Assembly: GCA_036702865.1 (NCBI GenBank)
Contig: DATNQD010000086.1
Coordinates: 124,001 to 188,000, forward strand
DNA from: Trichocoleus sp.
GTDB lineage: Bacteria; Cyanobacteriota; Cyanobacteriia; Elainellales; Elainellaceae
DNA: 64,000 bases
Direction of reading: 5' to 3'
Numbering within the stretch: the first letter of the stretch is position 1; every line of letters starts with the position of its first letter. The notes below the pieces were generated by a model. It was given only the letters and a program-made list of their open reading frames with translations. It had not been told where the DNA came from and ran no database searches. This document shows positions 1 to 64,000 of this stretch, in pieces. A program made the position numbers and the translations under genes.

Positions 1-1
1 T

Positions 2-334
2 CAGAACCATCCCATTCATAACCCAACAGGATTTGTGCAGATGGGGCACCATGTCCTGCAAATTTTTGATTTGCACCAGTGGATTCAGCCCAGCCTAGAA
101 CCCAAAGAGCAGCTTTTTTTAGTGGTGACTCAAGACAGGCAAGGAGCGCTTTTAGGCATTCCGATCGATCATCCCCCTGATCTAATGGAGTTCTCCCCAG
201 AGGCAATCCATCCACTCCCCAAATCCCAAGTGCAATCGGGTCTTGCTGAGATTGTGAGCCATGCTGTTGTGATCCCTGAGCAGGGCATATCAACGACAAT
301 TTTCTTGCTCAATGTATCAGGGGCTAAGAGTTAG
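2..334 (+). CDS. CheW-like domain protein, 3' part only
   Basis: The reading frame is open through the left edge of the window, so only the C-terminal part (about 110 residues) of a larger gene is present. It reads like the second half of a CheW domain: a hydrophobic strand ending in IFDL, a strand LFLVVTQ, a strand GALLGIPIDH, the segment with Pro and Leu (AIHPLPKS), then a final strand TTIFLLNV. CheW domains couple chemoreceptors to CheA kinases; in cyanobacteria such genes often belong to pilus-motility chemosensory clusters. A GTG at 35 could serve as a start, but it would cut the fold, so a 5'-truncated gene is preferred. The rest of the cluster must lie to the left and cannot be judged. 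Confidence 0.6.
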   Translation, partial: QNHPIHNPTGFVQMGHHVLQIFDLHQWIQPSLEPKEQLFLVVTQDRQGALLGIPIDHPPDLMEFSPEAIHPLPKSQVQSGLAEIVSHAVVIPEQGISTTIFLLNVSGAKS

Positions 335-376
335 AGAGCAGGAATGAGCAGGTAGGAAGCAAGATATGCGATCGAA

Positions 377-431
377 CCAGTGGACTGAGAGAACCTGCGA
401 TTTGTCTTACAGTTCGCTCCCTGTCTACTGG
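377..431. terminator. Long imperfect inverted repeat between convergent genes
   Basis: CCAGTGGAC (377-385) pairs with GTCTACTGG (423-431). The inner segments GAGAGAACCTG and CAGTTCGCTC also pair with few mismatches, leaving a short loop near 398-409. It sits between the convergent CheW-like and methyltransferase genes, which suggests a bidirectional transcription stop. There is no clean T run, only a T-rich CTCTTTGTTGTC after it on the + strand. Confidence 0.45.
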
Positions 432-459
432 CTCTTTGTTGTCTTCGACTCCCCACAAC

Positions 460-1539
460 TTACGATTTATAGGCAACTGCGGCGCTACAGGGACCTGCTA
501 AATGAAACACTTCATAGCGTTTGAAGCCTGCTTCCTGACACCAATTCCAAAAGTCTGCTCCGGTAAAATCAAATGCATCCCCAAATTCAATTAACATATT
601 CAGCGACATCATCAAGCCAAATGCATTTTCCCGACGAGCATCATCAATCAAGTTTTCGATCACAACCAATGCACCATGCTCTGGCAACGCTTCATACGCC
701 TGACGGATCAGATGTTTCTTATTCTCTAAATTCCAGTCATGTAGAATCATGCCCATTGTGATCACGTCTGCTTGGGGCAGTGCATCTTGAAAGAAATCTC
801 CAGAGGCGACTTGAACGCGATCGGATAATCTTGCTTGCTCAATGGCTGCCCTGGCAATCGGTTCAACCTGGGGCAGATCGAAGGTGGTACAACGCATGTG
901 AGGGTGTTGCTGTGCAACCAACCTGGAAAGCAAACCTGAAGCACCACCAACATCACAAAGTGTTTGATAGTTTGAAAAATCGAATTTCTCTGCAAATGCC
1001 TGAAAGTTGCCGCGCGAGATTCCAGACATTGCGCCGATAAACTGCTCTAGCTTGGAACTATCCTCATACAGCACCTCAAAAATTGGCTTCTGGCTGTGCT
1101 TCACTTCATTCTGAGGCTTTCCGGTCTTGAGAGCAGGCTCCAGATCATGCCAAAACTTAAAGAGCCGATCGTTACTCATTTCGAGAATGCCGCCAACATA
1201 ACCCGGTTGATGCTTATCCAAAAACAAGGCGGTTGTCTCCGTATTGCGATAGCGCCCTTCAGAACCGTCACCTTCCCGGTATAAGAAGCCCAGAGCCACC
1301 AGCGCATCAAAGAAATCAAAAATGCCGCGAGGATGAAGATCGAGTTCTTTGCCCAGTTCCTCCCCTGTGATCGATCGATCGCCAAGCTTTGTAAAAACTT
1401 CGAGTTTCACCGCAGTTAGCAGCACTTTAGAAGCAAAAAAGCCAAACCCAACTTCAAGAATCCGGGATGGATCAGGTGCAATTCCCTCAATTGCTAGAGC
1501 AGCTTGATCCAGTTTCAGGGTTCGTTCTTGAGTTTGCAT
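460..1539 (-). CDS. SAM-dependent O-methyltransferase (Methyltransf_2 family)
   Basis: The protein has about 359 residues. Its N-terminal third is a winged-helix dimerisation domain (helices around LLTAVKLEVFTKLG and HPRGIFDFFDALVALGFL). The C-terminal two thirds is a Rossmann SAM-binding domain with motif I DVGGASG near residue 198 and the family motif MILHDW, then a strand ending ALVVIENLI. This is the architecture of small-molecule O-methyltransferases such as acetylserotonin or hydroxyneurosporene methyltransferases; the substrate cannot be told. An upstream in-frame TTG at 1545 is possible, but the ATG at 1539 with GGAG about 10 bases before it is preferred. A DUF1330 gene lies just upstream on the same strand, separated by tandem repeats. 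Confidence 0.85.
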   Translation of the reverse strand: MQTQERTLKLDQAALAIEGIAPDPSRILEVGFGFFASKVLLTAVKLEVFTKLGDRSITGEELGKELDLHPRGIFDFFDALVALGFLYREGDGSEGRYRNTETTALFLDKHQPGYVGGILEMSNDRLFKFWHDLEPALKTGKPQNEVKHSQKPIFEVLYEDSSKLEQFIGAMSGISRGNFQAFAEKFDFSNYQTLCDVGGASGLLSRLVAQQHPHMRCTTFDLPQVEPIARAAIEQARLSDRVQVASGDFFQDALPQADVITMGMILHDWNLENKKHLIRQAYEALPEHGALVVIENLIDDARRENAFGLMMSLNMLIEFGDAFDFTGADFWNWCQEAGFKRYEVFHLAGPCSAAVAYKS

Positions 1540-1612
1540 TATCAAAATCTCCAGGTTCTAGATTCAATGAATTATTTTGTTCATGCCGCTATTCAGCACT
1601 GCGGCTTTGTCA

Positions 1613-1670
1613 AAGCTCTCGCAATTTAAGCTCTCGCAATTTAAGCTCTCGCAATTTAAGTCTTCACAAT
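1613..1670. repeat. 15-bp direct tandem repeat, about 3.9 copies
   Basis: The unit AAGCTCTCGCAATTT occurs at 1613-1627, 1628-1642 and 1643-1657 without a mismatch, followed by a decayed copy at 1658-1670. It lies between the DUF1330 gene and the methyltransferase, so it would be in the leader or promoter of the methyltransferase. Confidence 0.9.
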
Positions 1671-1675
1671 GCTGA

Positions 1676-1963
1676 CTAAGATTCTTCCAGGCATCCAGCA
1701 TTCGCTTCTGACGCTTCAAACCGCCGTGACTTCAGCCAGACATAATCTTCTGAGCTATACCATTGATGAGCTTGTTCTAAGGTAGAAAATTCAATGATTA
1801 CAGGAAACGTGGGTTGCCAAGTTCCTTCAACAACATTGGGGCTGTCAATGACAACAGATCGACCGCCATGCTGCGCTACGTTGTCGAATATCTGACTGCA
1901 ATAGGCTTCCATCTTCTTAGTGTCAGTCATTTTAAGAACATCAAAAACGCAGTATGCAGACAT
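1676..1963 (-). CDS. DUF1330 family protein
   Basis: A 95-residue dimeric alpha-beta barrel type protein. Visible family signs are the opening strand SAYCVFDVLKM, the central GGRSVVID and the strand FPVIIEFSTLEQAHQWYSSEDY, which is the usual DUF1330 ending (helix with A..W, then Y). The function of the family is not established. The open frame extends upstream to 2002, but the internal ATG at 1963 is preceded by AGGAGA at good distance and begins directly at the domain, so it is taken as the start. It precedes the O-methyltransferase on the same strand and may be co-transcribed with it. Confidence 0.8.
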   Translation of the reverse strand: MSAYCVFDVLKMTDTKKMEAYCSQIFDNVAQHGGRSVVIDSPNVVEGTWQPTFPVIIEFSTLEQAHQWYSSEDYVWLKSRRFEASEANAGCLEES

Positions 1964-2331
1964 GACCCGTCTCCTAATGGCTGGGAGTAAACCTGAATCC
2001 AATTCAATTAGTGAGTAGATTTCAGTGAAATTTGATTTTTGTTGACGCTGTGGCAGCGCTCCTGAACTGATTTAGAGCGTAAGGAGCAATCGAGAAGAAA
2101 GCGGGAGTGAACCGTCACCCAATCGCAGGATTTGTAGAAGATCCTCATGGTCTACCCCACAGAACCGCTTTTTTGCCCTCTGTCATTCAACGTTTTCACC
2201 CAAAAATGAACCCCCTGGCTTGCAGACTGCTTGCAGAACAAACAGCAGAAGTTTAGGGGGCGATCGATTCAGGCAATCATCGAGTTTTTGAATTTTGAGA
2301 ATATGACTTGATGAACAAGCTCAGGAACAGA
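1964..2331. other. Intergenic region with fru operon terminator candidate
   Basis: No coding frame is credible here. It holds the 3' flank of fruA, including the hairpin listed separately at 2202-2260, and the upstream flank of the DUF1330 gene. Confidence 0.6.
2202..2260 (-). terminator. Candidate terminator of the fru operon
   Basis: Read on the - strand, CCCCC (2256-2260) pairs with GGGGG (2211-2215), with an inner CTGCT/AGCAG helix. The stem is followed by TTCATTTTTGGG. It lies about 70 bases beyond the fruA stop codon. Confidence 0.5.
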
Positions 2332-4176
2332 CTAATGAACCGAGGAAGGTTGAACTGGCTCTTGCTGAGTTTGCACTTTAGGTGCGGGCTGCCAGCGTTT
2401 GAGTTGACTGACAACCAGTGCTGTGACGAGTGTGCCAAGCGCGATCGCAACAACATACAGTCCACCCTGAGTGACTGCGTTCGGAATTGCCAACACGAAA
2501 ACACCACCATGAGGAGCACGTAAGGTACAACCAAACAGCATTGAGAGTGCACCTGCCACCGCTGAACCCGCAACGCAAGCAGGAATGACCCGTAAAGGAT
2601 CTTTGGCAGCAAAAGGAATGGCACCTTCGGTAATAAAGGAAATTCCTAACACCCCTGCGACTTTACCTGCCTCATGTTCTTCCTGGGTAAACTGACGCTT
2701 TGCCAGGAAGGTGGCAAGTGCCAAACCGAGTGGGGGAGTCATTCCGGCTGCCATGACTGCTGCCATTGGGGCAAAAACGTTACTGGCAAGGAGTCCGACT
2801 GCAAAGGTGTAGGCGGCTTTATTGACTGGTCCACCCATATCAACTGCCATCATTCCACCCAGGATTAAGCCGAGAATTACGGCGTTGGTCTGTCCCATAT
2901 TTTGCAAGAAAGCTGTCATACCGTCCAAAATGGCTTTCACAGGTGCACCAAACACATAGAACAACAGCAAACCGACAACGAGCGTTGAGAGCAGTGGGAT
3001 GACCAAGACAGGCTTAAGCCCTTCAAAGTTGGGCGGCAGGTTGATCTTGTCTCGCACAAATCGAGCAATGTAGCCTGCCAGGAAACCAGAGAGAATCCCA
3101 CCCAAGAAACCCATGCCTAGATTTGAGGCTAACATCCCGCCTACCAGCCCTGGCGCTAGACCCGGACGATCGGCAATGGAGAAGGCAATGAACCCTGACA
3201 GCACCGGGACAATTAAAGCAAAGGCAGACTTACCGCCAATTTGCAGCAAGGCATCTCCGATCGAACCGGGTTCTGGCTTAAGTCCAAAAACAAAGGACAG
3301 GGCAATGATCAGTCCTCCTGCGACAATCACAGGCAGCATATAAGAAACGCCCGTGAGTAGATGTCGATAGGCTCCCGATCGTCTGGCAGATTGTTCGGAT
3401 TTTGCTTTCTGGACAGATTGCAGATAGTTCGGCTGCGAGTGATCTGAGTTAGTCGTTTGGGCGATCGGTTCGGGCAGGGCTAACGCCGATTCAATTACGG
3501 CGGCTCCGTCTTTGAGTGCCTGTTTTGTAGAAGTTTCATAGAGTCGCTTTCCGGCAAAACGTGAGAGATCGACGTGCGTATCAGCAGCAATCACCACAGC
3601 ATCCGCATGGGCAATATCTTCGTCAGTGAGTGTATTTTTTGCACCCACAGATCCTTGCGTCTCGACTTTGATCTCATGCCCTAACTGAGCTGCTCCCTTT
3701 CGCAGTGCTTCAGCCGCCATAAAGGTATGGGCAATTCCGGTGGGGCAGGAGGTAATGCCAACTAAGTGCTTGGGGGCTATTGATGTGCCTCCATTATTCG
3801 ATACTGCATTAGAAGATACCGAATTAGAAGATACCAGGGGAGGGACAGGGACAGCTTCAACTCGCGGTGCTTCAGCAATTGCCGCCTCAATTACCGATCG
3901 CGTATCCCGAATTGCCTTACTGGTGGAAACAGCATAAACTGGCTTACCTCGGAAGCGATCGAGATTGACATGAATATCGGCTGCAATGATCACTAAATCC
4001 GCTTCTGCAATTTCGGCGTCAGACAGTGCTTGTTGGACACCATTCGATCCTTGCGTTTCAACGCGCATTTCATAGCCCCTTGACTGGGCAGTCTGCTTTA
4101 AGGCTTCTGCTGCCATAAAGGTATGAGCAACACCAGTCGGACAAGCCGTAACTGCAACTATCTTTTGAATTGCCAT
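2332..4176 (-). CDS. fruA: PTS fructose transporter, EIIB'-EIIB-EIIC
   Basis: A 614-residue membrane permease that imports fructose and delivers it as fructose 1-phosphate. Two EIIB domains come first, residues about 1-100 and 135-235, each with the phosphocysteine loop ([10 protein letters not shown], Cys12; [10 protein letters not shown], Cys144). They are joined by a Ser/Asn-rich linker. The EIIC domain follows (about 270-600) with many hydrophobic helices and the conserved [11 protein letters not shown] and ITEGAIPFA segments. FruA of enterobacteria has the same order, but its first EIIB copy usually lacks the active cysteine; here both copies keep it. Start ATG has AAGGA upstream. It is the last gene of fruB-fruK-fruA, 78 bases after fruK. 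Confidence 0.95.
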
Positions 4177-4254
4177 TCGTTTTTCCTTAATCGTTCAAAA
4201 ATTATTCACAAATTGTTCACAGTGTTAGTTTGAAAAAACTGTTCGTCTCATGTT

Positions 4255-5196
4255 TCAACTCAAAATTTCAACGTTGACTTGTGCCGCAAATGCCTCCACG
4301 GTTTCTGGGGGCGGTAACCTGGGACCAACCTGGCTGAGTGCCCCGATCGAGAAAGCAGTTGCCAGTTGAGCACAGGCTGTCAATGGCAAGCCTCGCAGTT
4401 TTCCAGTCACAAACCCCGACACCATGGCATCTCCTGCGCCCACTGTGCTGACGACTTCAACCGGGGATGGGCTTGCCCAAACCGCCTGCTCTGCCTCAAC
4501 AAAAACCGCTCCTTTTGCTCCCATAGAAACCACCACAGTCCGAATGCCCTGAGCCAGCAAATCTCTTGCCGACTGCACAATTTCATTGACGCCATTGAGG
4601 GAGCGACCTAATAGCTCTTGCAGTTCGTCAATGTTGGGCTTAATTGCATCTGGAGCTGATCGAATTGCCTGCCGAAAACTCTCGCCACTGGCATCAATCA
4701 CAACCGTTTTTCCCTGAGCCTTGAGCTGTTTGATCAAATCAGCATAGATAGAAACCGGAACCTCCGCCGGTAAGCTGCCAGACAGCACAAACCAGTCATG
4801 ATCAGTTGCGAGTTGGTCGATCGCCTGATACAAAGCGGCAATATTCTCACGGCTCGGAGATTGACCTGGAAAGTTAATATCTGTCACCTGACTTTGAACA
4901 TCATCAATAATCTTGACGTTGATGCGAGTTTGACCAGGAATGAGAATGAACTGATTGATAATTGTTTTGCGATCGAAGAAGGTTTGAAACAGGGCGGCGT
5001 TTTCTTTGCCCAGAAAACCAGATACCGTGACCGGAAAACCAAAATCTCGCAGAAAGGATGCCACATTCACACCCTTTCCCCCCGGATCAGACTGTTCCCA
5101 TGCAACTCGATTCACTGCTCCTGCCCGAAAGTTGGGAATGGCAGCGGTTTGATCGATCGCCGGATTGAAAGTCACTGTTGCAATCTTTGGAGCCAT
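4255..5196 (-). CDS. fruK: 1-phosphofructokinase
   Basis: A 313-residue PfkB-family sugar kinase that converts fructose 1-phosphate to fructose 1,6-bisphosphate. It shows the first PfkB signature with GGKGVNVA near residue 39 and the second signature TVGAGDAMVSG near 251, where Asp256 is the expected catalytic base. The N-terminal TFNPAIDQ is typical of 1-phosphofructokinases and tagatose-6-phosphate kinases; its place between fruB and fruA settles the fructose role. An AGGAGG sequence overlaps the fruB stop codon and lies just before the ATG, so translation is probably coupled to fruB. Confidence 0.95.
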   Translation of the reverse strand: MAPKIATVTFNPAIDQTAAIPNFRAGAVNRVAWEQSDPGGKGVNVASFLRDFGFPVTVSGFLGKENAALFQTFFDRKTIINQFILIPGQTRINVKIIDDVQSQVTDINFPGQSPSRENIAALYQAIDQLATDHDWFVLSGSLPAEVPVSIYADLIKQLKAQGKTVVIDASGESFRQAIRSAPDAIKPNIDELQELLGRSLNGVNEIVQSARDLLAQGIRTVVVSMGAKGAVFVEAEQAVWASPSPVEVVSTVGAGDAMVSGFVTGKLRGLPLTACAQLATAFSIGALSQVGPRLPPPETVEAFAAQVNVEILS

Positions 5197-5205
5197 TCAG
5201 TCCTC

Positions 5206-7662
5206 CTAATTCCAGGTGAGGGTGCGGACTTCTTTTGCACTCCGACAACGAAGCGCCCGGCTTGCCAGATCCTCGGTTTGAGCAAACGACAGACCTCGCA
5301 GCTTTGCCTTAATTGCCGCTACGCTGGGAATACTGACGCTCAACTCGCGTACGCCTAATCCCGTCAAAATTGCGGCTCCTAACGGCTCTCCAGCAACACC
5401 ACCGCAAACCCCAACCCATTTGCCATGCGCTTTTGCTGCCTGTACCGTTTGATGAATCATTCGCAGCACTGCTGGATGCAGACCATCTGCTTGTTTTGCA
5501 AGTGCCGGATGTCCCCGATCCATCGCCAGCACATACTGCGTTAAGTCGTTTGTGCCGATCGAAAAGAAGTCAACCTGCTGAGCAAACTCATCCGCCATCA
5601 TCACCGCCGATGGCACCTCGATCATCATGCCGTATTCCACTGACTCAACCCCAACTTCCGATCGCACTTCCTCTGCAATCTGCTTTGCCAATTTCAGGTC
5701 TTCCAACGTGGCAATCATCGGAAACATGATTTTGATATCTCCGGTTGGGGCAGCCCGGAAGATCGCTTTTAGCTGAGTTCTAAACAAGTCCTGCCGCTGG
5801 AAGCAAAGCCGAATTCCCCGCACCCCCAAAAAAGGATTTTCTTCTGCGGGCAGGTTGAGATAAGGAACCGCTTTATCACCGCCAATATCTAAGGTGCGAA
5901 CGATCAGCGGCAACCCGTTGAGTGCCTGAGTCATCTGGCTGTAAGCGTCAAACTGCTCTGTTTCTGAAGGAGGTTCCTGCCGATTCAGGAATAGGAATTC
6001 GGTTCGGAGCAAGCCAACTCCTTCTGCTCCGGCGTTGACTGCCTGTTCTGCTTCCAAAGCACTGCCAATATTGGCAACCACCTCAACTCGATAGCCATCT
6101 GTTAACAGTGCAGGTTGATAGCAAGCCAGTTTCTCGGCTTCCCGAATTGCTTTGAGGTCTTGCTGTGCCGCTTTTGCCGTTGTCAGATCTGCCTCACTCG
6201 GATTCACATACAAATTGCCGCTCTCACCATCCAGAATGCAGCTTGTACCTTCCTGAAGATTGAGTACTGCCTCGCCTGCCCCCACGATCGCCGGGATATC
6301 TAGCGATCGGGCGATAATCGCAGAGTGGGAGGTTGCACCACCATAAGCTGTACAGAACCCCAATATCAAGGCTGGATTAAGCCCTGCGGTATCAGAAGGC
6401 GTGAGATCAGCAGCAATCAAAATGACCGGGTAATCGGGCAGAGGAGCTTCATCCTCGACTTCATCTGCAACCAGTCGCAAGACCCGCCGACCCACATCTC
6501 GCAAATCAGTCGCGCGTCCAGCCAGCAGCGGATCAGACAGCTGTTCTAGCGTTTTAGCACGTTCTTCGTAGGCTTGTTGCCATGCCCAGGCAGCACTACG
6601 ATCGTCCTTCAGCCAAACGAGAGCCGCCTGCAAAAGGTCTGGGTCTTCCAGAAACTCCTGATGCGCCTGAAAAATAAAGGCTTTTCCTTCTCCCGCTTTG
6701 ACTTTGACTTCTTCGTAGAGATCTTGCAATTGGGCTTTTGCCGCAGCAATTGCTTGTCGAAGTCGCGTTTCTTCAGCCGATGGATCTTTTGCAGTTGAGG
6801 CAAACACAATCTTGCCGCGCTTCAGTTGGTGGACTGGGGCGATCGCTAAGCCAGGAGAGGCAGCAATCCCCGGAATTGCAGGCGTGGTGAAGTGGAGCGT
6901 CCGTCCTAATGTGACAGCAGATGTTTCTTCTTCATCTTCCAATCCAGCTACAACCGCCGCTTCCAAAGTTGCGAGGGCTTCATCTTCATCCTTCCCTTGA
7001 GCCATGATGCGGATCGTTTGTCCACCTTCAACGCCTAGCTTCAGTAGCGAAATCAGACTCTTGACATCGGCAGTCTGGTTGCCCGATCGCACCCGAATTT
7101 CTGATGCAAACTGCTTTGCCTGGTTGACTAAAGCGGTCGCAGGGCGAGCATGTAATCCGGCTTTTCCAGCGATCGTTACATCAACAAATTTGGCAAAATC
7201 GGGGGTTGTATCCGGGGGGTGTGGGGCTTGAGTTGCGCCGTTGGTCAGGCTATGAATAATTTCTGCCGAGTTTGTTGTGTGAGCGAGCGATTCAACCGCA
7301 GCTTCATCACCCAAAATATGCGTCAGGTTTGCCAGAACCTCTAAATGTTCATCAGATTTTGCTGCAATCCCCACGACTAAACGAACCACTTCACCGGGGT
7401 TCCATTCCACACCATTTGGCAATTGCAGGACGGCAATACCCGTATCCAAAATCAAGTGACGATCGTTGGGTAAACCATGCGGAATCGCAATGCTGTTTCC
7501 AAGAAAGGTGTTGGCAACCTTTTCTCTCGACATCATGCTGTTGACGTATTCCGGCTGCATTCGTCCAGTGTTGACCAGTAAATCACCAACCTGTCGAATT
7601 GCGTCTGTTTTATCAGTTGCAGTAGCACCTAGCTTGACGCTTTTTTGATCTAATTGGAGCAT
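5206..7662 (-). CDS. fruB: Multiphosphoryl transfer protein EIIA(Fru)-HPr-Enzyme I
   Basis: An 818-residue cytosolic fusion that carries phosphate from PEP to FruA. Residues 1-145 are EIIA of the fructose type with active His62 (AIPHG). Residues about 158-245 are HPr with His171 (GLHARPA). Residues about 263-818 are Enzyme I, with the swivel histidine His446 (GGATSHSAIIAR) and the PEP-binding barrel (LLRTEFLF, GVCGGVAGE). All three active histidines are present. Because Enzyme I is included, the operon needs no separate ptsHI genes. No clear Shine-Dalgarno is seen; instead a perfect inverted repeat directly precedes the ATG. It is the first gene of the fru operon. Confidence 0.95.
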   Translation of the reverse strand: MLQLDQKSVKLGATATDKTDAIRQVGDLLVNTGRMQPEYVNSMMSREKVANTFLGNSIAIPHGLPNDRHLILDTGIAVLQLPNGVEWNPGEVVRLVVGIAAKSDEHLEVLANLTHILGDEAAVESLAHTTNSAEIIHSLTNGATQAPHPPDTTPDFAKFVDVTIAGKAGLHARPATALVNQAKQFASEIRVRSGNQTADVKSLISLLKLGVEGGQTIRIMAQGKDEDEALATLEAAVVAGLEDEEETSAVTLGRTLHFTTPAIPGIAASPGLAIAPVHQLKRGKIVFASTAKDPSAEETRLRQAIAAAKAQLQDLYEEVKVKAGEGKAFIFQAHQEFLEDPDLLQAALVWLKDDRSAAWAWQQAYEERAKTLEQLSDPLLAGRATDLRDVGRRVLRLVADEVEDEAPLPDYPVILIAADLTPSDTAGLNPALILGFCTAYGGATSHSAIIARSLDIPAIVGAGEAVLNLQEGTSCILDGESGNLYVNPSEADLTTAKAAQQDLKAIREAEKLACYQPALLTDGYRVEVVANIGSALEAEQAVNAGAEGVGLLRTEFLFLNRQEPPSETEQFDAYSQMTQALNGLPLIVRTLDIGGDKAVPYLNLPAEENPFLGVRGIRLCFQRQDLFRTQLKAIFRAAPTGDIKIMFPMIATLEDLKLAKQIAEEVRSEVGVESVEYGMMIEVPSAVMMADEFAQQVDFFSIGTNDLTQYVLAMDRGHPALAKQADGLHPAVLRMIHQTVQAAKAHGKWVGVCGGVAGEPLGAAILTGLGVRELSVSIPSVAAIKAKLRGLSFAQTEDLASRALRCRSAKEVRTLTWN

Positions 7663-7681
7663 ATTATTGAATCACAATAAT
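7663..7681. promoter_or_regulatory. Inverted repeat abutting the fruB start codon
   Basis: ATTATTG, five bases, CAATAAT: a perfect 7-bp inverted repeat immediately upstream of the ATG. It could be an operator or an RNA hairpin masking the ribosome site of fruB. The function is inferred from position only. Confidence 0.35.
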
Positions 7682-7981
7682 CAAATTTTTCAGCAGATTA
7701 CAGAACGCAAACTCAGGCTGTTGCGAACGAGGGTTAATCTCCCTCATCATTCATGTTCTGTAGTAATTACCCTTTTTTGTAGGAAGCGGTAGAGAAACCG
7801 GACATATCTACAGATTAATGATTTAGAACATTTAAAAGCATTGCCGTTAATGATTCGATAATGAAACGGCAGCATTTATTAAGAACAGTTAAATGTAAAG
7901 TAACTCTGTTCTCTCTGACGATCGCCAAAGTTATTCCGCAAGTTAGATTACAAAACAAAAAATATAACGAATAGACAGTAT
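7682..7981. other. AT-rich intergenic region upstream of fruB
   Basis: About 300 bases between the end of the DUF4336 gene and fruB (both on the - strand). It must contain the fru promoter. A small hairpin GAGGG/CCCTC lies near 7729-7745. No gene is seen. Confidence 0.5.
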
Positions 7982-9178
7982 TTATGATCGATTTCTTGGC
8001 AATGTTGCAATTCCTCGTTTCAACAATTCCGCCTCTAATCCTTGAATAAACCTCAGATCTGCCTCCGGTAAGCTTGCCGAATCAGCGCTTTGTTGCAAAA
8101 AATTGAATGCCTGGCGAAACTGCGATGGCTCGATCGCGATCGGTGCAGCAAAATGGCAGGGAATTACTTGCCGAAAGTCCCATTGAGCAACTCGATCTGC
8201 CCACTGAAGAACCTGCTGCGAATCTTGCGGTAAAATCAGGGTTTGCAGAATTGGCGCAACAAACGGACGCCCTTTTGCATGGAGCGCCTCAAATGACTGC
8301 TGCCAGTTTTCTTGCCAGTGAAAAGGAAACAGCCCCAAATAGCCTTTGAGCGATCGATCGGCAGCTTTCCAGGCGGTTTGTAAGGTCTGTTTGATGCCCA
8401 GTAAATCGAGCGTAGCCGGACGGAAGTAGATTGCAAATAGGGCGATTCGCTGCCATCCTTTACGACGATTTGCCTCATTGTCAATCATGGCGTCTACAGC
8501 GCTGTCTCTGGCATGAAAGAGGAGCGGATAGGGGTCAAGCTGGACGATCGGCGGCGGGTCTTCTGGCACAGCCAGCAAGGTATCAGTCACGAGGAGGGTC
8601 TGCGATCGTTTATGCAGCATTGCCACTTCTGCAAACGAGCCACGCCCCAGATCAATATCCAGCACTGCATAGTCAAACTCAGCAGCAAAGGGGGCTTGAG
8701 TGCTGTCTTCTGGCAAAATATGGGTTCGTTGAGCCGGAAACCCCAGCCACCGCAATGGCAGATCGATCGGGAAACTCCACTGATGTGGCGCAATAAAGAC
8801 TTGTGCAGTGGGAAACTGTCGGGCAAAGGGTCCAACAAAGACCTTGTGCTCTAAGCCTGAACTGGTTGGCAAAATGATGTACTTAACTTCACCATGCATT
8901 GCCACAAGCTCTTTCACCAGGCGGATACATTCTCGGGTTGGCGCTACCGGAGCATAGACCAGTAGACCTCCTGTCTCCAGCTTCACGATCGTCATGCGAA
9001 TCGGCACGATCGTATAAAGAATGCCTTGAATCTGATCAAAGGTCCAAATCTGATCCTTGACCACTTCCTGCCGCAATGTGCGCCGTCGACTATGGGGATA
9101 AAGTGGCAAAGCCAGCCAGAATCGCCAGAACGAATCTCCACGACTGGGTTGAGGTATCTGTGACGATCGGTTTAGCAT
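7982..9178 (-). CDS. DUF4336 domain protein (metallo-hydrolase-like fold)
   Basis: A 398-residue protein that I recognise as a DUF4336 protein, a family shared by cyanobacteria and plant plastids with a distant metallo-beta-lactamase-like layout. The N-terminus has Trp- and Arg-rich lead sequence (FWRFWLALPLYP). The core begins near GILYTIVPIRMTIVKL and continues with GEVKYIILPTSSGLEHKVF, LLVTDTLLAVP, and near the C-terminus QVIPCHFAAPIAI. No signal peptide is seen. The catalytic activity is unknown. GGAGG lies five bases before the ATG. It is transcribed away from the sensor kinase at 9708. Confidence 0.8.
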   Translation of the reverse strand: MLNRSSQIPQPSRGDSFWRFWLALPLYPHSRRRTLRQEVVKDQIWTFDQIQGILYTIVPIRMTIVKLETGGLLVYAPVAPTRECIRLVKELVAMHGEVKYIILPTSSGLEHKVFVGPFARQFPTAQVFIAPHQWSFPIDLPLRWLGFPAQRTHILPEDSTQAPFAAEFDYAVLDIDLGRGSFAEVAMLHKRSQTLLVTDTLLAVPEDPPPIVQLDPYPLLFHARDSAVDAMIDNEANRRKGWQRIALFAIYFRPATLDLLGIKQTLQTAWKAADRSLKGYLGLFPFHWQENWQQSFEALHAKGRPFVAPILQTLILPQDSQQVLQWADRVAQWDFRQVIPCHFAAPIAIEPSQFRQAFNFLQQSADSASLPEADLRFIQGLEAELLKRGIATLPRNRS

Positions 9179-9707
9179 CTGCGCCTCCGTTCAACGATCG
9201 CAAATCTATCTTTGCTTAAGAATCATTCTAAGAAATTACTCAAAACTCGGTGGAGTTTGTTGTTTAGAACGGTTCAAAGTACTAAATCGTGTAAGCTTTA
9301 AGTCCATCTAGTGATAGATAGTTTGTTCTTCCTTTTGGTGAAGATTGTAGTAGGACTTATTTGCGTGAATCTTGCTGTTAGGAGACGGTCACAACCCATC
9401 GTTCAGTGAGATCCGGTACTCGTAACCCACAGTGTAGTTATTTTTCGCTGTAGGGGATTTACACAGGTAATTTTTTACAAAAGTCGTTATTTACTGGGTA
9501 AAAACCGGGTTAAAAATCCGTGACATCGCACAGCTAACCTTAAGGTTATGAGTCGATGAGTACAAGAGGGCAGACAACAGATTAACCTAGTATAAAGACC
9601 CAAGCTCGAATTGCTCGAACTTAACTATTTGCATCTATACCGTTCGATCGCCTGATTTTTCTGGGTACTACTGGTACTATCTGTCTTCGCTTACGTGATT
9701 CCCTGCC
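9179..9707. other. Divergent intergenic region with palindromes
   Basis: A 529-base gap between the divergent DUF4336 and ethylene-receptor-like kinase genes. It contains a hairpin AAACTC/GAGTTT at 9243-9258 and the 14-bp palindrome listed at 9535. No ORF is credible. Promoters for both flanking genes are expected here. Confidence 0.6.
9535..9548. promoter_or_regulatory. Perfect 14-bp palindrome, possible operator
   Basis: TAACCTTAAGGTTA reads the same on both strands. It lies 160 bases upstream of the sensor kinase start. The regulator is unknown. Confidence 0.35.
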
Positions 9708-12269
9708 ATGCAAGACCTTATAAGAAACCTTATTTTTTCAGGACCCTTTATCCCTCATGGTCATTGCTACCTCTGGAAACCTGGCTTAGTTTGGCTACAT
9801 GTCAGTTCTGATGCGCTGATCGCCCTTGCCTATTATTCCATTCCGCTGACGCTATTCTACTTCGTTCGCAAGCGGAAAGATCTACCGTTTCATGGAATAT
9901 TTCTGCTGTTTGCTGCCTTCATCGTTGGTTGTGGCACAACCCATCTCGCCGAAATTTGGACGCTCTGGTATCCCACTTACTGGCTATCTGGTTTACTGAA
10001 GGCAGGAACAGCGTTTGTCTCTATGTTCACTGCGCTAGAACTAATCCCCCTCGTTCCGCAAGCCCTGGCGCTACCCAGCCCCGCCCAGCTTGAACAGGCA
10101 AACGAAGAACTTAAACAGTCGCGCAATCAGCTTGAACAACGGGTGCAGGAGCGAACCGCTGACCTGGCAAAAGCCAATGCTCAATTGCAGCAGGAAATCC
10201 AGGAGCGGCGGCATACGGCAGAGATTTTGAGAGAACGGGAAGAGCGATTTCGGCAGCTCGCAGAAAATATTCATGAAGTCTTCTGGATTGCCGACCCGCA
10301 GCAGGCACAGATGCTTTACATCAGTCCGGCTTACGAAACGATTTGGGGACGTAGCTGTCAGAGTTTGTATGAGCACCCAGAAACCTGGCTATCGACTGTC
10401 CACCCTGACGATCGCAAACGCCTTAAACGAGCAGTCGGTCGCATCCGTAGTGGAGAGCATCAGCTCAACGAGGAGTATCGCATCATTCGCCCGGATGGTG
10501 AGTTTCGATGGATCTGGGCAAGAACTTCGCCCGTCCAGAATGAGGCAGGTCAGGTTTACCGGATTGTGGGAATTGCCGAAGATATTACCGATCGCAAGCG
10601 AGTAGACCAGGAGCGAGAAGATTTGCTCAAACGCGAGCAGGCAGCAATGCTAGAGATTGCAAACCTCAACCGTGATCTGCAAGACCGCGTTAACGAACTG
10701 CAAACCCTGTTTGAGGTCATCCCGATCGGCATTTTGATGACCAACGATCCAGAGTTTAAGCACATTCAATCGAATCCTTCTTTCTCCAAGATTTTAGGCG
10801 TTTCTGATCACAATGCTTCCTGTACACCGCCTGAAGCAAATCCTCGTCCCACCTACAAAATCTTCCGCGATGGCAGAGAGCTGTCTCCGAATGAAACGCC
10901 GATCCGCTACGCTGCAATTCATGGCGTCAATGTCGAAGGGGTTGAGGTCGATATTTTGCGAGGAGACGGGGTACTGTTTAACCTGTATGGCTTCGCTTCG
11001 CCCTTGTTTGATGAACAGCAGAAACCGAGAGGGGCAGTCGGTGCATTTTTGGATATCACCGATCGCAAACAAGCAGAAGCCGAACGAGAACAGCTGCTCG
11101 AACGAGAACGAATTGCCCGGGAACAGGCAGAAGCCGCTAACCAAATTAAAGACGAGTTTCTGGCGGTGCTTTCCCACGAATTGCGAACTCCCCTCAACCC
11201 GATTCTGGGCTGGACAAGACTTTTGCGAACCGGCAACCTGAACCAGGAAAAAACAGAACTGGCGCTAGAGACGATCGATCGCAACGCCAAACTTCAAACC
11301 CAACTGATCGAAGATCTGCTTGATATTTCTCGAATTTTACAAGGCAAACTCACCCTGAATGCTTCTCCAGTTGATTTGACCGTGGCGATCGAGGCAGCCA
11401 AAGAAACGATTCGTCTGGCAGCAGAGGCGAAATCAATTCAAATTCAGACTGAGCTGCAATCCACGCCGCGCCAGGTAATGGGCGATCCAAATCGACTGCA
11501 GCAGGTCATTTGGAACCTTCTCTCAAATGCGGTCAAGTTTACGCCTGCCGGAGGACAGGTCAAAGTCACGCTGCAATATGTTGGCACACAAGCCCAAATT
11601 CAGGTGATTGATACCGGAAAGGGCATTACGCCTGACTTTTTACCTTATGTCTTTGATACATTCCGGCAAGCCGATGGCACCACAACTCGCAAGTTTGGCG
11701 GACTGGGGTTGGGGCTGGCGATCGTCCGGCGAATTGTTGAATTACATGGCGGCATTGTGCAGGCTGAAAGCCAGGGTGAGGACAGAGGAGCAGCCTTCAC
11801 GGTTTGGCTGCCGCTTATTACGGAGACGCTACAAATCAATTTAGAAAACAGGCAGTTGTCCAGTAGCTTAGATCTAGAGGGCGTCCAAGTTTTAGTGGTG
11901 GACGACGAAGCAGATACCCGCACCCTGGTTGCTTTTATGCTAGAGCAGCGGGGAGCCAAAGTCATTGCAGTATCTTCAGCCGCAGAAGGGCTACAGCAAA
12001 TCCAACAGGCGAAACCCGATGTCATCTTAAGCGATATTGGAATGCCAAACGTTGATGGCTACAGCTTCATCCAGCAGGTTCGATCGCTCAAGGCAGAACA
12101 GGGAGGAACCATTCCAGCAATTGCACTTACGGCTTATGCGGCTGAGTTTGATCAAAAGCAAGCGTTTGATGCAGGTTTTCAAATGCATATTGCCAAACCA
12201 ATGGAAATGGATGTGTTGATGAGTGCTATAAAGCAGCTTGTAGTCCGTCATCCGGTTCATCCTTCCTGA
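9708..12269 (+). CDS. Ethylene-receptor-like hybrid histidine kinase
   Basis: An 853-residue membrane sensor. Residues about 25-115 form three hydrophobic helices like the ethylene-binding domain of plant ETR1 and cyanobacterial SynEtr1. Asp35, Pro46, Ile72, Cys75 and His79 match ETR1 Asp25, Pro36, Ile62, Cys65 and His69 with a constant offset of ten; Cys and His are the copper ligands in ETR1. A coiled coil (125-175) follows, then two PAS/PAC units (about 180-295 and 325-455). HisKA has His490 in LSHELRTP. The HATPase has WNLLSNAVKF and GLGLGLAIV. A C-terminal receiver has DD 732-733, Asp776 and Lys830, all intact. No GAF domain is present. Ethylene binding is inferred from the residues, not shown. 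No good Shine-Dalgarno precedes the ATG. Confidence 0.9.
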   Translation: MQDLIRNLIFSGPFIPHGHCYLWKPGLVWLHVSSDALIALAYYSIPLTLFYFVRKRKDLPFHGIFLLFAAFIVGCGTTHLAEIWTLWYPTYWLSGLLKAGTAFVSMFTALELIPLVPQALALPSPAQLEQANEELKQSRNQLEQRVQERTADLAKANAQLQQEIQERRHTAEILREREERFRQLAENIHEVFWIADPQQAQMLYISPAYETIWGRSCQSLYEHPETWLSTVHPDDRKRLKRAVGRIRSGEHQLNEEYRIIRPDGEFRWIWARTSPVQNEAGQVYRIVGIAEDITDRKRVDQEREDLLKREQAAMLEIANLNRDLQDRVNELQTLFEVIPIGILMTNDPEFKHIQSNPSFSKILGVSDHNASCTPPEANPRPTYKIFRDGRELSPNETPIRYAAIHGVNVEGVEVDILRGDGVLFNLYGFASPLFDEQQKPRGAVGAFLDITDRKQAEAEREQLLERERIAREQAEAANQIKDEFLAVLSHELRTPLNPILGWTRLLRTGNLNQEKTELALETIDRNAKLQTQLIEDLLDISRILQGKLTLNASPVDLTVAIEAAKETIRLAAEAKSIQIQTELQSTPRQVMGDPNRLQQVIWNLLSNAVKFTPAGGQVKVTLQYVGTQAQIQVIDTGKGITPDFLPYVFDTFRQADGTTTRKFGGLGLGLAIVRRIVELHGGIVQAESQGEDRGAAFTVWLPLITETLQINLENRQLSSSLDLEGVQVLVVDDEADTRTLVAFMLEQRGAKVIAVSSAAEGLQQIQQAKPDVILSDIGMPNVDGYSFIQQVRSLKAEQGGTIPAIALTAYAAEFDQKQAFDAGFQMHIAKPMEMDVLMSAIKQLVVRHPVHPS

Positions 12270-12347
12270 TTTTTTGCTTTTCTCATTCAATCAGTTTATA
12301 AATCAAAGTTATGATTGCAACCATAATATTGATTCCACAACGTTGTT

Positions 12348-12848
12348 TTATGGTGTTGATTTCAATTTATCTAAGAGTGCAACAATTTGTTCATAAACAG
12401 ATTCATGGGTGTATTCATCATCTGGGTGAGGAGGTTGTCCCGGAGTTTGAAAATGAGGACGCTCATCGTATATCTGTCCCCATCTGACATCCACCTGTTG
12501 CACAAGCTCGTACAGCAGTTCTGAGTGATTAATGATCGATTCTAAAATATTTTGCAATGCCATTAAAGGAGCAGCGAGACAGGCGCTAATCTGGGCTTCG
12601 TCATCTCTGATTAAATCTTGCAAAACCGCTTGCAAAGCGCCAGGAGAATCGACTAAATGATGATCAATAAAACGGTTGATTTCAGTTCTTGCCTGCAATA
12701 GCCTCGGCACGGGTGACTCTCCCTTGAAGAAATTCCCGCCTTCTCGACCAATCACCTCCGCCAACGAGAATTTGCGATCGGACAAAACATCTTGCTGGAG
12801 CTGATCGCTAAAGTCGTTGTCTGGCTGAGAGGTCATTGTGCTTTGCAT
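12348..12848 (-). CDS. Uncharacterised 166-residue protein downstream of sensor kinase
   Basis: I do not recognise the family. The protein is soluble, acidic and mainly helical, with a hydrophobic helical core (LQAVLQDLIRDD, LMALQNILESIINHSELLYELV) and a Pro-rich bend (TPGQPPHPDDEY) before a C-terminal helix. It starts 20 bases after the stop of the 732-residue kinase on the same strand, so the two are probably one operon and it may act with that kinase. A second ATG at 12836 is equally possible. It is convergent with the ethylene-receptor-like kinase. Confidence 0.65.
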   Translation of the reverse strand: MQSTMTSQPDNDFSDQLQQDVLSDRKFSLAEVIGREGGNFFKGESPVPRLLQARTEINRFIDHHLVDSPGALQAVLQDLIRDDEAQISACLAAPLMALQNILESIINHSELLYELVQQVDVRWGQIYDERPHFQTPGQPPHPDDEYTHESVYEQIVALLDKLKSTP

Positions 12849-12868
12849 CCCGGTGCTACAAAGTCATC

Positions 12869-15067
12869 TTAGCTTGTGCTGATTGGCATATTTTCAGCAG
12901 AATAAGGAAAGTGAACCGTAAACGAAGTAGACTGATTGCCGCTTTCAACCTGGATTGTAGCGCCCAGACGGTTTACCAGTTTCTGCACGAGCGCCAGACC
13001 TAACCCAGTTCCGCCATACTGCCAGGGATCAGCATTGGGAATCCGATAAAATCGTTCAAAAATTCGCGGAATTTCCGCTGGATCAATTTCAACGCCGCTA
13101 TTTTGCACTCCAACTGCAAAGCTTAGTTGAGTCGATCGAGCAAAGAGGGTAATTGTTGCTCCTGCAGGAGAATATTTGCAGGCGTTGTCGATCAATTCGG
13201 TCAAAACGCGATCGAGATAAAGCAGGTTCGTGGTAAGTAACGGCAGATTGCGTTCGACCGCCAGTTCTATCTGCTGCCGATTTTGGGTTCGCTCAATCAG
13301 GGGTGACATCCTTTGTTGCAAATGAGCTGCAATGTCGATCGGTGTTAGTTCTAGCGGTTCGGTTTCGGTATCAAGCTGAGAGATATCGAGCAGGTCATTA
13401 ATCAGTTTTGCTTCACGCTGGCATTCATTCTGAAGAATTTGAAAATAGCGCTCGACCATGGGGTAATTAAATGCTTCGGCTTGGTTCAGCGCAATCTCTA
13501 GCATCTGAGTTGCCATTCTAATATTTGCGATCGGGGTACGCAGTTCATGCGAAACCGTACTGAGAAAATCATCTTTGAGTCGGTTTAGTTGTCCCAATTT
13601 AATCACTTGATTCTGTGCCGCCTGGTAAAGTCGAGACTGGCGAATTGCGATCGCACACTGGTTCGCGACCTGCTGCACTAAACGAATATCTACTGCGGTA
13701 TAAGCGAAATCTGCACGATGAATTAGCCAAAGATCGCCTAGAATGCCCTGATCATCTTGAATTGGACAGGCAAGCTTAGAAGAGTTGTCTGGTTGGGATG
13801 ATGGAGCAAAAGGACAAAACTGAAAGTACTCTCCCTGTAGAAGTTGCTGATAGCCCGGCGGGAAATCGCTCATGGGGATTGTGTAGCTCCGGAATGAAGC
13901 GGCCGTGCTGCTGTATTCATAGCAAATTGTCGAAGTACGCTGCGCCAAGTCATAAAGAGCAGCATTGCAAGTGTTTACGCCAATCGCCCGCGTCAGTTCC
14001 TCCACCACCGTTCGTAAAATATTGGCTTCATCCAGGCTATCCCTGACCCGATCGGTAATTCGCTTGAGCGTTGCCTCAAAGTCATAGGCTTGCTGAAGCT
14101 GAGCAGTCCGTTCTGCAACCTGTGCTTCTAAATCTAAGTTGAGTCGCTGTACCTGCTCATACAGTTCAGACTGTTGAATTGCAATAGTGACTTGGTCTAC
14201 CAGGTGAATCAACCAATCCACTTCCCAAGTTTCCCAGTGCCGAGGAGCAGCACAATGTTGGGCAGCAAGCAGCCCCCACAAAGCGTCGTTTTGCAGAATT
14301 GGAATAACTAGATTTGCCCGAACCTGAAGCTCTCTCAATAAATCTACATAGCAGGGAGCAAACCCAGCAGTATCGATATCTTCGGTATTCCCTATATATC
14401 CTTCTTGATAAGGAATGATGCACTGTTCAGGGGTGAGGCATGGGTCAAGGATTCTCCGACCGAGTACCGAAATCCAATCATTGCCAACGGATTCCGCGAT
14501 CACAATACCACTCCAGTCAGGTGCAAATTGATAAATTACAACGCGATCGGTTTGTACTAGTTGCCGAATTTCGTTGACTGCTGTACTCAAGACATCATTG
14601 AGGTTTAGCGATTGACGAATGCGCCTTGTAATGGAAGATAAAATTCGTTCCCATTCTGCCTGCTGCCGTTGAGCAATTCCACTTCCCGACTGTAGCTGCT
14701 GTTGCAGAGCGCGATACTCCAAGGCGCTTTTAATCGCAGTGAGCAGTTCCAAACGATGAAACGGTTGCACCAGCAACCCAAATCCTTCTGCCCCGATCGC
14801 CTGTGCTGCGTGTTCTGCATCACTTGCAACGAAGTAAATCACTGGAATTTGTAGTTGAGCAATCTGCTCAGAAATTCTTTGTCTTGCTTTTTCTCCTTTT
14901 CGAGTAATCTTCATCAAGATTAGATCAAGCGGGTTTGTCAGTGCGATCTCTAACGCAGCCGAAGCAGAAGGAACGATCGCAAAAAGCTCGTAATCTGTGC
15001 CCTGCAGGAAGTCTCGAATTTTTCGAGCAGAAGCACGGTTTGCTTCAACCACTAAAATCGTTGCCAT
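12869..15067 (-). CDS. Sensor histidine kinase with degenerate receiver and cyanobacteriochrome-like GAF
   Basis: A 732-residue protein. Residues 1-115 fold like a receiver, but the phosphoacceptor site reads LILMK (Lys53 where Asp is usual) and the conserved Lys is Gln101, so it should not be phosphorylated normally. Residues about 140-300 are a GAF of cyanobacteriochrome type: WSGIVIAES, a DPCL motif (Cys210) at the place of the DXCF cysteine, and PCYVDLL (Cys239) at the canonical bilin cysteine followed by Tyr instead of the usual His. A second GAF spans about 325-480. HisKA has His507 (VSHELRTP), and the HATPase has the usual IDNACKYSP and GGTGLGLALV. No membrane segment is seen. Bilin binding is inferred. 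Confidence 0.85.
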   Translation of the reverse strand: MATILVVEANRASARKIRDFLQGTDYELFAIVPSASAALEIALTNPLDLILMKITRKGEKARQRISEQIAQLQIPVIYFVASDAEHAAQAIGAEGFGLLVQPFHRLELLTAIKSALEYRALQQQLQSGSGIAQRQQAEWERILSSITRRIRQSLNLNDVLSTAVNEIRQLVQTDRVVIYQFAPDWSGIVIAESVGNDWISVLGRRILDPCLTPEQCIIPYQEGYIGNTEDIDTAGFAPCYVDLLRELQVRANLVIPILQNDALWGLLAAQHCAAPRHWETWEVDWLIHLVDQVTIAIQQSELYEQVQRLNLDLEAQVAERTAQLQQAYDFEATLKRITDRVRDSLDEANILRTVVEELTRAIGVNTCNAALYDLAQRTSTICYEYSSTAASFRSYTIPMSDFPPGYQQLLQGEYFQFCPFAPSSQPDNSSKLACPIQDDQGILGDLWLIHRADFAYTAVDIRLVQQVANQCAIAIRQSRLYQAAQNQVIKLGQLNRLKDDFLSTVSHELRTPIANIRMATQMLEIALNQAEAFNYPMVERYFQILQNECQREAKLINDLLDISQLDTETEPLELTPIDIAAHLQQRMSPLIERTQNRQQIELAVERNLPLLTTNLLYLDRVLTELIDNACKYSPAGATITLFARSTQLSFAVGVQNSGVEIDPAEIPRIFERFYRIPNADPWQYGGTGLGLALVQKLVNRLGATIQVESGNQSTSFTVHFPYSAENMPISTS

Positions 15068-15795
15068 ATGGAAGGAGACGCTTCCTAATCGAATTTAGGA
15101 ATAGAAAAATACTATTTTCGTAGAATTAGTGGGACAAGGCAAATAGGGAAAATATGGAAATTTGATGCTTTACCATTGATGGCTCAAAGCGTTTGCCGCT
15201 GTCCAGCAATAAATTATTCTCACAACTTATGGCAGACTCATTCTGCCCTAACAAGCAAGCACCAATTGACCCTGATGGCTTGTTGAATAACACTTTTGCT
15301 CTCACAGGCTAATAAAGCTCCTGGAGTCAACATCCTGGCAGAGGAGCAAGATCTGCCCAGACAGTCTTATTTGACTCTTTTGGTAGATGCTAGACCCACC
15401 CTTGGATAGAACCAGTCAGTTAATTCAATCTTGCCATTAACCCAAGTTTAGCTGAATCAGTTTACCTCAGCCTCTATTGCTTTCTGGATCAGGGTATGTG
15501 AAGATGGTTAACACAAAATACGGTAAACCTATCAAGTTAGCGTAGTTTAATGAGAGCGACTATGACGACCTTACCTCTACAGAAACAATTGCAAGCGATA
15601 AAGCCTTACTGGATTGTCGGTAGAATCATGCTGCAACTGGGAGGAAGCTTGCTTATACTCAGGCTCCATAGCCTGCTGCTCGGTATCCAGAAGCCCTCTC
15701 CTCGTCCTGTTTACCCAGCTTCTCGCACCGAGTTTTCCAGGTAATTACAGTCAACCTGTTTTGAGCCTGACCATTGAATTAGAAAGGGCTTTTCT
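15068..15795. other. Intergenic region, about 730 bases
   Basis: Between the - strand kinase and the + strand Crp-family gene. A 64-codon ORF from 15550 and an overlapping one from 15614 lack ribosome sites and recognisable features and are not called. Apart from expected promoters, nothing specific is seen. Confidence 0.5.
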
Positions 15796-16380
15796 ATGAC
15801 GATCGCTTCTCTCGCATCACTTTCGTTTGTCCCGAACGCAAAACAGTTTGCGGCGCACCAACACCTGACGCTTTCATTCAGTCATGTCTGGCAGATTGAA
15901 GCAGGATTTGTCCGAACTGTTACCTGGTCAGAAGACGGCACCCTTGTTGTTTTAGGCATCTGGGGGGCAGGTGATGTAGTAGGACGAGCACTGACAAAAA
16001 TCAATCCTTTGCAAATTGAATGTTTGACAAAGGTACAGGCTTCTCTCGTAGCGATCGATTCACTGCATCATTTATCTGATATCTTGCTGACGCATCTGCA
16101 CTATTCCGAGGAATTGATGCTAATTCGGGGTTCTAAGCGAGCAGATTTAATGCTGGTCAAGCTGTTGAGTTGGTTAGCCGATCGATTTGGACAAACGACC
16201 CGCCAAGGCAAACTCATTAATCTTCGGTTAACTCACCGTGACCTGGCTGAACTACTGGGCACAACTCGCGTTACCATCACTCGCATTCTCAATCAACTAG
16301 AGCAGCAAAAATATATTCAACGTCTACCACTACAGCAAATTGTGCTGCAACAAGAAGCACTCTGGCACTATGAGATTTAA
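15796..16380 (+). CDS. Crp/Fnr-family transcription regulator, short form
   Basis: A 194-residue protein with a shortened cyclic-nucleotide-type beta-roll at the N-terminus (IEAGFVRTVTW, GIWGAGDVVG), a dimerisation helix, and a C-terminal winged HTH whose recognition region reads LTHRDLAELLGTTRVTITRILNQL. The normal phosphate-binding cassette (G-E-(L/M)-A .. R-S/T) is absent, so it is unlikely to bind cAMP; the effector is unknown. AAAGGG lies eight bases before the ATG. It is upstream of, and co-directional with, the patatin and GTPase genes about 200 bases further on and could regulate them, which is inference. Confidence 0.85.
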   Translation: MTIASLASLSFVPNAKQFAAHQHLTLSFSHVWQIEAGFVRTVTWSEDGTLVVLGIWGAGDVVGRALTKINPLQIECLTKVQASLVAIDSLHHLSDILLTHLHYSEELMLIRGSKRADLMLVKLLSWLADRFGQTTRQGKLINLRLTHRDLAELLGTTRVTITRILNQLEQQKYIQRLPLQQIVLQQEALWHYEI

Positions 16381-16440
16381 CGCAGTGATTTAGCTCAGTG
16401 ATTTGACTTAACGCTTTAACTTAGCGATTTTGCTCAGTCC
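16376..16440. repeat. Short imperfect direct repeats after the Crp gene
   Basis: CAGTGATTT occurs twice (about 16383 and 16397), and related TTAACGC/TTAGCGATTTTGCTCAG segments follow. The region is low in complexity and lies in the gap before the patatin gene. Confidence 0.5.
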
Positions 16441-16587
16441 TTCAGTCAATACAACGTGACTGAGGCTACCGAGCCTAAGCACTTCGCCCGCAAACATTGT
16501 CTCAAAAAATATCGGTTCAACTAAAGTATCCGTAATCAGAGGAGCAAAGCCTGTATGCTCTAGAAATTTCATCAGGAGCCATCTCGT

Positions 16588-18639
16588 ATGGACACCCAAA
16601 CGGACTTTTTGAATCCCGATCGTGAGTGTGACTTAGTCATGAAAGGCGGGATTACGAGCGGTATTGTCTATCCTCGCGTTGTTCTGAGGCTTGCGAGCGA
16701 AGGGAAATATCGGTTTCGTAATGTTGGGGGTACTTCTGCCGGCGCAATTGCCGCAGCCCTGACCGCAGCAGCAGAGTTTGGACGGGAGACAGGAGGCTTT
16801 CAACGTTTTGAGGAGATGAGCAAACAGCTGGCAGAATCAGGCTTTTTGTTCAATCTATTTCAGCCTGCGCCCCGGCTCAAGCCGCTCATGTACACCCTGC
16901 TAGAATTGCTCAACAAAATTCCGCCCGATGCAGGCTTAGACGATCGGCAGGTTCCTGTTCAGCCAAAGTCGCAGCCAGCAGAACCAGCAAAAGCCGGAGT
17001 TCAATCGATTCTCAATCCGGCAATGCGGCTGATTGGCATCCTCAGACGACGCAACCCGAAGGTTGCCAATGCAGGAGCAAAGCAAGGTTTATTGCTGGGC
17101 TTGGGGGTGGCGCTGCTGCTCACTGCGATCGCTGCCATCGTTTTTTATGTTGCTTCCCTTTTCACCAATACAGACTTTAGTATTTGGGCAGTTGTTAGCT
17201 TATTCATTCTCTTTTCTATTCCCTTTGGCTTTCTAGGTTATTCACTCGGAGTATTAGGATTTGGGGCGATCGATGTGGTCAATAAGTTAACCCAGGAAGT
17301 ACCGCGCAACTTCTTCGGTGTTTGTGTTGGACGATCTGACCCCCATGATCCAGATAATAAAAGAGCTTTAACAGATTGGTTAAGCAGCGAGATCGATCGC
17401 ATCTCTGGCATTGCAGAACTGAATCAACGAGCCAATCTACCGAGCGATCGTCCTTTGACCTTTGGCGATTTGCAAGCGAAAAAAGTAGAGAATGGTCAGA
17501 ATGTCGGCATTATTCTCAAAACCGTCACCTCTAATTTGAGCCAGAATCAGCCCTATACGATGCCGTTTGAGCCAGGGCACCTGTTTTTGTTTAACGAAGA
17601 TGAGTTCAGGCAATTCTTTCCGCCCAACGTGGTTGAGCATTTGAAGCGATATGCCGGGGAGCGACCCAACTTTCAGCTATCGAATCAGAGCCGCTATCAC
17701 TTCTTGCCTGATCCTACCCAGATGCCGATCGTCGTGGCAATGCGGATGAGCCTCAGTTTTCCTTTGTTGATTAGCGCAGTACCGCTCTACACAATCAAAC
17801 AATCCGCAACTGCAAAACAGAGTAATGTCCTCAACGAGTCAACCGATCTCCAGCGCAATTGGTTTAGCGACGGGGGCATTTGCAGCAACTTCCCAATTCA
17901 CTTCTTTGATGCCTGGTTGCCCAGCCGCCCAACCTTTGGCATTAACTTAGCCTCAGTTTCAGAAGATGCGCTCCCTGCCGGACATTTAAGCAGCGATAAT
18001 CTCGCGGTCACACCCAACACCCTCGATACGACTCAAAAGCTTACCCCAGGCACCGCATTGCAGAGCCGAGAAAATGTTTACCTGCCCAACGTTGGCGATA
18101 TGTTAGCCCCGGAATGGGTGGATTTAAAGGAGAATCTACCCGGATTTATCTGGCAAATTTTCCTGACTTCTCAAAACTATCGAGATACGATGCAATCCTA
18201 CCTGCCGGGCTATCGGGAACGAATTGCCCAAGTGCGCTTAACTGATTCCGAAGGTGGCTTAAACCTGGCAATGGATAACGCAACCATCCAAAAGGTGATG
18301 GAAAAAGGAGAGCAGGCAGGCATTTTATTAAACAACTTTGACTTCAAGTGCCACAAATGGATCCGCTTACGGGTGCTGTTGGGCTTGCTGGATGAGAAAC
18401 TGCGAGAAATGCATTTCAAAGCCTTAAAAGATAACCAGTTCCACGCAGCAGAATTGATTGATGAAGCACAGCGGGAGTCGTTCCCATTTGCTTACAGTTC
18501 TGAAGACCAGGCAGATAAAGCAAAATTTGCGATCGATCGCATTAAAGATTCGGTTGAGAAAGTCTGGTTGCAGCAAGAGTCACTGAACGAAGGCGCACCT
18601 CAGCCCAAATCAGTGCTTCGCACCACCCCCGAGTTCTAA
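16588..18639 (+). CDS. Patatin-like phospholipase with inserted membrane hairpin
   Basis: A 683-residue protein. The patatin signs are the oxyanion loop KGGITSGIVYP (19-29), the nucleophile elbow GGTSAG (Ser50 in G-x-S-x-G) and the catalytic-dyad motif SDGG (Asp428). Patatins are acyl hydrolases acting on membrane lipids. Between Ser and Asp there is a long insertion with two strongly hydrophobic stretches (about 168-193 and 199-225), which should anchor the enzyme in a membrane. The length is far above that of a simple patatin domain. AGGAG lies nine bases before the ATG. The next gene, a GTPase with a hydrophobic tail, follows after 178 bases on the same strand. Confidence 0.85.
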   Translation: MDTQTDFLNPDRECDLVMKGGITSGIVYPRVVLRLASEGKYRFRNVGGTSAGAIAAALTAAAEFGRETGGFQRFEEMSKQLAESGFLFNLFQPAPRLKPLMYTLLELLNKIPPDAGLDDRQVPVQPKSQPAEPAKAGVQSILNPAMRLIGILRRRNPKVANAGAKQGLLLGLGVALLLTAIAAIVFYVASLFTNTDFSIWAVVSLFILFSIPFGFLGYSLGVLGFGAIDVVNKLTQEVPRNFFGVCVGRSDPHDPDNKRALTDWLSSEIDRISGIAELNQRANLPSDRPLTFGDLQAKKVENGQNVGIILKTVTSNLSQNQPYTMPFEPGHLFLFNEDEFRQFFPPNVVEHLKRYAGERPNFQLSNQSRYHFLPDPTQMPIVVAMRMSLSFPLLISAVPLYTIKQSATAKQSNVLNESTDLQRNWFSDGGICSNFPIHFFDAWLPSRPTFGINLASVSEDALPAGHLSSDNLAVTPNTLDTTQKLTPGTALQSRENVYLPNVGDMLAPEWVDLKENLPGFIWQIFLTSQNYRDTMQSYLPGYRERIAQVRLTDSEGGLNLAMDNATIQKVMEKGEQAGILLNNFDFKCHKWIRLRVLLGLLDEKLREMHFKALKDNQFHAAELIDEAQRESFPFAYSSEDQADKAKFAIDRIKDSVEKVWLQQESLNEGAPQPKSVLRTTPEF

Positions 18640-18817
18640 ATCAATTTGCGTTCTATCAAAGCCTCCAGCAGCGGGGAATTGAGGGGGAAAAGATAGGGGA
18701 GCGATCGCGTTTTGAGTTGGTCGCTTCTCTATCGCTGGGCAGGTTAATTCTGTTGGAGGGAGGCTATTCAAATCAGATTTGGTATGAATAAAGACAGTTC
18801 TTCCTGCCTTCGGCGAG

Positions 18818-20092
18818 ATGCTTATGACCCAGCCCCCTAACCCCAACCCTTCCAGCCAGCCCAATCGAATTGCCAATTTTTGGAACAGTACAACTACCCG
18901 CATTACAAAGCTGCTGCCGATCGATCAAGTAGCCCAAGCGACGGTGAAATGGTTTAGCGTTGACGAGTCACAAGTTGCCGAAATTTTGGCAGCCGTTCGA
19001 GAAACCTTACCGACCACCGAAGCACTGTTAATTGGCAAACCTCAAACCGGGAAGAGTTCGATCGTGCGGGGACTCACTGGGGTTTCGGCAGAGATTGTGG
19101 GGCAGGGGTTTCGTCCCCATACGCAGCACACCCAACGCTATGCTTATCCCGCTGCTGATCTGCCTCTGCTGATCTTTACAGATACAGTGGGGTTGGGCGA
19201 TGTCAATCAAGAAACACAAACCATTGTTCAAGAATTAACTCACGATCTAGAACAAGAGAGCCGCTGTGCCAGAGTCCTGATTTTGACGGTCAAAATTAAT
19301 GACTTTGCGATCGATAGCCTGCGTCAAATTGCTCAAGAACTGCGCCAAAAATACCCTCACATTCCCTGTTTGCTGGCAGTGACCTGTCTGCATGAGGTTT
19401 ATCCCTCTCAAACGGCGGATCACGGTGACTATCCGCCGCAATACGAGGAAGTGAACCGCCCTTTTGCTGCAATTCAGGCTGCATTTGCAGGATTGTTCGA
19501 TCGCGCTGTTTTAATTGACTTTACCCTGGAAGAAGATGGCTACAACCCCGTATTCTATGGCTTAGATGCCTTCCGTGAAGCATTGGCAGATCTGCTGCCT
19601 GAAGCCGAAGCGAGGATGATTCATCAGCTTTTAGACGAAACCACAGGCGCACAAATTGGCAACCTTTATCGGGATGTCAGTCGCCGCTATATGCTGGCTT
19701 TTTGTGCCATGGCAGCCACGCTTGCCGCTGTCCCGTTACCCTTTGCCACAATGCCTGTTTTAACCGCCCTCCAAGTTTCGATGGTCGGGGTTTTGGGCAG
19801 CGTTTATGGACAAACCCTCACCCCCTCTCAGGCAGGTGGAGTTGTTAGCGCCACGGCAGGCGGATTTTTGGCACAAGCGATCGGGCGAGAACTGATTAAG
19901 TTTGTGCCGGGGTTTGGCAGTGTGATTGCAGCATCCTGGGCAGCCGCATATACCTGGGCACTCGGCGAAGGTGCCTGCGTTTATTTCGGTGATTTGATGG
20001 GTGGCAGAAAGCCTGACCCTCAGAAAATTCAAGCCGCAATGCAAACAGCATTTCAAACGGCAAAAGAGCGATTTAAGGGGATTCAACCTTGA
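18818..20092 (+). CDS. GTPase with DUF697-like membrane C-terminus
   Basis: A 424-residue protein. The G1 loop GKPQTGKSS (73-81) and G3 DTVGLG (122-127) are clear. The usual G4 NKxD is not visible; the corresponding strand ends AVTCLHEVYP. After about residue 290 comes an Ala/Gly-rich hydrophobic region (LAAVPLPFATMPVLTALQ, SATAGGFLAQAIG, GFGSVIAASWAAAYTWALG), like the DUF697 tail of YcjF-type and dynamin-related membrane GTPases. It probably works at a membrane, perhaps with the patatin encoded upstream. A second ATG lies at 18824. No close homologue of known function is recognised. Confidence 0.75.
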   Translation: MLMTQPPNPNPSSQPNRIANFWNSTTTRITKLLPIDQVAQATVKWFSVDESQVAEILAAVRETLPTTEALLIGKPQTGKSSIVRGLTGVSAEIVGQGFRPHTQHTQRYAYPAADLPLLIFTDTVGLGDVNQETQTIVQELTHDLEQESRCARVLILTVKINDFAIDSLRQIAQELRQKYPHIPCLLAVTCLHEVYPSQTADHGDYPPQYEEVNRPFAAIQAAFAGLFDRAVLIDFTLEEDGYNPVFYGLDAFREALADLLPEAEARMIHQLLDETTGAQIGNLYRDVSRRYMLAFCAMAATLAAVPLPFATMPVLTALQVSMVGVLGSVYGQTLTPSQAGGVVSATAGGFLAQAIGRELIKFVPGFGSVIAASWAAAYTWALGEGACVYFGDLMGGRKPDPQKIQAAMQTAFQTAKERFKGIQP

Positions 20093-20192
20093 TAGCTTCT
20101 GTGAAGCATATTAGCTGGCTTAGCTTGAACTGGCGAGACACCCATTCCACAAGAGATTTTTGAGCGTTGTTTTTGAACGTTGTTATCTTCAG

Positions 20193-20846
20193 CTACCGTT
20201 TTCTCACTTGATGTGCCAGTCGATCGCCCACAAACTGAACGACCTGCACTAAGCCAATCAACAACAGAACCGTAATAAGCATGACTTTGGTATCAAACCG
20301 CTGATAGCCATAGCGAATTGCCAGATCGCCCAAGCCCCCTCCCCCAACGACCCCTGCCATCGCGGAGTAGCCAATCAAGCTGATGACCATAATTGTCAGT
20401 CCCAAAATCAGAGACGGTAGCGCTTCCGGGATCAGCACCTTGAAGATAATTTGCCAGTAGGTGCAGCCCATCGCTTCTGCCGCTTCAATCAAGCCGCGAT
20501 CGACTTCTAACAGGGAAGTTTCTGAAACTCTGGCAAAGAAGGGAATCGCAGACAAAGTGAGGGGCACTAGAGCCGCCGTGCTGCCGATCGTTGTTCCAAC
20601 AATGAGACGGGTCAGGGGAATGATGGCAACCAGCAAAATGATAAAGGGAAGCGATCGACCGATATTTACAACCGATCCCAGAAAACGCTGAAAGCCTGGA
20701 TTGGGGAGGAAGCCTCCGGGCGAAGTTATCACTAGAAGCAAGCCCAACGGCAAACCCAGCAAAGCGGCTAATACTGCGGAAACGCTAACCATGTAGAAGG
20801 TTTCGAGGGTTGCTGCCCACAGGCTGCTCAGAAGTTGCCCGTCCAT
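20193..20846 (-). CDS. metI: Methionine ABC transporter permease
   Basis: A 217-residue inner membrane permease with about five hydrophobic helices. The cytoplasmic loop contacting the ATPase is EAAEAMGCTYWQIIFKVLIPEALP, the usual EAA motif of importers. The segment VVGGGGLGDLAIRYGYQRF is typical of MetI. The open frame begins further upstream at a TTG (20876), but the ATG at 20846 has GGAGGG upstream and fits the family length. It overlaps the metN 3' end by about 60 bases, so the two are translationally linked. Transcription order is metQ-metN-metI. Confidence 0.93.
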   Translation of the reverse strand: MDGQLLSSLWAATLETFYMVSVSAVLAALLGLPLGLLLVITSPGGFLPNPGFQRFLGSVVNIGRSLPFIILLVAIIPLTRLIVGTTIGSTAALVPLTLSAIPFFARVSETSLLEVDRGLIEAAEAMGCTYWQIIFKVLIPEALPSLILGLTIMVISLIGYSAMAGVVGGGGLGDLAIRYGYQRFDTKVMLITVLLLIGLVQVVQFVGDRLAHQVRKR

Positions 20847-21822
20847 TTTGTCCCTCTCCCTCCAGGTGTAACTCAATCTCCAGACGATGCAGGTATTCCA
20901 GCGCAGGCTTCACTTCTGCCCCAGATAATTCGAGTTGAAATTGTCCAACCGATTGCCCCCCAATCGTTTCTATGCTGCCGCTCAAAATACTCACCTCAAT
21001 CTCAAATTCGCGGATCAGGTGCGTCAGAATTGACTGGCTATTTGCACTCCCCTGGAAAGCAATGGTGACTAAAACAGAACCAGAACGCGATCTTGTATCG
21101 GTACGACGCGGAAAGAAATCTTGTGCCAGTCGAGAAAGAGGTTGAGCCGCCAGATCAACAACCCGACCGCGCTCAATCACTCTGCCCTGCTCTAGAACTG
21201 CAACCCGATCGCAAATTTGTTTCACAACATTCATATCATGCGTGATCAGCAGGATCGTCAGGCCCATTTGTTGGTTTAAATCCCGCAGTAAATCGAGGAT
21301 CGATCGCGTTGTTTGCGGATCAAGTGCAGAAGTTGCTTCGTCAGAAAGCAAAACTTTGGGATTCGCCGCTAAGGCTCTGGCAATGCCAACCCGCTGTTTT
21401 TGTCCGCCTGAAAGCTGTGCCGGGTAAGCGTTTCCTTTACCTTCTAACCCAACGAGTGCCAAAAGTTCTTCAACCCGCGCTTTGCGGCGCAATCGGCTAT
21501 CCCCCATGACTTCAAGCGGGAAGGCAATATTTTCGGCGGCTGTGCGGCTACTCAGTAAGTTGAAGTGCTGAAAGATCATGCCAATCCGGTGTCTTGCCTT
21601 TCGCAAATCTGCTCCAGACAGAGCCGAGATCTCCTGCCCATCGACAATCACTTTGCCAGAAGTCGGGGTTTCCAGACGGTTAATACAGCGAATCAGCGTA
21701 CTTTTGCCTGCGCCACTTTGCCCAATCACCCCAAAAATTTCGCCTTGCCGGATCTCTTCGCTAAAGTTTTCTAGCGCGACGAATTGACCATAAACCTTGC
21801 GTAGCTCATGAATTGTGATCAT
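20785..21822 (-). CDS. metN: Methionine ABC transporter ATP-binding protein
   Basis: A 345-residue ATPase driving methionine uptake. Walker A is GQSGAGKST (34-42), the signature LSGGQKQR (near 137), Walker B is KVLLSDEATSALD, and the switch His is in LLITHDMNVV. Residues from about 255 to the end form the extra NIL/ACT-like domain that in MetN senses internal methionine and inhibits transport. It lies 27 bases downstream of metQ. Confidence 0.95.
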   Translation of the reverse strand: MITIHELRKVYGQFVALENFSEEIRQGEIFGVIGQSGAGKSTLIRCINRLETPTSGKVIVDGQEISALSGADLRKARHRIGMIFQHFNLLSSRTAAENIAFPLEVMGDSRLRRKARVEELLALVGLEGKGNAYPAQLSGGQKQRVGIARALAANPKVLLSDEATSALDPQTTRSILDLLRDLNQQMGLTILLITHDMNVVKQICDRVAVLEQGRVIERGRVVDLAAQPLSRLAQDFFPRRTDTRSRSGSVLVTIAFQGSANSQSILTHLIREFEIEVSILSGSIETIGGQSVGQFQLELSGAEVKPALEYLHRLEIELHLEGEGQNGRATSEQPVGSNPRNLLHG

Positions 21823-21849
21823 GATTGTTCGCCTAGAATGATTATTCGT

Positions 21850-22725
21850 CTAGAACCCCGGGATCACTGCCCCCTGATACTTCTCTTCAATAAACTGTTT
21901 TACTTGAGGCGAAGTCAGGAGCTTGTTCAACTTTTGAATATTGGGATCAGTGGCTCGATCGCGCAGCACTGCCAACACATTTGCATAAGGGTTATTGGTT
22001 GCTGATTCTAGTGCCAGCGCATCTTTCGCCGGACTCAGCCCCGATTGAATCGCATAGTTACCATTAATCACGGCCAGATCAACATCATCAAGCGATCGAG
22101 GCAGTTGTGCGGCTTCCAGTTCTACAAGCTTAAGATTCTTGTCGTTGGTGGTAATATCTTGTTTCGTTGCCGCAACTCCTGCCCCTTCTTTAAGTTGAAT
22201 CAGGTTTTGTTCTTGCAGGAGTTTTAGCGATCGTCCCAGATTTGTTGCATCGTTGGGAACAGCAATTTGTGCTCCATCTTTTACATCATTCAAGGCTTTG
22301 ATTGTTCGAGAATATAAACCCAACGGTTCAATATGCACAACGGCTGCCGCAACCATATCGATCCCCCGCTGTTTGCCAAAGTCTTCCATATAAGGTTTGT
22401 GCTGGAAGTAGTTGGCATCAATTTGTTTATCATTCAATGCCAGATTTGGCTGCACATAATCTGAGAACTCAACGATCTCCAGATTCAAGCCTGCCTCTGC
22501 CGCTAAATTTTCTTTCACATAGCCCAAAATTTCGGCATGAGGAACAGGCGTTGCTCCCACTTTCAGTGTTGCGGTTTCATTTGAGGCAGTCCCCTGGGAT
22601 GTGCCTTCCTGCGACGAAGAAGCACAACTAGCAAATAACAAGGAGGTGGCAAACGAGCCAGCCGCGACCAGAAAATAACGTCGGTTCAACCTGGAAATAA
22701 TGGGGGAAGAATTTCGGGAGTTCAT
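21850..22725 (-). CDS. metQ: Methionine-binding lipoprotein
   Basis: A 291-residue substrate-binding protein. The N-terminus has a twin-Arg-like signal (NRRYFLVAAGSF) and a lipobox ending in Cys34 (LLFASC), so it should be lipid-anchored outside the inner membrane. Family features include KVGATPVPHAEIL, QPNLALNDKQIDANYFQHKPYM, and the C-terminal NPYANVLAVLRD. It is the first gene of metQ-metN-metI. No SAM-type riboswitch was recognised in its leader. Confidence 0.95.
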   Translation of the reverse strand: MNSRNSSPIISRLNRRYFLVAAGSFATSLLFASCASSSQEGTSQGTASNETATLKVGATPVPHAEILGYVKENLAAEAGLNLEIVEFSDYVQPNLALNDKQIDANYFQHKPYMEDFGKQRGIDMVAAAVVHIEPLGLYSRTIKALNDVKDGAQIAVPNDATNLGRSLKLLQEQNLIQLKEGAGVAATKQDITTNDKNLKLVELEAAQLPRSLDDVDLAVINGNYAIQSGLSPAKDALALESATNNPYANVLAVLRDRATDPNIQKLNKLLTSPQVKQFIEEKYQGAVIPGF

Positions 22726-23038
22726 ATTCTCAAAGGATGGTTTCAGTTGCAGCGTTCTCGTTCTGGTGCAGTTTTTAAGTTGCGATATGAAGCAGGCAAA
22801 TTCTAAATTTCAGGCTTGCTGAAAAACAGGTCAGTCCAAAATTTCTTTCCTAATTTTAGCTCTACTCTTTGCCGCCCATTTGAGTTAACAAGCTAATCAG
22901 AGCAGCACAGAATCTACTCTATTCCGAGCGAATTACAGTAATTTAATTTAGATTACCGCAAAAAAATCAATTTGCGCTACATCCAGGGGACGATTTGCGA
23001 ATAACGACTCTGCTGTTTTGATGAGGTCTGCCCACCCC
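22726..23038. other. Intergenic region between chrA and metQ
   Basis: About 310 bases, AT-rich, upstream of metQ on the - strand and downstream of chrA. It should hold the met promoter. No ORF, riboswitch or strong hairpin is seen. Confidence 0.5.
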
Positions 23039-24244
23039 CTACCTCCAGCCAAAAGCTACCAACCCAACGATGCCGCCCACCAGAATCAACCAGGCTGAAT
23101 TCAGCTTAAACCGGAAAACCGCGATCGTACTCAGGATTACCAAAACCACTGTTAAACCATCGACGAGGGCTGCTTGTGCCAAAGTACAGCTTACGGCTGC
23201 CATCAGTCCGAGTGACACAGCATTGACGCCATCGAGAAAACTGCTTGCCCAGGGAGAGCGACGCAATTTAGGAACCCAAGGATGAATCGCCCAAACCAAC
23301 ACAAATGCCGGGAGAAAGATGCCGATCGTCGCAGCAATTGCTCCAGGGTTTCCTGCCACGAGATAGCCAACAAAGGTTGCCGTTGTGAAAACTGGACCAG
23401 GGGTGATTTGACCGATCGCAACCGCATCGAGCAACTGTTGAGCCGTTAGCCACTGATATCGCTCCACAAGATCACGCTGCAAAAACGCGAGCAACACATA
23501 GCCACTGCCATAAAGCACAGAGCCAATCTTCAGGAAAACCAGAAACACCTTTACCCAGGTTACTGAAACCGTTGCTGAAGCAGTGGTTTGCGCCAGAACA
23601 CTCGAAAACGGCAGAAGAAATGCACCCATAACCTTGCCCCGACGCTGCCAGTTCTTCACCAGCATGACACCGATCCCCAACAGCACCAGCAGCAAAACCT
23701 CATTGAAACCAGCAAAATAGCCGCCGATCGCCCCGATTCCCGCCAAACCCGTTGCCCAATCTTTTACTGCCTTCTTGCCCAGGTTCCAAACGGCTTGCAG
23801 CACGATCGCCATGATCACGGGCTTCACCCCATAAAGCAGCCACTCCATCTGTGGCACCGTCTGATAACGAGCATAAAGCGCAGCCAGCAGCCAAACAATG
23901 AGCAGGGCAGGCAAGATAAAGCAGCTGCCAGCAACCATTAAGCCGCGCCATCCCGCCCGTTCATAGCCAATATGAATTGCCAGTTCGGTTGAGTTGGGTC
24001 CGGGGATCAAATTGGTGACTCCCAGCAAATCGAGCAGTCTCTCACGGCTCATCCACTGCCGACGATTGACCACCTCCTGATCCATCATGGCAATATGAGC
24101 AGCAGGACCCCCAAATGCGATCGTGCCTAATCGCAGAAACACAACTGCCAGTTCTTGCAACCGCTGTTGCTGTTGGGCAGGAGCCAGGTTCGCATAAGCG
24201 ACTGATTCTGAGCTCGATAGGGAACTTTCAACCTCTTCCGACAC
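23039..24244 (-). CDS. chrA: Chromate ion transporter, two-domain ChrA
   Basis: A membrane protein of about 401 residues made of two homologous CHR halves. The first half has FLRLGTIAFGGPAAHIAMM and LIPGPNSTELAIHIG; the second has FLKIGSVLYGSGYVLLAFL and GQITPGPVFTTATFVGYLVAG. These glycine- and proline-rich repeats are typical of ChrA chromate exporters. The frame is open to a TTG at 24325, but GAGGAG lies seven bases before a GTG at 24244 and fits better as the start. Chromate as the real substrate in this organism is inferred from the family name only. Confidence 0.88.
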   Translation of the reverse strand: MSEEVESSLSSSESVAYANLAPAQQQQRLQELAVVFLRLGTIAFGGPAAHIAMMDQEVVNRRQWMSRERLLDLLGVTNLIPGPNSTELAIHIGYERAGWRGLMVAGSCFILPALLIVWLLAALYARYQTVPQMEWLLYGVKPVIMAIVLQAVWNLGKKAVKDWATGLAGIGAIGGYFAGFNEVLLLVLLGIGVMLVKNWQRRGKVMGAFLLPFSSVLAQTTASATVSVTWVKVFLVFLKIGSVLYGSGYVLLAFLQRDLVERYQWLTAQQLLDAVAIGQITPGPVFTTATFVGYLVAGNPGAIAATIGIFLPAFVLVWAIHPWVPKLRRSPWASSFLDGVNAVSLGLMAAVSCTLAQAALVDGLTVVLVILSTIAVFRFKLNSAWLILVGGIVGLVAFGWR

Positions 24245-24323
24245 TGCACTTCTCCTCAGCAATGCGGCAAAGTTTATCAGGTTCGCAGCATTCTCCTCAA
24301 GGAACGGTGATACATCTAATCGC

Positions 24324-24366
24324 AAAAAAATTCCCTAATCAATTTGCGATCGGGGAATGTTTTTTT
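24324..24366. terminator. Bidirectional intrinsic terminator
   Basis: ATTCCC (24330-24335) pairs with GGGAAT (24353-24358). Seven T residues follow on the + strand and seven T residues also follow on the - strand (the A run at 24324-24330). On the - strand it is well placed to end mqo transcription before chrA. Confidence 0.7.
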
Positions 24367-24422
24367 CGGAATCGGTGCGATCGAGCTTGTAGTTACCAGG
24401 AGCGTTTATCTATCTATATCTG

Positions 24423-24445
24423 CCCTGCGAGTGCAGGGTTTTTTT
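24423..24445 (+). terminator. Intrinsic terminator without an obvious + strand gene
   Basis: CCCTGC, GAGT loop, GCAGGG, then seven T residues: a textbook terminator on the + strand. The flanking genes chrA and mqo are both on the - strand, so it would end an antisense or small RNA. Confidence 0.7.
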
Positions 24446-24508
24446 GTGCTTAGCGGCAACAGCCTTGAGCGTCCGGGCAACCGATACATCTTGAAGTGAG
24501 TGAAGTCG

Positions 24509-25858
24509 CTATACTTCTGATGCTGTAAGCTGTTCTGCTTCAAACCAGGAGCGATCGAACTGACAGCCCAAATGCTGCTGGATTCGCAGGATGTCCTGTT
24601 CGGCATTTCCTAAGCAGGTTGTTGCTCCTGGAGATGGCGTAATATTAAAGCGGATTCCGTTCCCCGGATCAACTTCTGCCTGACCCAAAATTAGCTGACG
24701 CTGAGTGCGATCGATCAACTGAGGACGAATACCGCCGACTCCTTGAGCAAACTCCAGGTCTTCTAGCCGCAATGAGGGGACAATTTTTCGGGCATCTTGC
24801 AAGAACAAGCGACGATTCACGATCGGCATTTCAAATGCCATGTTCTTAAAAATATAGTTGCGGATATCCCTCACCTTAAATAAGTCCCATAGCACTCCGG
24901 CAACCGTGCGATCGAGTTTCAGCACTTCCAGATAATCCACCACAGTTTTGAGGTTGTCGCGCTCTAGCAGCGGCAGGGGTAGCGCAGTTGGACCAAAGCG
25001 CGTTTTTCCAGGAGCAGTGATATCGGGATCACCATGAATTGCCGCAAAAGGCAGCTTATCGTTCTGGACTGTGTAAACCTTGCCGTTGAGAACGGGAGGC
25101 GTAAAGTAAAAATTTCCGGCGATCGGCAAGCAGGAGTATTCCAGCCCAATCCCCATTCGATGAGCAAATAAGAGGCTATGTCCCCCTGCGGAAACCACGA
25201 CAAACCGAGCCGTCAAGGTTTCTTCGGGTGTTGTGATTTTGTAGTTTGAACCAGCAGGCTCGATCGCCTGGACGGGACAGCCCAACCTGAGATCAATCGT
25301 TTTGTCTGAGACTGTTTGGGCTTGCTCCACAAAAGACTGCGAGAGCGTACCGTAGTTGATCGCTGTATATTCATTAGCAATGGCGATCGCCACCAATTCC
25401 TCTGGGCGATTCTGTCCGTCTTGCTTGACAACGCTTGGCTCAACTTCAGCAATTTGGGCTTTTTCCAGCAGTTGCATTCCTGCAAAATGAGGCTTAAACG
25501 TGGTGTAGCGCTGCCTCAAAAACTCGCATTCCTGAGAACCAACGCCCAGCACCATTTTCGGATAGCGATAGATCACCTGATCTCGAATGGCTGGCGGCAA
25601 TTGACTGCCATAGCGAACCAACATTTGAGCCGATCGCCGCACTTTAAGCGCCTTTTCTAAACTGTAATTCGTTTCAATATCGCCACAGTGAATCGTCTGG
25701 CTGTTGTTTGTGGCTCTTGAGTTTACTGCCGCAACACGATCGTACTTTTCCAGCAAAGTGATCCGCTTCAAGTCAGTAAAAGCTGCCAAGGCATAGAGCA
25801 ATGCGGCTCCTGCCACACCCCCGCCAACAATTGCGACATCATAAACTTGGTTCGTCAT
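24509..25858 (-). CDS. mqo: FAD-dependent oxidoreductase, malate:quinone oxidoreductase-like
   Basis: A 449-residue flavoprotein. The N-terminal dinucleotide fold VAIVGGGVAGAALLYAL is clear. The segment NSRATNNSQTIHCGDIETNYS matches the malate:quinone oxidoreductase type found in some proteobacteria, as do RFGPTALPLPLLER and QGVGGIRPQLI in the C-terminal half. Mqo oxidises malate to oxaloacetate and passes electrons to quinone at the membrane. The close family also includes 2-hydroxyglutarate oxidases, so malate as substrate is likely but not certain. It is followed by a clear terminator. Confidence 0.75.
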   Translation of the reverse strand: MTNQVYDVAIVGGGVAGAALLYALAAFTDLKRITLLEKYDRVAAVNSRATNNSQTIHCGDIETNYSLEKALKVRRSAQMLVRYGSQLPPAIRDQVIYRYPKMVLGVGSQECEFLRQRYTTFKPHFAGMQLLEKAQIAEVEPSVVKQDGQNRPEELVAIAIANEYTAINYGTLSQSFVEQAQTVSDKTIDLRLGCPVQAIEPAGSNYKITTPEETLTARFVVVSAGGHSLLFAHRMGIGLEYSCLPIAGNFYFTPPVLNGKVYTVQNDKLPFAAIHGDPDITAPGKTRFGPTALPLPLLERDNLKTVVDYLEVLKLDRTVAGVLWDLFKVRDIRNYIFKNMAFEMPIVNRRLFLQDARKIVPSLRLEDLEFAQGVGGIRPQLIDRTQRQLILGQAEVDPGNGIRFNITPSPGATTCLGNAEQDILRIQQHLGCQFDRSWFEAEQLTASEV

Positions 25859-25994
25859 GCCAACCCCGCTAAATCCTCAATTTAACAGCCTAGCTCATTC
25901 CGCCAAATCTCGTAATTGCACAGAGAGTAAGGAATTGGTTTTCACGGTCAGCTACCCTCTGCCACCGCTTTTGTCAGACCGGGAAATCAGACAT

Positions 25995-26025
25995 AAAAAA
26001 AGCCCAGATGTTAAGCACCTGGGTT
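25995..26025 (-). terminator. Intrinsic terminator of cp12
   Basis: On the - strand CCCAGGTG pairs with CATCTGGG around a TTAA loop (one G-T pair), followed by CTTTTTTTATG. It lies about 65 bases after the cp12 stop codon. Confidence 0.85.
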
Positions 26026-26091
26026 TCAAGAGAATCAAATTAATAGAACGCGATCGATTGTTGATGCAATGCAGAATCAGACATTGCAGAA

Positions 26092-26358
26092 TTAGACATC
26101 ATAGATGCGGCATTCCGCAGCATCCGGGTTTTCATCGCAATATTGCTGTAGTGAGTTTCTGGTAGGTTCTTGCTGTTTCCGGTGCGATCGTTCCGCTTGC
26201 AGTTCTTCAACAATATCCCAAGCAACAGCACAAGAGCCTGATTGATCACCATCTTTTTCACAAGCGAGACGAGCCTGAATAATTGCGTCTTGAATTGCTT
26301 GTTCGAGTGACGGAGCGACTAGAGAAAAATTTGTAGGGTGTTCTAGTGTTTTAGGCAT
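26092..26358 (-). CDS. cp12: CP12, Calvin cycle regulatory protein
   Basis: An 88-residue intrinsically flexible protein. It has the N-terminal cysteine pair (ACEKDGDQSGSC), the core CAVAWDIVEELQAE and the C-terminal pair in YCDENPDAAECRIYD. CP12 links GAPDH and phosphoribulokinase into an inactive complex when its disulfides form in the dark. All four cysteines are present, so redox control should work at both ends. The ending YDV with no further residues fits the GAPDH-binding tail. It is a single-gene unit with its own terminator. Confidence 0.95.
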   Translation of the reverse strand: MPKTLEHPTNFSLVAPSLEQAIQDAIIQARLACEKDGDQSGSCAVAWDIVEELQAERSHRKQQEPTRNSLQQYCDENPDAAECRIYDV

Positions 26359-26509
26359 GACATTAACGAAAATGAAGCGAAGCCAAGGTTACTCTTGACA
26401 GTGAATTAAACGAATACATCCAGTTTAGACAAGCCTTCGCAGAATAGCAGTAGGGAGAACCGTCAAGTTGAGAGGCACTTGCCGCCCAATTGGGTATTTG
26501 AAGATATTT

Positions 26510-26545
26510 AAAAAAATAATCCCCCGTTATATCTAGGTCGGGGGA
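26510..26545 (-). terminator. Intrinsic terminator on - strand without a gene in front
   Basis: TCCCCCG (26520-26526) pairs with CGGGGGA (26539-26545). On the - strand the stem is followed by TTATTTTTTTAAA. There is no protein gene on the - strand between this point and the + strand gene at 26942. Confidence 0.6.
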
Positions 26546-26760
26546 AGTGATTTGTATCCGTTTGTTATGTGTTCATTATTACTGAAACGCTTCATTTCTC
26601 CATCCCGCTAAAGACAGGATTGAACATTGGGTGATTCGATCGATCGACGTAGAGAAATCACCTGCTCTTTCATCCCAAAAGAAGAGAGAAGAGGTTGTTC
26701 ATATTTCTTCCTGTTTCCCCCCTCGATTATTTCTTGTCATTCTGTTTTAATTTGACCAGC
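26546..26760 (-). ncRNA. Candidate small RNA ending at the 26510 terminator
   Basis: This non-coding stretch precedes a good - strand terminator and includes a perfect 7-bp stem GGTGATT/AATCACC (26630-26662) enclosing a GATCGATCG-containing loop. It does not resemble tmRNA, 6S or RNase P RNA. The 5' end is arbitrary. Confidence 0.25.
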
Positions 26761-26941
26761 CATTTATTTTTTAGTTGGAGTCATATTTTATCTTTCTGAG
26801 CTGAAGTCATGTCTTATTAGGGTTTTATCAATTGAGAGCTGAACTGCTCAAAACCCTCTTCCTTCAAGAAGTTCTAAGGGGATTTAAACCCGTAGAATGC
26901 ATATCCAGACTAATTTGTACTATTTTTTCAGGGTTAGAGAT

Positions 26942-27688
26942 ATGAATCGATTTTCGTCTAATGCACTCCTGAAGCAATTGAGTTTAGCTGGCAAAGCTTT
27001 ACTGCTGGGAACAGGAACTAGTTTGCTGGTGTCGAATGGCAATGCCCAGGCAGTTGAAACGATTCAACTCAAGTATTACGGCTCTGATCCTGCCGTTCCG
27101 GCAGAAGTGTCGCTATCGCTCAACGAAATTCAAACCTTTGTGCAGACGGGCGAACTGCGTCAACAGGTACGAGAGTTTTTCAATATCAATCGTCAAGATC
27201 CCACTCCCATTCAGCGCGTTCTCACTGAGCAGATTCGGATTCCTTCCAATCTAGGGGCAGATTTTGTTGATACTTCTGTCGGTCGCTTTGTTGTGACCCA
27301 GCTTGAGAAATTTGTGCAAAGCAACAATCCCGCTCCAGACCTGCGGGCGGCTCTGCTCAACTCGATTCAAGACGATCGCAACATCTCCTTACTAGAGCTG
27401 ATTGAAAACTTTCCGCAGCAATCCGTCACGCTAGATCTCACAGGATTGGTGCAAACCTATAACGATGTCAGTTCTTTTGTTGCTCGCGTTTTACCTGCGC
27501 TGGAAGTTGCGAGAGAATATTTGCAAGACATTATTTGTGAATGTGACCAGCCTACCGCCACAACTGGCACTCCTCAAAGCAGCCTCCCCCCTGGAACACT
27601 GCAAGCAGCAAATTGTGCTGCACTGAAGACCAGAACAGCAACTTTGGCTCAAGACACTGCTCAACTTCAACCTGCTCAGACCCCCTAG
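26942..27688 (+). CDS. Secreted DUF1400 domain protein 1
   Basis: A 248-residue protein when started at the ATG 26942; an upstream ATG at 26897 would prepend 15 residues before the signal peptide. The signal is a hydrophobic LLLGTGTSLLVSNGNAQA with likely cleavage after AQA. The mature part reads as a DUF1400 domain (IQLKYYG, SLSLNEIQTFVQTGEL, PDLRAALLNSIQDD, SLLELIENFP). In cyanobacteria this domain usually precedes an alpha/beta hydrolase; here no hydrolase follows, only a Cys-containing C-terminal tail (ICECDQ). Function unknown. It is followed after 15 bases by a second gene of the same family. Confidence 0.75.
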   Translation: MNRFSSNALLKQLSLAGKALLLGTGTSLLVSNGNAQAVETIQLKYYGSDPAVPAEVSLSLNEIQTFVQTGELRQQVREFFNINRQDPTPIQRVLTEQIRIPSNLGADFVDTSVGRFVVTQLEKFVQSNNPAPDLRAALLNSIQDDRNISLLELIENFPQQSVTLDLTGLVQTYNDVSSFVARVLPALEVAREYLQDIICECDQPTATTGTPQSSLPPGTLQAANCAALKTRTATLAQDTAQLQPAQTP

Positions 27689-27703
27689 TTTTTGAAATTT
27701 CCC

Positions 27704-28327
27704 ATGCAACAAATTTCCTTACATTTGCTTCGGTGGGGGCTGAATCACGCGATCGTTCAGTGGCTTGGATTCGGTAGTGCAGCCGTTTTAGGCGTTGGTG
27801 CGTTGACCTTTCTACCCATTGCACCAGCAGTAGCAGCCGATCAACTGGTTGTGACCTACGGGCCACTCGGACGTTCAATTCCAATTCAGGATCTCAGAAA
27901 CCTGGCAGAAACCGGAAAAACAACGCGTCAGCTTCGCTGGTATCTCAACGTTGCCAATCTTGATGCTGAGACCTTACAGGAGGTCTTGACCAAAGAAGTG
28001 CAGATCAATCAGCAATTGATCGATCGAGTCACTTATTCCCTTCCAGGCGAATTTTTGCTGCATCAAGCTGGCAATACAATTCATACCCGATCGGAGCGAG
28101 CAAATATTCAGGCGCTCCGGGCAGCGTTGTTGCTGTCTACAAGCGGCGATAACAAAATCTCACTCCTGGAGTTTCTAGAGCAGTATCCCACCCCAGAACT
28201 CTATGTTGATGGCGTCTCTATTGTGAAACTTGTAAATGACGTTGATCGCATTCGTGATCGCGTTGAACCCATTGTTACGGCTGTTGAAAGCTTTCTCGAA
28301 GGGTTAGTTTGTGACTGTCAGCAGTAA
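27704..28327 (+). CDS. Secreted DUF1400 domain protein 2
   Basis: A 207-residue protein from the ATG at 27704 (a TTG at 27692 is possible but less likely). The signal peptide ends near APAVAA. The mature sequence follows the DUF1400 pattern closely: LVVTYGPLGRSIPIQDLRNLAETG, FLLHQAGNTIHTRSERANIQALRAAL split over the middle, SLLEFLEQYP. It lacks the alpha/beta hydrolase part and ends GLVCDCQQ, similar to the CECDQ tail of its neighbour, so the pair arose by duplication. A + strand terminator follows at 28438. Confidence 0.78.
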   Translation: MQQISLHLLRWGLNHAIVQWLGFGSAAVLGVGALTFLPIAPAVAADQLVVTYGPLGRSIPIQDLRNLAETGKTTRQLRWYLNVANLDAETLQEVLTKEVQINQQLIDRVTYSLPGEFLLHQAGNTIHTRSERANIQALRAALLLSTSGDNKISLLEFLEQYPTPELYVDGVSIVKLVNDVDRIRDRVEPIVTAVESFLEGLVCDCQQ

Positions 28328-28437
28328 TTTGCAGATAGGGGAGGGTTAGGTGCATGGTAAGCCTGGGCAGGATTTTGCTCAATTTACTTGTGCCCCTGGC
28401 TCTAGCGATCGCGACTAAAACGTAATCACTTAAATTT

Positions 28438-28461
28438 GGGGTAGTTAATCTACCCTTTTTT
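28438..28461 (+). terminator. Intrinsic terminator of the DUF1400 pair
   Basis: GGGGTAG, TTAAT loop, CTACCC, then six T residues, about 110 bases after the second DUF1400 stop codon. Confidence 0.8.
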
Positions 28462-28534
28462 AGGCGCAATTTCAGGCAACCCATCCCTGGGAGAACAGGT
28501 ACTTTACATCTCCTGCCAGCTATCCACTGCGACG

Positions 28535-28556
28535 AAAAAGCCTGCTAATGCAGGCA
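28535..28556 (-). terminator. Intrinsic terminator of the HU gene
   Basis: On the - strand GCCTGC, ATTA loop, GCAGGC, then CTTTTTCG. It lies about 115 bases downstream of the HU stop codon. Confidence 0.8.
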
Positions 28557-28670
28557 CCAAAAGACTTCTCGATCGATGTAATGAAAGTCTGTAATAACAG
28601 AAAAGGAAAAACGCTAAGGAATGGATCTGGATAATATGAGCGGTTTTGAAAAGAGCCAGTGAGCGGGAAG

Positions 28671-28946
28671 TTAGCTCGAAACTTTTTCCTTAAAGAGCTT
28701 TCCAGCACTAAAGGTAGGCACCGTTGTTTCTGGAATCGTCATCGTTTCTCCCGTTTTGGGATTCCGTCCTTCCCTTGCTTGCCGCTTGCGAGGTTCAAAA
28801 GAGCCGAAACCCACAAGCGTCACTTTATCGCCACTTGAAACAGCTTCCATAATGGAATCGATCGCGGCTGAAACAATTGCATCAGCTTCTTTTTTGGTCA
28901 CGTTTGCTTTACTTGCAATTGCGTCGATTAATTCGCCCTTATTCAT
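28671..28946 (-). CDS. hup: HU family DNA-binding protein
   Basis: A 91-residue nucleoid protein. It begins MNKGELIDAIASKANVTKKEAD and has the beta-arm GRNPKTGETMTIPETTVPTFSAGK, where the Pro intercalates into bent DNA. HU dimers compact and bend DNA. The length is the family norm. GAGGAC precedes the ATG by seven bases. It is a single-gene unit with its own terminator. Confidence 0.97.
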   Translation of the reverse strand: MNKGELIDAIASKANVTKKEADAIVSAAIDSIMEAVSSGDKVTLVGFGSFEPRKRQAREGRNPKTGETMTIPETTVPTFSAGKLFKEKVSS

Positions 28947-29415
28947 GTATTTGTCCTCAAATGTTTACCGGAAATACTTACCGGGATTATAGTCCAGGGT
29001 TTTGTTAGGTCAAACAAAAAAGGGATTGAATCTTTACACTTCGCAGCATTTACAGCATTCGCAATTGCGTTTACTAACTCCAAATGAAAGACAGGCGATC
29101 GGTACAACAGCCGATCGATTTGGCTAAATCCACATGATTTCATCAGGTTTAACGTTCTTACCAAGACGAGAAATCTTAAAACTTCTCCTGACAATCTTTG
29201 TCGCCATAACTTAGGGCTGATCACAAACGCTTATCAGCAGAGGCTTTTGCTTGTTTGAAGCCTGACTCAAATAAATGAGAAAAACATAAACTTTCGTTAA
29301 ATCTTCATGAAGTAGGGTGAGCCGCTGGAAAGGGTAACAAGCGTCTGAGGGTATTCCTTTGGGAATAGCCCTTAAGTGTGACTGTCTATGTTTGCCTTCA
29401 GGAGGTCAGCGAATC
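28947..29415. other. Intergenic region with leader hairpin
   Basis: About 470 bases between HU (-) and the metzincin (+). A 93-codon - strand ORF at 28943-29224 is judged spurious. A stable hairpin at 29348-29372 lies in the presumed leader of the protease gene. Confidence 0.55.
29348..29372 (+). promoter_or_regulatory. Hairpin in the leader of the metzincin gene
   Basis: AGGG-TATTCC pairs with GGAATA-G-CCCT around a TTTG loop with a single bulged G. It ends 43 bases before the start codon and has no T run, so it is more likely a stability or translation element than a terminator. Confidence 0.4.
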
Positions 29416-30750
29416 ATGTCAGTATTTTCGATCGCCCCTACCCCCTTAAAGACGGATGCCCAGGCAGTGGACTTGTCAGCCTTTGACAAAAAGCCTCTCC
29501 GTTCTGCTTTACAGATTCAACACCTCCGTCGATCGAGCCGCAAGAGCACAGCTAGAACGCGCAGTCTTGCTCTCTCTTTAGAAAATAATCTAGGAACTCC
29601 CGAAGGACTAAGTTCTCCATTTTTTTCAACGAGTCGGCAGGTCGATCGCAGCAAGCCGAATGATCTCTACCAGTTTTCAGTCGATCAGTCGGGCATTTTT
29701 ACTGCCGATTTGGCGGGCTTAAGCGGTGATGCGGATGTCAGGCTGATCAGCGATCGCAACCGCAATAGCACGATCGATCCGGGTGAAGTTCTGGCTTGGC
29801 AATGGGAACGCGGCACCCAGAATGAATCAATTCGACGGTTTGTCCAGGCTGGAACATACTTCTTGCAGGTTGCCAGCTACAACAACCAAACAGCTAACTA
29901 TGCTCTGACGACAAACTTCACGCCTGCTACCAGCGACAATCGCCAATTTTCAGTCCGAGTCACCTATGGGCAAGGATTACGCAACTTAGGCAGCGCCGCC
30001 CGGAATGCCATTACAGAAGCCGCAAAATTTTGGGAACAGACGATCGCCTTTACCAGCTTTAACCAACCTCAAACGCTCACCATTAACGTGACCGGAACCG
30101 TTCGCAATGATAGTGTCCTTGCATTTGCCGGACCACGCCAAACCAAACTGGATGCCAATGGTCGTGCCCTCCCGACATCAGGTGCAGCAACCGTCAACAC
30201 CCGTTTCAGTCAACGGTTTAACAACAATCCCACTTTCTTAAAAAATGTCATTGTTCATGAGTTCGGTCATGTTTTGGGACTTGGCACACTTTGGCAAGAT
30301 TCAGGACGCAATTTGATCAACCCAGCGACCAACACTTATGAAGCGAGTAGCTATGCAGGGTTGGCTTACGGTGAACTGACTGGCAGCTTTACCCCAACTG
30401 CTGTACCAGTCGAGCCGCAGATTTTTGGACATTGGGATGAAGCAATCCTTAATCAAGAACTGATGACACCGATCGCAGAAGCTCCAGACATTCCGACCCC
30501 TCTCAGCCAACTAACGATCGCCAGTCTCCGGGATCTGGGCTGGAATGTTAACTATGGCGCTGCCCAGCTCTACAGCCTACCTGCTTCAAACCGTACCCTC
30601 AAGCAAGAAAAATCTAGCCGTTGGGCAAAGAATCGATCGCTCCCCTTTCGCTGTGGCTGTGCCTATCACATGGCTGCAAACTCATTGAACACCCTTGATG
30701 CCAGCCAACTCAGTAAACAAGTCCTGAAACGACGGTCTAGAACAGCATAA
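29416..30750 (+). CDS. Metzincin-type zinc protease with pre-peptidase domain
   Basis: A 444-residue protein. A pre-peptidase C-terminal-type beta domain spans about 80-167 (PNDLYQFSVDQSGIFTADL, AGTYFLQVASYN). The catalytic helix is HEFGHVLGLGTLW (His281, Glu282, His285). A later FGHWDEAILNQELMTP supplies the probable third His ligand and the Met-turn, as in leishmanolysin-type (M8) enzymes. No N-terminal signal peptide is visible, so export may use a type I or other route, or the protein may act inside. The C-terminal tail is Arg- and Ser-rich with a CGC motif. CAGGAGGT precedes the chosen ATG by nine bases; an upstream TTG at 29359 is rejected. Confidence 0.85.
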   Translation: MSVFSIAPTPLKTDAQAVDLSAFDKKPLRSALQIQHLRRSSRKSTARTRSLALSLENNLGTPEGLSSPFFSTSRQVDRSKPNDLYQFSVDQSGIFTADLAGLSGDADVRLISDRNRNSTIDPGEVLAWQWERGTQNESIRRFVQAGTYFLQVASYNNQTANYALTTNFTPATSDNRQFSVRVTYGQGLRNLGSAARNAITEAAKFWEQTIAFTSFNQPQTLTINVTGTVRNDSVLAFAGPRQTKLDANGRALPTSGAATVNTRFSQRFNNNPTFLKNVIVHEFGHVLGLGTLWQDSGRNLINPATNTYEASSYAGLAYGELTGSFTPTAVPVEPQIFGHWDEAILNQELMTPIAEAPDIPTPLSQLTIASLRDLGWNVNYGAAQLYSLPASNRTLKQEKSSRWAKNRSLPFRCGCAYHMAANSLNTLDASQLSKQVLKRRSRTA

Positions 30751-31053
30751 AAACGCAGTGCATTGTCATCCAGTTGTCATTAAAATGCCGCTAAAGGATT
30801 GGCTAGAACAAAGCGATCGGACAAAACCTGAGTAGGCTGGCCCTTTTTCCTGCCTATCACCTACCTTATTTCTGCTCCGGCTTCCAAGAGTCGGGGCTAA
30901 ATTATTTGAGTTAAGACAGCCATTTTCATCTCCAACCCACAACTGCCACCCCTGACCCTGTATGAGCGATCGTTGACACAAAATAATGTTTACATTTATT
31001 AATGTTTGTTATATTTCTTTATAATAAAGACAGTAAGCACTCATCTAACTGCC
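30751..31053. other. Intergenic region upstream of the DoxX gene
   Basis: About 300 bases. TTGTCAT occurs twice near 30765-30780. TTGACA at 30973 and TATAAT at 31020 are promoter-like but about 41 bases apart, so they may belong to two start sites. Confidence 0.4.
31020..31025 (+). promoter_or_regulatory. Candidate -10 box for the DoxX gene
   Basis: A consensus TATAAT lies 29 bases before the ATG at 31054. The -35 region is weak. If used, the in-frame TTG at 31006 would be outside the transcript. Confidence 0.35.
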
Positions 31054-31590
31054 ATGCCTATCATCCAGCGACTGACTAAGGCTGCGATCGTTGCCTTGCA
31101 GCCAAACCTGACCCCAAACTACCTCTCGCAATCCGCCTGGACAATTCTGCGAGTGGTTGCCGGAATTGTGATGATTCACAACGGTCTAGACAAGCTTTCT
31201 AATATTGAGAGCTTCGCCCAAGCCTATGTTGAAGTGATTGGTTTGCCTTTCCCCATCTTCTTCAGCTACATTGCAGCCTACACAGAATTAATCGGTGCAC
31301 CCCTTCTAGCACTTGGATTCCTGACCCGACCTGCCGCAGCCGGACTCTTCTCCACCATGCTTGTTGCCATGTATCACCATGTGCTGGTAGCAGGCTTGAG
31401 TATTCCCTATCTGGAACTCTCGATGCTTTATGCAGCTTGCTTCCTGTTCTTCTTGATCAATGGAGCTGGGCTGTTCTCGGTTGATGCACTGTTGGCAGGA
31501 TGGTTTAATGCAGCGTTAGCAAGCCAGCAAACCTCAGAAATACCAGCTTCTCGATCGACCGCTTCGGTTACAAAAGTTGGGACAAAGTAA
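31054..31590 (+). CDS. DoxX family membrane protein
   Basis: A 178-residue protein with four hydrophobic helices: ILRVVAGIVMIHNGLDKL, FFSYIAAYTELIGAPLLALGFL, AGLFSTMLVAMYHHVL and the stretch around LYAACFLFFLINGAGLFSVDALL. The pattern R-x-x-x-G-x-x-x-x-x-x-G-x-x-K in the first helix and the ending G-x-G-x-x-S-x-D-A are DoxX hallmarks. Members of the family are linked to redox and quinone metabolism, but the function here is unknown. The internal ATG at 31054 is preferred because a -10 box lies between it and the upstream TTG. Confidence 0.85.
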   Translation: MPIIQRLTKAAIVALQPNLTPNYLSQSAWTILRVVAGIVMIHNGLDKLSNIESFAQAYVEVIGLPFPIFFSYIAAYTELIGAPLLALGFLTRPAAAGLFSTMLVAMYHHVLVAGLSIPYLELSMLYAACFLFFLINGAGLFSVDALLAGWFNAALASQQTSEIPASRSTASVTKVGTK

Positions 31591-31593
31591 CAA

Positions 31594-31899
31594 TTAAAGC
31601 TGTTCCAGCCAAGCGATATCAATTCGCTGAGAGGGGTTAACCGGAAATGTTGTGCTGCCTTTGCCGTTAACGGTGATCCGGATTTGTTGAGCCAGACGCA
31701 ATTGTAAAATGGGTTCTCTCAAGAGATCGATCGCATCAATCAGCACTCCGGCAGCCTCTTGGCTGGAGCAGTGAATTCGCAGTGTACCCCATCGTCTCGA
31801 AAGCCTGCATAATCTTAGAGCTTGTAGCTGCTGAAATTGGGCTGGGTCTTCCCGGTAGAAGCTGAGAATCAGTTGAGTCAGTTGGGCGTACCAGTTCAT
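31594..31899 (-). CDS. Uncharacterised 101-residue protein
   Basis: No family is recognised. The sequence looks like a small soluble alpha/beta protein: helix NWYAQLTQLILSFYRED, strand WGTLRIHCSSQEAAGVLIDAI, strand IRITVNGKGSTTFPVN. It is convergent with and only three bases from the DoxX gene. Composition and codon use resemble neighbours, so it is probably real. Confidence 0.5.
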   Translation of the reverse strand: MNWYAQLTQLILSFYREDPAQFQQLQALRLCRLSRRWGTLRIHCSSQEAAGVLIDAIDLLREPILQLRLAQQIRITVNGKGSTTFPVNPSQRIDIAWLEQL

Positions 31900-32427
31900 A
31901 AGCAGTTAAGTCCTACAGATCAGCTTTGGGACTGAGCGAATTTTCAAGCAGCACTCCGCGACGAGCAGCGATGAATCTGGGTTGGAGTGAATTGCTGAAT
32001 CCTACCGCAATCAGATATTTCCTATTGAAGGGCAGGCAGTTCTGGATAGGGTCAGGCTGCAAGAACACTTAATGATTGAATTACGCCGATCGAGTTATAC
32101 CGGAATGAGGCTATAAGCTTCTGCCTGCAAGAGTTTGGCAAATTCAAACTGAAAAATTGGCTTTAATAATCTGCAATACTTCTTGTCAATCTGCAACGTA
32201 GAAATTGATTGAATATTGCCCTGAATTTCGATCGAATATTGATTCACGCGCCTCGTTCACTGAAGCACTCGTTACAAAAGGGGCTTGCTAGGAGCAAAGA
32301 GACTCGCAGGTTAGGACAGATCGAGCCGAAACAAAATCATCTGGCTGGTTGCGTCATTCTGCTTGCGTCATTGCCAAACTTGCCCTTGCAGCTATTTTGT
32401 TTAGAGCCATATTGTTTAGAGCTATTG
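31900..32427. other. Intergenic region, about 530 bases, with short repeats
   Basis: No credible gene; a 79-codon + strand ORF from 32209 is low in complexity at its end and is rejected. Two short direct repeats lie at 32348-32420 (see findings). Confidence 0.5.
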
Positions 32428-32961
32428 CTACCAGAACCCTTGATGTAGCGCGGCGATTTCTGCTTCCACTTCAGCAAATGGTCCCCAAACCTGGATTGTT
32501 TTTTGCCCCCGGCTAAACACTTCACGGCAAGGCAAATTCAGCGTTGGGTTTTGCGGGTGGTTGCCAGTCAGTTGCAGCAGGCGTGCTTCCGAAAGCCCAT
32601 AAACGAGCCGCCCCACATTTGCCCAATATTGCGTTCCAGCACACATCGCGCAGGGTTCCACCGTTGTGTAGAGGGTGCAGTTCCACAGATCCGCAGGGCT
32701 GAACGTTGTAACGGCAAGGCGCAGCAGCACAGATTCCGCATGGTTCACAGTGTCCAGGTTGCCTTGTTCTAGCAGCACGGTTTCCTGATCCGGAGCAACC
32801 AGAATTGCCCCAAAGGGATGATGCCCTGACTCACGTGCCTGTAGAGCAACCTGATTCGCGCGTCGAATATGACGTACCATCTGTTCAGGGGTTGGCTCAG
32901 TGCTAGATGGGATCAAACGATCGCCCGCAGATTGCCAGACGTTCAATGCATCCTCAGTCAT
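32428..32961 (-). CDS. Nucleoside/guanine deaminase family protein
   Basis: A 177-residue member of the cytidine-deaminase-like zinc enzymes. The zinc and proton-transfer motifs are HAE (His74-Glu76) and PCAMC (Cys104 and Cys107). Segments HPFGAILV and WNCTLYTTVEPCAMC place it with guanine deaminase and tRNA adenosine deaminase relatives; the exact substrate is not clear. AGGAGGG lies seven bases before the ATG. It is divergent from the DNA methyltransferase, with only about 40 bases between the preferred starts. Confidence 0.88.
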   Translation of the reverse strand: MTEDALNVWQSAGDRLIPSSTEPTPEQMVRHIRRANQVALQARESGHHPFGAILVAPDQETVLLEQGNLDTVNHAESVLLRLAVTTFSPADLWNCTLYTTVEPCAMCAGTQYWANVGRLVYGLSEARLLQLTGNHPQNPTLNLPCREVFSRGQKTIQVWGPFAEVEAEIAALHQGFW

Positions 32962-33001
32962 GACAACCCTCCTTGCCTCAAAGGTTTTCGTTCTGTCAGA
33001 T

Positions 33002-33937
33002 ATGGAAAAGCAACGGGCATCTCGGAATCGAACGATCGCACTTTCTCCAGAAGAGTTTAACCTGTACCAGAAAAATTTGTTGAAGCTGTCGGGTTGCGTA
33101 ACGGCGGAGCAAATTCAAAACTGTACTATCAATCAAAATCTATTTGAAGTTTTACCCTGGTTACCGCCACAAAGCGTTGATTTACTATTCCTTGATCCGC
33201 CTTATAACCTGACGAAAACCTTCAGCCCAGAAAACTCTTTTCAGCAGCGAACGATCGCGCAGTATCAGCAGTGGTTGGAGTCCTGGTTTCCCATTTTATT
33301 AAAAGCATTAAAGCCAACAGCTTCAGTTTATATTTGCGGAGATTGGCGATCGGCAGCCGCCATTCATCTCACGGCAGAGAAGTATTTAAAGGTGCAAAAT
33401 TGCATTACCTGGGAGCGTGAAAAAGGGCGAGGCGCAAAAGCAAACTGGAAGAATTGTTCAGAACAAATTTGGTTTTGCACAGTCAGCGATCAATATACAT
33501 TTAATGTTGATGCGGTTAAGCTGAAGCGGCGCGTCATGGCTCCTTATACTGATCCGGCAGGGCAGCCAAAAGACTGGGAAAAAGATCAAGATGGTAACTA
33601 TCGCCTCACGCATCCTTCTAATCTCTGGACAGATATCACCGTCCCTTTCTGGTCAATGCCTGAAAACACCGACCATCCAACTCAAAAGCCAGAGAAACTG
33701 TTAGCAAAAATTATTTTGGCAAGCTCGAATCCTGGTGATCTGATACTCGATCCCTTTTTAGGTTCGGGTACAACTTCTGTGGTTGCCAAGAAAACCGAAA
33801 GAAATTACATCGGGATTGAACTCGATTCACTTTACTGTTGTTTAGCAGAAAAAAGATTAGCTTTAGCAACTCAGGAGCGATCGATTCAAGGCTATGCTCA
33901 AGGAATTTTTTGGGAACGAAATTCACTCAAAGGATAG
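33002..33937 (+). CDS. Orphan DNA methyltransferase, beta-type motif order
   Basis: A 311-residue DNA base methyltransferase. The catalytic motif LFLDPPYNL (DPPY at 65-68) comes first and the SAM-binding motif DPFLGSGTTSVVA near the C-terminus, which is the beta-class order. DPPY usually means N6-adenine methylation, but N4-cytosine enzymes are close. A target-recognition stretch lies between (WEREKGRGAKANW, then a region around FWSMPENTDHPTQKPEKL). No restriction endonuclase gene is adjacent, so it is probably a solitary epigenetic enzyme as known from other cyanobacteria. Upstream in-frame starts (32900, 32960) overlap the divergent deaminase and are less likely. Confidence 0.88.
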   Translation: MEKQRASRNRTIALSPEEFNLYQKNLLKLSGCVTAEQIQNCTINQNLFEVLPWLPPQSVDLLFLDPPYNLTKTFSPENSFQQRTIAQYQQWLESWFPILLKALKPTASVYICGDWRSAAAIHLTAEKYLKVQNCITWEREKGRGAKANWKNCSEQIWFCTVSDQYTFNVDAVKLKRRVMAPYTDPAGQPKDWEKDQDGNYRLTHPSNLWTDITVPFWSMPENTDHPTQKPEKLLAKIILASSNPGDLILDPFLGSGTTSVVAKKTERNYIGIELDSLYCCLAEKRLALATQERSIQGYAQGIFWERNSLKG

Positions 33938-34125
33938 TTAAAAGGATATTTGAAAAGGTATGGATTTTGCCCGAACTGTCCCCTTTTCCCCTCTTTAGGA
34001 GGTTCTAAAGTTAAAGTCTATAGAATCGGCAGGTTTAGGAGGCAAATCAAAATCTTTAACCCTTCTCAAACATCCTTTAAAAAGAAGCGTTACAGCAGAT
34101 ATAAGCAGAAGTCTTTAACCATTCC

Positions 34126-34635
34126 CTAGAATACTGCGTTCGGAATCCCAGCGTCTAACACATAGAACACAACACCACCTGGCGCAACCAAAACTGCTGG
34201 ATCATTCTCTAATGTCCAACCAGGAGCCGGAGGAGTTGAGCTGAGAGAATAGACATATCGCTGCGGATCTTTGGCATAAAATTGATAAACAGGTCTAACA
34301 GGATAAGTTGGGACCATATTTGGCTGATAAAAAGCATAAAACTTTCGATCGTTTCCAACTCCAGCACCGCCATCAACGACCCAACCAGGAGTTTTTTTCA
34401 AAAATTCAGGATCACCTTTAATGGAATATAAATAGCGCCAAGGCTGCTTATCTTTGGCGTAATATCGCACTACTTCAGACGCAACACCCCGAACACCATC
34501 GGCAAAGGCATAAAAGGCAATTCCATCTCGAACCCAACCTCTTTGCACATCAGGATCAGTGGAATAAAAATAACGCCAAACAGGTTCAGTAGCATGATAT
34601 TGATAAACGGGAATAATTGCGCTTAATCCTGACAT
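34126..34635 (-). CDS. Three-repeat protein resembling DUF5648
   Basis: A 169-residue protein made of three repeats of about 50 residues, each with a Y-[HA]-A-[TK]-[DE] opening, a WRYFYS or RYVYS strand, a W followed by [DE]-G or E-N, and a FYAF/FYVL ending. This resembles the DUF5648 repeat found in secreted bacterial proteins, often next to peptidases or glycosidases. No signal peptide is visible. The function is unknown. The gene stands alone between the methyltransferase and menB. Confidence 0.6.
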   Translation of the reverse strand: MSGLSAIIPVYQYHATEPVWRYFYSTDPDVQRGWVRDGIAFYAFADGVRGVASEVVRYYAKDKQPWRYLYSIKGDPEFLKKTPGWVVDGGAGVGNDRKFYAFYQPNMVPTYPVRPVYQFYAKDPQRYVYSLSSTPPAPGWTLENDPAVLVAPGGVVFYVLDAGIPNAVF

Positions 34636-34851
34636 TTTGAATCTCCTGACTGGTTAACTAATTAATCATTTCGGCAGTTGCTCTTACGAACCAAGTCAAC
34701 AGAGCAATCGAGAAATTCTCGGGAATTTCGCCGTTGTCAAACTTAATTTCACCTCAGTTCATTCGATCGGGTTAACCCATACAGGTGAGTCAGGAAAGGT
34801 GTAGGGTAGTAAAGTCAGTTGATTGTCGATTGCTTTTATTAGATAAGCACT

Positions 34852-35685
34852 ATGCAGATTGAATGGCAGGTCGCTAAAACTTACGAAGATATCCTGTATC
34901 ACAAAGCAGACGGAATTGCCAAAATTACGATTAACCGTCCTCATAAGCGCAATGCCTTTCGTCCACGAACGGTTTTTGAACTCTACGATGCCTTTGTGGA
35001 TGCCAGAGAAGATACAGAAATCGGGGTTGTACTATTTACCGGAGCAGGACCACATACCGACGGCAAATATGCTTTTTGCTCTGGAGGTGACCAGTCTGTG
35101 CGAGGTCATGCAGGCTATGTTGATGATGAGGGTATCCCTCGGCTCAATGTGCTGGATTTGCAGCGGCTAATTCGATCGATGCCTAAAGTCGTGATTGCGT
35201 TGGTGGCAGGCTATGCGATCGGTGGTGGGCATGTGCTGCACCTCATCTGTGATTTAACGATCGCCGCAGACAATGCCATTTTTGGACAAACTGGACCCAA
35301 GGTCGGCAGCTTTGACGGGGGATTTGGGGCAAGCTATCTGGCTCGAATTGTGGGGCAAAAAAAAGCGCGAGAAATCTGGTTTCTCTGCCGCCAATATGAC
35401 GCGCAGCAAGCTCTGGAGATGGGATTAGTCAATTGTGTTGTCCCGGTTGAACAACTTGAAGCTGAGGGAATTCAGTGGGCACAGGAAATTTTGGAGAAAA
35501 GCCCGATCGCAATTCGCTGCCTCAAATCCGCTTTTAACGCAGACTGTGATGGACAGGCAGGCTTACAAGAACTCGCAGGCAATGCGACTTTGCTCTACTA
35601 CATGACCGAAGAAGGAGCCGAAGGCAAACAAGCATTTTTAGAGAAGCGTAAACCTAATTTTCGGCAATACCCTTGGCTACCTTAA
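34852..35685 (+). CDS. menB: 1,4-dihydroxy-2-naphthoyl-CoA synthase
   Basis: A 277-residue crotonase-fold enzyme that cyclises o-succinylbenzoyl-CoA in phylloquinone (vitamin K1) synthesis. Characteristic MenB features are [50 protein letters not shown] and the C-terminal [13 protein letters not shown]. Phylloquinone is the A1 electron carrier of photosystem I in cyanobacteria. The length is the family norm. No other men gene is adjacent. Confidence 0.97.
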
Positions 35686-35802
35686 TCAGCTACCTTAACC
35701 AACAGTGAGGAGGAGATAGATGACAGAAAGATAGGTAACAGGGATTATCCCCCTCCTATCCCCATCAATTCCTCTCCACGTTCCCGCTCTCCATTTCCGC
35801 TT

Positions 35803-36732
35803 CTATTCCAAGGGCTGTATGCCTGCTTTCTCTAAAATTTGCGGAATTAAATCTTCTCGTCGAACTGCCATCAGGTGAACTCCCTGACAAATTTGTCTTG
35901 CCATCTGGACTTGTTCCGCCGCGATCGCAATTCCCTCTTGTAAGGGGTCACTGGCTTGCTCCAGGCGATCGATCAGGGATTGAGGAATCTGCACACCGGG
36001 GACGTTGCGGTTGATGAATTGAGCATTCTTCGCAGACTTCAGCAGAAAGATTCCTGCCAAAATTGGCTTATTGCAGCCGACGGCAATCTGATCCATGAAT
36101 TTTTCCAGGCGATCGAAATCTGAAATCAGTTGACTCTGGAAAAACTGCGCTCCGGAAGCCAGCTTGCGCTCAAAGCGACTTTGCAAGCCTGACCAACTAC
36201 CACACTGAGGATCGATCGCAGCACCGACAAATAGATTTGTTGCCCCATCAGGTAAAGGCTTATCGTTGAAGTCGATGCCCTGGTTGAGCTTTTCAATCAG
36301 CTTCAGCAAGCGAACTGATTCCAGTTCAAACACACCCTTTGATGTCGGGTGATCACCTGCCTTCATTGGGTCACCCGTTAATGCCAAAATATTGTGAATG
36401 CCCAACGCCTGAGCGCCCATCAAGTCTGCCTGAAGCGCAATACAGTTTCGATCGCGGCAAGCAACCTGACAAACTGGCTCAATTCCTTGATGATGCAGAA
36501 TCACTGAAGCAGCCAATGACGACATCCGCATCACGGCTCGACTGCCATCTGTAATATTGACAGCATGAACCCGCCCTTTCAAAAGGTTCGCCATCTCAAT
36601 CATATGAGCCGGGTTTATCCCCTTAGGTGGCATCACCTCAGCCGTAATCAAAAAATCACCGCGTTGAATTGCAGTTTGAAACTGAGAGGTCGGAGCAGGC
36701 AGAACGGGGGCTGCAGATTGCAAATCAGACAT
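35803..36732 (-). CDS. metF: Methylenetetrahydrofolate reductase
   Basis: A 309-residue flavoprotein-type TIM barrel of the MTHFR family. The N-terminal ITAEVMPPKG carries the usual Glu of the active site. Family segments are VNITDGSRAVMRMSS, CQVACRDRN, ILALTGDP and LFVGAAIDP, then AQFFQSQLISD. It makes 5-methyltetrahydrofolate for methionine synthesis. It is convergent with menB. Confidence 0.93.
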   Translation of the reverse strand: MSDLQSAAPVLPAPTSQFQTAIQRGDFLITAEVMPPKGINPAHMIEMANLLKGRVHAVNITDGSRAVMRMSSLAASVILHHQGIEPVCQVACRDRNCIALQADLMGAQALGIHNILALTGDPMKAGDHPTSKGVFELESVRLLKLIEKLNQGIDFNDKPLPDGATNLFVGAAIDPQCGSWSGLQSRFERKLASGAQFFQSQLISDFDRLEKFMDQIAVGCNKPILAGIFLLKSAKNAQFINRNVPGVQIPQSLIDRLEQASDPLQEGIAIAAEQVQMARQICQGVHLMAVRREDLIPQILEKAGIQPLE

Positions 36733-37081
36733 GGGTAATGTTTAGGGACTTATTTGATCTCAACAAATTGGAGGCGAATCAGGAAAGCGAGATGAGGCGA
36801 TCGAACCCAATCACTCTTTCTTTTTAGACCAGTATGACTGAATCAATCCACTTCACAGCTTTTTACAACGCTATCATTTCTGAGGTCAGGGGTCAGTCAC
36901 AAAACAGATCAGCTTGCCTCAAGCTAAACCTGGACAGTAGCAGGGTTCTCTCAAAAAATTAGAGGAAATCAAGCTGCATTTTGCAGAAGCAGGGAATATT
37001 GAATTTTTTCTATTCTTTATCAAAGGTTTTGTATCTTTATAATCCTTTAACAATAAAGCCATTAATGATAGAAATGAGTCT
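36733..37081. other. Divergent intergenic region metF/cupin
   Basis: About 350 bases that hold promoters for both flanking genes. A TATAAT at 37038-37043 is a -10 candidate for the cupin gene. Nothing else is seen. Confidence 0.45.
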
Positions 37082-37441
37082 ATGAAACGCATTACACTCA
37101 GTCAAATTTCCGAAGAACCCGTCTCCCATAATCCAGCAATCCAAAAGCGAGTCATGCTGCGATCGGGCGATCTACCCCACTTGACCAACTTTTCGCAGGC
37201 TCGGTTTGCTCCAGGTCAGGTAGCGCAGGCTCACGCTCATGCTGATATGTGTGAGGTCTTTTTTGTTGAATCAGGCACAGGCACAATGCAAATTGACGGG
37301 CAAGCCCAACCGCTCACCGCAGGCGTTTGTATTGCTGTCGAGCCGGGGGAAGTTCACGAAGTTTGCAATACAGGCACAGAAGACTTAATCCTGACTTACT
37401 TTGGGCTCAGGGTAGAACCAGCAGAACCGCTGTCTCGTTAA
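37082..37441 (+). CDS. Cupin-domain protein
   Basis: A 119-residue single-domain cupin. The two cupin motifs are visible: PGQVAQAHAHADMCEVFFVESGTGTMQIDG (three His and a Glu as metal ligands, split over the first motif) and AVEPGEVHEVCNTGTED (second motif His). It should be a small metal-binding beta-barrel; its substrate is unknown. The stop codon lies inside a 10-base direct repeat (CCGCTGTCTC at 37428 and 37442). Confidence 0.88.
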   Translation: MKRITLSQISEEPVSHNPAIQKRVMLRSGDLPHLTNFSQARFAPGQVAQAHAHADMCEVFFVESGTGTMQIDGQAQPLTAGVCIAVEPGEVHEVCNTGTEDLILTYFGLRVEPAEPLSR

Positions 37442-37519
37442 CCGCTGTCTCATTCAATTCTCTTGCGGGAATACTGGGCATAGCTGGCGATCGATTTCCT
37501 CCTGTGCCAGACAATCCCT

Positions 37520-38029
37520 ATGACGCGACTCACCCGATATGCTGCTTGTTTAGGAATCATCGCGCTCACGGTTCCATTTCAGCCTCAGCTTGCTGCCGCT
37601 AGAGAACAAATGGCTCCTGTTGCACCGCCAGCCAGGGATGAAGCTGCTTATCCGCCGGGCACATTGGGCATCTGTCATCTTGCGCCGCTGGCAGGACGAG
37701 TCGCAGTCGATTCTTCTGGAAATCTGCTGGTTTTGAGTGATTATTGTCGCAGCCAGCATGATCAACTCGATGCGCAGGCAGAACAGTTCTGGCAACGCTT
37801 TGTAGCCAATGCCAATGCCGAAACAATGACCTTTGCCCGAACACTCGATCGCCAGTCGGTCGTTACCTACAGCACCACAATCTGTCCCTTTTTAGAAAAT
37901 GGTGGCACGCTCTCTGAGCTAAGACAACTCCAGGCAGACAACCATCTCCCCGTTGCCTTTGAAGTGGCTATAACACTCGCAGCAATTCATACCTACTGCC
38001 CTGCCTACCGCTCCGAGATCGGACGGTGA
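37520..38029 (+). CDS. Secreted protein with DUF732-like helical pattern
   Basis: A 169-residue protein with an N-terminal signal (YAACLGIIALTVPFQPQLAAA). The mature part has paired cysteines (GICHLAP, DYCRSQ; TICPFLENGG and HTYCPAYR). The second pair, spaced by a helix and ending AIHTYCP, resembles the DUF732 pattern of small secreted proteins, though this is a weak match. The stop codon overlaps the GTG start of the amylase gene (GTGA), so the two are probably co-translated. Confidence 0.6.
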   Translation: MTRLTRYAACLGIIALTVPFQPQLAAAREQMAPVAPPARDEAAYPPGTLGICHLAPLAGRVAVDSSGNLLVLSDYCRSQHDQLDAQAEQFWQRFVANANAETMTFARTLDRQSVVTYSTTICPFLENGGTLSELRQLQADNHLPVAFEVAITLAAIHTYCPAYRSEIGR

Positions 38030-39582
38030 ACAGACAGATTATCTTAGATTTGAGTGTTCTTGTGCTTGCCATCCCCCCATCTATGCCTAGATCTACTGTT
38101 ATTCGAGCGATCGTCCTTCTCTGCTTGTCGCTAACTTTAGTCGTCGCTGCCAGACAGAACTGGGTTGCACCACCACAAACATTGGCTCAAGAGAATGACT
38201 CACGTCCGGTCTTTGTCCATCTGTTTGAGTGGAAGTGGGATGATATCGCCCAAGAATGTGAAGCCTTTTTAGCACCTAGAGGATACGGAGCCGTTCAGAT
38301 TTCGCCCCCTGCCGAGCATATCGTTCTCCCAGAACAGGGCTTTCCCTGGTGGCAACGCTATCAGCCTGTAAGCTATCAGCTCATTAGTCGGAGCGGAAAC
38401 CAAGCACAGTTGACTCGCATGATCGATCGCTGTCATCGGGTTGGTGTCCGGATCTATGCAGATGCAGTGATCAATCACATGGCAGCAATCGCCAAAAGCG
38501 TCGGCAGTGCAGGCACATCCTACAGCCGCTATCACTATCCCGGACTCTATCAGCCCCAAGATTTTCACACCTGCCGCAAATCCATTTCTAATTACAACAA
38601 TCGAAAGGAAGTCACCGACTGTGAGCTTTCCAGCCTGCCCGACTTAAACACAGAACTACCCCATGTCCGCGAACAAATTGCTAATTATTTGATTCATCTG
38701 GCGCAGCTTGGTGTTGATGGCTTTCGGATCGATGCTGCTAAACACATCAAAACCGAGGACATTGCCGCAATTCTAGCGATCGTCAACCAGGCTGTAGAAC
38801 CTGATCCTTACATCTATCAGGAAGTTCTTGATCCGGGCAATGAGGCAATCCGCAAGCAAGAATATTACCCCAACGGACGAGTTGTTGAGGCTGAGTATGG
38901 CAGACAGGTCAGCGAAAAGTTTATGGACATCAATGGCTCGATTGCCCAACTCGAAACACTGGGGGAATCCTGGGGCTTAATGCCAAGTGAGAAGGCGATT
39001 GTCTTTATCGACAACCATGACAAGCAACGTGGACATGGCGGTGGCGGCAATTATTTAACCTACAAAGCTGGCAAGCTTTATGATTTAGCAAACGTGTTTA
39101 TGCTGGCGTTTCCCTATGGCACGCCTCAAGTTATGTCAAGCTATGCCTTCAGCAACTCCGACCAGGGACCACCCGCCAACGAGAAGGGACAAACAACCAA
39201 CGTTTATCAAAACGGCACCGCTCAGTGTTTTGAGGCATGGATCTGTGAACATCGTCATCCCTCGATCGCGAGTATGGTTCAATTTCGGAATACTGTTCCA
39301 CCAGAAAGCCCTGTGATGCATTGGTGGAGTAATGGACAAAATCAGATTGCGTTTAGTCGCGGTACATCTGGCTTTGTCGTTATCAATCGATCGTCTCAAC
39401 CCCTGACCCAAATCTTTCAAACTAGCCTTGCCGCCGGAACCTACTGCAACATTCTCACCAATGACTACCACCCTGATCAACCTTGTCCTTCACTCGTCAC
39501 CATTGATGCTCAAGGACAAACTACAATAACTGTCGCAGAAATGAGTGCAGTCGCAGTTCACGCAGGCGCAATAGCGAACTAA
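38026..39582 (+). CDS. Secreted alpha-amylase, animal-type GH13
   Basis: A 518-residue protein (499 if the ATG at 38083 is used; both lead into the same signal helix VIRAIVLLCLSLTLVVAA). The GH13 catalytic residues are Asp236 (GFRIDAAKH), Glu266 (IYQEVLD) and Asp332 (FIDNHDKQRGHG). The opening VFVHLFEWKWDDIAQECE and the GFR and DNHD contexts match the animal and actinobacterial alpha-amylases, in which Arg234 and Asn330 would help hold chloride. It should hydrolyse internal alpha-1,4 bonds of starch or glycogen outside the cytoplasmic membrane. The C-terminus is a short beta domain. The gene follows a secreted protein gene with a 4-base overlap. Confidence 0.92.
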   Translation: MNRQIILDLSVLVLAIPPSMPRSTVIRAIVLLCLSLTLVVAARQNWVAPPQTLAQENDSRPVFVHLFEWKWDDIAQECEAFLAPRGYGAVQISPPAEHIVLPEQGFPWWQRYQPVSYQLISRSGNQAQLTRMIDRCHRVGVRIYADAVINHMAAIAKSVGSAGTSYSRYHYPGLYQPQDFHTCRKSISNYNNRKEVTDCELSSLPDLNTELPHVREQIANYLIHLAQLGVDGFRIDAAKHIKTEDIAAILAIVNQAVEPDPYIYQEVLDPGNEAIRKQEYYPNGRVVEAEYGRQVSEKFMDINGSIAQLETLGESWGLMPSEKAIVFIDNHDKQRGHGGGGNYLTYKAGKLYDLANVFMLAFPYGTPQVMSSYAFSNSDQGPPANEKGQTTNVYQNGTAQCFEAWICEHRHPSIASMVQFRNTVPPESPVMHWWSNGQNQIAFSRGTSGFVVINRSSQPLTQIFQTSLAAGTYCNILTNDYHPDQPCPSLVTIDAQGQTTITVAEMSAVAVHAGAIAN

Positions 39583-39590
39583 ATTCAGGG

Positions 39591-40292
39591 CTAGACTAGC
39601 GTTCGCTCTAGTGCATCAACATCTGGGATGCAAAGAATATCTCGATCGCGCTGAATCAGTCCTTTTTTTTCCAACTTGCTCAAAACGCGCGTCACCGTCT
39701 CTCTTGCCAGCCCGCTGAGGCTGCTCAACTCTCGATGCGGCAAGTTAGGAATCTCAATTCCTTTATCGCCTGCTTTGCCCTGACCATCCGCTAAAAACAG
39801 CAGAATATCGGCAACCCGCGAAGCACTATCAGACTCGCGTAGACGCAGTCTCCGGTTCACTTGACGAAGCCGACGTGCCATGAGCTGTGCCAACCGAATC
39901 CCTGATGTGGGTTCTGTATTCAGCAGTTGGACAAAATCTTGAGCAGGCATGTTGCCAATCAGCGTGGGAACCAGCGTAATCACATCAGTCGATCGCGGCA
40001 CTTCATCAAGCGGAGCCATTTCACCAAACAGCTCACCCTTACCCAACACGTTCAGCGTCACTTCCTTGCCGTCCAGATTATAAGTCCGAATTTTGACCCA
40101 GCCCTCCAAGATGAAATAGACTGAGCTACCCCAATCGTTTTCCAGCAAAATAACCTGATTAGCAGGATGACTGCGAACCACAACATGAGCAACGGCCTTA
40201 TCCACTGTTGCTTCTGGCAATCCATCAAAAAAGGGAGCTAATCGAATAAGCGAAACGTCGCGGGGTTCGCGAGATGTATACCGATCGTGCAT
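39591..40292 (-). CDS. Crp-family transcription regulator with intact nucleotide pocket
   Basis: A protein of about 233 residues (an upstream in-frame TTG at 40352 would add 20). The beta-roll has the cassette KGELFGEMAPLDEVPRSTDV, with the Glu and Arg-Ser-Thr expected for cyclic nucleotide binding. The C-terminal winged helix reads LPHRELSSLSGLARETVTRVLSKL. It is therefore a likely cAMP-responsive regulator, in contrast to the Crp-like gene at 15796. It is convergent with the amylase gene, nine bases apart. I do not assign it to SyCRP1 or another named protein with confidence. Confidence 0.87.
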   Translation of the reverse strand: MHDRYTSREPRDVSLIRLAPFFDGLPEATVDKAVAHVVVRSHPANQVILLENDWGSSVYFILEGWVKIRTYNLDGKEVTLNVLGKGELFGEMAPLDEVPRSTDVITLVPTLIGNMPAQDFVQLLNTEPTSGIRLAQLMARRLRQVNRRLRLRESDSASRVADILLFLADGQGKAGDKGIEIPNLPHRELSSLSGLARETVTRVLSKLEKKGLIQRDRDILCIPDVDALERTLV

Positions 40293-40509
40293 GGAGTCGT
40301 ACAACTCTAACAGTCGAGCTAGAGACGGAAAAGGATTAAGAGACTCAAACAAACCAGAGGAATTCTAGTTTATCAGGCGAAATAGGGGCTAACCCCCTCA
40401 CTCTAGCCAACATCTTAGCCGCATCAGACCAGGATTGATCCCAATTCCAGCGATCGCGATTGAAATCTCCTTTTGAGGTTAATTCCGCATTTGGAGCAAG
40501 ACGAAACTT

Positions 40510-40950
40510 CTAGTCCCCCCCAACACTGATCCCCGTTCCATAGACTTGAGCTTCTGTTAAGTTAAGGTCTTCCATCCTGGCTCCAGCCACATCAGCAAAA
40601 TAAATGACTGCGCGGGTTAAATTAACCGCCGTTAGGTTGGTATCATTTAAGCTGGCATTGGTGAGAAAAGCGTTCGTCAAGTTTGCGCCTGTCAAGTTTG
40701 CGCCTGTCAAATCTGCCCCTTCTAAGTTGGCTTCACTCAGGTTACTGTTTTGCAAATTGGCATCTCGAAGATCAGCGCCAATTAAGTGTGCCTGGCTCAA
40801 ATCCGCACCTGATAAGTCACATCCCTGACAAGCACCTGTTTGAAGCAGCTGTTGCACCTGTCCAGAATCTTCTGCCTTGGCGGGCATACCAAAGATCAAG
40901 CTAGGCAATAAAGCAGCTGAAGCAGCGATTGCGAAATATTTAGTTTGCAT
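40510..40950 (-). CDS. Exported pentapeptide-repeat protein
   Basis: A 146-residue protein. A signal peptide (YFAIAASAALLPSLIFGMPAKA) precedes a region of about 15 A(D/N)LXX pentapeptide repeats (SGADLSQAHLIGADLRDANL and onward), which form a right-handed square beta-helix. A CQGC pair precedes the repeats. Function unknown; such exported or thylakoid-lumen repeat proteins are common in cyanobacteria. The open frame runs up to 41046, but the ATG at 40950 has GGAGAAGG just before it and starts the signal peptide, so it is chosen. Confidence 0.85.
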   Translation of the reverse strand: MQTKYFAIAASAALLPSLIFGMPAKAEDSGQVQQLLQTGACQGCDLSGADLSQAHLIGADLRDANLQNSNLSEANLEGADLTGANLTGANLTNAFLTNASLNDTNLTAVNLTRAVIYFADVAGARMEDLNLTEAQVYGTGISVGGD

Positions 40951-41242
40951 ATCCTTCTCCCCTCTAATAACGGCAGCAAAACTGCAGCGACTACCGCACC
41001 GCAAGAATGCAACAGATCGCCATCCTGGGATAACTACACGAGACAACTCAGCAATTTCGGAGCCGATCGTCTAAAAGCTCAAATTGCTTATTTCCTCAGT
41101 TATTGAAGTACGGTAAGTCCCTTGATCAACTTAGCTCCAGAATAAGCCAAGTCGCTTTAACAAACCTCACCCAATCGGCTAGACATCACAAAGCGGCCGA
41201 TCGTCCAGATGGCGGAGATAAACGGTCGTTGATTTAAACTAA
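40951..41242. other. Intergenic region upstream of the pentapeptide gene
   Basis: About 290 bases up to the tRNA. It contains the ribosome site of the pentapeptide gene at its left end. No gene seen. Confidence 0.4.
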
Positions 41243-41316
41243 CGCCCCAGGCAGGACTCGAACCTGCGACCGATTGCTTAGAAGGCAATTGCTCTATCCG
41301 GCTGAGCTACTGGAGC
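41243..41316 (-). tRNA. tRNA-Arg (anticodon TCT)
   Basis: A 74-base cloverleaf on the - strand. The acceptor GCTCCAG pairs with CTGGGGC, discriminator G. The D arm is AGCTCAGCCGGATAGAGC; the anticodon loop is CTTCTAA with anticodon TCT (codon AGA). The T arm is GCAGG-TTCGAGT-CCTGC. The CCA end is not encoded. No intron. Confidence 0.96.
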
Positions 41317-41625
41317 AAAAGGGTCACTCTTCAGAAATTTCCCTGAAAGCAGGCGTTATGCTCTCTGAAGATTTAGGGAAAACTAGAACCTGATAACCAC
41401 AGCAATTTCCCCCGTGCATCACTATAGCATTACAGGAAAGAGATAAGGAGAAGGGATCTGTTCATCGGGCGATCGTCTAGGTTCCTCCAGAGATTAATAT
41501 TATATATCCTTGGGATGAGCAAGGTTTCATCGTCAGGATACACTTGAAACGACTTGTTCAAAAAGGCAGTTATTTCGCCCGCTTCATTCCCGTCCCGACC
41601 CTGATAGGAGATTACTGGCAGCGTC
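41317..41625. other. Region between tRNA-Arg and the Npun_F0813-like gene
   Basis: About 310 bases. It contains the possible small - strand gene at 41430-41627 and the promoter of the tRNA. Nothing else is seen. Confidence 0.4.
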
Positions 41626-41627
41626 AT
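41430..41627 (-). CDS. Possible 65-residue small protein
   Basis: No family recognised. It starts at an ATG that shares CATG with the + strand gene start at 41626, and AAGGA lies six bases before it. The sequence (MTLPVISYQG, EITAFLNKSFQVYPDD) looks protein-like, but the call rests on the ribosome site only. Confidence 0.3.
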   Translation of the reverse strand: MTLPVISYQGRDGNEAGEITAFLNKSFQVYPDDETLLIPRIYNINLWRNLDDRPMNRSLLLISFL

Positions 41628-42303
41628 GTTTATCCTTAAGCGGCAGGATGTTGAAATCTCCAGCATTCAGCACCCCAAAAAAGATCAGCAAATCCCAATT
41701 CTGCAATATCAAGGACAGACCTTTCGCCTAATCAACGTCTTCAGCGCTGCCCAAGAAGAAGACGCAAAAGCATTTTGGCGAGATTTAACAGACAACCGGG
41801 GGAAGGCTTGTGTCCTTCTGGAAGAGCCAGACCGATATAGTGTTTGGGGGAAAGTCAGGCTGGATCAACTGGGAGCAGATACGCCAGAGCCTCAAGCAAA
41901 CGCCCAAGCAGCCATACCAGGGCTAATACAGGCAGGCTTACTGTTGCTCCAGGGCATGTATATCGATATTGAGGATTTGCTTGGTGCGAGACAGGGCAGT
42001 AGCTTTCAAAAAGATATTACCGCTGTTTTTCAGCAGGGGCGATTTCCACAAACTGAATCCTCCAGTGCCGTTCACGAGCTTCTTACCGCTGATCCACTGG
42101 GTTCTCTATCCCTCCCATCCTGGCAAGAAGCTCATCTCAACCTGCTGCTGCAAGAACTCTATCGGTTGGGAAAGCAATATTTTGGTAATACCAATTTCAC
42201 AGAGCGAGTCATCGATGTGCTTCAAGATCTGCCCGATCGAGAACGCACTTTATTTTTTAGCTGGTTGCGCCAGTCACCTCATGGCAAACTTTGGCAATCT
42301 TGA
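41626..42303 (+). CDS. Conserved cyanobacterial protein, Npun_F0813-like
   Basis: A 225-residue soluble protein. The N-terminus (MFILKRQDVEISSIQHPKKD, then FRLINVFSA and NRGKACVLLEEPDRYSVWGKV) resembles a cyanobacterial family annotated after Npun_F0813; the rest is helical with no catalytic motif visible. Function unknown. Its ATG overlaps the ATG of the possible divergent small gene. The assignment is from memory of the family and should be treated as likely, not certain. Confidence 0.7.
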   Translation: MFILKRQDVEISSIQHPKKDQQIPILQYQGQTFRLINVFSAAQEEDAKAFWRDLTDNRGKACVLLEEPDRYSVWGKVRLDQLGADTPEPQANAQAAIPGLIQAGLLLLQGMYIDIEDLLGARQGSSFQKDITAVFQQGRFPQTESSSAVHELLTADPLGSLSLPSWQEAHLNLLLQELYRLGKQYFGNTNFTERVIDVLQDLPDRERTLFFSWLRQSPHGKLWQS

Positions 42304-42429
42304 TCAAGCCAACCGCAACGGAAGTGCTTCGCCTGCCACAAACCTTAGTATGATTGATTGTTCGATCGCCCTTCTTAGAACACACTGTTCAACCTACTTA
42401 ATCTACGATTTCACTCCTGGAGCAGTCCC

Positions 42430-43401
42430 TTGAGTAAAAAGCTTTCATTGGTTCCCCTCACCGTACAGGCTGTCGTTCTGTCAGCAATTGTCTGGTCAGT
42501 CATTGCCCTGCTGTTCTTCCTGCTGTTTAGTGTTTCATCAACTGGGCAGGAACGTCCGGAATGGTACAGCGTAATGACTTATGTATTTGAGGAAGTTGCT
42601 TTTCTGGCAGCGGGCTTGCTCTGTTTCCGCAACTGGCGCAGTTCGCAAATTGTGAGCGGGGGGACCGTGTGGCTGGCGATCGGCTTAGGTATGTTTTCTT
42701 ACTTTATCGGTAACCTGCTTTTGGGCTACTGGGAAATTGCGCTGGGCAAATCGCCTGATATTTCTCCAGGGGACTTGTTCTATATCCTCACCTATATTTT
42801 CTTGGGGTGGGGAATGCTGCGGGCGCTGATTGCTAGGCGGTTAAATTTAACCCCGATTCAGCGGATCATTTTAGCCGGAATCACCATTGTCGGCATTGCG
42901 CTGGCAGTTCTGTTTGCCCCTGTCTCTCAAGAAACCCAGACTGAAGCAACTCCACCTGCGATCGAACAAACGGTTCCTGCTTCGCCCACGCCGCGTATTG
43001 GTGCAACCCCCAGCCCTTCGCCTTTACCTAGCCCAACTGAAGCTGAACCTCCCAGTCCTGCTTGGGCAACCGCAATTGAAAATCAAATGGCTCCTCTAAC
43101 AGGAGTGGTCAGCTGGCTTTATATTATTGGCGATGTCATTTTGGTGGTGATGGCAACGGCACTGCTGCTGGCATTTTGGGGCGGACGGTTCTCGCTTTCC
43201 TGGCGCTCGATCGCTGCTGCTGCGCTTTGCTTTTATATTGCTGATACCTGGTTTAACTACGCGGTGAGTTATATCCCTGACTACCAAACTGGTTCATTGC
43301 CTGAGGTGTTTTGGGTGTTCAGCGGCTGTCTATTTGCGATCGGTGCAATATTAGAATACGATTTGTCCACTCGACGGCAAACCAGACGAAGACGCAGTTA
43401 A
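42430..43401 (+). CDS. Multi-pass membrane protein, sensory-domain-like
   Basis: A 323-residue protein with about eight hydrophobic helices in two groups, separated by a Pro/Ser/Thr-rich loop (about 175-215, SPTPRIGATPSPSPLPSPTE). It resembles the membrane modules that head some cyanobacterial signalling proteins, but no kinase, GGDEF or other output domain follows; it ends in RRQTRRRR. The start is TTG, supported by GGAG eight bases before it. Function unknown. Confidence 0.7.
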   Translation: MSKKLSLVPLTVQAVVLSAIVWSVIALLFFLLFSVSSTGQERPEWYSVMTYVFEEVAFLAAGLLCFRNWRSSQIVSGGTVWLAIGLGMFSYFIGNLLLGYWEIALGKSPDISPGDLFYILTYIFLGWGMLRALIARRLNLTPIQRIILAGITIVGIALAVLFAPVSQETQTEATPPAIEQTVPASPTPRIGATPSPSPLPSPTEAEPPSPAWATAIENQMAPLTGVVSWLYIIGDVILVVMATALLLAFWGGRFSLSWRSIAAAALCFYIADTWFNYAVSYIPDYQTGSLPEVFWVFSGCLFAIGAILEYDLSTRRQTRRRRS

Positions 43402-43523
43402 TCAGATAACCTAGAGTGGGTAATAGGGTATCGATCAGCGGTGGATTAGCAATTGCGAGAATTTGTGATCGCTGTTCTTCACGCTTGATACTGGTTGCGA
43501 TCGCTTAATGAGAATCACCTGGC

Positions 43524-44555
43524 ATGGCTCCGAGAAAACTGTCTGAATCTGACAAGCAAGACATCCTGAAACGGTATCGTCAATCTGATGAAACAGCGGC
43601 AAGTCTGGCTAACCAATATAGTGTTAGCACCAGTACCGTGAGTCGCCTGCTCAAGCAAACGATTCCCGATCAGGAATATGAAGCATTGGTGCAGCAAAAA
43701 CGCTCTGGTGCCTCCAGACAAACTGCTGAACAAGATTTACTGCCAGGACTAGAGGCTGTAGAAGTAGAAGTGGCTGAGCCTGCTTTAGAAGAAGCGGCTG
43801 CAACGGTAACGGACGAAACTGCAGCAGATACAGCAGCAGATACAACAGTAACGATCGATCGCCCGCCTTCTCCAGCTCGTCGTCAGCGACAGCGGTTACA
43901 GATTGAGCCAATTGAGAAGAAAGCGCCCATTCTGCTCAAAAAAGAGGCACAGCTTGAACTGCCAACGCCAGCGCAGACTTATGTGCCAGATGCTAATGTA
44001 CCAGGCAGGCAGTCTGGCTTTGAGGTGAGTGAAGACTTAACCGATCTCGAGGATGAGGATGACGCGGCAATTGCGGCTCAAACCGTTGAGGACTTGGATG
44101 AAGAAATAGACGATGATGAAGCGGACGATCTCTTAGAGGACGATCTTGATGACGATGATCTCGATGATGATGATCTCGATGATCTCGACGAAGGTGATGA
44201 GGATGATGTTAGCGGTTTGGAGATGGTGCATTTGCAGGGTCGGGGGGCAGTGCGCGTTTTGCCCTTCTCTGAAGCCCCGATTCCCAAAACTTGCTATGTT
44301 GTGGTCGATCGCTCCTCAGAATTGATTACTCGTCCATTGAAAGATTTTGCCGATTTGGGACAGATCCCATTTGAAGAAACGCAAGAGAAAACCTTGCCCA
44401 TTTTTGACAATCACCGAGTTGCAAAACGGTTCTTGCGACGAATGCAGCGGATTGTTAAATTACCCGATGGTCGGGTTTTGCAAAAAGTGCAGCCCTACTT
44501 GCAAGCCAAAGGCATTACCCGCTTGCTGATCGATGGGCAAGTTTATTCCCTATGA
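43524..44555 (+). CDS. HTH protein with long acidic tract
   Basis: A 343-residue protein. Residues 1-45 form a transposase/resolvase-like HTH (KQDILKRYRQSDETAASLANQYSVSTSTVSRLLK in outline). A Glu/Ala-rich linker is followed by a tract of almost only Asp, Glu and Leu (about 190-232, DDDLDDDDLDDLDEGDEDD). The C-terminal domain (235-343) is a folded region with VRVLPFSEAPIPKTCYVVVDRSSELI and ITRLLIDGQVYSL. The HTH suggests DNA binding, and the acidic tract could act as a DNA mimic or an interaction surface. No mobile-element context is seen, so this is a host gene. Function unknown. Confidence 0.75.
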   Translation: MAPRKLSESDKQDILKRYRQSDETAASLANQYSVSTSTVSRLLKQTIPDQEYEALVQQKRSGASRQTAEQDLLPGLEAVEVEVAEPALEEAAATVTDETAADTAADTTVTIDRPPSPARRQRQRLQIEPIEKKAPILLKKEAQLELPTPAQTYVPDANVPGRQSGFEVSEDLTDLEDEDDAAIAAQTVEDLDEEIDDDEADDLLEDDLDDDDLDDDDLDDLDEGDEDDVSGLEMVHLQGRGAVRVLPFSEAPIPKTCYVVVDRSSELITRPLKDFADLGQIPFEETQEKTLPIFDNHRVAKRFLRRMQRIVKLPDGRVLQKVQPYLQAKGITRLLIDGQVYSL

Positions 44556-44675
44556 TTTCACCCAACGAATCATAAGGCCAGGTTTTGCCATGATGCAATC
44601 AGTTGGATGATTTTATCCTGGTTAAACCTGTCCCACGCTTCGGGTCTCCTTTCCCCAGAAACCTTCAAGCGCTGA

Positions 44676-46256
44676 TTACAGCCCTAAAATGCCCGGCTCT
44701 AGCCCCAAATCTACTGCGATTCGGTGAGCACAGGCAAAGCCAGAAAAAGCAACGGCATTCAACCCTTGCCCCGGAAAAGTACTATCACCAACGCAGTACA
44801 ATCCAGGAATTGCGGTTCGGTTAAAGGGCATTCCTAGTAAGCCCATGAGCTTTCGAGCAGGGATTGGTCCATAGGTGCCGTCCATTCGTCCGAGAAAACG
44901 GCGATGAGTCCGGGGTGTACCTGCTTCTTGATAGTCCAGCCCTGCTACCAAGTTAGGAAAAAGTGCGGAGAGGCGATCGATAATCTGCGCTGCTACTTCT
45001 TCTTTCTTTGCTTCGTAGTCACTGGGTGAAAGGTTTTGCCAGTTCTCAATCCAGTCTGGGGTAAAGGCGTGAATAATGTGATGGCCGGATGGAGCCAAGT
45101 CAGGATCAAGCAGCGTTGGAATTGAAACAAAAATGGTGCCTTTTGCTGCTTCCATGCACTCCCAATCTTCCAGCAGGATGTGATGACATTCTGTACCGGG
45201 GGGCAGCACCTCTGCTTTGACACCTAAATGCAAGCTGAAGAAACTGGGTGATTTTTGATAGCGCTTGCGCCATTTTGTTTCAGAAGGTGGCATTTCTGCC
45301 TGGGGGAGCAAGTTTTCAAACGTATCCCAGCGAGTGGCATTCGAGACAACCTGCCTTGCCCGAACAACCTGCCCTGAAGCAAGCTGCACGCCGATCGCAC
45401 GCCCATTTTGCCGCACAACTTCGGTGACTCTAGCCTTATAGCGAATTTGTCCGCCTGCTTTCTCTAAGCCTTCTACTAGCTTTTGGGCAATTTGTCCCAC
45501 ACCGCCTTTCGGATAGTTGATGCCGCCATAATGTCGATCGCTGAACACCATTCCCGCATTAATCATGGGAGTTCGATCGGCTGGAACGACCGACCAGCAA
45601 TAGCACTCCATATCAATGAACTTGAGCAGTGCCGGATCTTGGATATAGCGACGCGCAATCTCACCCACATTCTGCGGCAGATACTTGACTAGCCCTAAAC
45701 AGGCGAAGGGATGCTGAAAGAAAACCCGCATCAGATAGCGTGGTTCTTCAAGCGACAGTAAATCCATCGCATTAAGGCAGTTGAATACCTGCCAGCATTC
45801 ATCATAAAAGCGGCGAATTCCCTCGCGCTCCTGGGGAAAATGCTCAGTTAGTTCTTGCAAAAAATTCTCATAATCTCGATGGACTTTCAGCTCCAACCCC
45901 TGCGGCAAGTGATAGTGAATCTGTACAGGGTCAGGAATCGTTTCCAAGCTAACGTTGACTGCTTTCAAAGCCCGAGTCAGCAGATTGGTTGTCCCTCGAT
46001 CGCCAAAACCAAAAATCATCGAGGCTCCCACATCAAACCGATAGCCTTCTCGCTCAAAATATCCAGCACTGCCACCTGGAATCAAGTATCGCTCCAGCAC
46101 CAAGACCCTCGCTCCCTTCGCTGCAAGTTGGGTTGCCGTCACCAGTCCCCCAATGCCTGAACCAATCACAATGACATCAAATTCTTCGTTTGCAAGGGAA
46201 TCTGCCGCTTCAGCAGATAACTTTTGGGTGGCAGCAGACTGGGAAACATCAGGCAT
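44676..46256 (-). CDS. crtH: Carotene cis-trans isomerase
   Basis: A 526-residue flavoprotein of the phytoene desaturase superfamily. The N-terminal nucleotide-binding fold is [22 protein letters not shown], followed by [23 protein letters not shown]. CrtISO/CrtH features include [21 protein letters not shown] in outline, [17 protein letters not shown] and the C-terminal [22 protein letters not shown]. It converts poly-cis lycopene to all-trans lycopene during carotenoid synthesis. Length agrees with the family. It is divergent from the MATE gene. Confidence 0.93.
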
Positions 46257-46584
46257 AAGGGCACATCAACTTTGAAACAGCAAAGACAGGACATCGCTTC
46301 TTTCATCAGTCTAGCGATCGATGGCTCCGATAAAAATGGGGGCTAGTCATCTGACCAACCCCACCGCCGTTTCTTTGAGAGGAGAACACTAAAAAGAATA
46401 GTAAGCTTATTGCAAATTAATGTCAATAGTATTGGGAATCTTTTGCAATAAAAGCCAGTTCTTCAAGTTCACCGGAGCGGATGAAGGCAAGCTCAGTCGC
46501 AACCTGCTACGGTATTCTGATTGTCCAATCGGGCTACCTTTCTGTTTCCTGGCTCGGCAATTGTTTTACAAATTCCAGGTTCTC
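46257..46584. other. Divergent intergenic region crtH/MATE
   Basis: About 330 bases once the internal MATE start is used. The frame from 46420 is open but does not resemble a MATE N-terminus. Promoters are expected here. No RNA gene or repeat is seen. Confidence 0.4.
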
Positions 46585-47973
46585 ATGTCCGCTTTTTTGA
46601 CTCGATCGAGACTTTCAACTGAAATCCGCAATTGTCTTGCCCTTGCCCTACCGCTCGCAGGAGCACAACTGGCACAAGCGATGACTGCCTTTGCCGATAC
46701 GGTCATGATGGGCTTACTGGGTAGTGAAGCACTTGCTGCAGGAGGATTAGGGGCTGCTTTGTTTCAGGCTTGCTTACTTGTGAGTTCCTCGATCGTTTCA
46801 GCTGTGAGTTCTCTGGGTGCAGCAGCGTTTGGGGCAGGGCAATCTGAGCGGGTGGGACAGGTCGTGCGGCAGGGCTTATGGTTGGCTGTTGTGATGGCAG
46901 TGCCGATCGTCTTTTTGCTCTGGTTCTCGGAGCCACTGTTTCAAGGGTTAGGACAGGAAGCCAGCGTTACTCAGCAATCTGAATCTTACTTAAGAGCGAT
47001 CGTCTGGGGCTTCTTTCCAGCACTCGGTTTTGCCGTCTTGCGGCACTTCGTCTCTGCTCTGTCACAACCTCGCTCAGTCATCGTCATTATGATTGGCGGC
47101 ACTCTGTTTAATGTGGCAGCAAACTATGTGCTGATGTTTGGTAAGTTTGGGTTGCCTGCGCTGGGGTTAGCTGGCATTGGTTGGGCAAGCACCCTCTCAC
47201 TCTGGGGGATGTTCCTTGCCCTGATCTTGCATATCCGCAGTCAAACACACTTCAGAACATACGGCGTGTTTCGGAATCTACACCATTTTGAAGGCAGGCT
47301 CTTTGCTGAGTTGCTTCATGTCGGGCTACCGATCGGCATTCTCTCGGCGGCCGAAACAGGCTTATTTACCGTCACCACTTTCCTCATGGGACAGCTAGGC
47401 ACAGCAACTCTGGCAGCCCACCAAATTGCTCTACAAACTGCCGCTCTGACCTTCATGATTCCGCTTGGTATCTCTTTTGCCAATACTGTCCGCGTGGGGC
47501 AATTTTTAGGACAGGGGGACCTCCAAAGTGCAAAGCTTGCAGGCTATACAGGCATGAGTATTGGGGTAGGATTCATGGCTCTCATGGCATTGCTGTTCTG
47601 GACAGTTCCAGAGGCGATCGTGTCTCTCTATCTAGATATCCGCAATCCGGCGAATCAAGCTGTCGTTACACTCGCAAAGCAACTGTTGGGTGTTGCAGCA
47701 ATGTTTCAAGTGGTAGATGGCTTGCAAGTCACGGCTGTTGGTGCGCTCCGAGGACTGAAAGACACCCGAATTCCCATGCTGATTGGGCTACTTGCCTACT
47801 GGGGCATTGGTCTCACCTGTGGCTATACACTGGGATTGCGTTTTGGGTTTGGCGGAGTCGGGCTATGGTGGGGTCTGGCGATCGGATTAGTCCTGGCAGC
47901 CAGCATTCTCACATGGCGTTTTAGCACCAGTTCACTGTGGGCGGAAGGGATAGAGAACCGGTGGGATAGATAA
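46585..47973 (+). CDS. MATE family efflux transporter
   Basis: A 462-residue membrane protein with twelve predicted helices in two homologous halves. The first half begins with LALALPLAGAQLAQAMTAFADTVMMG, which is the MATE opening, and contains GAGQSERVGQ; the second contains AAHQIALQTAALTFMIPLG and ISFANTVRVGQFLGQG, typical of the NorM/DinF group. It should export cationic or amphipathic compounds using a Na+ or H+ gradient; substrate unknown. The frame is open from 46420, but the ATG at 46585 gives the normal length. Confidence 0.92.
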   Translation: MSAFLTRSRLSTEIRNCLALALPLAGAQLAQAMTAFADTVMMGLLGSEALAAGGLGAALFQACLLVSSSIVSAVSSLGAAAFGAGQSERVGQVVRQGLWLAVVMAVPIVFLLWFSEPLFQGLGQEASVTQQSESYLRAIVWGFFPALGFAVLRHFVSALSQPRSVIVIMIGGTLFNVAANYVLMFGKFGLPALGLAGIGWASTLSLWGMFLALILHIRSQTHFRTYGVFRNLHHFEGRLFAELLHVGLPIGILSAAETGLFTVTTFLMGQLGTATLAAHQIALQTAALTFMIPLGISFANTVRVGQFLGQGDLQSAKLAGYTGMSIGVGFMALMALLFWTVPEAIVSLYLDIRNPANQAVVTLAKQLLGVAAMFQVVDGLQVTAVGALRGLKDTRIPMLIGLLAYWGIGLTCGYTLGLRFGFGGVGLWWGLAIGLVLAASILTWRFSTSSLWAEGIENRWDR

Positions 47974-48023
47974 TAATCAATCTTCAATCTTCAACAACCA
48001 ACTTTTTACGAATCTTCCCTCCC

Positions 48024-49073
48024 TCACGACTGTGCCCCCCGATACCGAGTCGATCGCTGCATTCGATAGAGATGAGTAAATTGGGGAATATCGCCTCGAT
48101 GCCCCAGCACAATCACCGTATCACCGACATTGAGCAGCATATTGTGGTCGGGGTGGATCACCAACTTACCGTCTTTTTTTAATGCAACAACGATAAAGAT
48201 GCCTTTGCCCCGGACTTCCAGATCAGCGAGCGGATGTCCAACCAGAAGTGAATTAAGCGGAATCGTCAGTTCATCAACCTGGACATCGATCTGGGCTAAA
48301 AGTTCGTTGAGGCGAGCACGCTCGTCGTTCTGATCAAGGAATTCGATCGTGTTGGGGTGCGTAATTAGATTTGCGATTCGTTGACCACTGATACTGGCAG
48401 GTAGAACAACGTGATCAGCTCCGGCAAGCCGCAGTTTTTTCTCGGTGGAGGGCAGTTCACCACGCGCCACGATCATCAACTCTGGATTGAGACCCCTGGC
48501 AGTGAGCGTGATAAAAACATTGGCAGCATCATCAGGCAGCACCGTTGCCAGCACCTTTGCCCGCTCAATCCCAGCCGCCAGCAGCGTGTATTCATCGGTT
48601 GCATTACCCAGGTAGACGCAATAACCCATCTCTTCAGCAATTGCAATCCGCTCCTCTGAGTTATCCAAAATTACAAATGGCTGCTTAGATTCAAATAGCT
48701 GACGAGCCAAGACCTGTCCAATCCGCCCAAAGCCACAGACCATGGTATGTCGCTGTAAGTTTTTCAAGTCTTTCGTTTTTCGTCGGTGTTCCAAAACTTG
48801 TTTTACTTCGCCTTCTGCCATTGATTGCACAAATCCCCCCACGATATAAGCCACTGAAACCACTCCTGCCACAATCACAAAAATGGTGAAAAGCCTTGTA
48901 TTCGGCGACACTGGGCAAAATTCGCCGTAGCCCACCCCAAAGATCGTGATGACAACCATGTAAAGGGCATCAAGTATCGGACAGCCAAACCCGACGTAGC
49001 CAATGAGGGCGCAAACGATCGTCGCGCCAAAGAAGGTGGCTCCGGTGACAATCCGCCGAAAAGGGGACTGCAT
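48024..49073 (-). CDS. Potassium channel with RCK domains (MthK-like)
   Basis: A 349-residue membrane protein. Two hydrophobic helices (8-30, 57-82) flank a pore loop TIFGVGYGE (43-51), which has G-V-G-Y-G in place of the usual T-V-G-Y-G. Residues from about 108 form an RCK/TrkA-N Rossmann domain (MVCGFGRIGQVLARQL), followed by a TrkA-C domain (about 260-335, LNSLLVGHPLADLEVRGKGI). The arrangement is that of MthK-type gated K+ channels. GGAGG lies 11 bases before the ATG. It is convergent with the MATE gene. Confidence 0.88.
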   Translation of the reverse strand: MQSPFRRIVTGATFFGATIVCALIGYVGFGCPILDALYMVVITIFGVGYGEFCPVSPNTRLFTIFVIVAGVVSVAYIVGGFVQSMAEGEVKQVLEHRRKTKDLKNLQRHTMVCGFGRIGQVLARQLFESKQPFVILDNSEERIAIAEEMGYCVYLGNATDEYTLLAAGIERAKVLATVLPDDAANVFITLTARGLNPELMIVARGELPSTEKKLRLAGADHVVLPASISGQRIANLITHPNTIEFLDQNDERARLNELLAQIDVQVDELTIPLNSLLVGHPLADLEVRGKGIFIVVALKKDGKLVIHPDHNMLLNVGDTVIVLGHRGDIPQFTHLYRMQRSTRYRGAQS

Positions 49074-49395
49074 AAACGGCTTTTCCTCCCATCTGCTAAT
49101 CCAAATTCCCTATCGCGTCCAATGCTCTAAACTGAATGCCTCCAAAATCCCATATTGCAACTGCCTATGCGATATGACTGAATACAAATTCTTCGCTTAT
49201 GAGTTAGTATGCTTGCACTTTGACATCTACGCTTGGTGTTTTAGGGCTATCTTGCCCAATTGCAGCGCCAACATTGAGGTCAATAGGAAGTAATGATTCT
49301 TACTAAATTCTCCGTTTTTCGATCATCCTCCTTGTTCGAGTAGGTATGATATTATGGTTGACTGCATTGAATATTGATAGGGATTAATTTGGTTC
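49074..49395. other. Divergent intergenic region upstream of rpsO
   Basis: About 320 bases between the K+ channel (-) and rpsO (+). A TATGATATTAT stretch near 49344 could be a -10 region. S15 usually controls its own mRNA through the leader, but no specific fold was identified. Confidence 0.4.
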
Positions 49396-49665
49396 ATGGC
49401 ACTGCTGCAAGAGCGTAAACAGGAAATTATTACTGATTATCAGATTCACGAAACCGATACCGGATCGGCAGATATTCAGGTTGCAATGCTGACAGAGCGC
49501 ATTAATAAGCTGAGCGCCCACCTAAGAGAAAACAAAAAAGACCATTCTTCGCGGCGGGGTCTACTCAAGATGATTGGTCAGCGGAAACGTTTGCTGGCTT
49601 ACATCTTGAAGCATGATCAGGAACGCTATCGCGGTCTTCTCACCCGCCTCGGTATTCGAGGCTAG
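49396..49665 (+). CDS. rpsO: 30S ribosomal protein S15
   Basis: An 89-residue protein with the S15 pattern: [46 protein letters not shown] and the C-terminal [25 protein letters not shown] (given in outline). It binds 16S rRNA and helps assemble the platform of the small subunit. The length is the family norm. The PAM68-like gene follows after seven bases, so the two are one operon. Confidence 0.98.
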
Positions 49666-49672
49666 GGGGTAT

Positions 49673-50194
49673 ATGTCCTCTAAGCCGCAAGCTGATTCTG
49701 GACAGGGGGATGGAAACTCGGCTCAGCGCCAACCCCTCCCCTTTGAGCCACTGAAAAACCGTAAGCCAAAAGCCTCAAAAGAAGCAAATCAAGCAGCGGT
49801 TAAGGTTGAAGCGGTTAAGGCTGAGAAAACCAATCGGGATGCCCGTCGTCAGGCGCAACCCCCTGCTGCATCCAGCACAGCCATTCCTGATAGCGTCAGT
49901 CGTCGCATGGTCAAGCGGATGGCGATTCTTTGCGGCATTCCCTCACTGCTGGGGATGTCTACTTTTGTGATCAGCTATCTGCTCATTACTAACGACCTCT
50001 TCCAAGTTCCAACCTACGCTGTTTTATTGGTTAGCCTGGGTTGGTTTGGCTTGGGTGTTCTAGGTTTGAGTTATGGTATGCTTTCTGCTTCCTGGGATGA
50101 AGAAGTACCGGGAACCCTGGTCGGCTGGACAGAATTTACAACTAACTGGGGTCGGATGAGGGAAGCAAGACGATCGGCAAAGAATAAGTCTTAG
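49673..50194 (+). CDS. PAM68-like photosystem II assembly protein
   Basis: A 173-residue protein. A charged, Lys/Gln-rich N-terminal half (about 1-80) is followed by two membrane helices (MAILCGIPSLLGMSTFVISYLLI and AVLLVSLGWFGLGVLGLSYGML) and a C-terminal WDEEVPGTLVGWTEF segment. This is the PAM68 (DUF3464) layout; PAM68 helps build photosystem II, and the Synechocystis relative acts in early assembly. The AGGGGGT ribosome site overlaps the region just after the rpsO stop codon. An upstream in-frame start within rpsO is rejected. Confidence 0.88.
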   Translation: MSSKPQADSGQGDGNSAQRQPLPFEPLKNRKPKASKEANQAAVKVEAVKAEKTNRDARRQAQPPAASSTAIPDSVSRRMVKRMAILCGIPSLLGMSTFVISYLLITNDLFQVPTYAVLLVSLGWFGLGVLGLSYGMLSASWDEEVPGTLVGWTEFTTNWGRMREARRSAKNKS

Positions 50195-50248
50195 ATAGCA
50201 ATTCAGGTTTCAGTTTCTCAATTGCTGCTAGTTTGCATTCAGGTGAAG

Positions 50249-50267
50249 TCCCCCATTATTTGGGGGA
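50249..50267. terminator. Hairpin between convergent genes
   Basis: TCCCCCA, TTATT loop, TGGGGGA: a perfect 7-bp GC-rich stem between PAM68-like (+) and the PilB-like gene (-). No T run on either side, so it may act as a terminator only in part. Confidence 0.5.
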
Positions 50268-50306
50268 TTAGAGTATCACAAGTAGCTTGAGTGGGGTCTG
50301 GAACGC

Positions 50307-51623
50307 CTACTCGCCTTCATGCTCTGGGTTGGTATGATCAATGCCAAGCTCTTCAAGCTGGTGTTCAATATTGCGGAGCAGATGGTTCAGGTTCGGCAAT
50401 ACATCAAAGCGGCTACTCGCTAAATTTCCCTCACTCAGCGTCCGATCGCGGATCTCATTCAGCTTTACCTGAAGCTGCTTAGCAATTCCAAGCGCATCCC
50501 GCTCTAGATTAGTAATTTGTTGTCGCTCATAAAACTTCAAAGCTGCTCCTCGTAAAACTTGCAGGGTTGCTTCTTCACCATAAGCATTAAACATGAAGCG
50601 AAACCGCAGCATTATCCTTGTTTGTTCATAGAGATATTCGATTTCTACTTGCTTGGGGTAATCTTCAAAAATTAGCGGCACTTGAGCCATCTGCTTCAGT
50701 TCCGCAATGACTTTCTGGAAACTGGAGATCGGCAAATTATCGAGTACTGATTGAAGCACCCCATTCTGGCTCCATAGAATGCGCCCATAATGAGTGTGCC
50801 CTTCAAAGTAAAGTCGCCCAATTCCCCCCAGTAATACTCTGCCCAAGAGTTCTTGCAGCATAGCTTCTGGCGGCAAACTAGCTAATTCTGCAACTGACTT
50901 TGACAAACAGTTGGCTTTCGCTTGCAGGACAGGTAAAGACTGAATCAACGGTACGCTCGATCGACTTGATACTGTTGACTCCGCAGACCCCTCATCCACT
51001 CGAAAGCCAGTCTGAGGAGGTTCCGGTTGAGCAGAATGATTTGGGTCAGGGGATGGGGCAGGAAGATGAGTCGGATTGAACGACAGCGAGGAAGCCGGCG
51101 GAGGAGGAAGCGTCAGGTCAGGTTCGATCGAGGGTTCTGGGGAATCTAGCTCGTCAGGACTATCTACTACAAGCGTTAAACGTTCGCTCTGGTCAAGCTC
51201 TTGTGGGGCACGCCTGGCAGAGTGGCGATGATGTCCAAAACTGACGGAACCGCGATTTTTTTTAGCAGATGGATCGGTGCCTACGTAATTGAGATATGCC
51301 GTCAATGTGACTTGTAGCGCCTCTGAGGAAATGGGGCGAGGAACGAGGGAGTAGTTCAAGTAAGAAATAATCCGCCGTACATATTCGGTTGCGCTTGCAT
51401 CATCTGGGCTAACCATTCCCAAATTCAAGCGGTTGCCATCTAGAAACAGTGGCAAAACCTGATAGTAAAGACAGGCTTCAAATGGCAGCACCCCGTCTAT
51501 CAGGACAAACATTTGGTCAATACTCAAGCGATCGACCCATCCCCCCTGAAACTGGTTCAAGATGCGTTGATGAGTCGGGTTAGAGGGGCGAAGAGCGTTG
51601 CGGTCGTCCGGGGAAGCCGCCAT
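50307..51623 (-). CDS. PilB-like protein lacking the ATPase domain
   Basis: A 438-residue protein. Residues about 25-120 resemble the GspE/MshEN N-terminal domain of pilus assembly ATPases (MFVLIDGVLPFEACLYYQVLPL, LNLGMVSPDDASATEYV). A Pro/Ser-rich linker with SPEPSIEPDLTLPPPPAS spans about 125-230. Residues about 245-370 resemble the N2 domain that in PilB directly precedes the RecA-like core (LLGRVLLGGIGRLYFEG, ILWSQNGVLQSVLDNLP, RFRFMFNAYGEEATLQVLRG). The protein then ends in a helical tail; no Walker A or B is present. It may be a regulatory partner of type IV pilus or secretion ATPases, which is inference. It is 36 bases downstream of the HetZ-related-like gene. Confidence 0.65.
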   Translation of the reverse strand: MAASPDDRNALRPSNPTHQRILNQFQGGWVDRLSIDQMFVLIDGVLPFEACLYYQVLPLFLDGNRLNLGMVSPDDASATEYVRRIISYLNYSLVPRPISSEALQVTLTAYLNYVGTDPSAKKNRGSVSFGHHRHSARRAPQELDQSERLTLVVDSPDELDSPEPSIEPDLTLPPPPASSLSFNPTHLPAPSPDPNHSAQPEPPQTGFRVDEGSAESTVSSRSSVPLIQSLPVLQAKANCLSKSVAELASLPPEAMLQELLGRVLLGGIGRLYFEGHTHYGRILWSQNGVLQSVLDNLPISSFQKVIAELKQMAQVPLIFEDYPKQVEIEYLYEQTRIMLRFRFMFNAYGEEATLQVLRGAALKFYERQQITNLERDALGIAKQLQVKLNEIRDRTLSEGNLASSRFDVLPNLNHLLRNIEHQLEELGIDHTNPEHEGE

Positions 51624-51659
51624 GGCATTTAGTAACGTGATAAGGCCAGTTAGTGCCCT

Positions 51660-52790
51660 TTATTCGGCAGTGCGAATTGCTTGGGCTGCTAAGTAAAGTT
51701 TACTCCATTCCCCCGTTACCTGATTGACCTTCATATTGAGGTCTTTTGCAATCGCTTCTATTCGTTGCCCTGCTTTTAGCTTTTCAATAATTTTCTGCTG
51801 AACAGGAGTTAGCCCACCTAAAAATTGCTCCCATTGCTCCAGGGTAAGCCCGAGATTGTGCTCCGCCAGAGAAACACCGAGCCAGGAACCAACCAACTCA
51901 GATTGTTGCTTGAAACCAAATACTCGGATTGCATGATAGCTAATCTTTTCACGCAATCGATAGACCTGCTTAATCGGTAAGTTTAAAGCCTGAGCGATCG
52001 CTTCCTGAGACTGCCCCTTAACATGAAGCTTCAGCCACTCTGCCGCGACCGGATCAACTTCTTCAATCAGGTAATTGCTAAATTCTTGCAGCACTCGATC
52101 ACGGAGGACTTGCTGTTCCTGAGCGGCTTGTTGATCCTGGTATTGAGCGATCGCTTCTGAATCAAGCAAGCTGACCGGATTATCTGCCTCATCTGGCGTA
52201 ATTTCCTCTGAAACTAGCCGAATCAGGTCACCCGTAGGCACTTGCGTCATGCCCCCCCGCTGAGAGCGCCGCAGGTAGTTAACAAATCGATACACCAGGA
52301 GAGGCTGGTTGCGAATTGGACGCAGGCAATATTCTTCAATACTGGCGAGCATCAGAGCATTCCGCAGCCGAGGGTTAGATGTACATTGCCCCAACCAGGT
52401 AATTTGCTGCCGCATATAGCTATCACTCTGGAGCAGTTCCTGGATCACTTCTTGCAACACATCCACAACGGTTCGACGACGATCGCGGGACAACGCCACC
52501 CAAGTCCGAATTTTGCTACGAATTAGAAACAAGCTGCTAAGACGCTGGATCAACTGCTGATAAGCGCGATCGGGCTGCACTCCCAGATACCGCTGCTGTA
52601 AGATGCGATAGCGGTAGTCCATTGCCTGCTGTGCCACGGCCAGCTCAGATGGAGAGAGCGCATCAAATCGTTCTCTGTCTTCTCCTAACAACCAATCAAT
52701 AATGCTCTCCCGATCGCTTGCCGACAGATTAGGACTGCCCACCTGAAGCCGCGATCGCCATGATTCCCTTAGTTCCTCAGCCAGTGCCAT
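51660..52790 (-). CDS. HTH regulatory protein, HetZ-related-like
   Basis: A 376-residue all-helical protein. The C-terminal half has two sigma-70 region 4-like HTH segments: QSQEAIAQALNLPIKQVYRLREKI and LTPVQQKIIEKLKAGQRIEAIAKDLNMKVNQVTGEW in outline. The middle (LASIEEYCLRPIRNQPLLVYRFVNYLRRSQRGGMTQVP in outline) is strongly conserved in cyanobacterial proteins labelled HetZ-related. HetZ itself helps control heterocyst formation, but relatives occur in non-heterocystous strains. The ATG at 52790 directly follows an in-frame TTG; the ATG is chosen. It is probably in an operon with the PilB-like gene. Confidence 0.65.
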   Translation of the reverse strand: MALAEELRESWRSRLQVGSPNLSASDRESIIDWLLGEDRERFDALSPSELAVAQQAMDYRYRILQQRYLGVQPDRAYQQLIQRLSSLFLIRSKIRTWVALSRDRRRTVVDVLQEVIQELLQSDSYMRQQITWLGQCTSNPRLRNALMLASIEEYCLRPIRNQPLLVYRFVNYLRRSQRGGMTQVPTGDLIRLVSEEITPDEADNPVSLLDSEAIAQYQDQQAAQEQQVLRDRVLQEFSNYLIEEVDPVAAEWLKLHVKGQSQEAIAQALNLPIKQVYRLREKISYHAIRVFGFKQQSELVGSWLGVSLAEHNLGLTLEQWEQFLGGLTPVQQKIIEKLKAGQRIEAIAKDLNMKVNQVTGEWSKLYLAAQAIRTAE

Positions 52791-52902
52791 CAAAGTAGAA
52801 GTCCTTGAAGTCCCGTTCCCTATTTATACCGTTCTATAAAGTTTGGCTCAAATATTCATTTAAAGATGAATGATAGTAAAATCTCTGTGCTTTAATATCG
52901 CT

Positions 52903-53166
52903 TTATTTTTCTGTTTCTTCAATTGCCGCCACAAACTGTTCCAGGGATTGCGTGAGTCGCTGAAGATGTGCCAACGCACTGTCATGGTTTTCCGCAAGCG
53001 TTTGCACTGCATCACTCAACGCAAAAATTTGATAGCCTTGCTGCTGCACCTGCTTCGCCAGGATATCGACCTGTGCTGCAAGGCGATCGACTGTTTCTGT
53101 CGTGACGACGACTGCTTCACCCATTTGCAGGATAATAGCCTCTAGCTGATTCGGTTGAACGTCCAC
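52903..53166 (-). CDS. Small coiled-coil protein
   Basis: An 87-residue protein that is one long amphipathic helix by pattern: repeated hydrophobic positions in AVVVTTETVDRLAAQVDILAKQVQQQ and ALSDAVQTLAENHDSALAHLQRL. It starts with GTG and has AAGGA nine bases upstream. Function unknown; small coiled-coil proteins of this type are common in cyanobacteria. It lies upstream of the HetZ-related-like gene on the same strand. Confidence 0.6.
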   Translation of the reverse strand: MDVQPNQLEAIILQMGEAVVVTTETVDRLAAQVDILAKQVQQQGYQIFALSDAVQTLAENHDSALAHLQRLTQSLEQFVAAIEETEK

Positions 53167-53279
53167 TCCGCCAGTTCCTTACCTCATACTGGACTGAAAC
53201 AAAATCATAGCAATTCGCGCTGCTCTGTTTCGTCTTTTGCTCAAACGCTTTACCCTAGATCGGCTCCAGAACCCAGAAA

Positions 53280-53957
53280 CTAAATGAAGTGGTTGAGTAA
53301 AAAGGCTAATCCAGCACTTCCCAGAGGAACCGTAAGATTATCAATTCCCAGACGAGAAAATGCCTCCAGGCTCGCTGCCACCAGCGCCACTAAAGCAGCA
53401 ACGCCCCAACTTTGCCAGGTTACACCTTGAACCAGAAACAGGATCAAACTACAGACGGTAAAACTCACCAGTGCCATCGTTACTGAGCCTTCCCAGCTTT
53501 TTTGCATCCCCCAGAGTTTGTAAGGATGCTTACCAAATCTCTGTCCGACTAACGCAGCAAGCCCATCCCCCCAAGTCATCACCAGGACACCGATAACCGC
53601 ATAATAAGGGTGCGTTTGCCAGAAGAGTGCAGTCAAGATGCCAATGCTAATCGCATAGAAAAACGTTCCTAAACTCTTTCGCCCAATACTGTTGATTCCG
53701 GGCAGAATCGGAAAGCGGTAGGACAGCAGCGTCACAATGCCAAAGAGCAGCGATGCCCCCATGCCAACCCAAGTAGGAATTTGTAGCCACCAAGCGAACA
53801 AAATGACATTGCCTGTGCCAATATGTACTACTTTGCGAACCAGTTCTGGGTCGGTGTCCTTCCAGAAACTCAACCCAACCGCCAGCAACCCAACCAAACC
53901 TAGCCAAACCAGGACGATCGCAATTTGAAGCCCCAAGGTTGGCGTAAAGGGCATCAT
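53280..53957 (-). CDS. Phytol/polyprenol kinase family membrane protein
   Basis: A 225-residue membrane protein with about six helices. The region DPELVRKVVHIGTGNVILFAWWL near the start, and VLVMTWGDGLAALVGQRFGKH with KLWGMQKSWEGSVTM in the second half, form the CTP-dependent prenol kinase signature seen in plant VTE5 and dolichol kinase. In cyanobacteria it would phosphorylate phytol released from chlorophyll and feed tocopherol or chlorophyll synthesis. An upstream GTG at 54017 is open but gives a non-typical N-terminus; the double ATG at 53957 is preferred. Confidence 0.8.
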   Translation of the reverse strand: MMPFTPTLGLQIAIVLVWLGLVGLLAVGLSFWKDTDPELVRKVVHIGTGNVILFAWWLQIPTWVGMGASLLFGIVTLLSYRFPILPGINSIGRKSLGTFFYAISIGILTALFWQTHPYYAVIGVLVMTWGDGLAALVGQRFGKHPYKLWGMQKSWEGSVTMALVSFTVCSLILFLVQGVTWQSWGVAALVALVAASLEAFSRLGIDNLTVPLGSAGLAFLLNHFI

Positions 53958-54127
53958 CAAGCTGAATGGAGTGGCACAGAGAACTGGAGTGAACAAGGAT
54001 AGATTTACGCAAATCACATCTGCTTAACAATCTAGTCGATTTTGTTCCAGACAGACAGATGAACCTCCCCTTTTCGCATTCCACGCCGATTTATACTAGT
54101 AGACCTTAACCTTTGGTAAAGATTGCT

Positions 54128-54508
54128 ATGGCTGACCCGGCTCCTGCGATTCAGTTTTTTGAGGGCATTTCCGAGGAACTTAGTGACGTTAGCTTGCGCC
54201 GGAATCGCTTGACAGGCGTTCGGACAGTGTTAATGACATTTCGGGCATTGAGATCCATCGAGCGCTTTCAAAGCTATACCAATCGATTTGCCAAAGCCCT
54301 TTTATTAATTGATAGCGAAGGTAATATCAGCGTCACGCCTTCCTCTACCCGGTTCATTTTTAGTGGACCTGAAGGTGACGATTTACAAAGAGTAGAATGC
54401 GCTTTTGAGATTGATAATGATCACCATTGGGAGCGGTTTATGCGTTTCATGCAGCGTTATGCCGAAGCAAACGGCATGGAATATGGCGAACCCAGTAAAC
54501 AAGGGTAA
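54128..54508 (+). CDS. psb28: Psb28-type photosystem II assembly protein
   Basis: A 126-residue protein. The opening AIQFFEGISEE and the ending WERFMRFMQRYAEANGMEYGE match Psb28, a transient partner of photosystem II assembly intermediates. The middle is divergent (VRTVLMTFRALRSIERFQSY, in place of the usual Phe-rich strand), which suggests the Psb28-2 paralogue rather than the main Psb28. The TTG at 54113 is in frame, but the ATG at 54128 is chosen. The gene stands alone, 70 bases before the TIGR01777 epimerase. Confidence 0.8.
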   Translation: MADPAPAIQFFEGISEELSDVSLRRNRLTGVRTVLMTFRALRSIERFQSYTNRFAKALLLIDSEGNISVTPSSTRFIFSGPEGDDLQRVECAFEIDNDHHWERFMRFMQRYAEANGMEYGEPSKQG

Positions 54509-54578
54509 CCAAGGATGAACAAGACGCACTCGCCCTGATTCCCTTAAAGTAAATTTATAAACTTATTCTGAGAGCGTG

Positions 54579-55505
54579 ATGAAAGTTGCAGTAACCGGAG
54601 CCACCGGATTTGTAGGCAGTCGTTTGGTTGAACGGCTCCAGTCAGAAGGACACCAGGTTCTGGTACTTACCCGTGATGCCAATCGTGCCAGACGGATCTT
54701 CCCAACAACTGCATTTCCGAAGATTGAAATTGTTGCCTATTCACCTTTAGCCTCAGGAGACTGGCAGCAGGCAATTTCTGGCTGTGATGCAGTCGCTAAT
54801 CTTGCAGGCGCGCCGATCGCTGAGGGTCGCTGGACATCTGAGCGAAAACAGGAGATTTTTGCCAGCCGTCAGATCGGGACTGAGAAAATTGTGGAAGCAA
54901 TTGCCAAAGCAAGCATTAAGCCAAAAGTGCTGGTTAACTCTTCCGCGATCGGATTTTATGGCACAAGCGAAACGACAACTTTTGACGAAGACAGTGCAGC
55001 AGGCAATGACTTTTTAGCCGAAGTTTGTCAAGCATGGGAAGCGGCAGCACAGCAAGTTACGGAAACCGGAACCCGACTCGCAATTCTAAGAACGGGCATT
55101 GTTTTGGGCAGAGGTGGCGCGATTGCCAAAATGCTTCTGCCTTTCCGCTTCTTTGCCGGTGGACCTCTGGGCAACGGTCACCAATGGTTCTCCTGGATTC
55201 ACCGCGATGACGTTGTTCGCTTGATGATTCAGGCAATGACTCAGCCAGACATGGTAGGCGTGTTTAATGCAACATCGCCAAATCCGGTACGAATGGGGGA
55301 ACTCTGTAAGGTTTTGGGGGAAGTGATGGGTCGTCCGTCCTGGCTGCCCGTTCCAGATTTTGCTTTAGAACTGCTGATGGGAGATGCAGCAAAAGTGGTT
55401 CTAGAGGGACAGCAGGTGTTACCAAAGCGGACTCAAGCCAGTGGATTTGAGTATCAATATCCAACCGTCAAGCAAGCTTTAACAGAAGTCGTTAGCCATT
55501 CCTGA
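54579..55505 (+). CDS. TIGR01777 family NAD-dependent epimerase-like protein
   Basis: A 308-residue short-chain dehydrogenase-type protein. The dinucleotide fold is VAVTGATGFVGSRLVERL. Family features are NLAGAPIAEGRWT, SSAIGFYGTS, GTRLAILRTGIVLGRGGAIAKML and WFSWIHRDDVVRL. Plant and cyanobacterial members (GC1/SulA-like) are linked to plastid division; the biochemical substrate is unknown. Its C-terminal domain (about 255-308) is the DUF1731 type. An ATG directly follows an in-frame GTG; the ATG is taken. Confidence 0.88.
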   Translation: MKVAVTGATGFVGSRLVERLQSEGHQVLVLTRDANRARRIFPTTAFPKIEIVAYSPLASGDWQQAISGCDAVANLAGAPIAEGRWTSERKQEIFASRQIGTEKIVEAIAKASIKPKVLVNSSAIGFYGTSETTTFDEDSAAGNDFLAEVCQAWEAAAQQVTETGTRLAILRTGIVLGRGGAIAKMLLPFRFFAGGPLGNGHQWFSWIHRDDVVRLMIQAMTQPDMVGVFNATSPNPVRMGELCKVLGEVMGRPSWLPVPDFALELLMGDAAKVVLEGQQVLPKRTQASGFEYQYPTVKQALTEVVSHS

Positions 55506-55585
55506 GGCGAGACAGGCGTTAAGTTGCTCAAGCTGAGATAACCCACAAAGGCAAGGGTTTGTCCTGCCTAGTGGGCAGCATGAGA

Positions 55586-55864
55586 TCAGGCTAACTCGTT
55601 TGAGTTGCGAAGGCGAATCAGCTGGCGGCGCATTTGGGGAGATGCCTGAACTTCGGGAATTTCTTGTGCCTCTACCTGAGTTTGAATGGGCTCTAGATAC
55701 TCATCTGCCCCATAGGAAAGGGCTTCAAGAAGAATTTCCAGCAGTTGCTCCCGGTCGAGCAATGCTCGCTTGTCTTCAATGAGGCGAAACTTGAGGTGGA
55801 TCTCACAGTCGTACACTGCAAATTCCGGATTGATCGGTTCGTGCTCCAAGGAATTCGACTTCAT
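55586..55864 (-). CDS. Small protein resembling the Npun_R1517 heterocyst-regulator family
   Basis: A 92-residue protein. The core YDCEIHLKFRLIEDKRALLDREQLLEILLEALSYG (in outline) and the C-terminal SPQMRRQLIRLRNS resemble a small cyanobacterial family annotated as heterocyst differentiation regulator (Npun_R1517). Members also occur in strains without heterocysts, so the name does not prove a role in differentiation. A TTG at 55888 is in frame, but the ATG at 55864 is preferred. The assignment is from memory of the family. Confidence 0.6.
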   Translation of the reverse strand: MKSNSLEHEPINPEFAVYDCEIHLKFRLIEDKRALLDREQLLEILLEALSYGADEYLEPIQTQVEAQEIPEVQASPQMRRQLIRLRNSNELA

Positions 55865-56903
55865 CTGAACGGCAGCCCTTTGCTGCAAAGGTAAGGTTAG
55901 TTTGAGTGATCAGGGAAACACAGACTTGCCCAACTGACGGCGTTATGAACAGCGAATAACAGTGAACAGAAGCTCACTGGGGTAGGAAATTTGGCAGAGA
56001 CCGTAATTTGAAATGACCTGTTGCCTGAACTAGCATTCCCAGAAATTGAGTTTGATGTGCCAACGCTTTAATTAAAAGTCAACATCTGTTGAATTGCTTC
56101 TAGCTTATAGATAACATTATTCTGATTCTTCTTAGTGACAGGTTCTATAAAGTCTCTATGAGGATGCTGTTACTGCTTTACAGCTGCTTTAAGGATTAAA
56201 ACTTTATATTTTTATCGTCCTTCCTTAACAAATTTGAGGATTTGGAGAAAGCTTGTAAGACAGCGTATCCAGCATGACTGAAAGAAAGAGCAGAGGCAAA
56301 GAGAGTTGTTTATCTTTAACTAAGCTTTACAGGGTTTTATTTTATAAAAAGCTCTTCTAAAATCCTTTATCACTATCCATCGATCGGAGACTCAGTAAGG
56401 TTTTTCGGCAATTAGCAAAGGCAAAAATGGCATCTCAATTCAAATAAAATATTCAGTAGTTTTGCTTAAAACCTGTGAAACTTGATACATTAAATAGCTT
56501 GGAATTCCATCAAAACAGCAACAAACTATGCTCAGAGTTGTTGCTTATTCTATTTATAAAATTATTTTAGGTGAAAGGACAGCAGTATCAAATCCTACTT
56601 AATTCACTACTGTTTTTAGCTTGGATTTAGTCCTGCTTAAGTTAACAGAACAGTACAGAACTTCAGTCAAATTACCGTTGCGATTTTTAGTTGCCGCTGG
56701 TTATTCACAGACTTTAAATGCGTTTTCCTAAATTTCCATACCTAATTCTATTTGTCGTTGAAATCTACAGAATTCTCTGAAAATACGGTAGTTAGAGCCC
56801 TCGTAATGGCTGCTACTTCATTTTTCGCTTAATTCAGGCATTCGCTCTTTCCGTACAAATACGAGGAAATGGTAGGACTGGAACGATCAAAGAAGAACCG
56901 GGA
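55865..56903. other. AT-rich interval of about 1 kb without genes
   Basis: This is the longest gene-free stretch in the window. It is AT-rich, has many stop codons in all frames, and shows no tRNA, transposon end, tandem repeat or clear terminator. It separates two - strand genes. It may hold regulatory RNA or decayed sequence; neither can be shown. Confidence 0.6.
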
Positions 56904-57695
56904 CTAAGCCCAGCTTGCAAAACCTTCTGTGAATTTGTGGAGTGAAATTAAATGAATTCGATCATCCTGCTGAGCCAATACTCGATCGGCAGGTGTGTTG
57001 TAACCCCAGTCGGCAAGAAAAAGTTGAACATCGTGAAGGTCATCCAAGGCAGCGATCGATTGCAGGGTTTTTAAGCGGTCTTCTACAAACCAAATCAGCA
57101 ATTTCTGTGGCTCTTGATTGAACTGCTGACGCAAGTAGCGAAGCGTTTCCGCTTTGGGTCGCCGGACTGATTTACCAAAAATCTGCGCTTCTGCTAGATC
57201 GACCCCTGCTTTTGCCAGGAGTTGATGGACAAAACGTTCTTCTTTCGTTGTGATGATAAAAAGGTGAGTTGAACTATTGAGGATTTGTTGGATTCGATCG
57301 ATTACGCCGGGATAAAACCGATGCAACGCTAGCCAGCCTTCTAGATCGGCGGCGATCCATTCATCGCGCAAGCGATCGACCGTTGCCTCAACCTCTTTTG
57401 GCACTAAACCTTCTTGCTGAACCAGTTGAGCACAAATGGTACTCCAACCCAGCAGGATATCTGTTGTCGGAATGCCCTTCAGAACCGCCCGCAAGACAAG
57501 TGGCATTTCCCAGCCTGTTTCCACAACTGGACGAAGCTGATAAAACTGCTCCGCTAATCCTGCTGGAGGAATTAAATCATCAGGTGACCAAATGTGACAG
57601 TACGATCGCCAAGCCGTTTGAAAGTATTCCAGCAAGCCATCACAAACAACCCCATCAAAATCAAGCGCCAAAAGAGTGGGTGAGTTGAGGACCAT
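56904..57695 (-). CDS. HAD-superfamily phosphatase-like protein
   Basis: A 263-residue protein. HAD motif I is LDFDGVVCDG (Asp12 and Asp14), motif II is the FIITTKEE region, motif III is GKSVRRPKAETL (Lys), and motif IV lies in WFVEDRLKTL (Glu-Asp). The substrate is not known. The preferred ATG at 57695 has AGGAGG six bases upstream and overlaps by one base the stop codon of the alpha/beta hydrolase gene, so both are translated from one mRNA in a coupled way. Confidence 0.88.
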   Translation of the reverse strand: MVLNSPTLLALDFDGVVCDGLLEYFQTAWRSYCHIWSPDDLIPPAGLAEQFYQLRPVVETGWEMPLVLRAVLKGIPTTDILLGWSTICAQLVQQEGLVPKEVEATVDRLRDEWIAADLEGWLALHRFYPGVIDRIQQILNSSTHLFIITTKEERFVHQLLAKAGVDLAEAQIFGKSVRRPKAETLRYLRQQFNQEPQKLLIWFVEDRLKTLQSIAALDDLHDVQLFLADWGYNTPADRVLAQQDDRIHLISLHKFTEGFASWA

Positions 57696-58612
57696 TACCT
57701 TGCCTCCTGGTGCGTGGAATCCACCTGACTGATCCACTCTTGGAGTAAAGCATTCACCTGTTCAGAAGCTTCATCTTGCGGACAGTGACCCACCCCTTCT
57801 AGTGGAATGAATCGTTGAACGACAGGATAATCTGCGAGTTTGCGTCCAAGCGCGATCGGCTCCCAAGGATCATCTGTGCCCCATAGAATCAGCGCTGGAC
57901 AGGGCAGAACTTCAAGCAAGTCTTCTGGAAGTGGACCATAAGAATAGCGGGTAAATGCGAGAAAAACATCGGCCGCACCCGGATCAGACGCAGGAGCCAT
58001 TAGCATATCAACAAGCTCATCCGTAACTGCTTCTGAATCAATATATGCTTTTTGAAGAATTTTACGAACGGTATTGGGGCGGGCAATCAGCCGGAAAAAG
58101 TGATGCCCAATCCACCGAATCGCCAGAATGCTTTGCAACAGAGGTGCACCCGATCGCCGATACCAGGGCAGTTGAGCGCGACGACGATCGTGCAGCAGGC
58201 GCAGAGAGCAATTGATCAAAGCCACACTTTTTGCAATATCTGGATGATCAACGATCGCTTGCATCGCAGCAATACAGCCAACCGAGTTACCAACCAAAAA
58301 GGCAGGCGTTCCAACAACCTCTCGACAAAAATCAGCGATTTGCTGACCCCAGGTTTCAAAGGTGTACTCAACCCCATTTCCAGGTGTGGGCTTTGCAGAA
58401 CCACCAAAGCCAAGCAGATCGATCGCATAGACGCGACAAGACTCTGCCAGAACTGGAATGTTCTTACGCCAGTGTCCCCAGGATGCTCCAAAGCCATGAA
58501 CCAGGACAACCGCTGGCCCATGATCCCCTTGAGTTTGATAGCAGATGGGAAGACCGCGCCAAGTCCAAATTTGCGGAGCGGCAAGGGGTTGCGTAACTGA
58601 AGAGAGGGTCAT
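57695..58612 (-). CDS. Alpha/beta hydrolase, chlorophyll-dephytylase-like
   Basis: A 305-residue alpha/beta hydrolase. Visible are the oxyanion region VVLVHGFGASWGHW, the nucleophile elbow VGNSVGC (Ser110), the acid region LILWGTDDPWEP and the catalytic His in VGHCPQDEA. The sequence is close in style to the plant plastid group that includes chlorophyll dephytylases and pheophytinases; that assignment is tentative. The stop overlaps the HAD gene start. Confidence 0.8.
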   Translation of the reverse strand: MTLSSVTQPLAAPQIWTWRGLPICYQTQGDHGPAVVLVHGFGASWGHWRKNIPVLAESCRVYAIDLLGFGGSAKPTPGNGVEYTFETWGQQIADFCREVVGTPAFLVGNSVGCIAAMQAIVDHPDIAKSVALINCSLRLLHDRRRAQLPWYRRSGAPLLQSILAIRWIGHHFFRLIARPNTVRKILQKAYIDSEAVTDELVDMLMAPASDPGAADVFLAFTRYSYGPLPEDLLEVLPCPALILWGTDDPWEPIALGRKLADYPVVQRFIPLEGVGHCPQDEASEQVNALLQEWISQVDSTHQEAR

Positions 58613-58742
58613 GGTAGGTGGAGTTCGGTAAACCTTACAATTCTTTACCTTTCCTTATTTTGATACGAATTTTCAGATCAGGCGACCCCGCTCAAGTTTT
58701 CGCTGCTGAGTCAGCCACTCTAGACCCAATTGTTCTAAAACA

Positions 58743-58773
58743 CAACAAAACCCCTCCTCCAGGAAAAAGGGGT
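58743..58773 (-). terminator. Terminator downstream of pstB
   Basis: On the - strand CCCCT pairs with AGGGG, followed by TTTTGTTGTGTTTTAG. It lies about 45 bases after the pstB stop codon. Confidence 0.6.
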
Positions 58774-58817
58774 CAAGCGGGTTGTTTTGATGCTGAGTGA
58801 GTACTATGCGGATCTCA

Positions 58818-59642
58818 TTAGCCGAAACGACCGCTCACATAATCTTGAGTTGCCTGTTGTTGGGGAGAATTGAAAATATTTTCGGTGCGATCGTACTCCA
58901 CCAAATACCCAAATCGGCTGCCACCTTCACTCGCTTCAGCGTTAAAGAAAGCAGTGTAGTCAGCCACACGGGACGCCTGCTGCATGTTGTGCGTCACAAT
59001 GACGATAGTGAAACGCTGCTTCAGTTCATGCATCAAATCTTCGATTCGTAGTGTCGAAATGGGGTCAAGTGCCGAGCAGGGTTCATCCATCAAAATTACT
59101 TCAGGTTCAATGGCGATCGCCCTTGCAATACAAAGCCGCTGCTGCTGACCGCCAGAGAGAGATAGACCACTTTCCTTCAGTTTGTCTTTCACCTCATCCC
59201 AAAGCGCAGCTCCGCGCAGCGATCGTTCGACCAGATCATCCATATCGCCCTTGTAGCCGTTAATCCGTGCTCCAAACGCAATGTTTTCGTAGATCGATTT
59301 CGGGAACGGGTTGGCTTTTTGAAACACCATACCAATCCTACGCCGCACTTCCACAGGGTCAATTTTAGGATCGTACAGATCAATACCTTGATAAGTAATT
59401 CTGCCTTCAATCCTAGCGCTGGGAATTAAGTCATTGAGGCGATTGTAGCAGCGCAACAACGTACTTTTGCCGCATCCTGAAGGTCCGATAAAGGCAACAA
59501 CTTTGTTTTTGGGAATATTGAGAAAAACATTGCGAACTGCCTGGAAAGCCCCATAAAAAATCGAAACATTTTCCGTCCGAATTACAATGTCGCCCGGAAT
59601 TGAATCATGTCGTAAATCGGATTGTGCTGAGAAGTTCGTCAT
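58818..59642 (-). CDS. pstB: Phosphate ABC transporter ATP-binding protein
   Basis: A 274-residue ATPase that powers high-affinity phosphate uptake. Walker A is GPSGCGKST (53-61), the PstB segment [19 protein letters not shown] is clear, the signature is LSGGQQQR, Walker B is [14 protein letters not shown] and the switch His is in [10 protein letters not shown]. It lies 300 bases downstream of pstA, with no gene between, so it may also have its own promoter. Confidence 0.97.
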
Positions 59643-59942
59643 AAAGTTAATTTGTTGGAGAAACAGAGCCGACTCAAAAATAAGGAATGGGGCAAATTGG
59701 ATGAGTGGATTATGGCAGCTAATAACTCATCATAGAAGGATAAGCAGACGTACAGATTCACAGATTAGGATGATTCGATCGGTTGATAGTGCAGGCAAAA
59801 GGTCTCAGGGGGATCGGGGGTTGAGGAAAACTGTTAGATGACTCAAGTTATTCAATTAAATTGTCTCAACTTTGGTGACAACTGCCATATTTGTTATCAG
59901 GGGAAGGAATTAGCGTTAGTCAAACATTCCTTTTCATAACCA
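59643..59942. other. Gap between pstA and pstB
   Basis: Exactly 300 bases, unusual inside a pst operon. No ORF, RNA gene or terminator is seen. It may hold a second promoter for pstB. Confidence 0.5.
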
Positions 59943-60845
59943 CTAATACACCTTCCGCCGAGTTGCAAGACGGGCAATAACACTGACAATAAGAATCAAC
60001 GCAACAATGACCAATGCCGCTACCCAGGCAAGTTGCTGCTGATTTTTATATGGAGAGATCGCAAAGTTGTAGATCAAGACAGAGAGGGTTGCAGTTGGTT
60101 GCCAAATGCTCTTTGCATCATATTGGTTGAACAGCGCCGTAAAAAGCAGTGGGGCCGTCTCACCGACTGCCCTCGCCAATGACAGCGTCACCCCTGTTGC
60201 AATGAAAGGCAGCGAAGCAGGCAAGATAATGCGAGTAATTGCCTGAAAATTAGTTGCGCCAACCCCCACCGCCGCCTGTCTTACATCTAATGGGATCGAT
60301 TTCAGACCCTCTTCAGCTGTCCGAATGACGATCGGCACCATTAACACCGCTAACGCTACACCCCCTGCAACTGCTGAGAATGTGCCCGTTATCAAAACTA
60401 CAACTCCATAAGCGAAGAGTCCCGCAATAATCGAAGGCACACCACTGAGAACATTTGTGCAGAACCGGACAAACTGGGATAGCTTATTACCTCGTCCAAA
60501 TTCAGTGGTGTAGATTGCAGTCAACACACCGAACGGCACACTGATTAATGCCCCAATCAAAGAAGTGGTCAACGTTCCAATAATGGCATTGCGAAATCCA
60601 CCTCCATCAACCAAAGGCGGTGGCGGCAGTTCCGTAAATACGGCGGGACTTAACCGACCGAAGCCATTCATAACAACCGTATAGAGAATTGAACCGAGCG
60701 GTAGGAGAGCCAGAGCTGCACAGCAAGCCGCGAGCACTGTCATCACATTGCCAAATCGCTTACGAGCAGGATTCACGGTATAGAGCATTGCGCCAGAAGC
60801 CGCTGGCTGCATACTTGAAGTTGCCCGATCGGATGGGGTCGTCAT
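59943..60845 (-). CDS. pstA: Phosphate ABC transporter permease PstA
   Basis: A 300-residue membrane protein with six helices. The N-terminal tail is Ser- and Pro-rich. The ATPase-contact loop reads VGATNFQAITRIILPASLPFI; other family segments are LTTSLIGALISVPFGVLTAIYTTEFG in outline and RAVGETAPLLFTAL. It forms the channel with PstC. It begins 39 bases after pstC. Confidence 0.96.
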   Translation of the reverse strand: MTTPSDRATSSMQPAASGAMLYTVNPARKRFGNVMTVLAACCAALALLPLGSILYTVVMNGFGRLSPAVFTELPPPPLVDGGGFRNAIIGTLTTSLIGALISVPFGVLTAIYTTEFGRGNKLSQFVRFCTNVLSGVPSIIAGLFAYGVVVLITGTFSAVAGGVALAVLMVPIVIRTAEEGLKSIPLDVRQAAVGVGATNFQAITRIILPASLPFIATGVTLSLARAVGETAPLLFTALFNQYDAKSIWQPTATLSVLIYNFAISPYKNQQQLAWVAALVIVALILIVSVIARLATRRKVY

Positions 60846-60884
60846 AGGGTCAAAAGAGAGACTGATAAAGGGAACAAACCTGAT

Positions 60885-61847
60885 TTACTCGACTTCTTGA
60901 AAGCGGCTGATGATCAATTCTGCCAGCATATTTACCGCCAAAGTTAGGAGCATCAGAATCAAAGCAGCATAAAACAGTGAGGATCGCTGTAAGCCACTTG
61001 CCTCTCCAAATTGATTCGCAATCAGGGCAGCAATTGTGGAACCTGGAGCAAAGAGAGAAATGTTGATCCGGTTGGCGTTGCCAATGAGCATCGCGGCTGC
61101 CATCGTTTCGCCCAATGCCCGCCCTAGAGCCAGCATAATTGAACCAATAATGCCAGAGAGCCCTGCAGGCAGCAGCACCTTGAGAATTGTTTCCCAGCGA
61201 GTTGCGCCCAATCCGTAGGCTCCCTGACGCAGTTGAGGCGGCAAGGACACCAGCGTATCTCGGGAGATAGCAATAATGGTCGGCAAAATCATGATTGCCA
61301 GAACCATTCCTGTGACGAACATCTGGCGGGTTGAAGGAGTAGTCGAGAAGATGGGAATCCAGCCCAGCGTATTGTGAATTCCGCTCAAGATAGGCAGCAT
61401 CGCTGGAACGAGAACGAAGATGCCCCAGAGCCCATAGACAACGCTGGGAATCGCTGCAAGTAATTCCACCAGAAACGCGATCGGCGTCAAAATGTTTCGA
61501 GGCAAAAAATCTTCACTCAAAAAGATTGCTACTCCAACCCCAATGGGCACCGCAAATAAGAGCGCAATGAGCGCGCTGACGATCGTGCCATACACTTGAG
61601 GCAGTGCCCCGTAAACCTCTTCAACTGGGTTCCAGGTCGAGCTTGCCAAAAAGCCAACTCCAAACTTCGCCACTGCTGGAAATGCAATCGCCAGCAACGA
61701 ATAAGTAATCCAGACGAGAACTAAACCTGTCGCCACTGCCATCGCAGTAGTGAGCCAATAAAAAATGCGATCGATCAATCGAGTGGGATGAAACTTACCT
61801 GATGCTTCAGTCAGGGATTGTCCCGGGGCTGTACCTAGCGGAGTCAT
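60885..61847 (-). CDS. pstC: Phosphate ABC transporter permease PstC
   Basis: A 320-residue membrane protein with six helices. The segments GTIVSALIALLFAVPIGVGVAIFL in outline, GATRWETILKVLLPAGLSGI (ATPase-contact loop) and LGRALGETMAAAMLIGN are PstC features. It is downstream of a small cNMP-binding gene and upstream of pstA. Confidence 0.96.
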   Translation of the reverse strand: MTPLGTAPGQSLTEASGKFHPTRLIDRIFYWLTTAMAVATGLVLVWITYSLLAIAFPAVAKFGVGFLASSTWNPVEEVYGALPQVYGTIVSALIALLFAVPIGVGVAIFLSEDFLPRNILTPIAFLVELLAAIPSVVYGLWGIFVLVPAMLPILSGIHNTLGWIPIFSTTPSTRQMFVTGMVLAIMILPTIIAISRDTLVSLPPQLRQGAYGLGATRWETILKVLLPAGLSGIIGSIMLALGRALGETMAAAMLIGNANRINISLFAPGSTIAALIANQFGEASGLQRSSLFYAALILMLLTLAVNMLAELIISRFQEVE

Positions 61848-61966
61848 GCCTAGCCTCTAACACTGGAGTAACAAAGACCGTTCGACAGAGAAACAACACT
61901 ATTCCTTAAGTTTGTCTCACCCTTCGATGAATCTCTATGTAAATAATTGATGCTTTAAAGAATACC

Positions 61967-62353
61967 TTACGCCGTGAGATCAAGAGGATGTTTGAGACGA
62001 CGTAGACGATTGGAATAGCTCCGCATGACTTCTAGCGCAAACATGGGAGTTTCTTGAACGGCAAAGAGAAACCTTTCAAGATCAAGATATGCCAACTTAC
62101 AGCCAGATTTTGCAATTGCAGTTGAGGCTCTAGTACCGTCTGGATGAATCAACGCTCCCTCGCCGAACACGTCACCTGATTCGATCGTTTCAACGACTTT
62201 ATCACCAACAACTAATTCAACTTCTCCTTCTATTATGCCATACATATAATCTCCCCTTTGACCCCGCTCAAAAATCACTTGGCCAGCAGGATAAGTTTTG
62301 AATTCTGGCTGTCTTTGAAAGATACGGACTGTTTCAACAGGATTGATAGCCAT
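61967..62353 (-). CDS. Single-domain cyclic nucleotide-binding-fold protein
   Basis: A 128-residue protein from the ATG at 62353 (alternatives: ATG 62362, TTG 62398). It consists of one cNMP-binding beta-roll: FKTYPAGQVIFERGQRGDYMYGIIEGEVEL, then VFGEGALIHPDGTRASTAIA, where Glu and Arg-Ala-Ser fit the nucleotide cassette in part. It has no HTH or other output domain. It lies between pstS and pstC on the same strand, 119 bases before pstC, and may take part in phosphate control; that is inference from position. Confidence 0.82.
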   Translation of the reverse strand: MAINPVETVRIFQRQPEFKTYPAGQVIFERGQRGDYMYGIIEGEVELVVGDKVVETIESGDVFGEGALIHPDGTRASTAIAKSGCKLAYLDLERFLFAVQETPMFALEVMRSYSNRLRRLKHPLDLTA

Positions 62354-62521
62354 AGGTTTCATTTCTAAATAGATCTGCCGATTAGCGCTTGAGGGCAATC
62401 CAGCTTAAACAGAAGCAATCGACTGGAAAATCGAACGAAGTTAATACTTGGAAAGCAAATAGAAAGCAAATTATTTCTGCTTATTGCAAAGGTTAAAAGG
62501 AATAAGAAATTTAAACATAAC

Positions 62522-62563
62522 CGCCTACTCGCTCCTCGATTGAGGCAGTTTGACGAGCAGGCG
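62522..62563 (-). terminator. Hairpin downstream of pstS
   Basis: CGCCTACTCG (62522-62531) pairs with CGAGCAGGCG (62554-62563), ten base pairs with one G-T. On the - strand it is followed by TTATGTTTAAATTTCTTATT. It may stop part of the transcripts after pstS so that the binding protein is made in excess. Confidence 0.6.
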
Positions 62564-62622
62564 ATTATTGCTTTTTGCTTACATCAGCTTAGAGTTTCTG
62601 TTTGCAGCAGAGAAAGAATCTT

Positions 62623-63729
62623 CTATTTGATAGAAGTGACCTTATCCTTCACTTTGCCGACTAAATCAGCATCGAGAGGAATATATCCCAGGTCGTTTGC
62701 CGCAGTAGTGCCGCTTGCTAGTGCCCAGTTAACTACATTCTTCAGCGCATCCCCTTTTGCTGCATCCTTGTATTCGGGGTAAAGTAGCAGCCAGGTCAAG
62801 GTTGAGATGGGGTAAGCGTCAGCACCTGTTGGATCAGGCACTTGCAGAGCAAAGTCAGCCGGAACTGTTTCACCCTTAAACGCTAAGGCACCTGCCTCAG
62901 GAGTGGGGGCAATAATTTTGCCAGATTTATTCTCGATCGCCGCCATCTTCAAGCCGTTTTCCTTGGCGTAGGAATATTCGGTATAACCAACTGAATTTGG
63001 CGTCTGCTGTACTTGCGCCGTTACCCCTTCATTTCCCTTGGCTCCAGTTCCAACGGGCCATTCAACTGATTTGTTCGCACCCGCTTTCCAATCTGGACAA
63101 GCTGCCTTCAGGTGATTGGTAAAGGCATAGGTTGTGCCACTACCATCAGAGCGGTGAACAAACTGAATTGCATCACCCGGCAACTTAGCCCCAGGATTCT
63201 TGGCGGCGATCGCCGGATCATTCCACTTTGTAATTCTTCCAGACACAATCCCGCAGTAAGCATCGCGAGAAAGCTGTAAGTTATCCACGCCATCCAGGTT
63301 ATAAGCAAAGACAACGCTGCCGCCTGTCATGGGAACCTGAACTGGATCAGCACCGTACTTTTCATTGAACTTGGCTCGCTCTTCACTCTTAAGGGGCGCG
63401 TCACTTGCGCCAAAATCTACTGTCCCTGCCAAAAACTGTTCAACGCCAGCTCCACTCCCAACAGACTGATAACTAATCTGGGTACTGGGGTTTTCTTTGT
63501 TGTAGTCAGCAAACCACCGCTGATAAAGCGGAGCCGGGAAAGAGGCACCAGCACCACTTAAAGTTACGGCAGAACCCCCTCCCGCTGCTGGGCTTGCGGC
63601 ACCTGGAGCAGCCGTATTTGCAGAAGGACCTTCGGTCGTTGAAGGGGCGCAAGAAACTGCAAACCCCAAAGAAATTGCCGTCAGAGAAGCTAAAACGGCG
63701 CGACGCTTAAAACGTGATTGGGATGTCAT
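62623..63729 (-). CDS. pstS: Phosphate-binding lipoprotein PstS
   Basis: A 368-residue exported binding protein. The N-terminus has Lys/Arg residues, a hydrophobic stretch and a lipobox Cys27 (FAVSC), followed by an Ala/Gly/Pro-rich linker. Family signs are LSGAGASFPAPLYQRWF, YQSVGSGAGVEQF, DFGASDAPL, and HRSDGSGTTYAFTNHL. It captures phosphate outside the membrane and passes it to PstC/PstA. It is the first gene of the pst cluster. Confidence 0.97.
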   Translation of the reverse strand: MTSQSRFKRRAVLASLTAISLGFAVSCAPSTTEGPSANTAAPGAASPAAGGGSAVTLSGAGASFPAPLYQRWFADYNKENPSTQISYQSVGSGAGVEQFLAGTVDFGASDAPLKSEERAKFNEKYGADPVQVPMTGGSVVFAYNLDGVDNLQLSRDAYCGIVSGRITKWNDPAIAAKNPGAKLPGDAIQFVHRSDGSGTTYAFTNHLKAACPDWKAGANKSVEWPVGTGAKGNEGVTAQVQQTPNSVGYTEYSYAKENGLKMAAIENKSGKIIAPTPEAGALAFKGETVPADFALQVPDPTGADAYPISTLTWLLLYPEYKDAAKGDALKNVVNWALASGTTAANDLGYIPLDADLVGKVKDKVTSIK

Positions 63730-64000
63730 GAGCTCACTCAGAATGAAGATACTTCGCTATCGATTCGCAAGCATCCTACTGTTTCAGAATGAAGAACTGG
63801 TTAATATTTCAGTTAAGAAAAGTTTATCTCTCTGAAAAACAAATATTTTTAAGTCTTTCTATAGATCTTTCTATCGATGAGATGTCACTTGTCTCATTTT
63901 TATCTAGTGCTTTACATCTCTCTGTAGTTAGAAGCAATCAATCCAGACCGATCGCGTGAGTAAAGCCTACAAACCCGGACTACTTCAGCAAACTCGGTAG
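63730..64000. other. Upstream flank of pstS
   Basis: About 270 bases up to the window edge with no gene. It includes the possible Pho box at 63788-63817. Confidence 0.5.
63788..63817 (-). promoter_or_regulatory. Candidate Pho box upstream of pstS
   Basis: On the - strand three TTAAC-like units stand in line: CTTAACT, ATTAACC and CTTCATT, spaced 12 and 11 bases, 60-90 bases before the pstS start. Cyanobacterial PhoB/SphR sites are direct repeats like CTTAACCT at 11-base spacing, so the match is partial. Confidence 0.45.

What the first reader, a model, noticed from the sequence alone, without database searches (positions are those of the whole stretch)
9708..12269. Ethylene-receptor-type sensor kinase with the full set of ETR1 binding residues
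The N-terminal helices keep Asp35, Pro46, Ile72, Cys75 and His79 at exactly the ETR1 spacing (offset ten). Cys and His are the copper ligands that ETR1 needs for ethylene. The rest is a complete hybrid kinase with intact receiver, but without the GAF of plant receptors or SynEtr1.
Basis: partly seen in the sequence, partly recalled or inferred. Interest (0 to 1): 0.65.

Follow-up and report, generated by a model that had tools for sequence, protein, structure and literature searches.

The report
Cyanobacterial ethylene-receptor-type hybrid sensor kinase
A cyanobacterial gene encodes a membrane sensor that carries every residue plants need to detect the gas ethylene, joined to a bacterial relay kinase; receptors of this kind are already known and common in cyanobacteria, so this is one more well-preserved member.

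Summary
Window 9708-12269 (+) encodes an intact 853-aa protein with an ETR1_N ethylene-binding domain (Pfam E 1.5e-42), PAS, HisKA, HATPase and a receiver. The seven residues that ETR1 needs are all present at a constant offset of ten (D35, Y42, I45, P46, I72, C75, H79). K98 matches ETR1 K91. Kinase and receiver motifs are intact. Pfam finds no GAF.

It is a known kind. The domain occurs in 90 of 386 genomes drawn from the phylum and 31 of 40 relatives, own genome included. GAF-less layouts are ordinary: Pfam GAF matches 2 of 72 scanned proteins, and two relatives align end to end. AzoEtr1 of Azospirillum, reported to bind ethylene, has D35, C75, H79 and K98 at the same positions (PMC11819568). 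Ethylene binding here is inferred, not shown.

One lead goes further. A bacterial HGxC motif (H17-C20) just before helix 1 is conserved almost as strongly as the copper ligands and tends to be lost together with C75. It may be an accessory copper site, or structural.

The parts
9708..12269 (+). 853-aa ethylene-binding-domain hybrid histidine kinase
9753..9767 (+). PHGHC motif (P16-C20), HGxC form conserved in bacterial domains, not aligned in ETR1; predicted short helix 17-20 just before helix 1
9786..10073 (+). ETR1_N ethylene-binding domain (residues 27-122; predicted helices 25-55, 62-85, 91-121)
9810..9812 (+). D35 codon (ETR1 D25)
9930..9932 (+). C75 codon, copper ligand position (ETR1 C65)
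   Evidence: PMC11819568
9942..9944 (+). H79 codon, copper ligand position (ETR1 H69)
   Evidence: PMC11819568
9999..10001 (+). K98 codon (ETR1 K91, AzoEtr1 K98)
   Evidence: PMC11819568
10242..10592 (+). first PAS domain (residues 179-295)
   Evidence: PAS_3 203-290, PAS 179-293, PAS_9 192-295
10653..11078 (+). second PAS region, boundaries by eye (about residues 316-457)
   Evidence: two PAS_9 stretches; position of the second not printed
11148..11342 (+). HisKA dimerisation and phosphoacceptor domain (481-545), H490
11481..11816 (+). HATPase_c domain (592-703) with intact N and G boxes
11889..12233 (+). receiver domain (728-842), phosphoacceptor D776 (codon 12033-12035), K830

Best explanation
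A copper-dependent ethylene receptor of the bacterial type. Three membrane helices hold Cu(I) between C75 and H79 in the second half of helix 2, with D35 of helix 1 placing H79. Ethylene binds the copper. The change passes through helix 3 (K98), a coiled coil and PAS domains to alter autophosphorylation at H490. The phosphate goes to the attached receiver (D776) and on to a response regulator encoded elsewhere. Shown here: homology, residues, domain order, intact catalytic motifs, predicted helices. Inferred: copper, ethylene binding, direction of the kinase change, downstream partner.
For: ETR1_N E 1.5e-42 and intact kinase and receiver. 7/7 binding residues plus K98. Same numbering at D35, C75, H79 and K98 as AzoEtr1, for which saturable ethylene binding is reported (PMC11819568, passages; A. 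brasilense Sp7 locus L149, presumed AzoEtr1, aligned). Confident helix model, mean pLDDT 91.2. Own genome has three HMA-domain hits suited to copper handling: 776-, 825- and 69-aa frames. Two cyanobacteria with such domains respond to ethylene (PMC6682694, passages and section 11).
Against: No binding or phosphorylation data for this protein. No stand-alone response regulator among the nine neighbouring ORFs scanned, and no flanking gene clearly stays with the receptor in 80 named loci; the neighbouring kinase matches a kinase region in L071 at 47% and others lower. Some relatives keep the domain but have lost C75 or have Asn at D35, so the fold alone does not prove ethylene sensing.
Confidence: 0.78

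Rival explanations
1. The membrane domain binds Cu(I) but its natural signal is something else, such as copper itself or another small ligand of Cu(I).
For: Cu(I) binds several small ligands (general chemistry, recalled). The domain is widespread in cyanobacteria (90 of 386 genomes), whose natural ethylene exposure was not examined.
Against: Responses to ethylene down to 8 nL per L are reported for Synechocystis and Geitlerinema (PMC6682694, passages), and for Azospirillum through its receptor (PMC11819568, passages). All seven residues are kept here.
Confidence: 0.12
2. The PAS domains are the main sensors (redox, oxygen or light) and the membrane domain is mostly an anchor.
For: One clear PAS domain and a second, weaker PAS region lie between membrane domain and kinase; the paralogue has several PAS domains and a GAF.
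Against: A pure anchor would not need to keep all seven ligand-site residues; 33 of 87 aligned family domains do not, so they can change.
Confidence: 0.07
3. A receptor that is still made but no longer signals ethylene.
For: Degenerate copies exist in the family: C75 lost in 29 of 162 aligned rows, a set enriched on purpose for low scores.
Against: This copy is intact in every motif tested and its domain is 66-83% identical to those of 80 named relatives.
Confidence: 0.03

Closest known systems
AzoEtr1 (Azospirillum brasilense ethylene receptor, PMC11819568)
   Same: [quoted passage not shown] D35, C75, H79 and K98 at identical positions; no GAF; PAS before the kinase. The Sp7 locus L149 also has H17 and C20.
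   Different: 525 aa, one PAS, no attached receiver, separate response regulator gene downstream (passages); 53.5% identical over residues 11-124.
GeiEtr2 and GeiEtr1 (Geitlerinema PCC 7105, PMC6682694)
   Same: Cyanobacterial ethylene-binding-domain kinases with all seven residues; GeiEtr2 also has PAS and a receiver (section 11).
   Different: Both have a GAF domain, which Pfam does not find here. Their sequences were not aligned here.
SynEtr1 / UirS / PixA (Synechocystis slr1212)
   Same: Cyanobacterial ethylene-binding domain fused to a histidine kinase.
   Different: SynEtr1 has a light-sensing cyanobacteriochrome domain (PMC6682694, passages); no GAF is found here. Its sequence was not aligned here.
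Arabidopsis ETR1
   Different: GAF domain; two N-terminal cysteines instead of the HGxC motif; helix 2-3 loop three residues longer.
Stenomitos rutilans L071 (849 aa) and Calothrix HK-06 L070 (839 aa) homologues
   Same: Align end to end at 58% and 51% identity; L071 has the same Pfam domain order.
   Different: Uncharacterised; no shared neighbour was found apart from a kinase match in L071.

Membership tests
Bacterial ethylene-binding-domain histidine kinases | ETR1_N domain over the curated cut-off | tested here: met
   144.2 bits against a cut-off of 27
Bacterial ethylene-binding-domain histidine kinases | Seven residues needed for ethylene binding in ETR1 | tested here: met
   D35 Y42 I45 P46 I72 C75 H79
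Bacterial ethylene-binding-domain histidine kinases | Intact histidine kinase core | tested here: met
   HisKA, HATPase_c; H490, N607, G boxes
Bacterial ethylene-binding-domain histidine kinases | Saturable, copper-dependent ethylene binding | not testable with these tools
   needs a radioligand assay
Plant-type ETR (domain-GAF-kinase) | GAF domain between membrane domain and kinase | tested here: not met
   no GAF in Pfam at E <= 0.001
SynEtr1-type ethylene and light receptor | Bilin-binding GAF (cyanobacteriochrome) | tested here: not met
   no GAF in Pfam at E <= 0.001
Hybrid histidine kinases | Attached receiver with phosphoacceptor Asp and conserved Lys | tested here: met
   Response_reg E 5.4e-24; D776, K830
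Folds solved in the PDB | Significant structural match of the predicted domain | tested here: inconclusive
   no Foldseek match at E <= 0.001; VIA-align Z at most 9.0, generic helical bundles

The most novel reading that the evidence does not exclude
Bacterial ethylene receptors, this one included, carry a second metal-handling site that plant ETR1 lacks: the HGxC motif (H17, C20; H19 as well in cyanobacteria) on the outer lip of helix 1. It would capture Cu(I) from outside the membrane, or supply a further ligand or lid over the C75/H79 copper, so bacteria would load copper differently from plants. In a set not selected for the motif it is kept almost as strictly as the copper ligands (C20 79 of 84, H17 76 of 84, C75 83 of 87, H79 86 of 87). 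It tends to be lost with C75 (C20 kept in 117 of 121 rows with C75 and 11 of 24 without).
Probability: 0.2. Interest if true: 0.5.

Novelty: new member of a known kind. Interest (0 to 1): 0.22.

Why it matters
The gene adds a well-preserved, GAF-free hybrid receptor to the family from which plant ethylene sensing is thought to derive. Ethylene input is not combined with a light-sensing GAF as in SynEtr1, which would make biochemistry simpler. The HGxC motif gives a simple mutational test of how bacterial receptors obtain or hold copper. Otherwise it is ordinary.

Tried and rejected
Chance resemblance was rejected. 'The GAF-less layout is special' was rejected: Pfam GAF matches 2 of 72 proteins (GAF_2 and GAF_3 also 2 each; whether these are the same proteins is not printed). 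The 72 are the window protein and 71 of the 80 loci; L082, L104 and L108 were left out when alignment A3 was made, and L085, L086, L087, L093, L114 and L123 to get under the size limit. The 80 were the best of a capped list, ranked by similarity to the window domain and found partly by the PHGHCYLW pattern, so they are not a random sample and were not used for the motif statistics.

A conserved neighbour was looked for and none clear was found. In one search, 13 window ORFs (the finding included) were searched at E <= 1e-10 against the 80 named loci, several with short flanks. Apart from the finding itself only the GAF-kinase 12869-15067 (56 loci, best L071 at 47%) and ORF 20785-21822 (15 loci, best hits 33-40%) gave hits.

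A solved or similar fold was not found: phmmer in the PDB gave one hit at E 0.34, Foldseek nothing at E <= 0.001, VIA-align generic bundles. No model coordinates were in the Python box, so the distance from H17/C20 to C75/H79 was not measured. No match was found in the phage records. Nine IMG/VR contigs held distant domains (27-44% identity); whether these contigs are viral was not examined.

Results against the motif idea: H19 is absent from the six proteobacterial plasmid-borne rows (V, Y, F, Y, M, F), and the Deinococcus row has no letters there. L201, L217, L219, L222, L223, L228, L230, L234, L235, L247 and L252 lost C75 but keep C20. Control positions co-vary with C75 nearly as strongly (W23 3.1 against C20 3.24 at 70% clustering); at 60% clustering C20 and G18 (both about 1.8) fall below T101, W87 and W23, and only H17 (2.85) leads; at 50% there are 14 rows and p = 0.19. 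The N-terminal alignment of low-scoring rows is uncertain. The printed alternative is a disulfide role for the single N-terminal Cys (PMC6682694, section 11).

Full report
The gene. Window 9708-12269 (+) is an open reading frame of 853 aa starting with ATG. The ATG lines up with that of L059, whose 719-aa frame starts at the first matched residue. Pfam gives ETR1_N at 27-122, PAS_3 at 203-290 with two PAS_9 stretches, HisKA at 481-545, HATPase_c at 592-703 and Response_reg at 728-842; no GAF appears at E <= 0.001. Motif positions are H490, N607, DTGKGI 635-640, GGLGLGL 664-670, SDIGMP 775-780 (D776) and AKPME 829-833 (K830).

The binding residues. PMC6682694 (section 11 read) says seven residues are needed for ethylene binding to AtETR1 without listing them in that section's text. 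The numbers D25, Y32, I35, P36, I62, C65 and H69 are recalled; D25, C65, H69 and K91 also stand in PMC11819568, and I35, P36 and I62 in PMC6586836 (passages); Y32 is recalled only. AzoEtr1, reported to bind ethylene, is numbered D35, C75, H79 and K98 as well (PMC11819568, passages). The A. brasilense Sp7 plasmid locus L149, presumed to be AzoEtr1, shows the seven residues and K98 in alignment.

How common it is. The own genome (5.93 Mb) has two such genes, both with 7/7. The second, on another contig, encodes 1251 aa with PAS domains, a GAF and a HisKA_2 kinase, next to a receiver-kinase gene. Over the phylum 90 of 386 sampled genomes have a match (88 over the cut-off), and 31 of 40 in the search of relatives, own genome included. 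Those 80 are titled as cyanobacteria or belong to cyanobacterial genera as I know them, from which I infer that the window is cyanobacterial; no tool named it. Homologues aligning end to end are L071 (Stenomitos rutilans, 849 aa, 58%) and L070 (Calothrix HK-06, 839 aa, 51%). Of 72 proteins scanned (the window plus 71 of the 80), 72 have ETR1_N, 70 HATPase_c, 60 HisKA, 33 a receiver and 2 a GAF.

How informative 7/7 is. Of the 88 places, 87 aligned (L213 did not). D35 is kept in 77, Y42 in 82, I45 in 85, P46 in 67 (17 have Ser), I72 in 82, C75 in 83, H79 in 86; all seven are kept in 54. Family membership therefore does not guarantee the set, and the window gene belongs to the fully equipped majority.

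Mechanism. AlphaFold2 on 43 sequences gives helices 2-10, 17-20, 25-55, 62-85, 91-121 and 125-160 with mean pLDDT 91.2. The last is the likely coiled coil towards the PAS domains. C75 and H79 lie in the second half of helix 2, towards the outside if the N terminus is outside (topology recalled for ETR1, not tested). For ETR1 the published model has one copper per monomer near C65 and H69, infrequent contact with D25, and one or two coordination places taken by water (PMC6586836, passages). The own genome has three HMA-domain hits, two in frames of P-type ATPase length and one in a 69-aa frame, suited to copper handling. Signal transfer to a kinase that phosphorylates its own receiver is inferred from intact motifs. 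No stand-alone response regulator was seen among nine neighbouring ORFs scanned, and no clear conserved neighbour.

A lead beyond the finding. Just before helix 1 nearly all close relatives have PHGHC (H17, H19 and C20 each at 90% or more of 20 rows). Pfam's match starts at residue 27, so the set was not chosen for this motif; still C20 is kept in 79 of 84 rows with a letter there, H17 in 76 of 84 and H19 in 77 of 84. Eight plasmid-borne relatives were read: six proteobacterial, one cyanobacterial and one Deinococcus. HGxC is present in 7 of 8, with no letters in the Deinococcus row; H19 is His only in the cyanobacterium. To test coupling with the copper ligand I added 40 mostly low-scoring domains picked by hand (short or interrupted frames left out), 27 loci and the eight plasmid loci: 163 used, 162 aligned. 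C75 is lost in 29. Among rows with a letter at C20, C20 is kept in 117 of 121 with C75 and 11 of 24 without; H17 in 112 of 121 and 7 of 24. Permutation within bins of overall divergence gives p below 0.0001 with all rows and at 80% clustering, 0.0003 at 70%, 0.0087 at 60% and 0.19 at 50% (14 rows). C20 and G18 rank above every control site at 70% clustering and higher, but W23, K98, T101 and Y42 come close, and at 60% C20 and G18 no longer lead. Shared ancestry is only partly removed. I read this as a suggestive link between the motif and the copper site. A disulfide role for the Cys was proposed in PMC6682694 (section 11). Searches (listings only) and the passages seen of PMC6586836 and PMC12586476 showed no mention of such a second site; these cover only openly licensed papers.

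Verdict. It is a new member of a known kind; the absence of GAF is ordinary; function is inferred with good confidence but untested.

Noticed in passing
2332-7662 (-): A fructose-type PTS cluster: EIIB-EIIC protein (2332-4176), PfkB kinase (4255-5196) and an EIIA-HPr-EI fusion (5206-7662). PTS is, from memory, uncommon in cyanobacteria.
   Followed up: no
12869-15067 (-): A GAF-GAF histidine kinase converging on the ethylene-receptor gene, with a weak receiver match (27.8 bits against a cut-off of 30.2). A 47% identical kinase region lies upstream of the full-length homologue in L071.
   Followed up: partly
7982-9178 (-): DUF4336 protein of unknown function just upstream.
   Followed up: no
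12348-12848 (-): 166-aa protein with no Pfam or NCBIfam match at E <= 0.001.
   Followed up: no
L148:3715-7470 (-): Second ethylene-receptor-type gene of the same genome, 1251 aa, with PAS domains, GAF and HisKA_2, beside a receiver-kinase gene.
   Followed up: partly
L027, L058, L157, L160, L162 and others: Natural variants of the binding set in relatives: D35 to Asn in 8 of 87 and P46 to Ser in 17 of 87 aligned domains; their effect on ethylene binding seems worth testing.
   Followed up: partly
L139-L145: Distant ethylene-binding domains on contigs classed as viral (IMG/VR); Ser at P46 in 5 of 7 aligned. Viral origin not checked.
   Followed up: no
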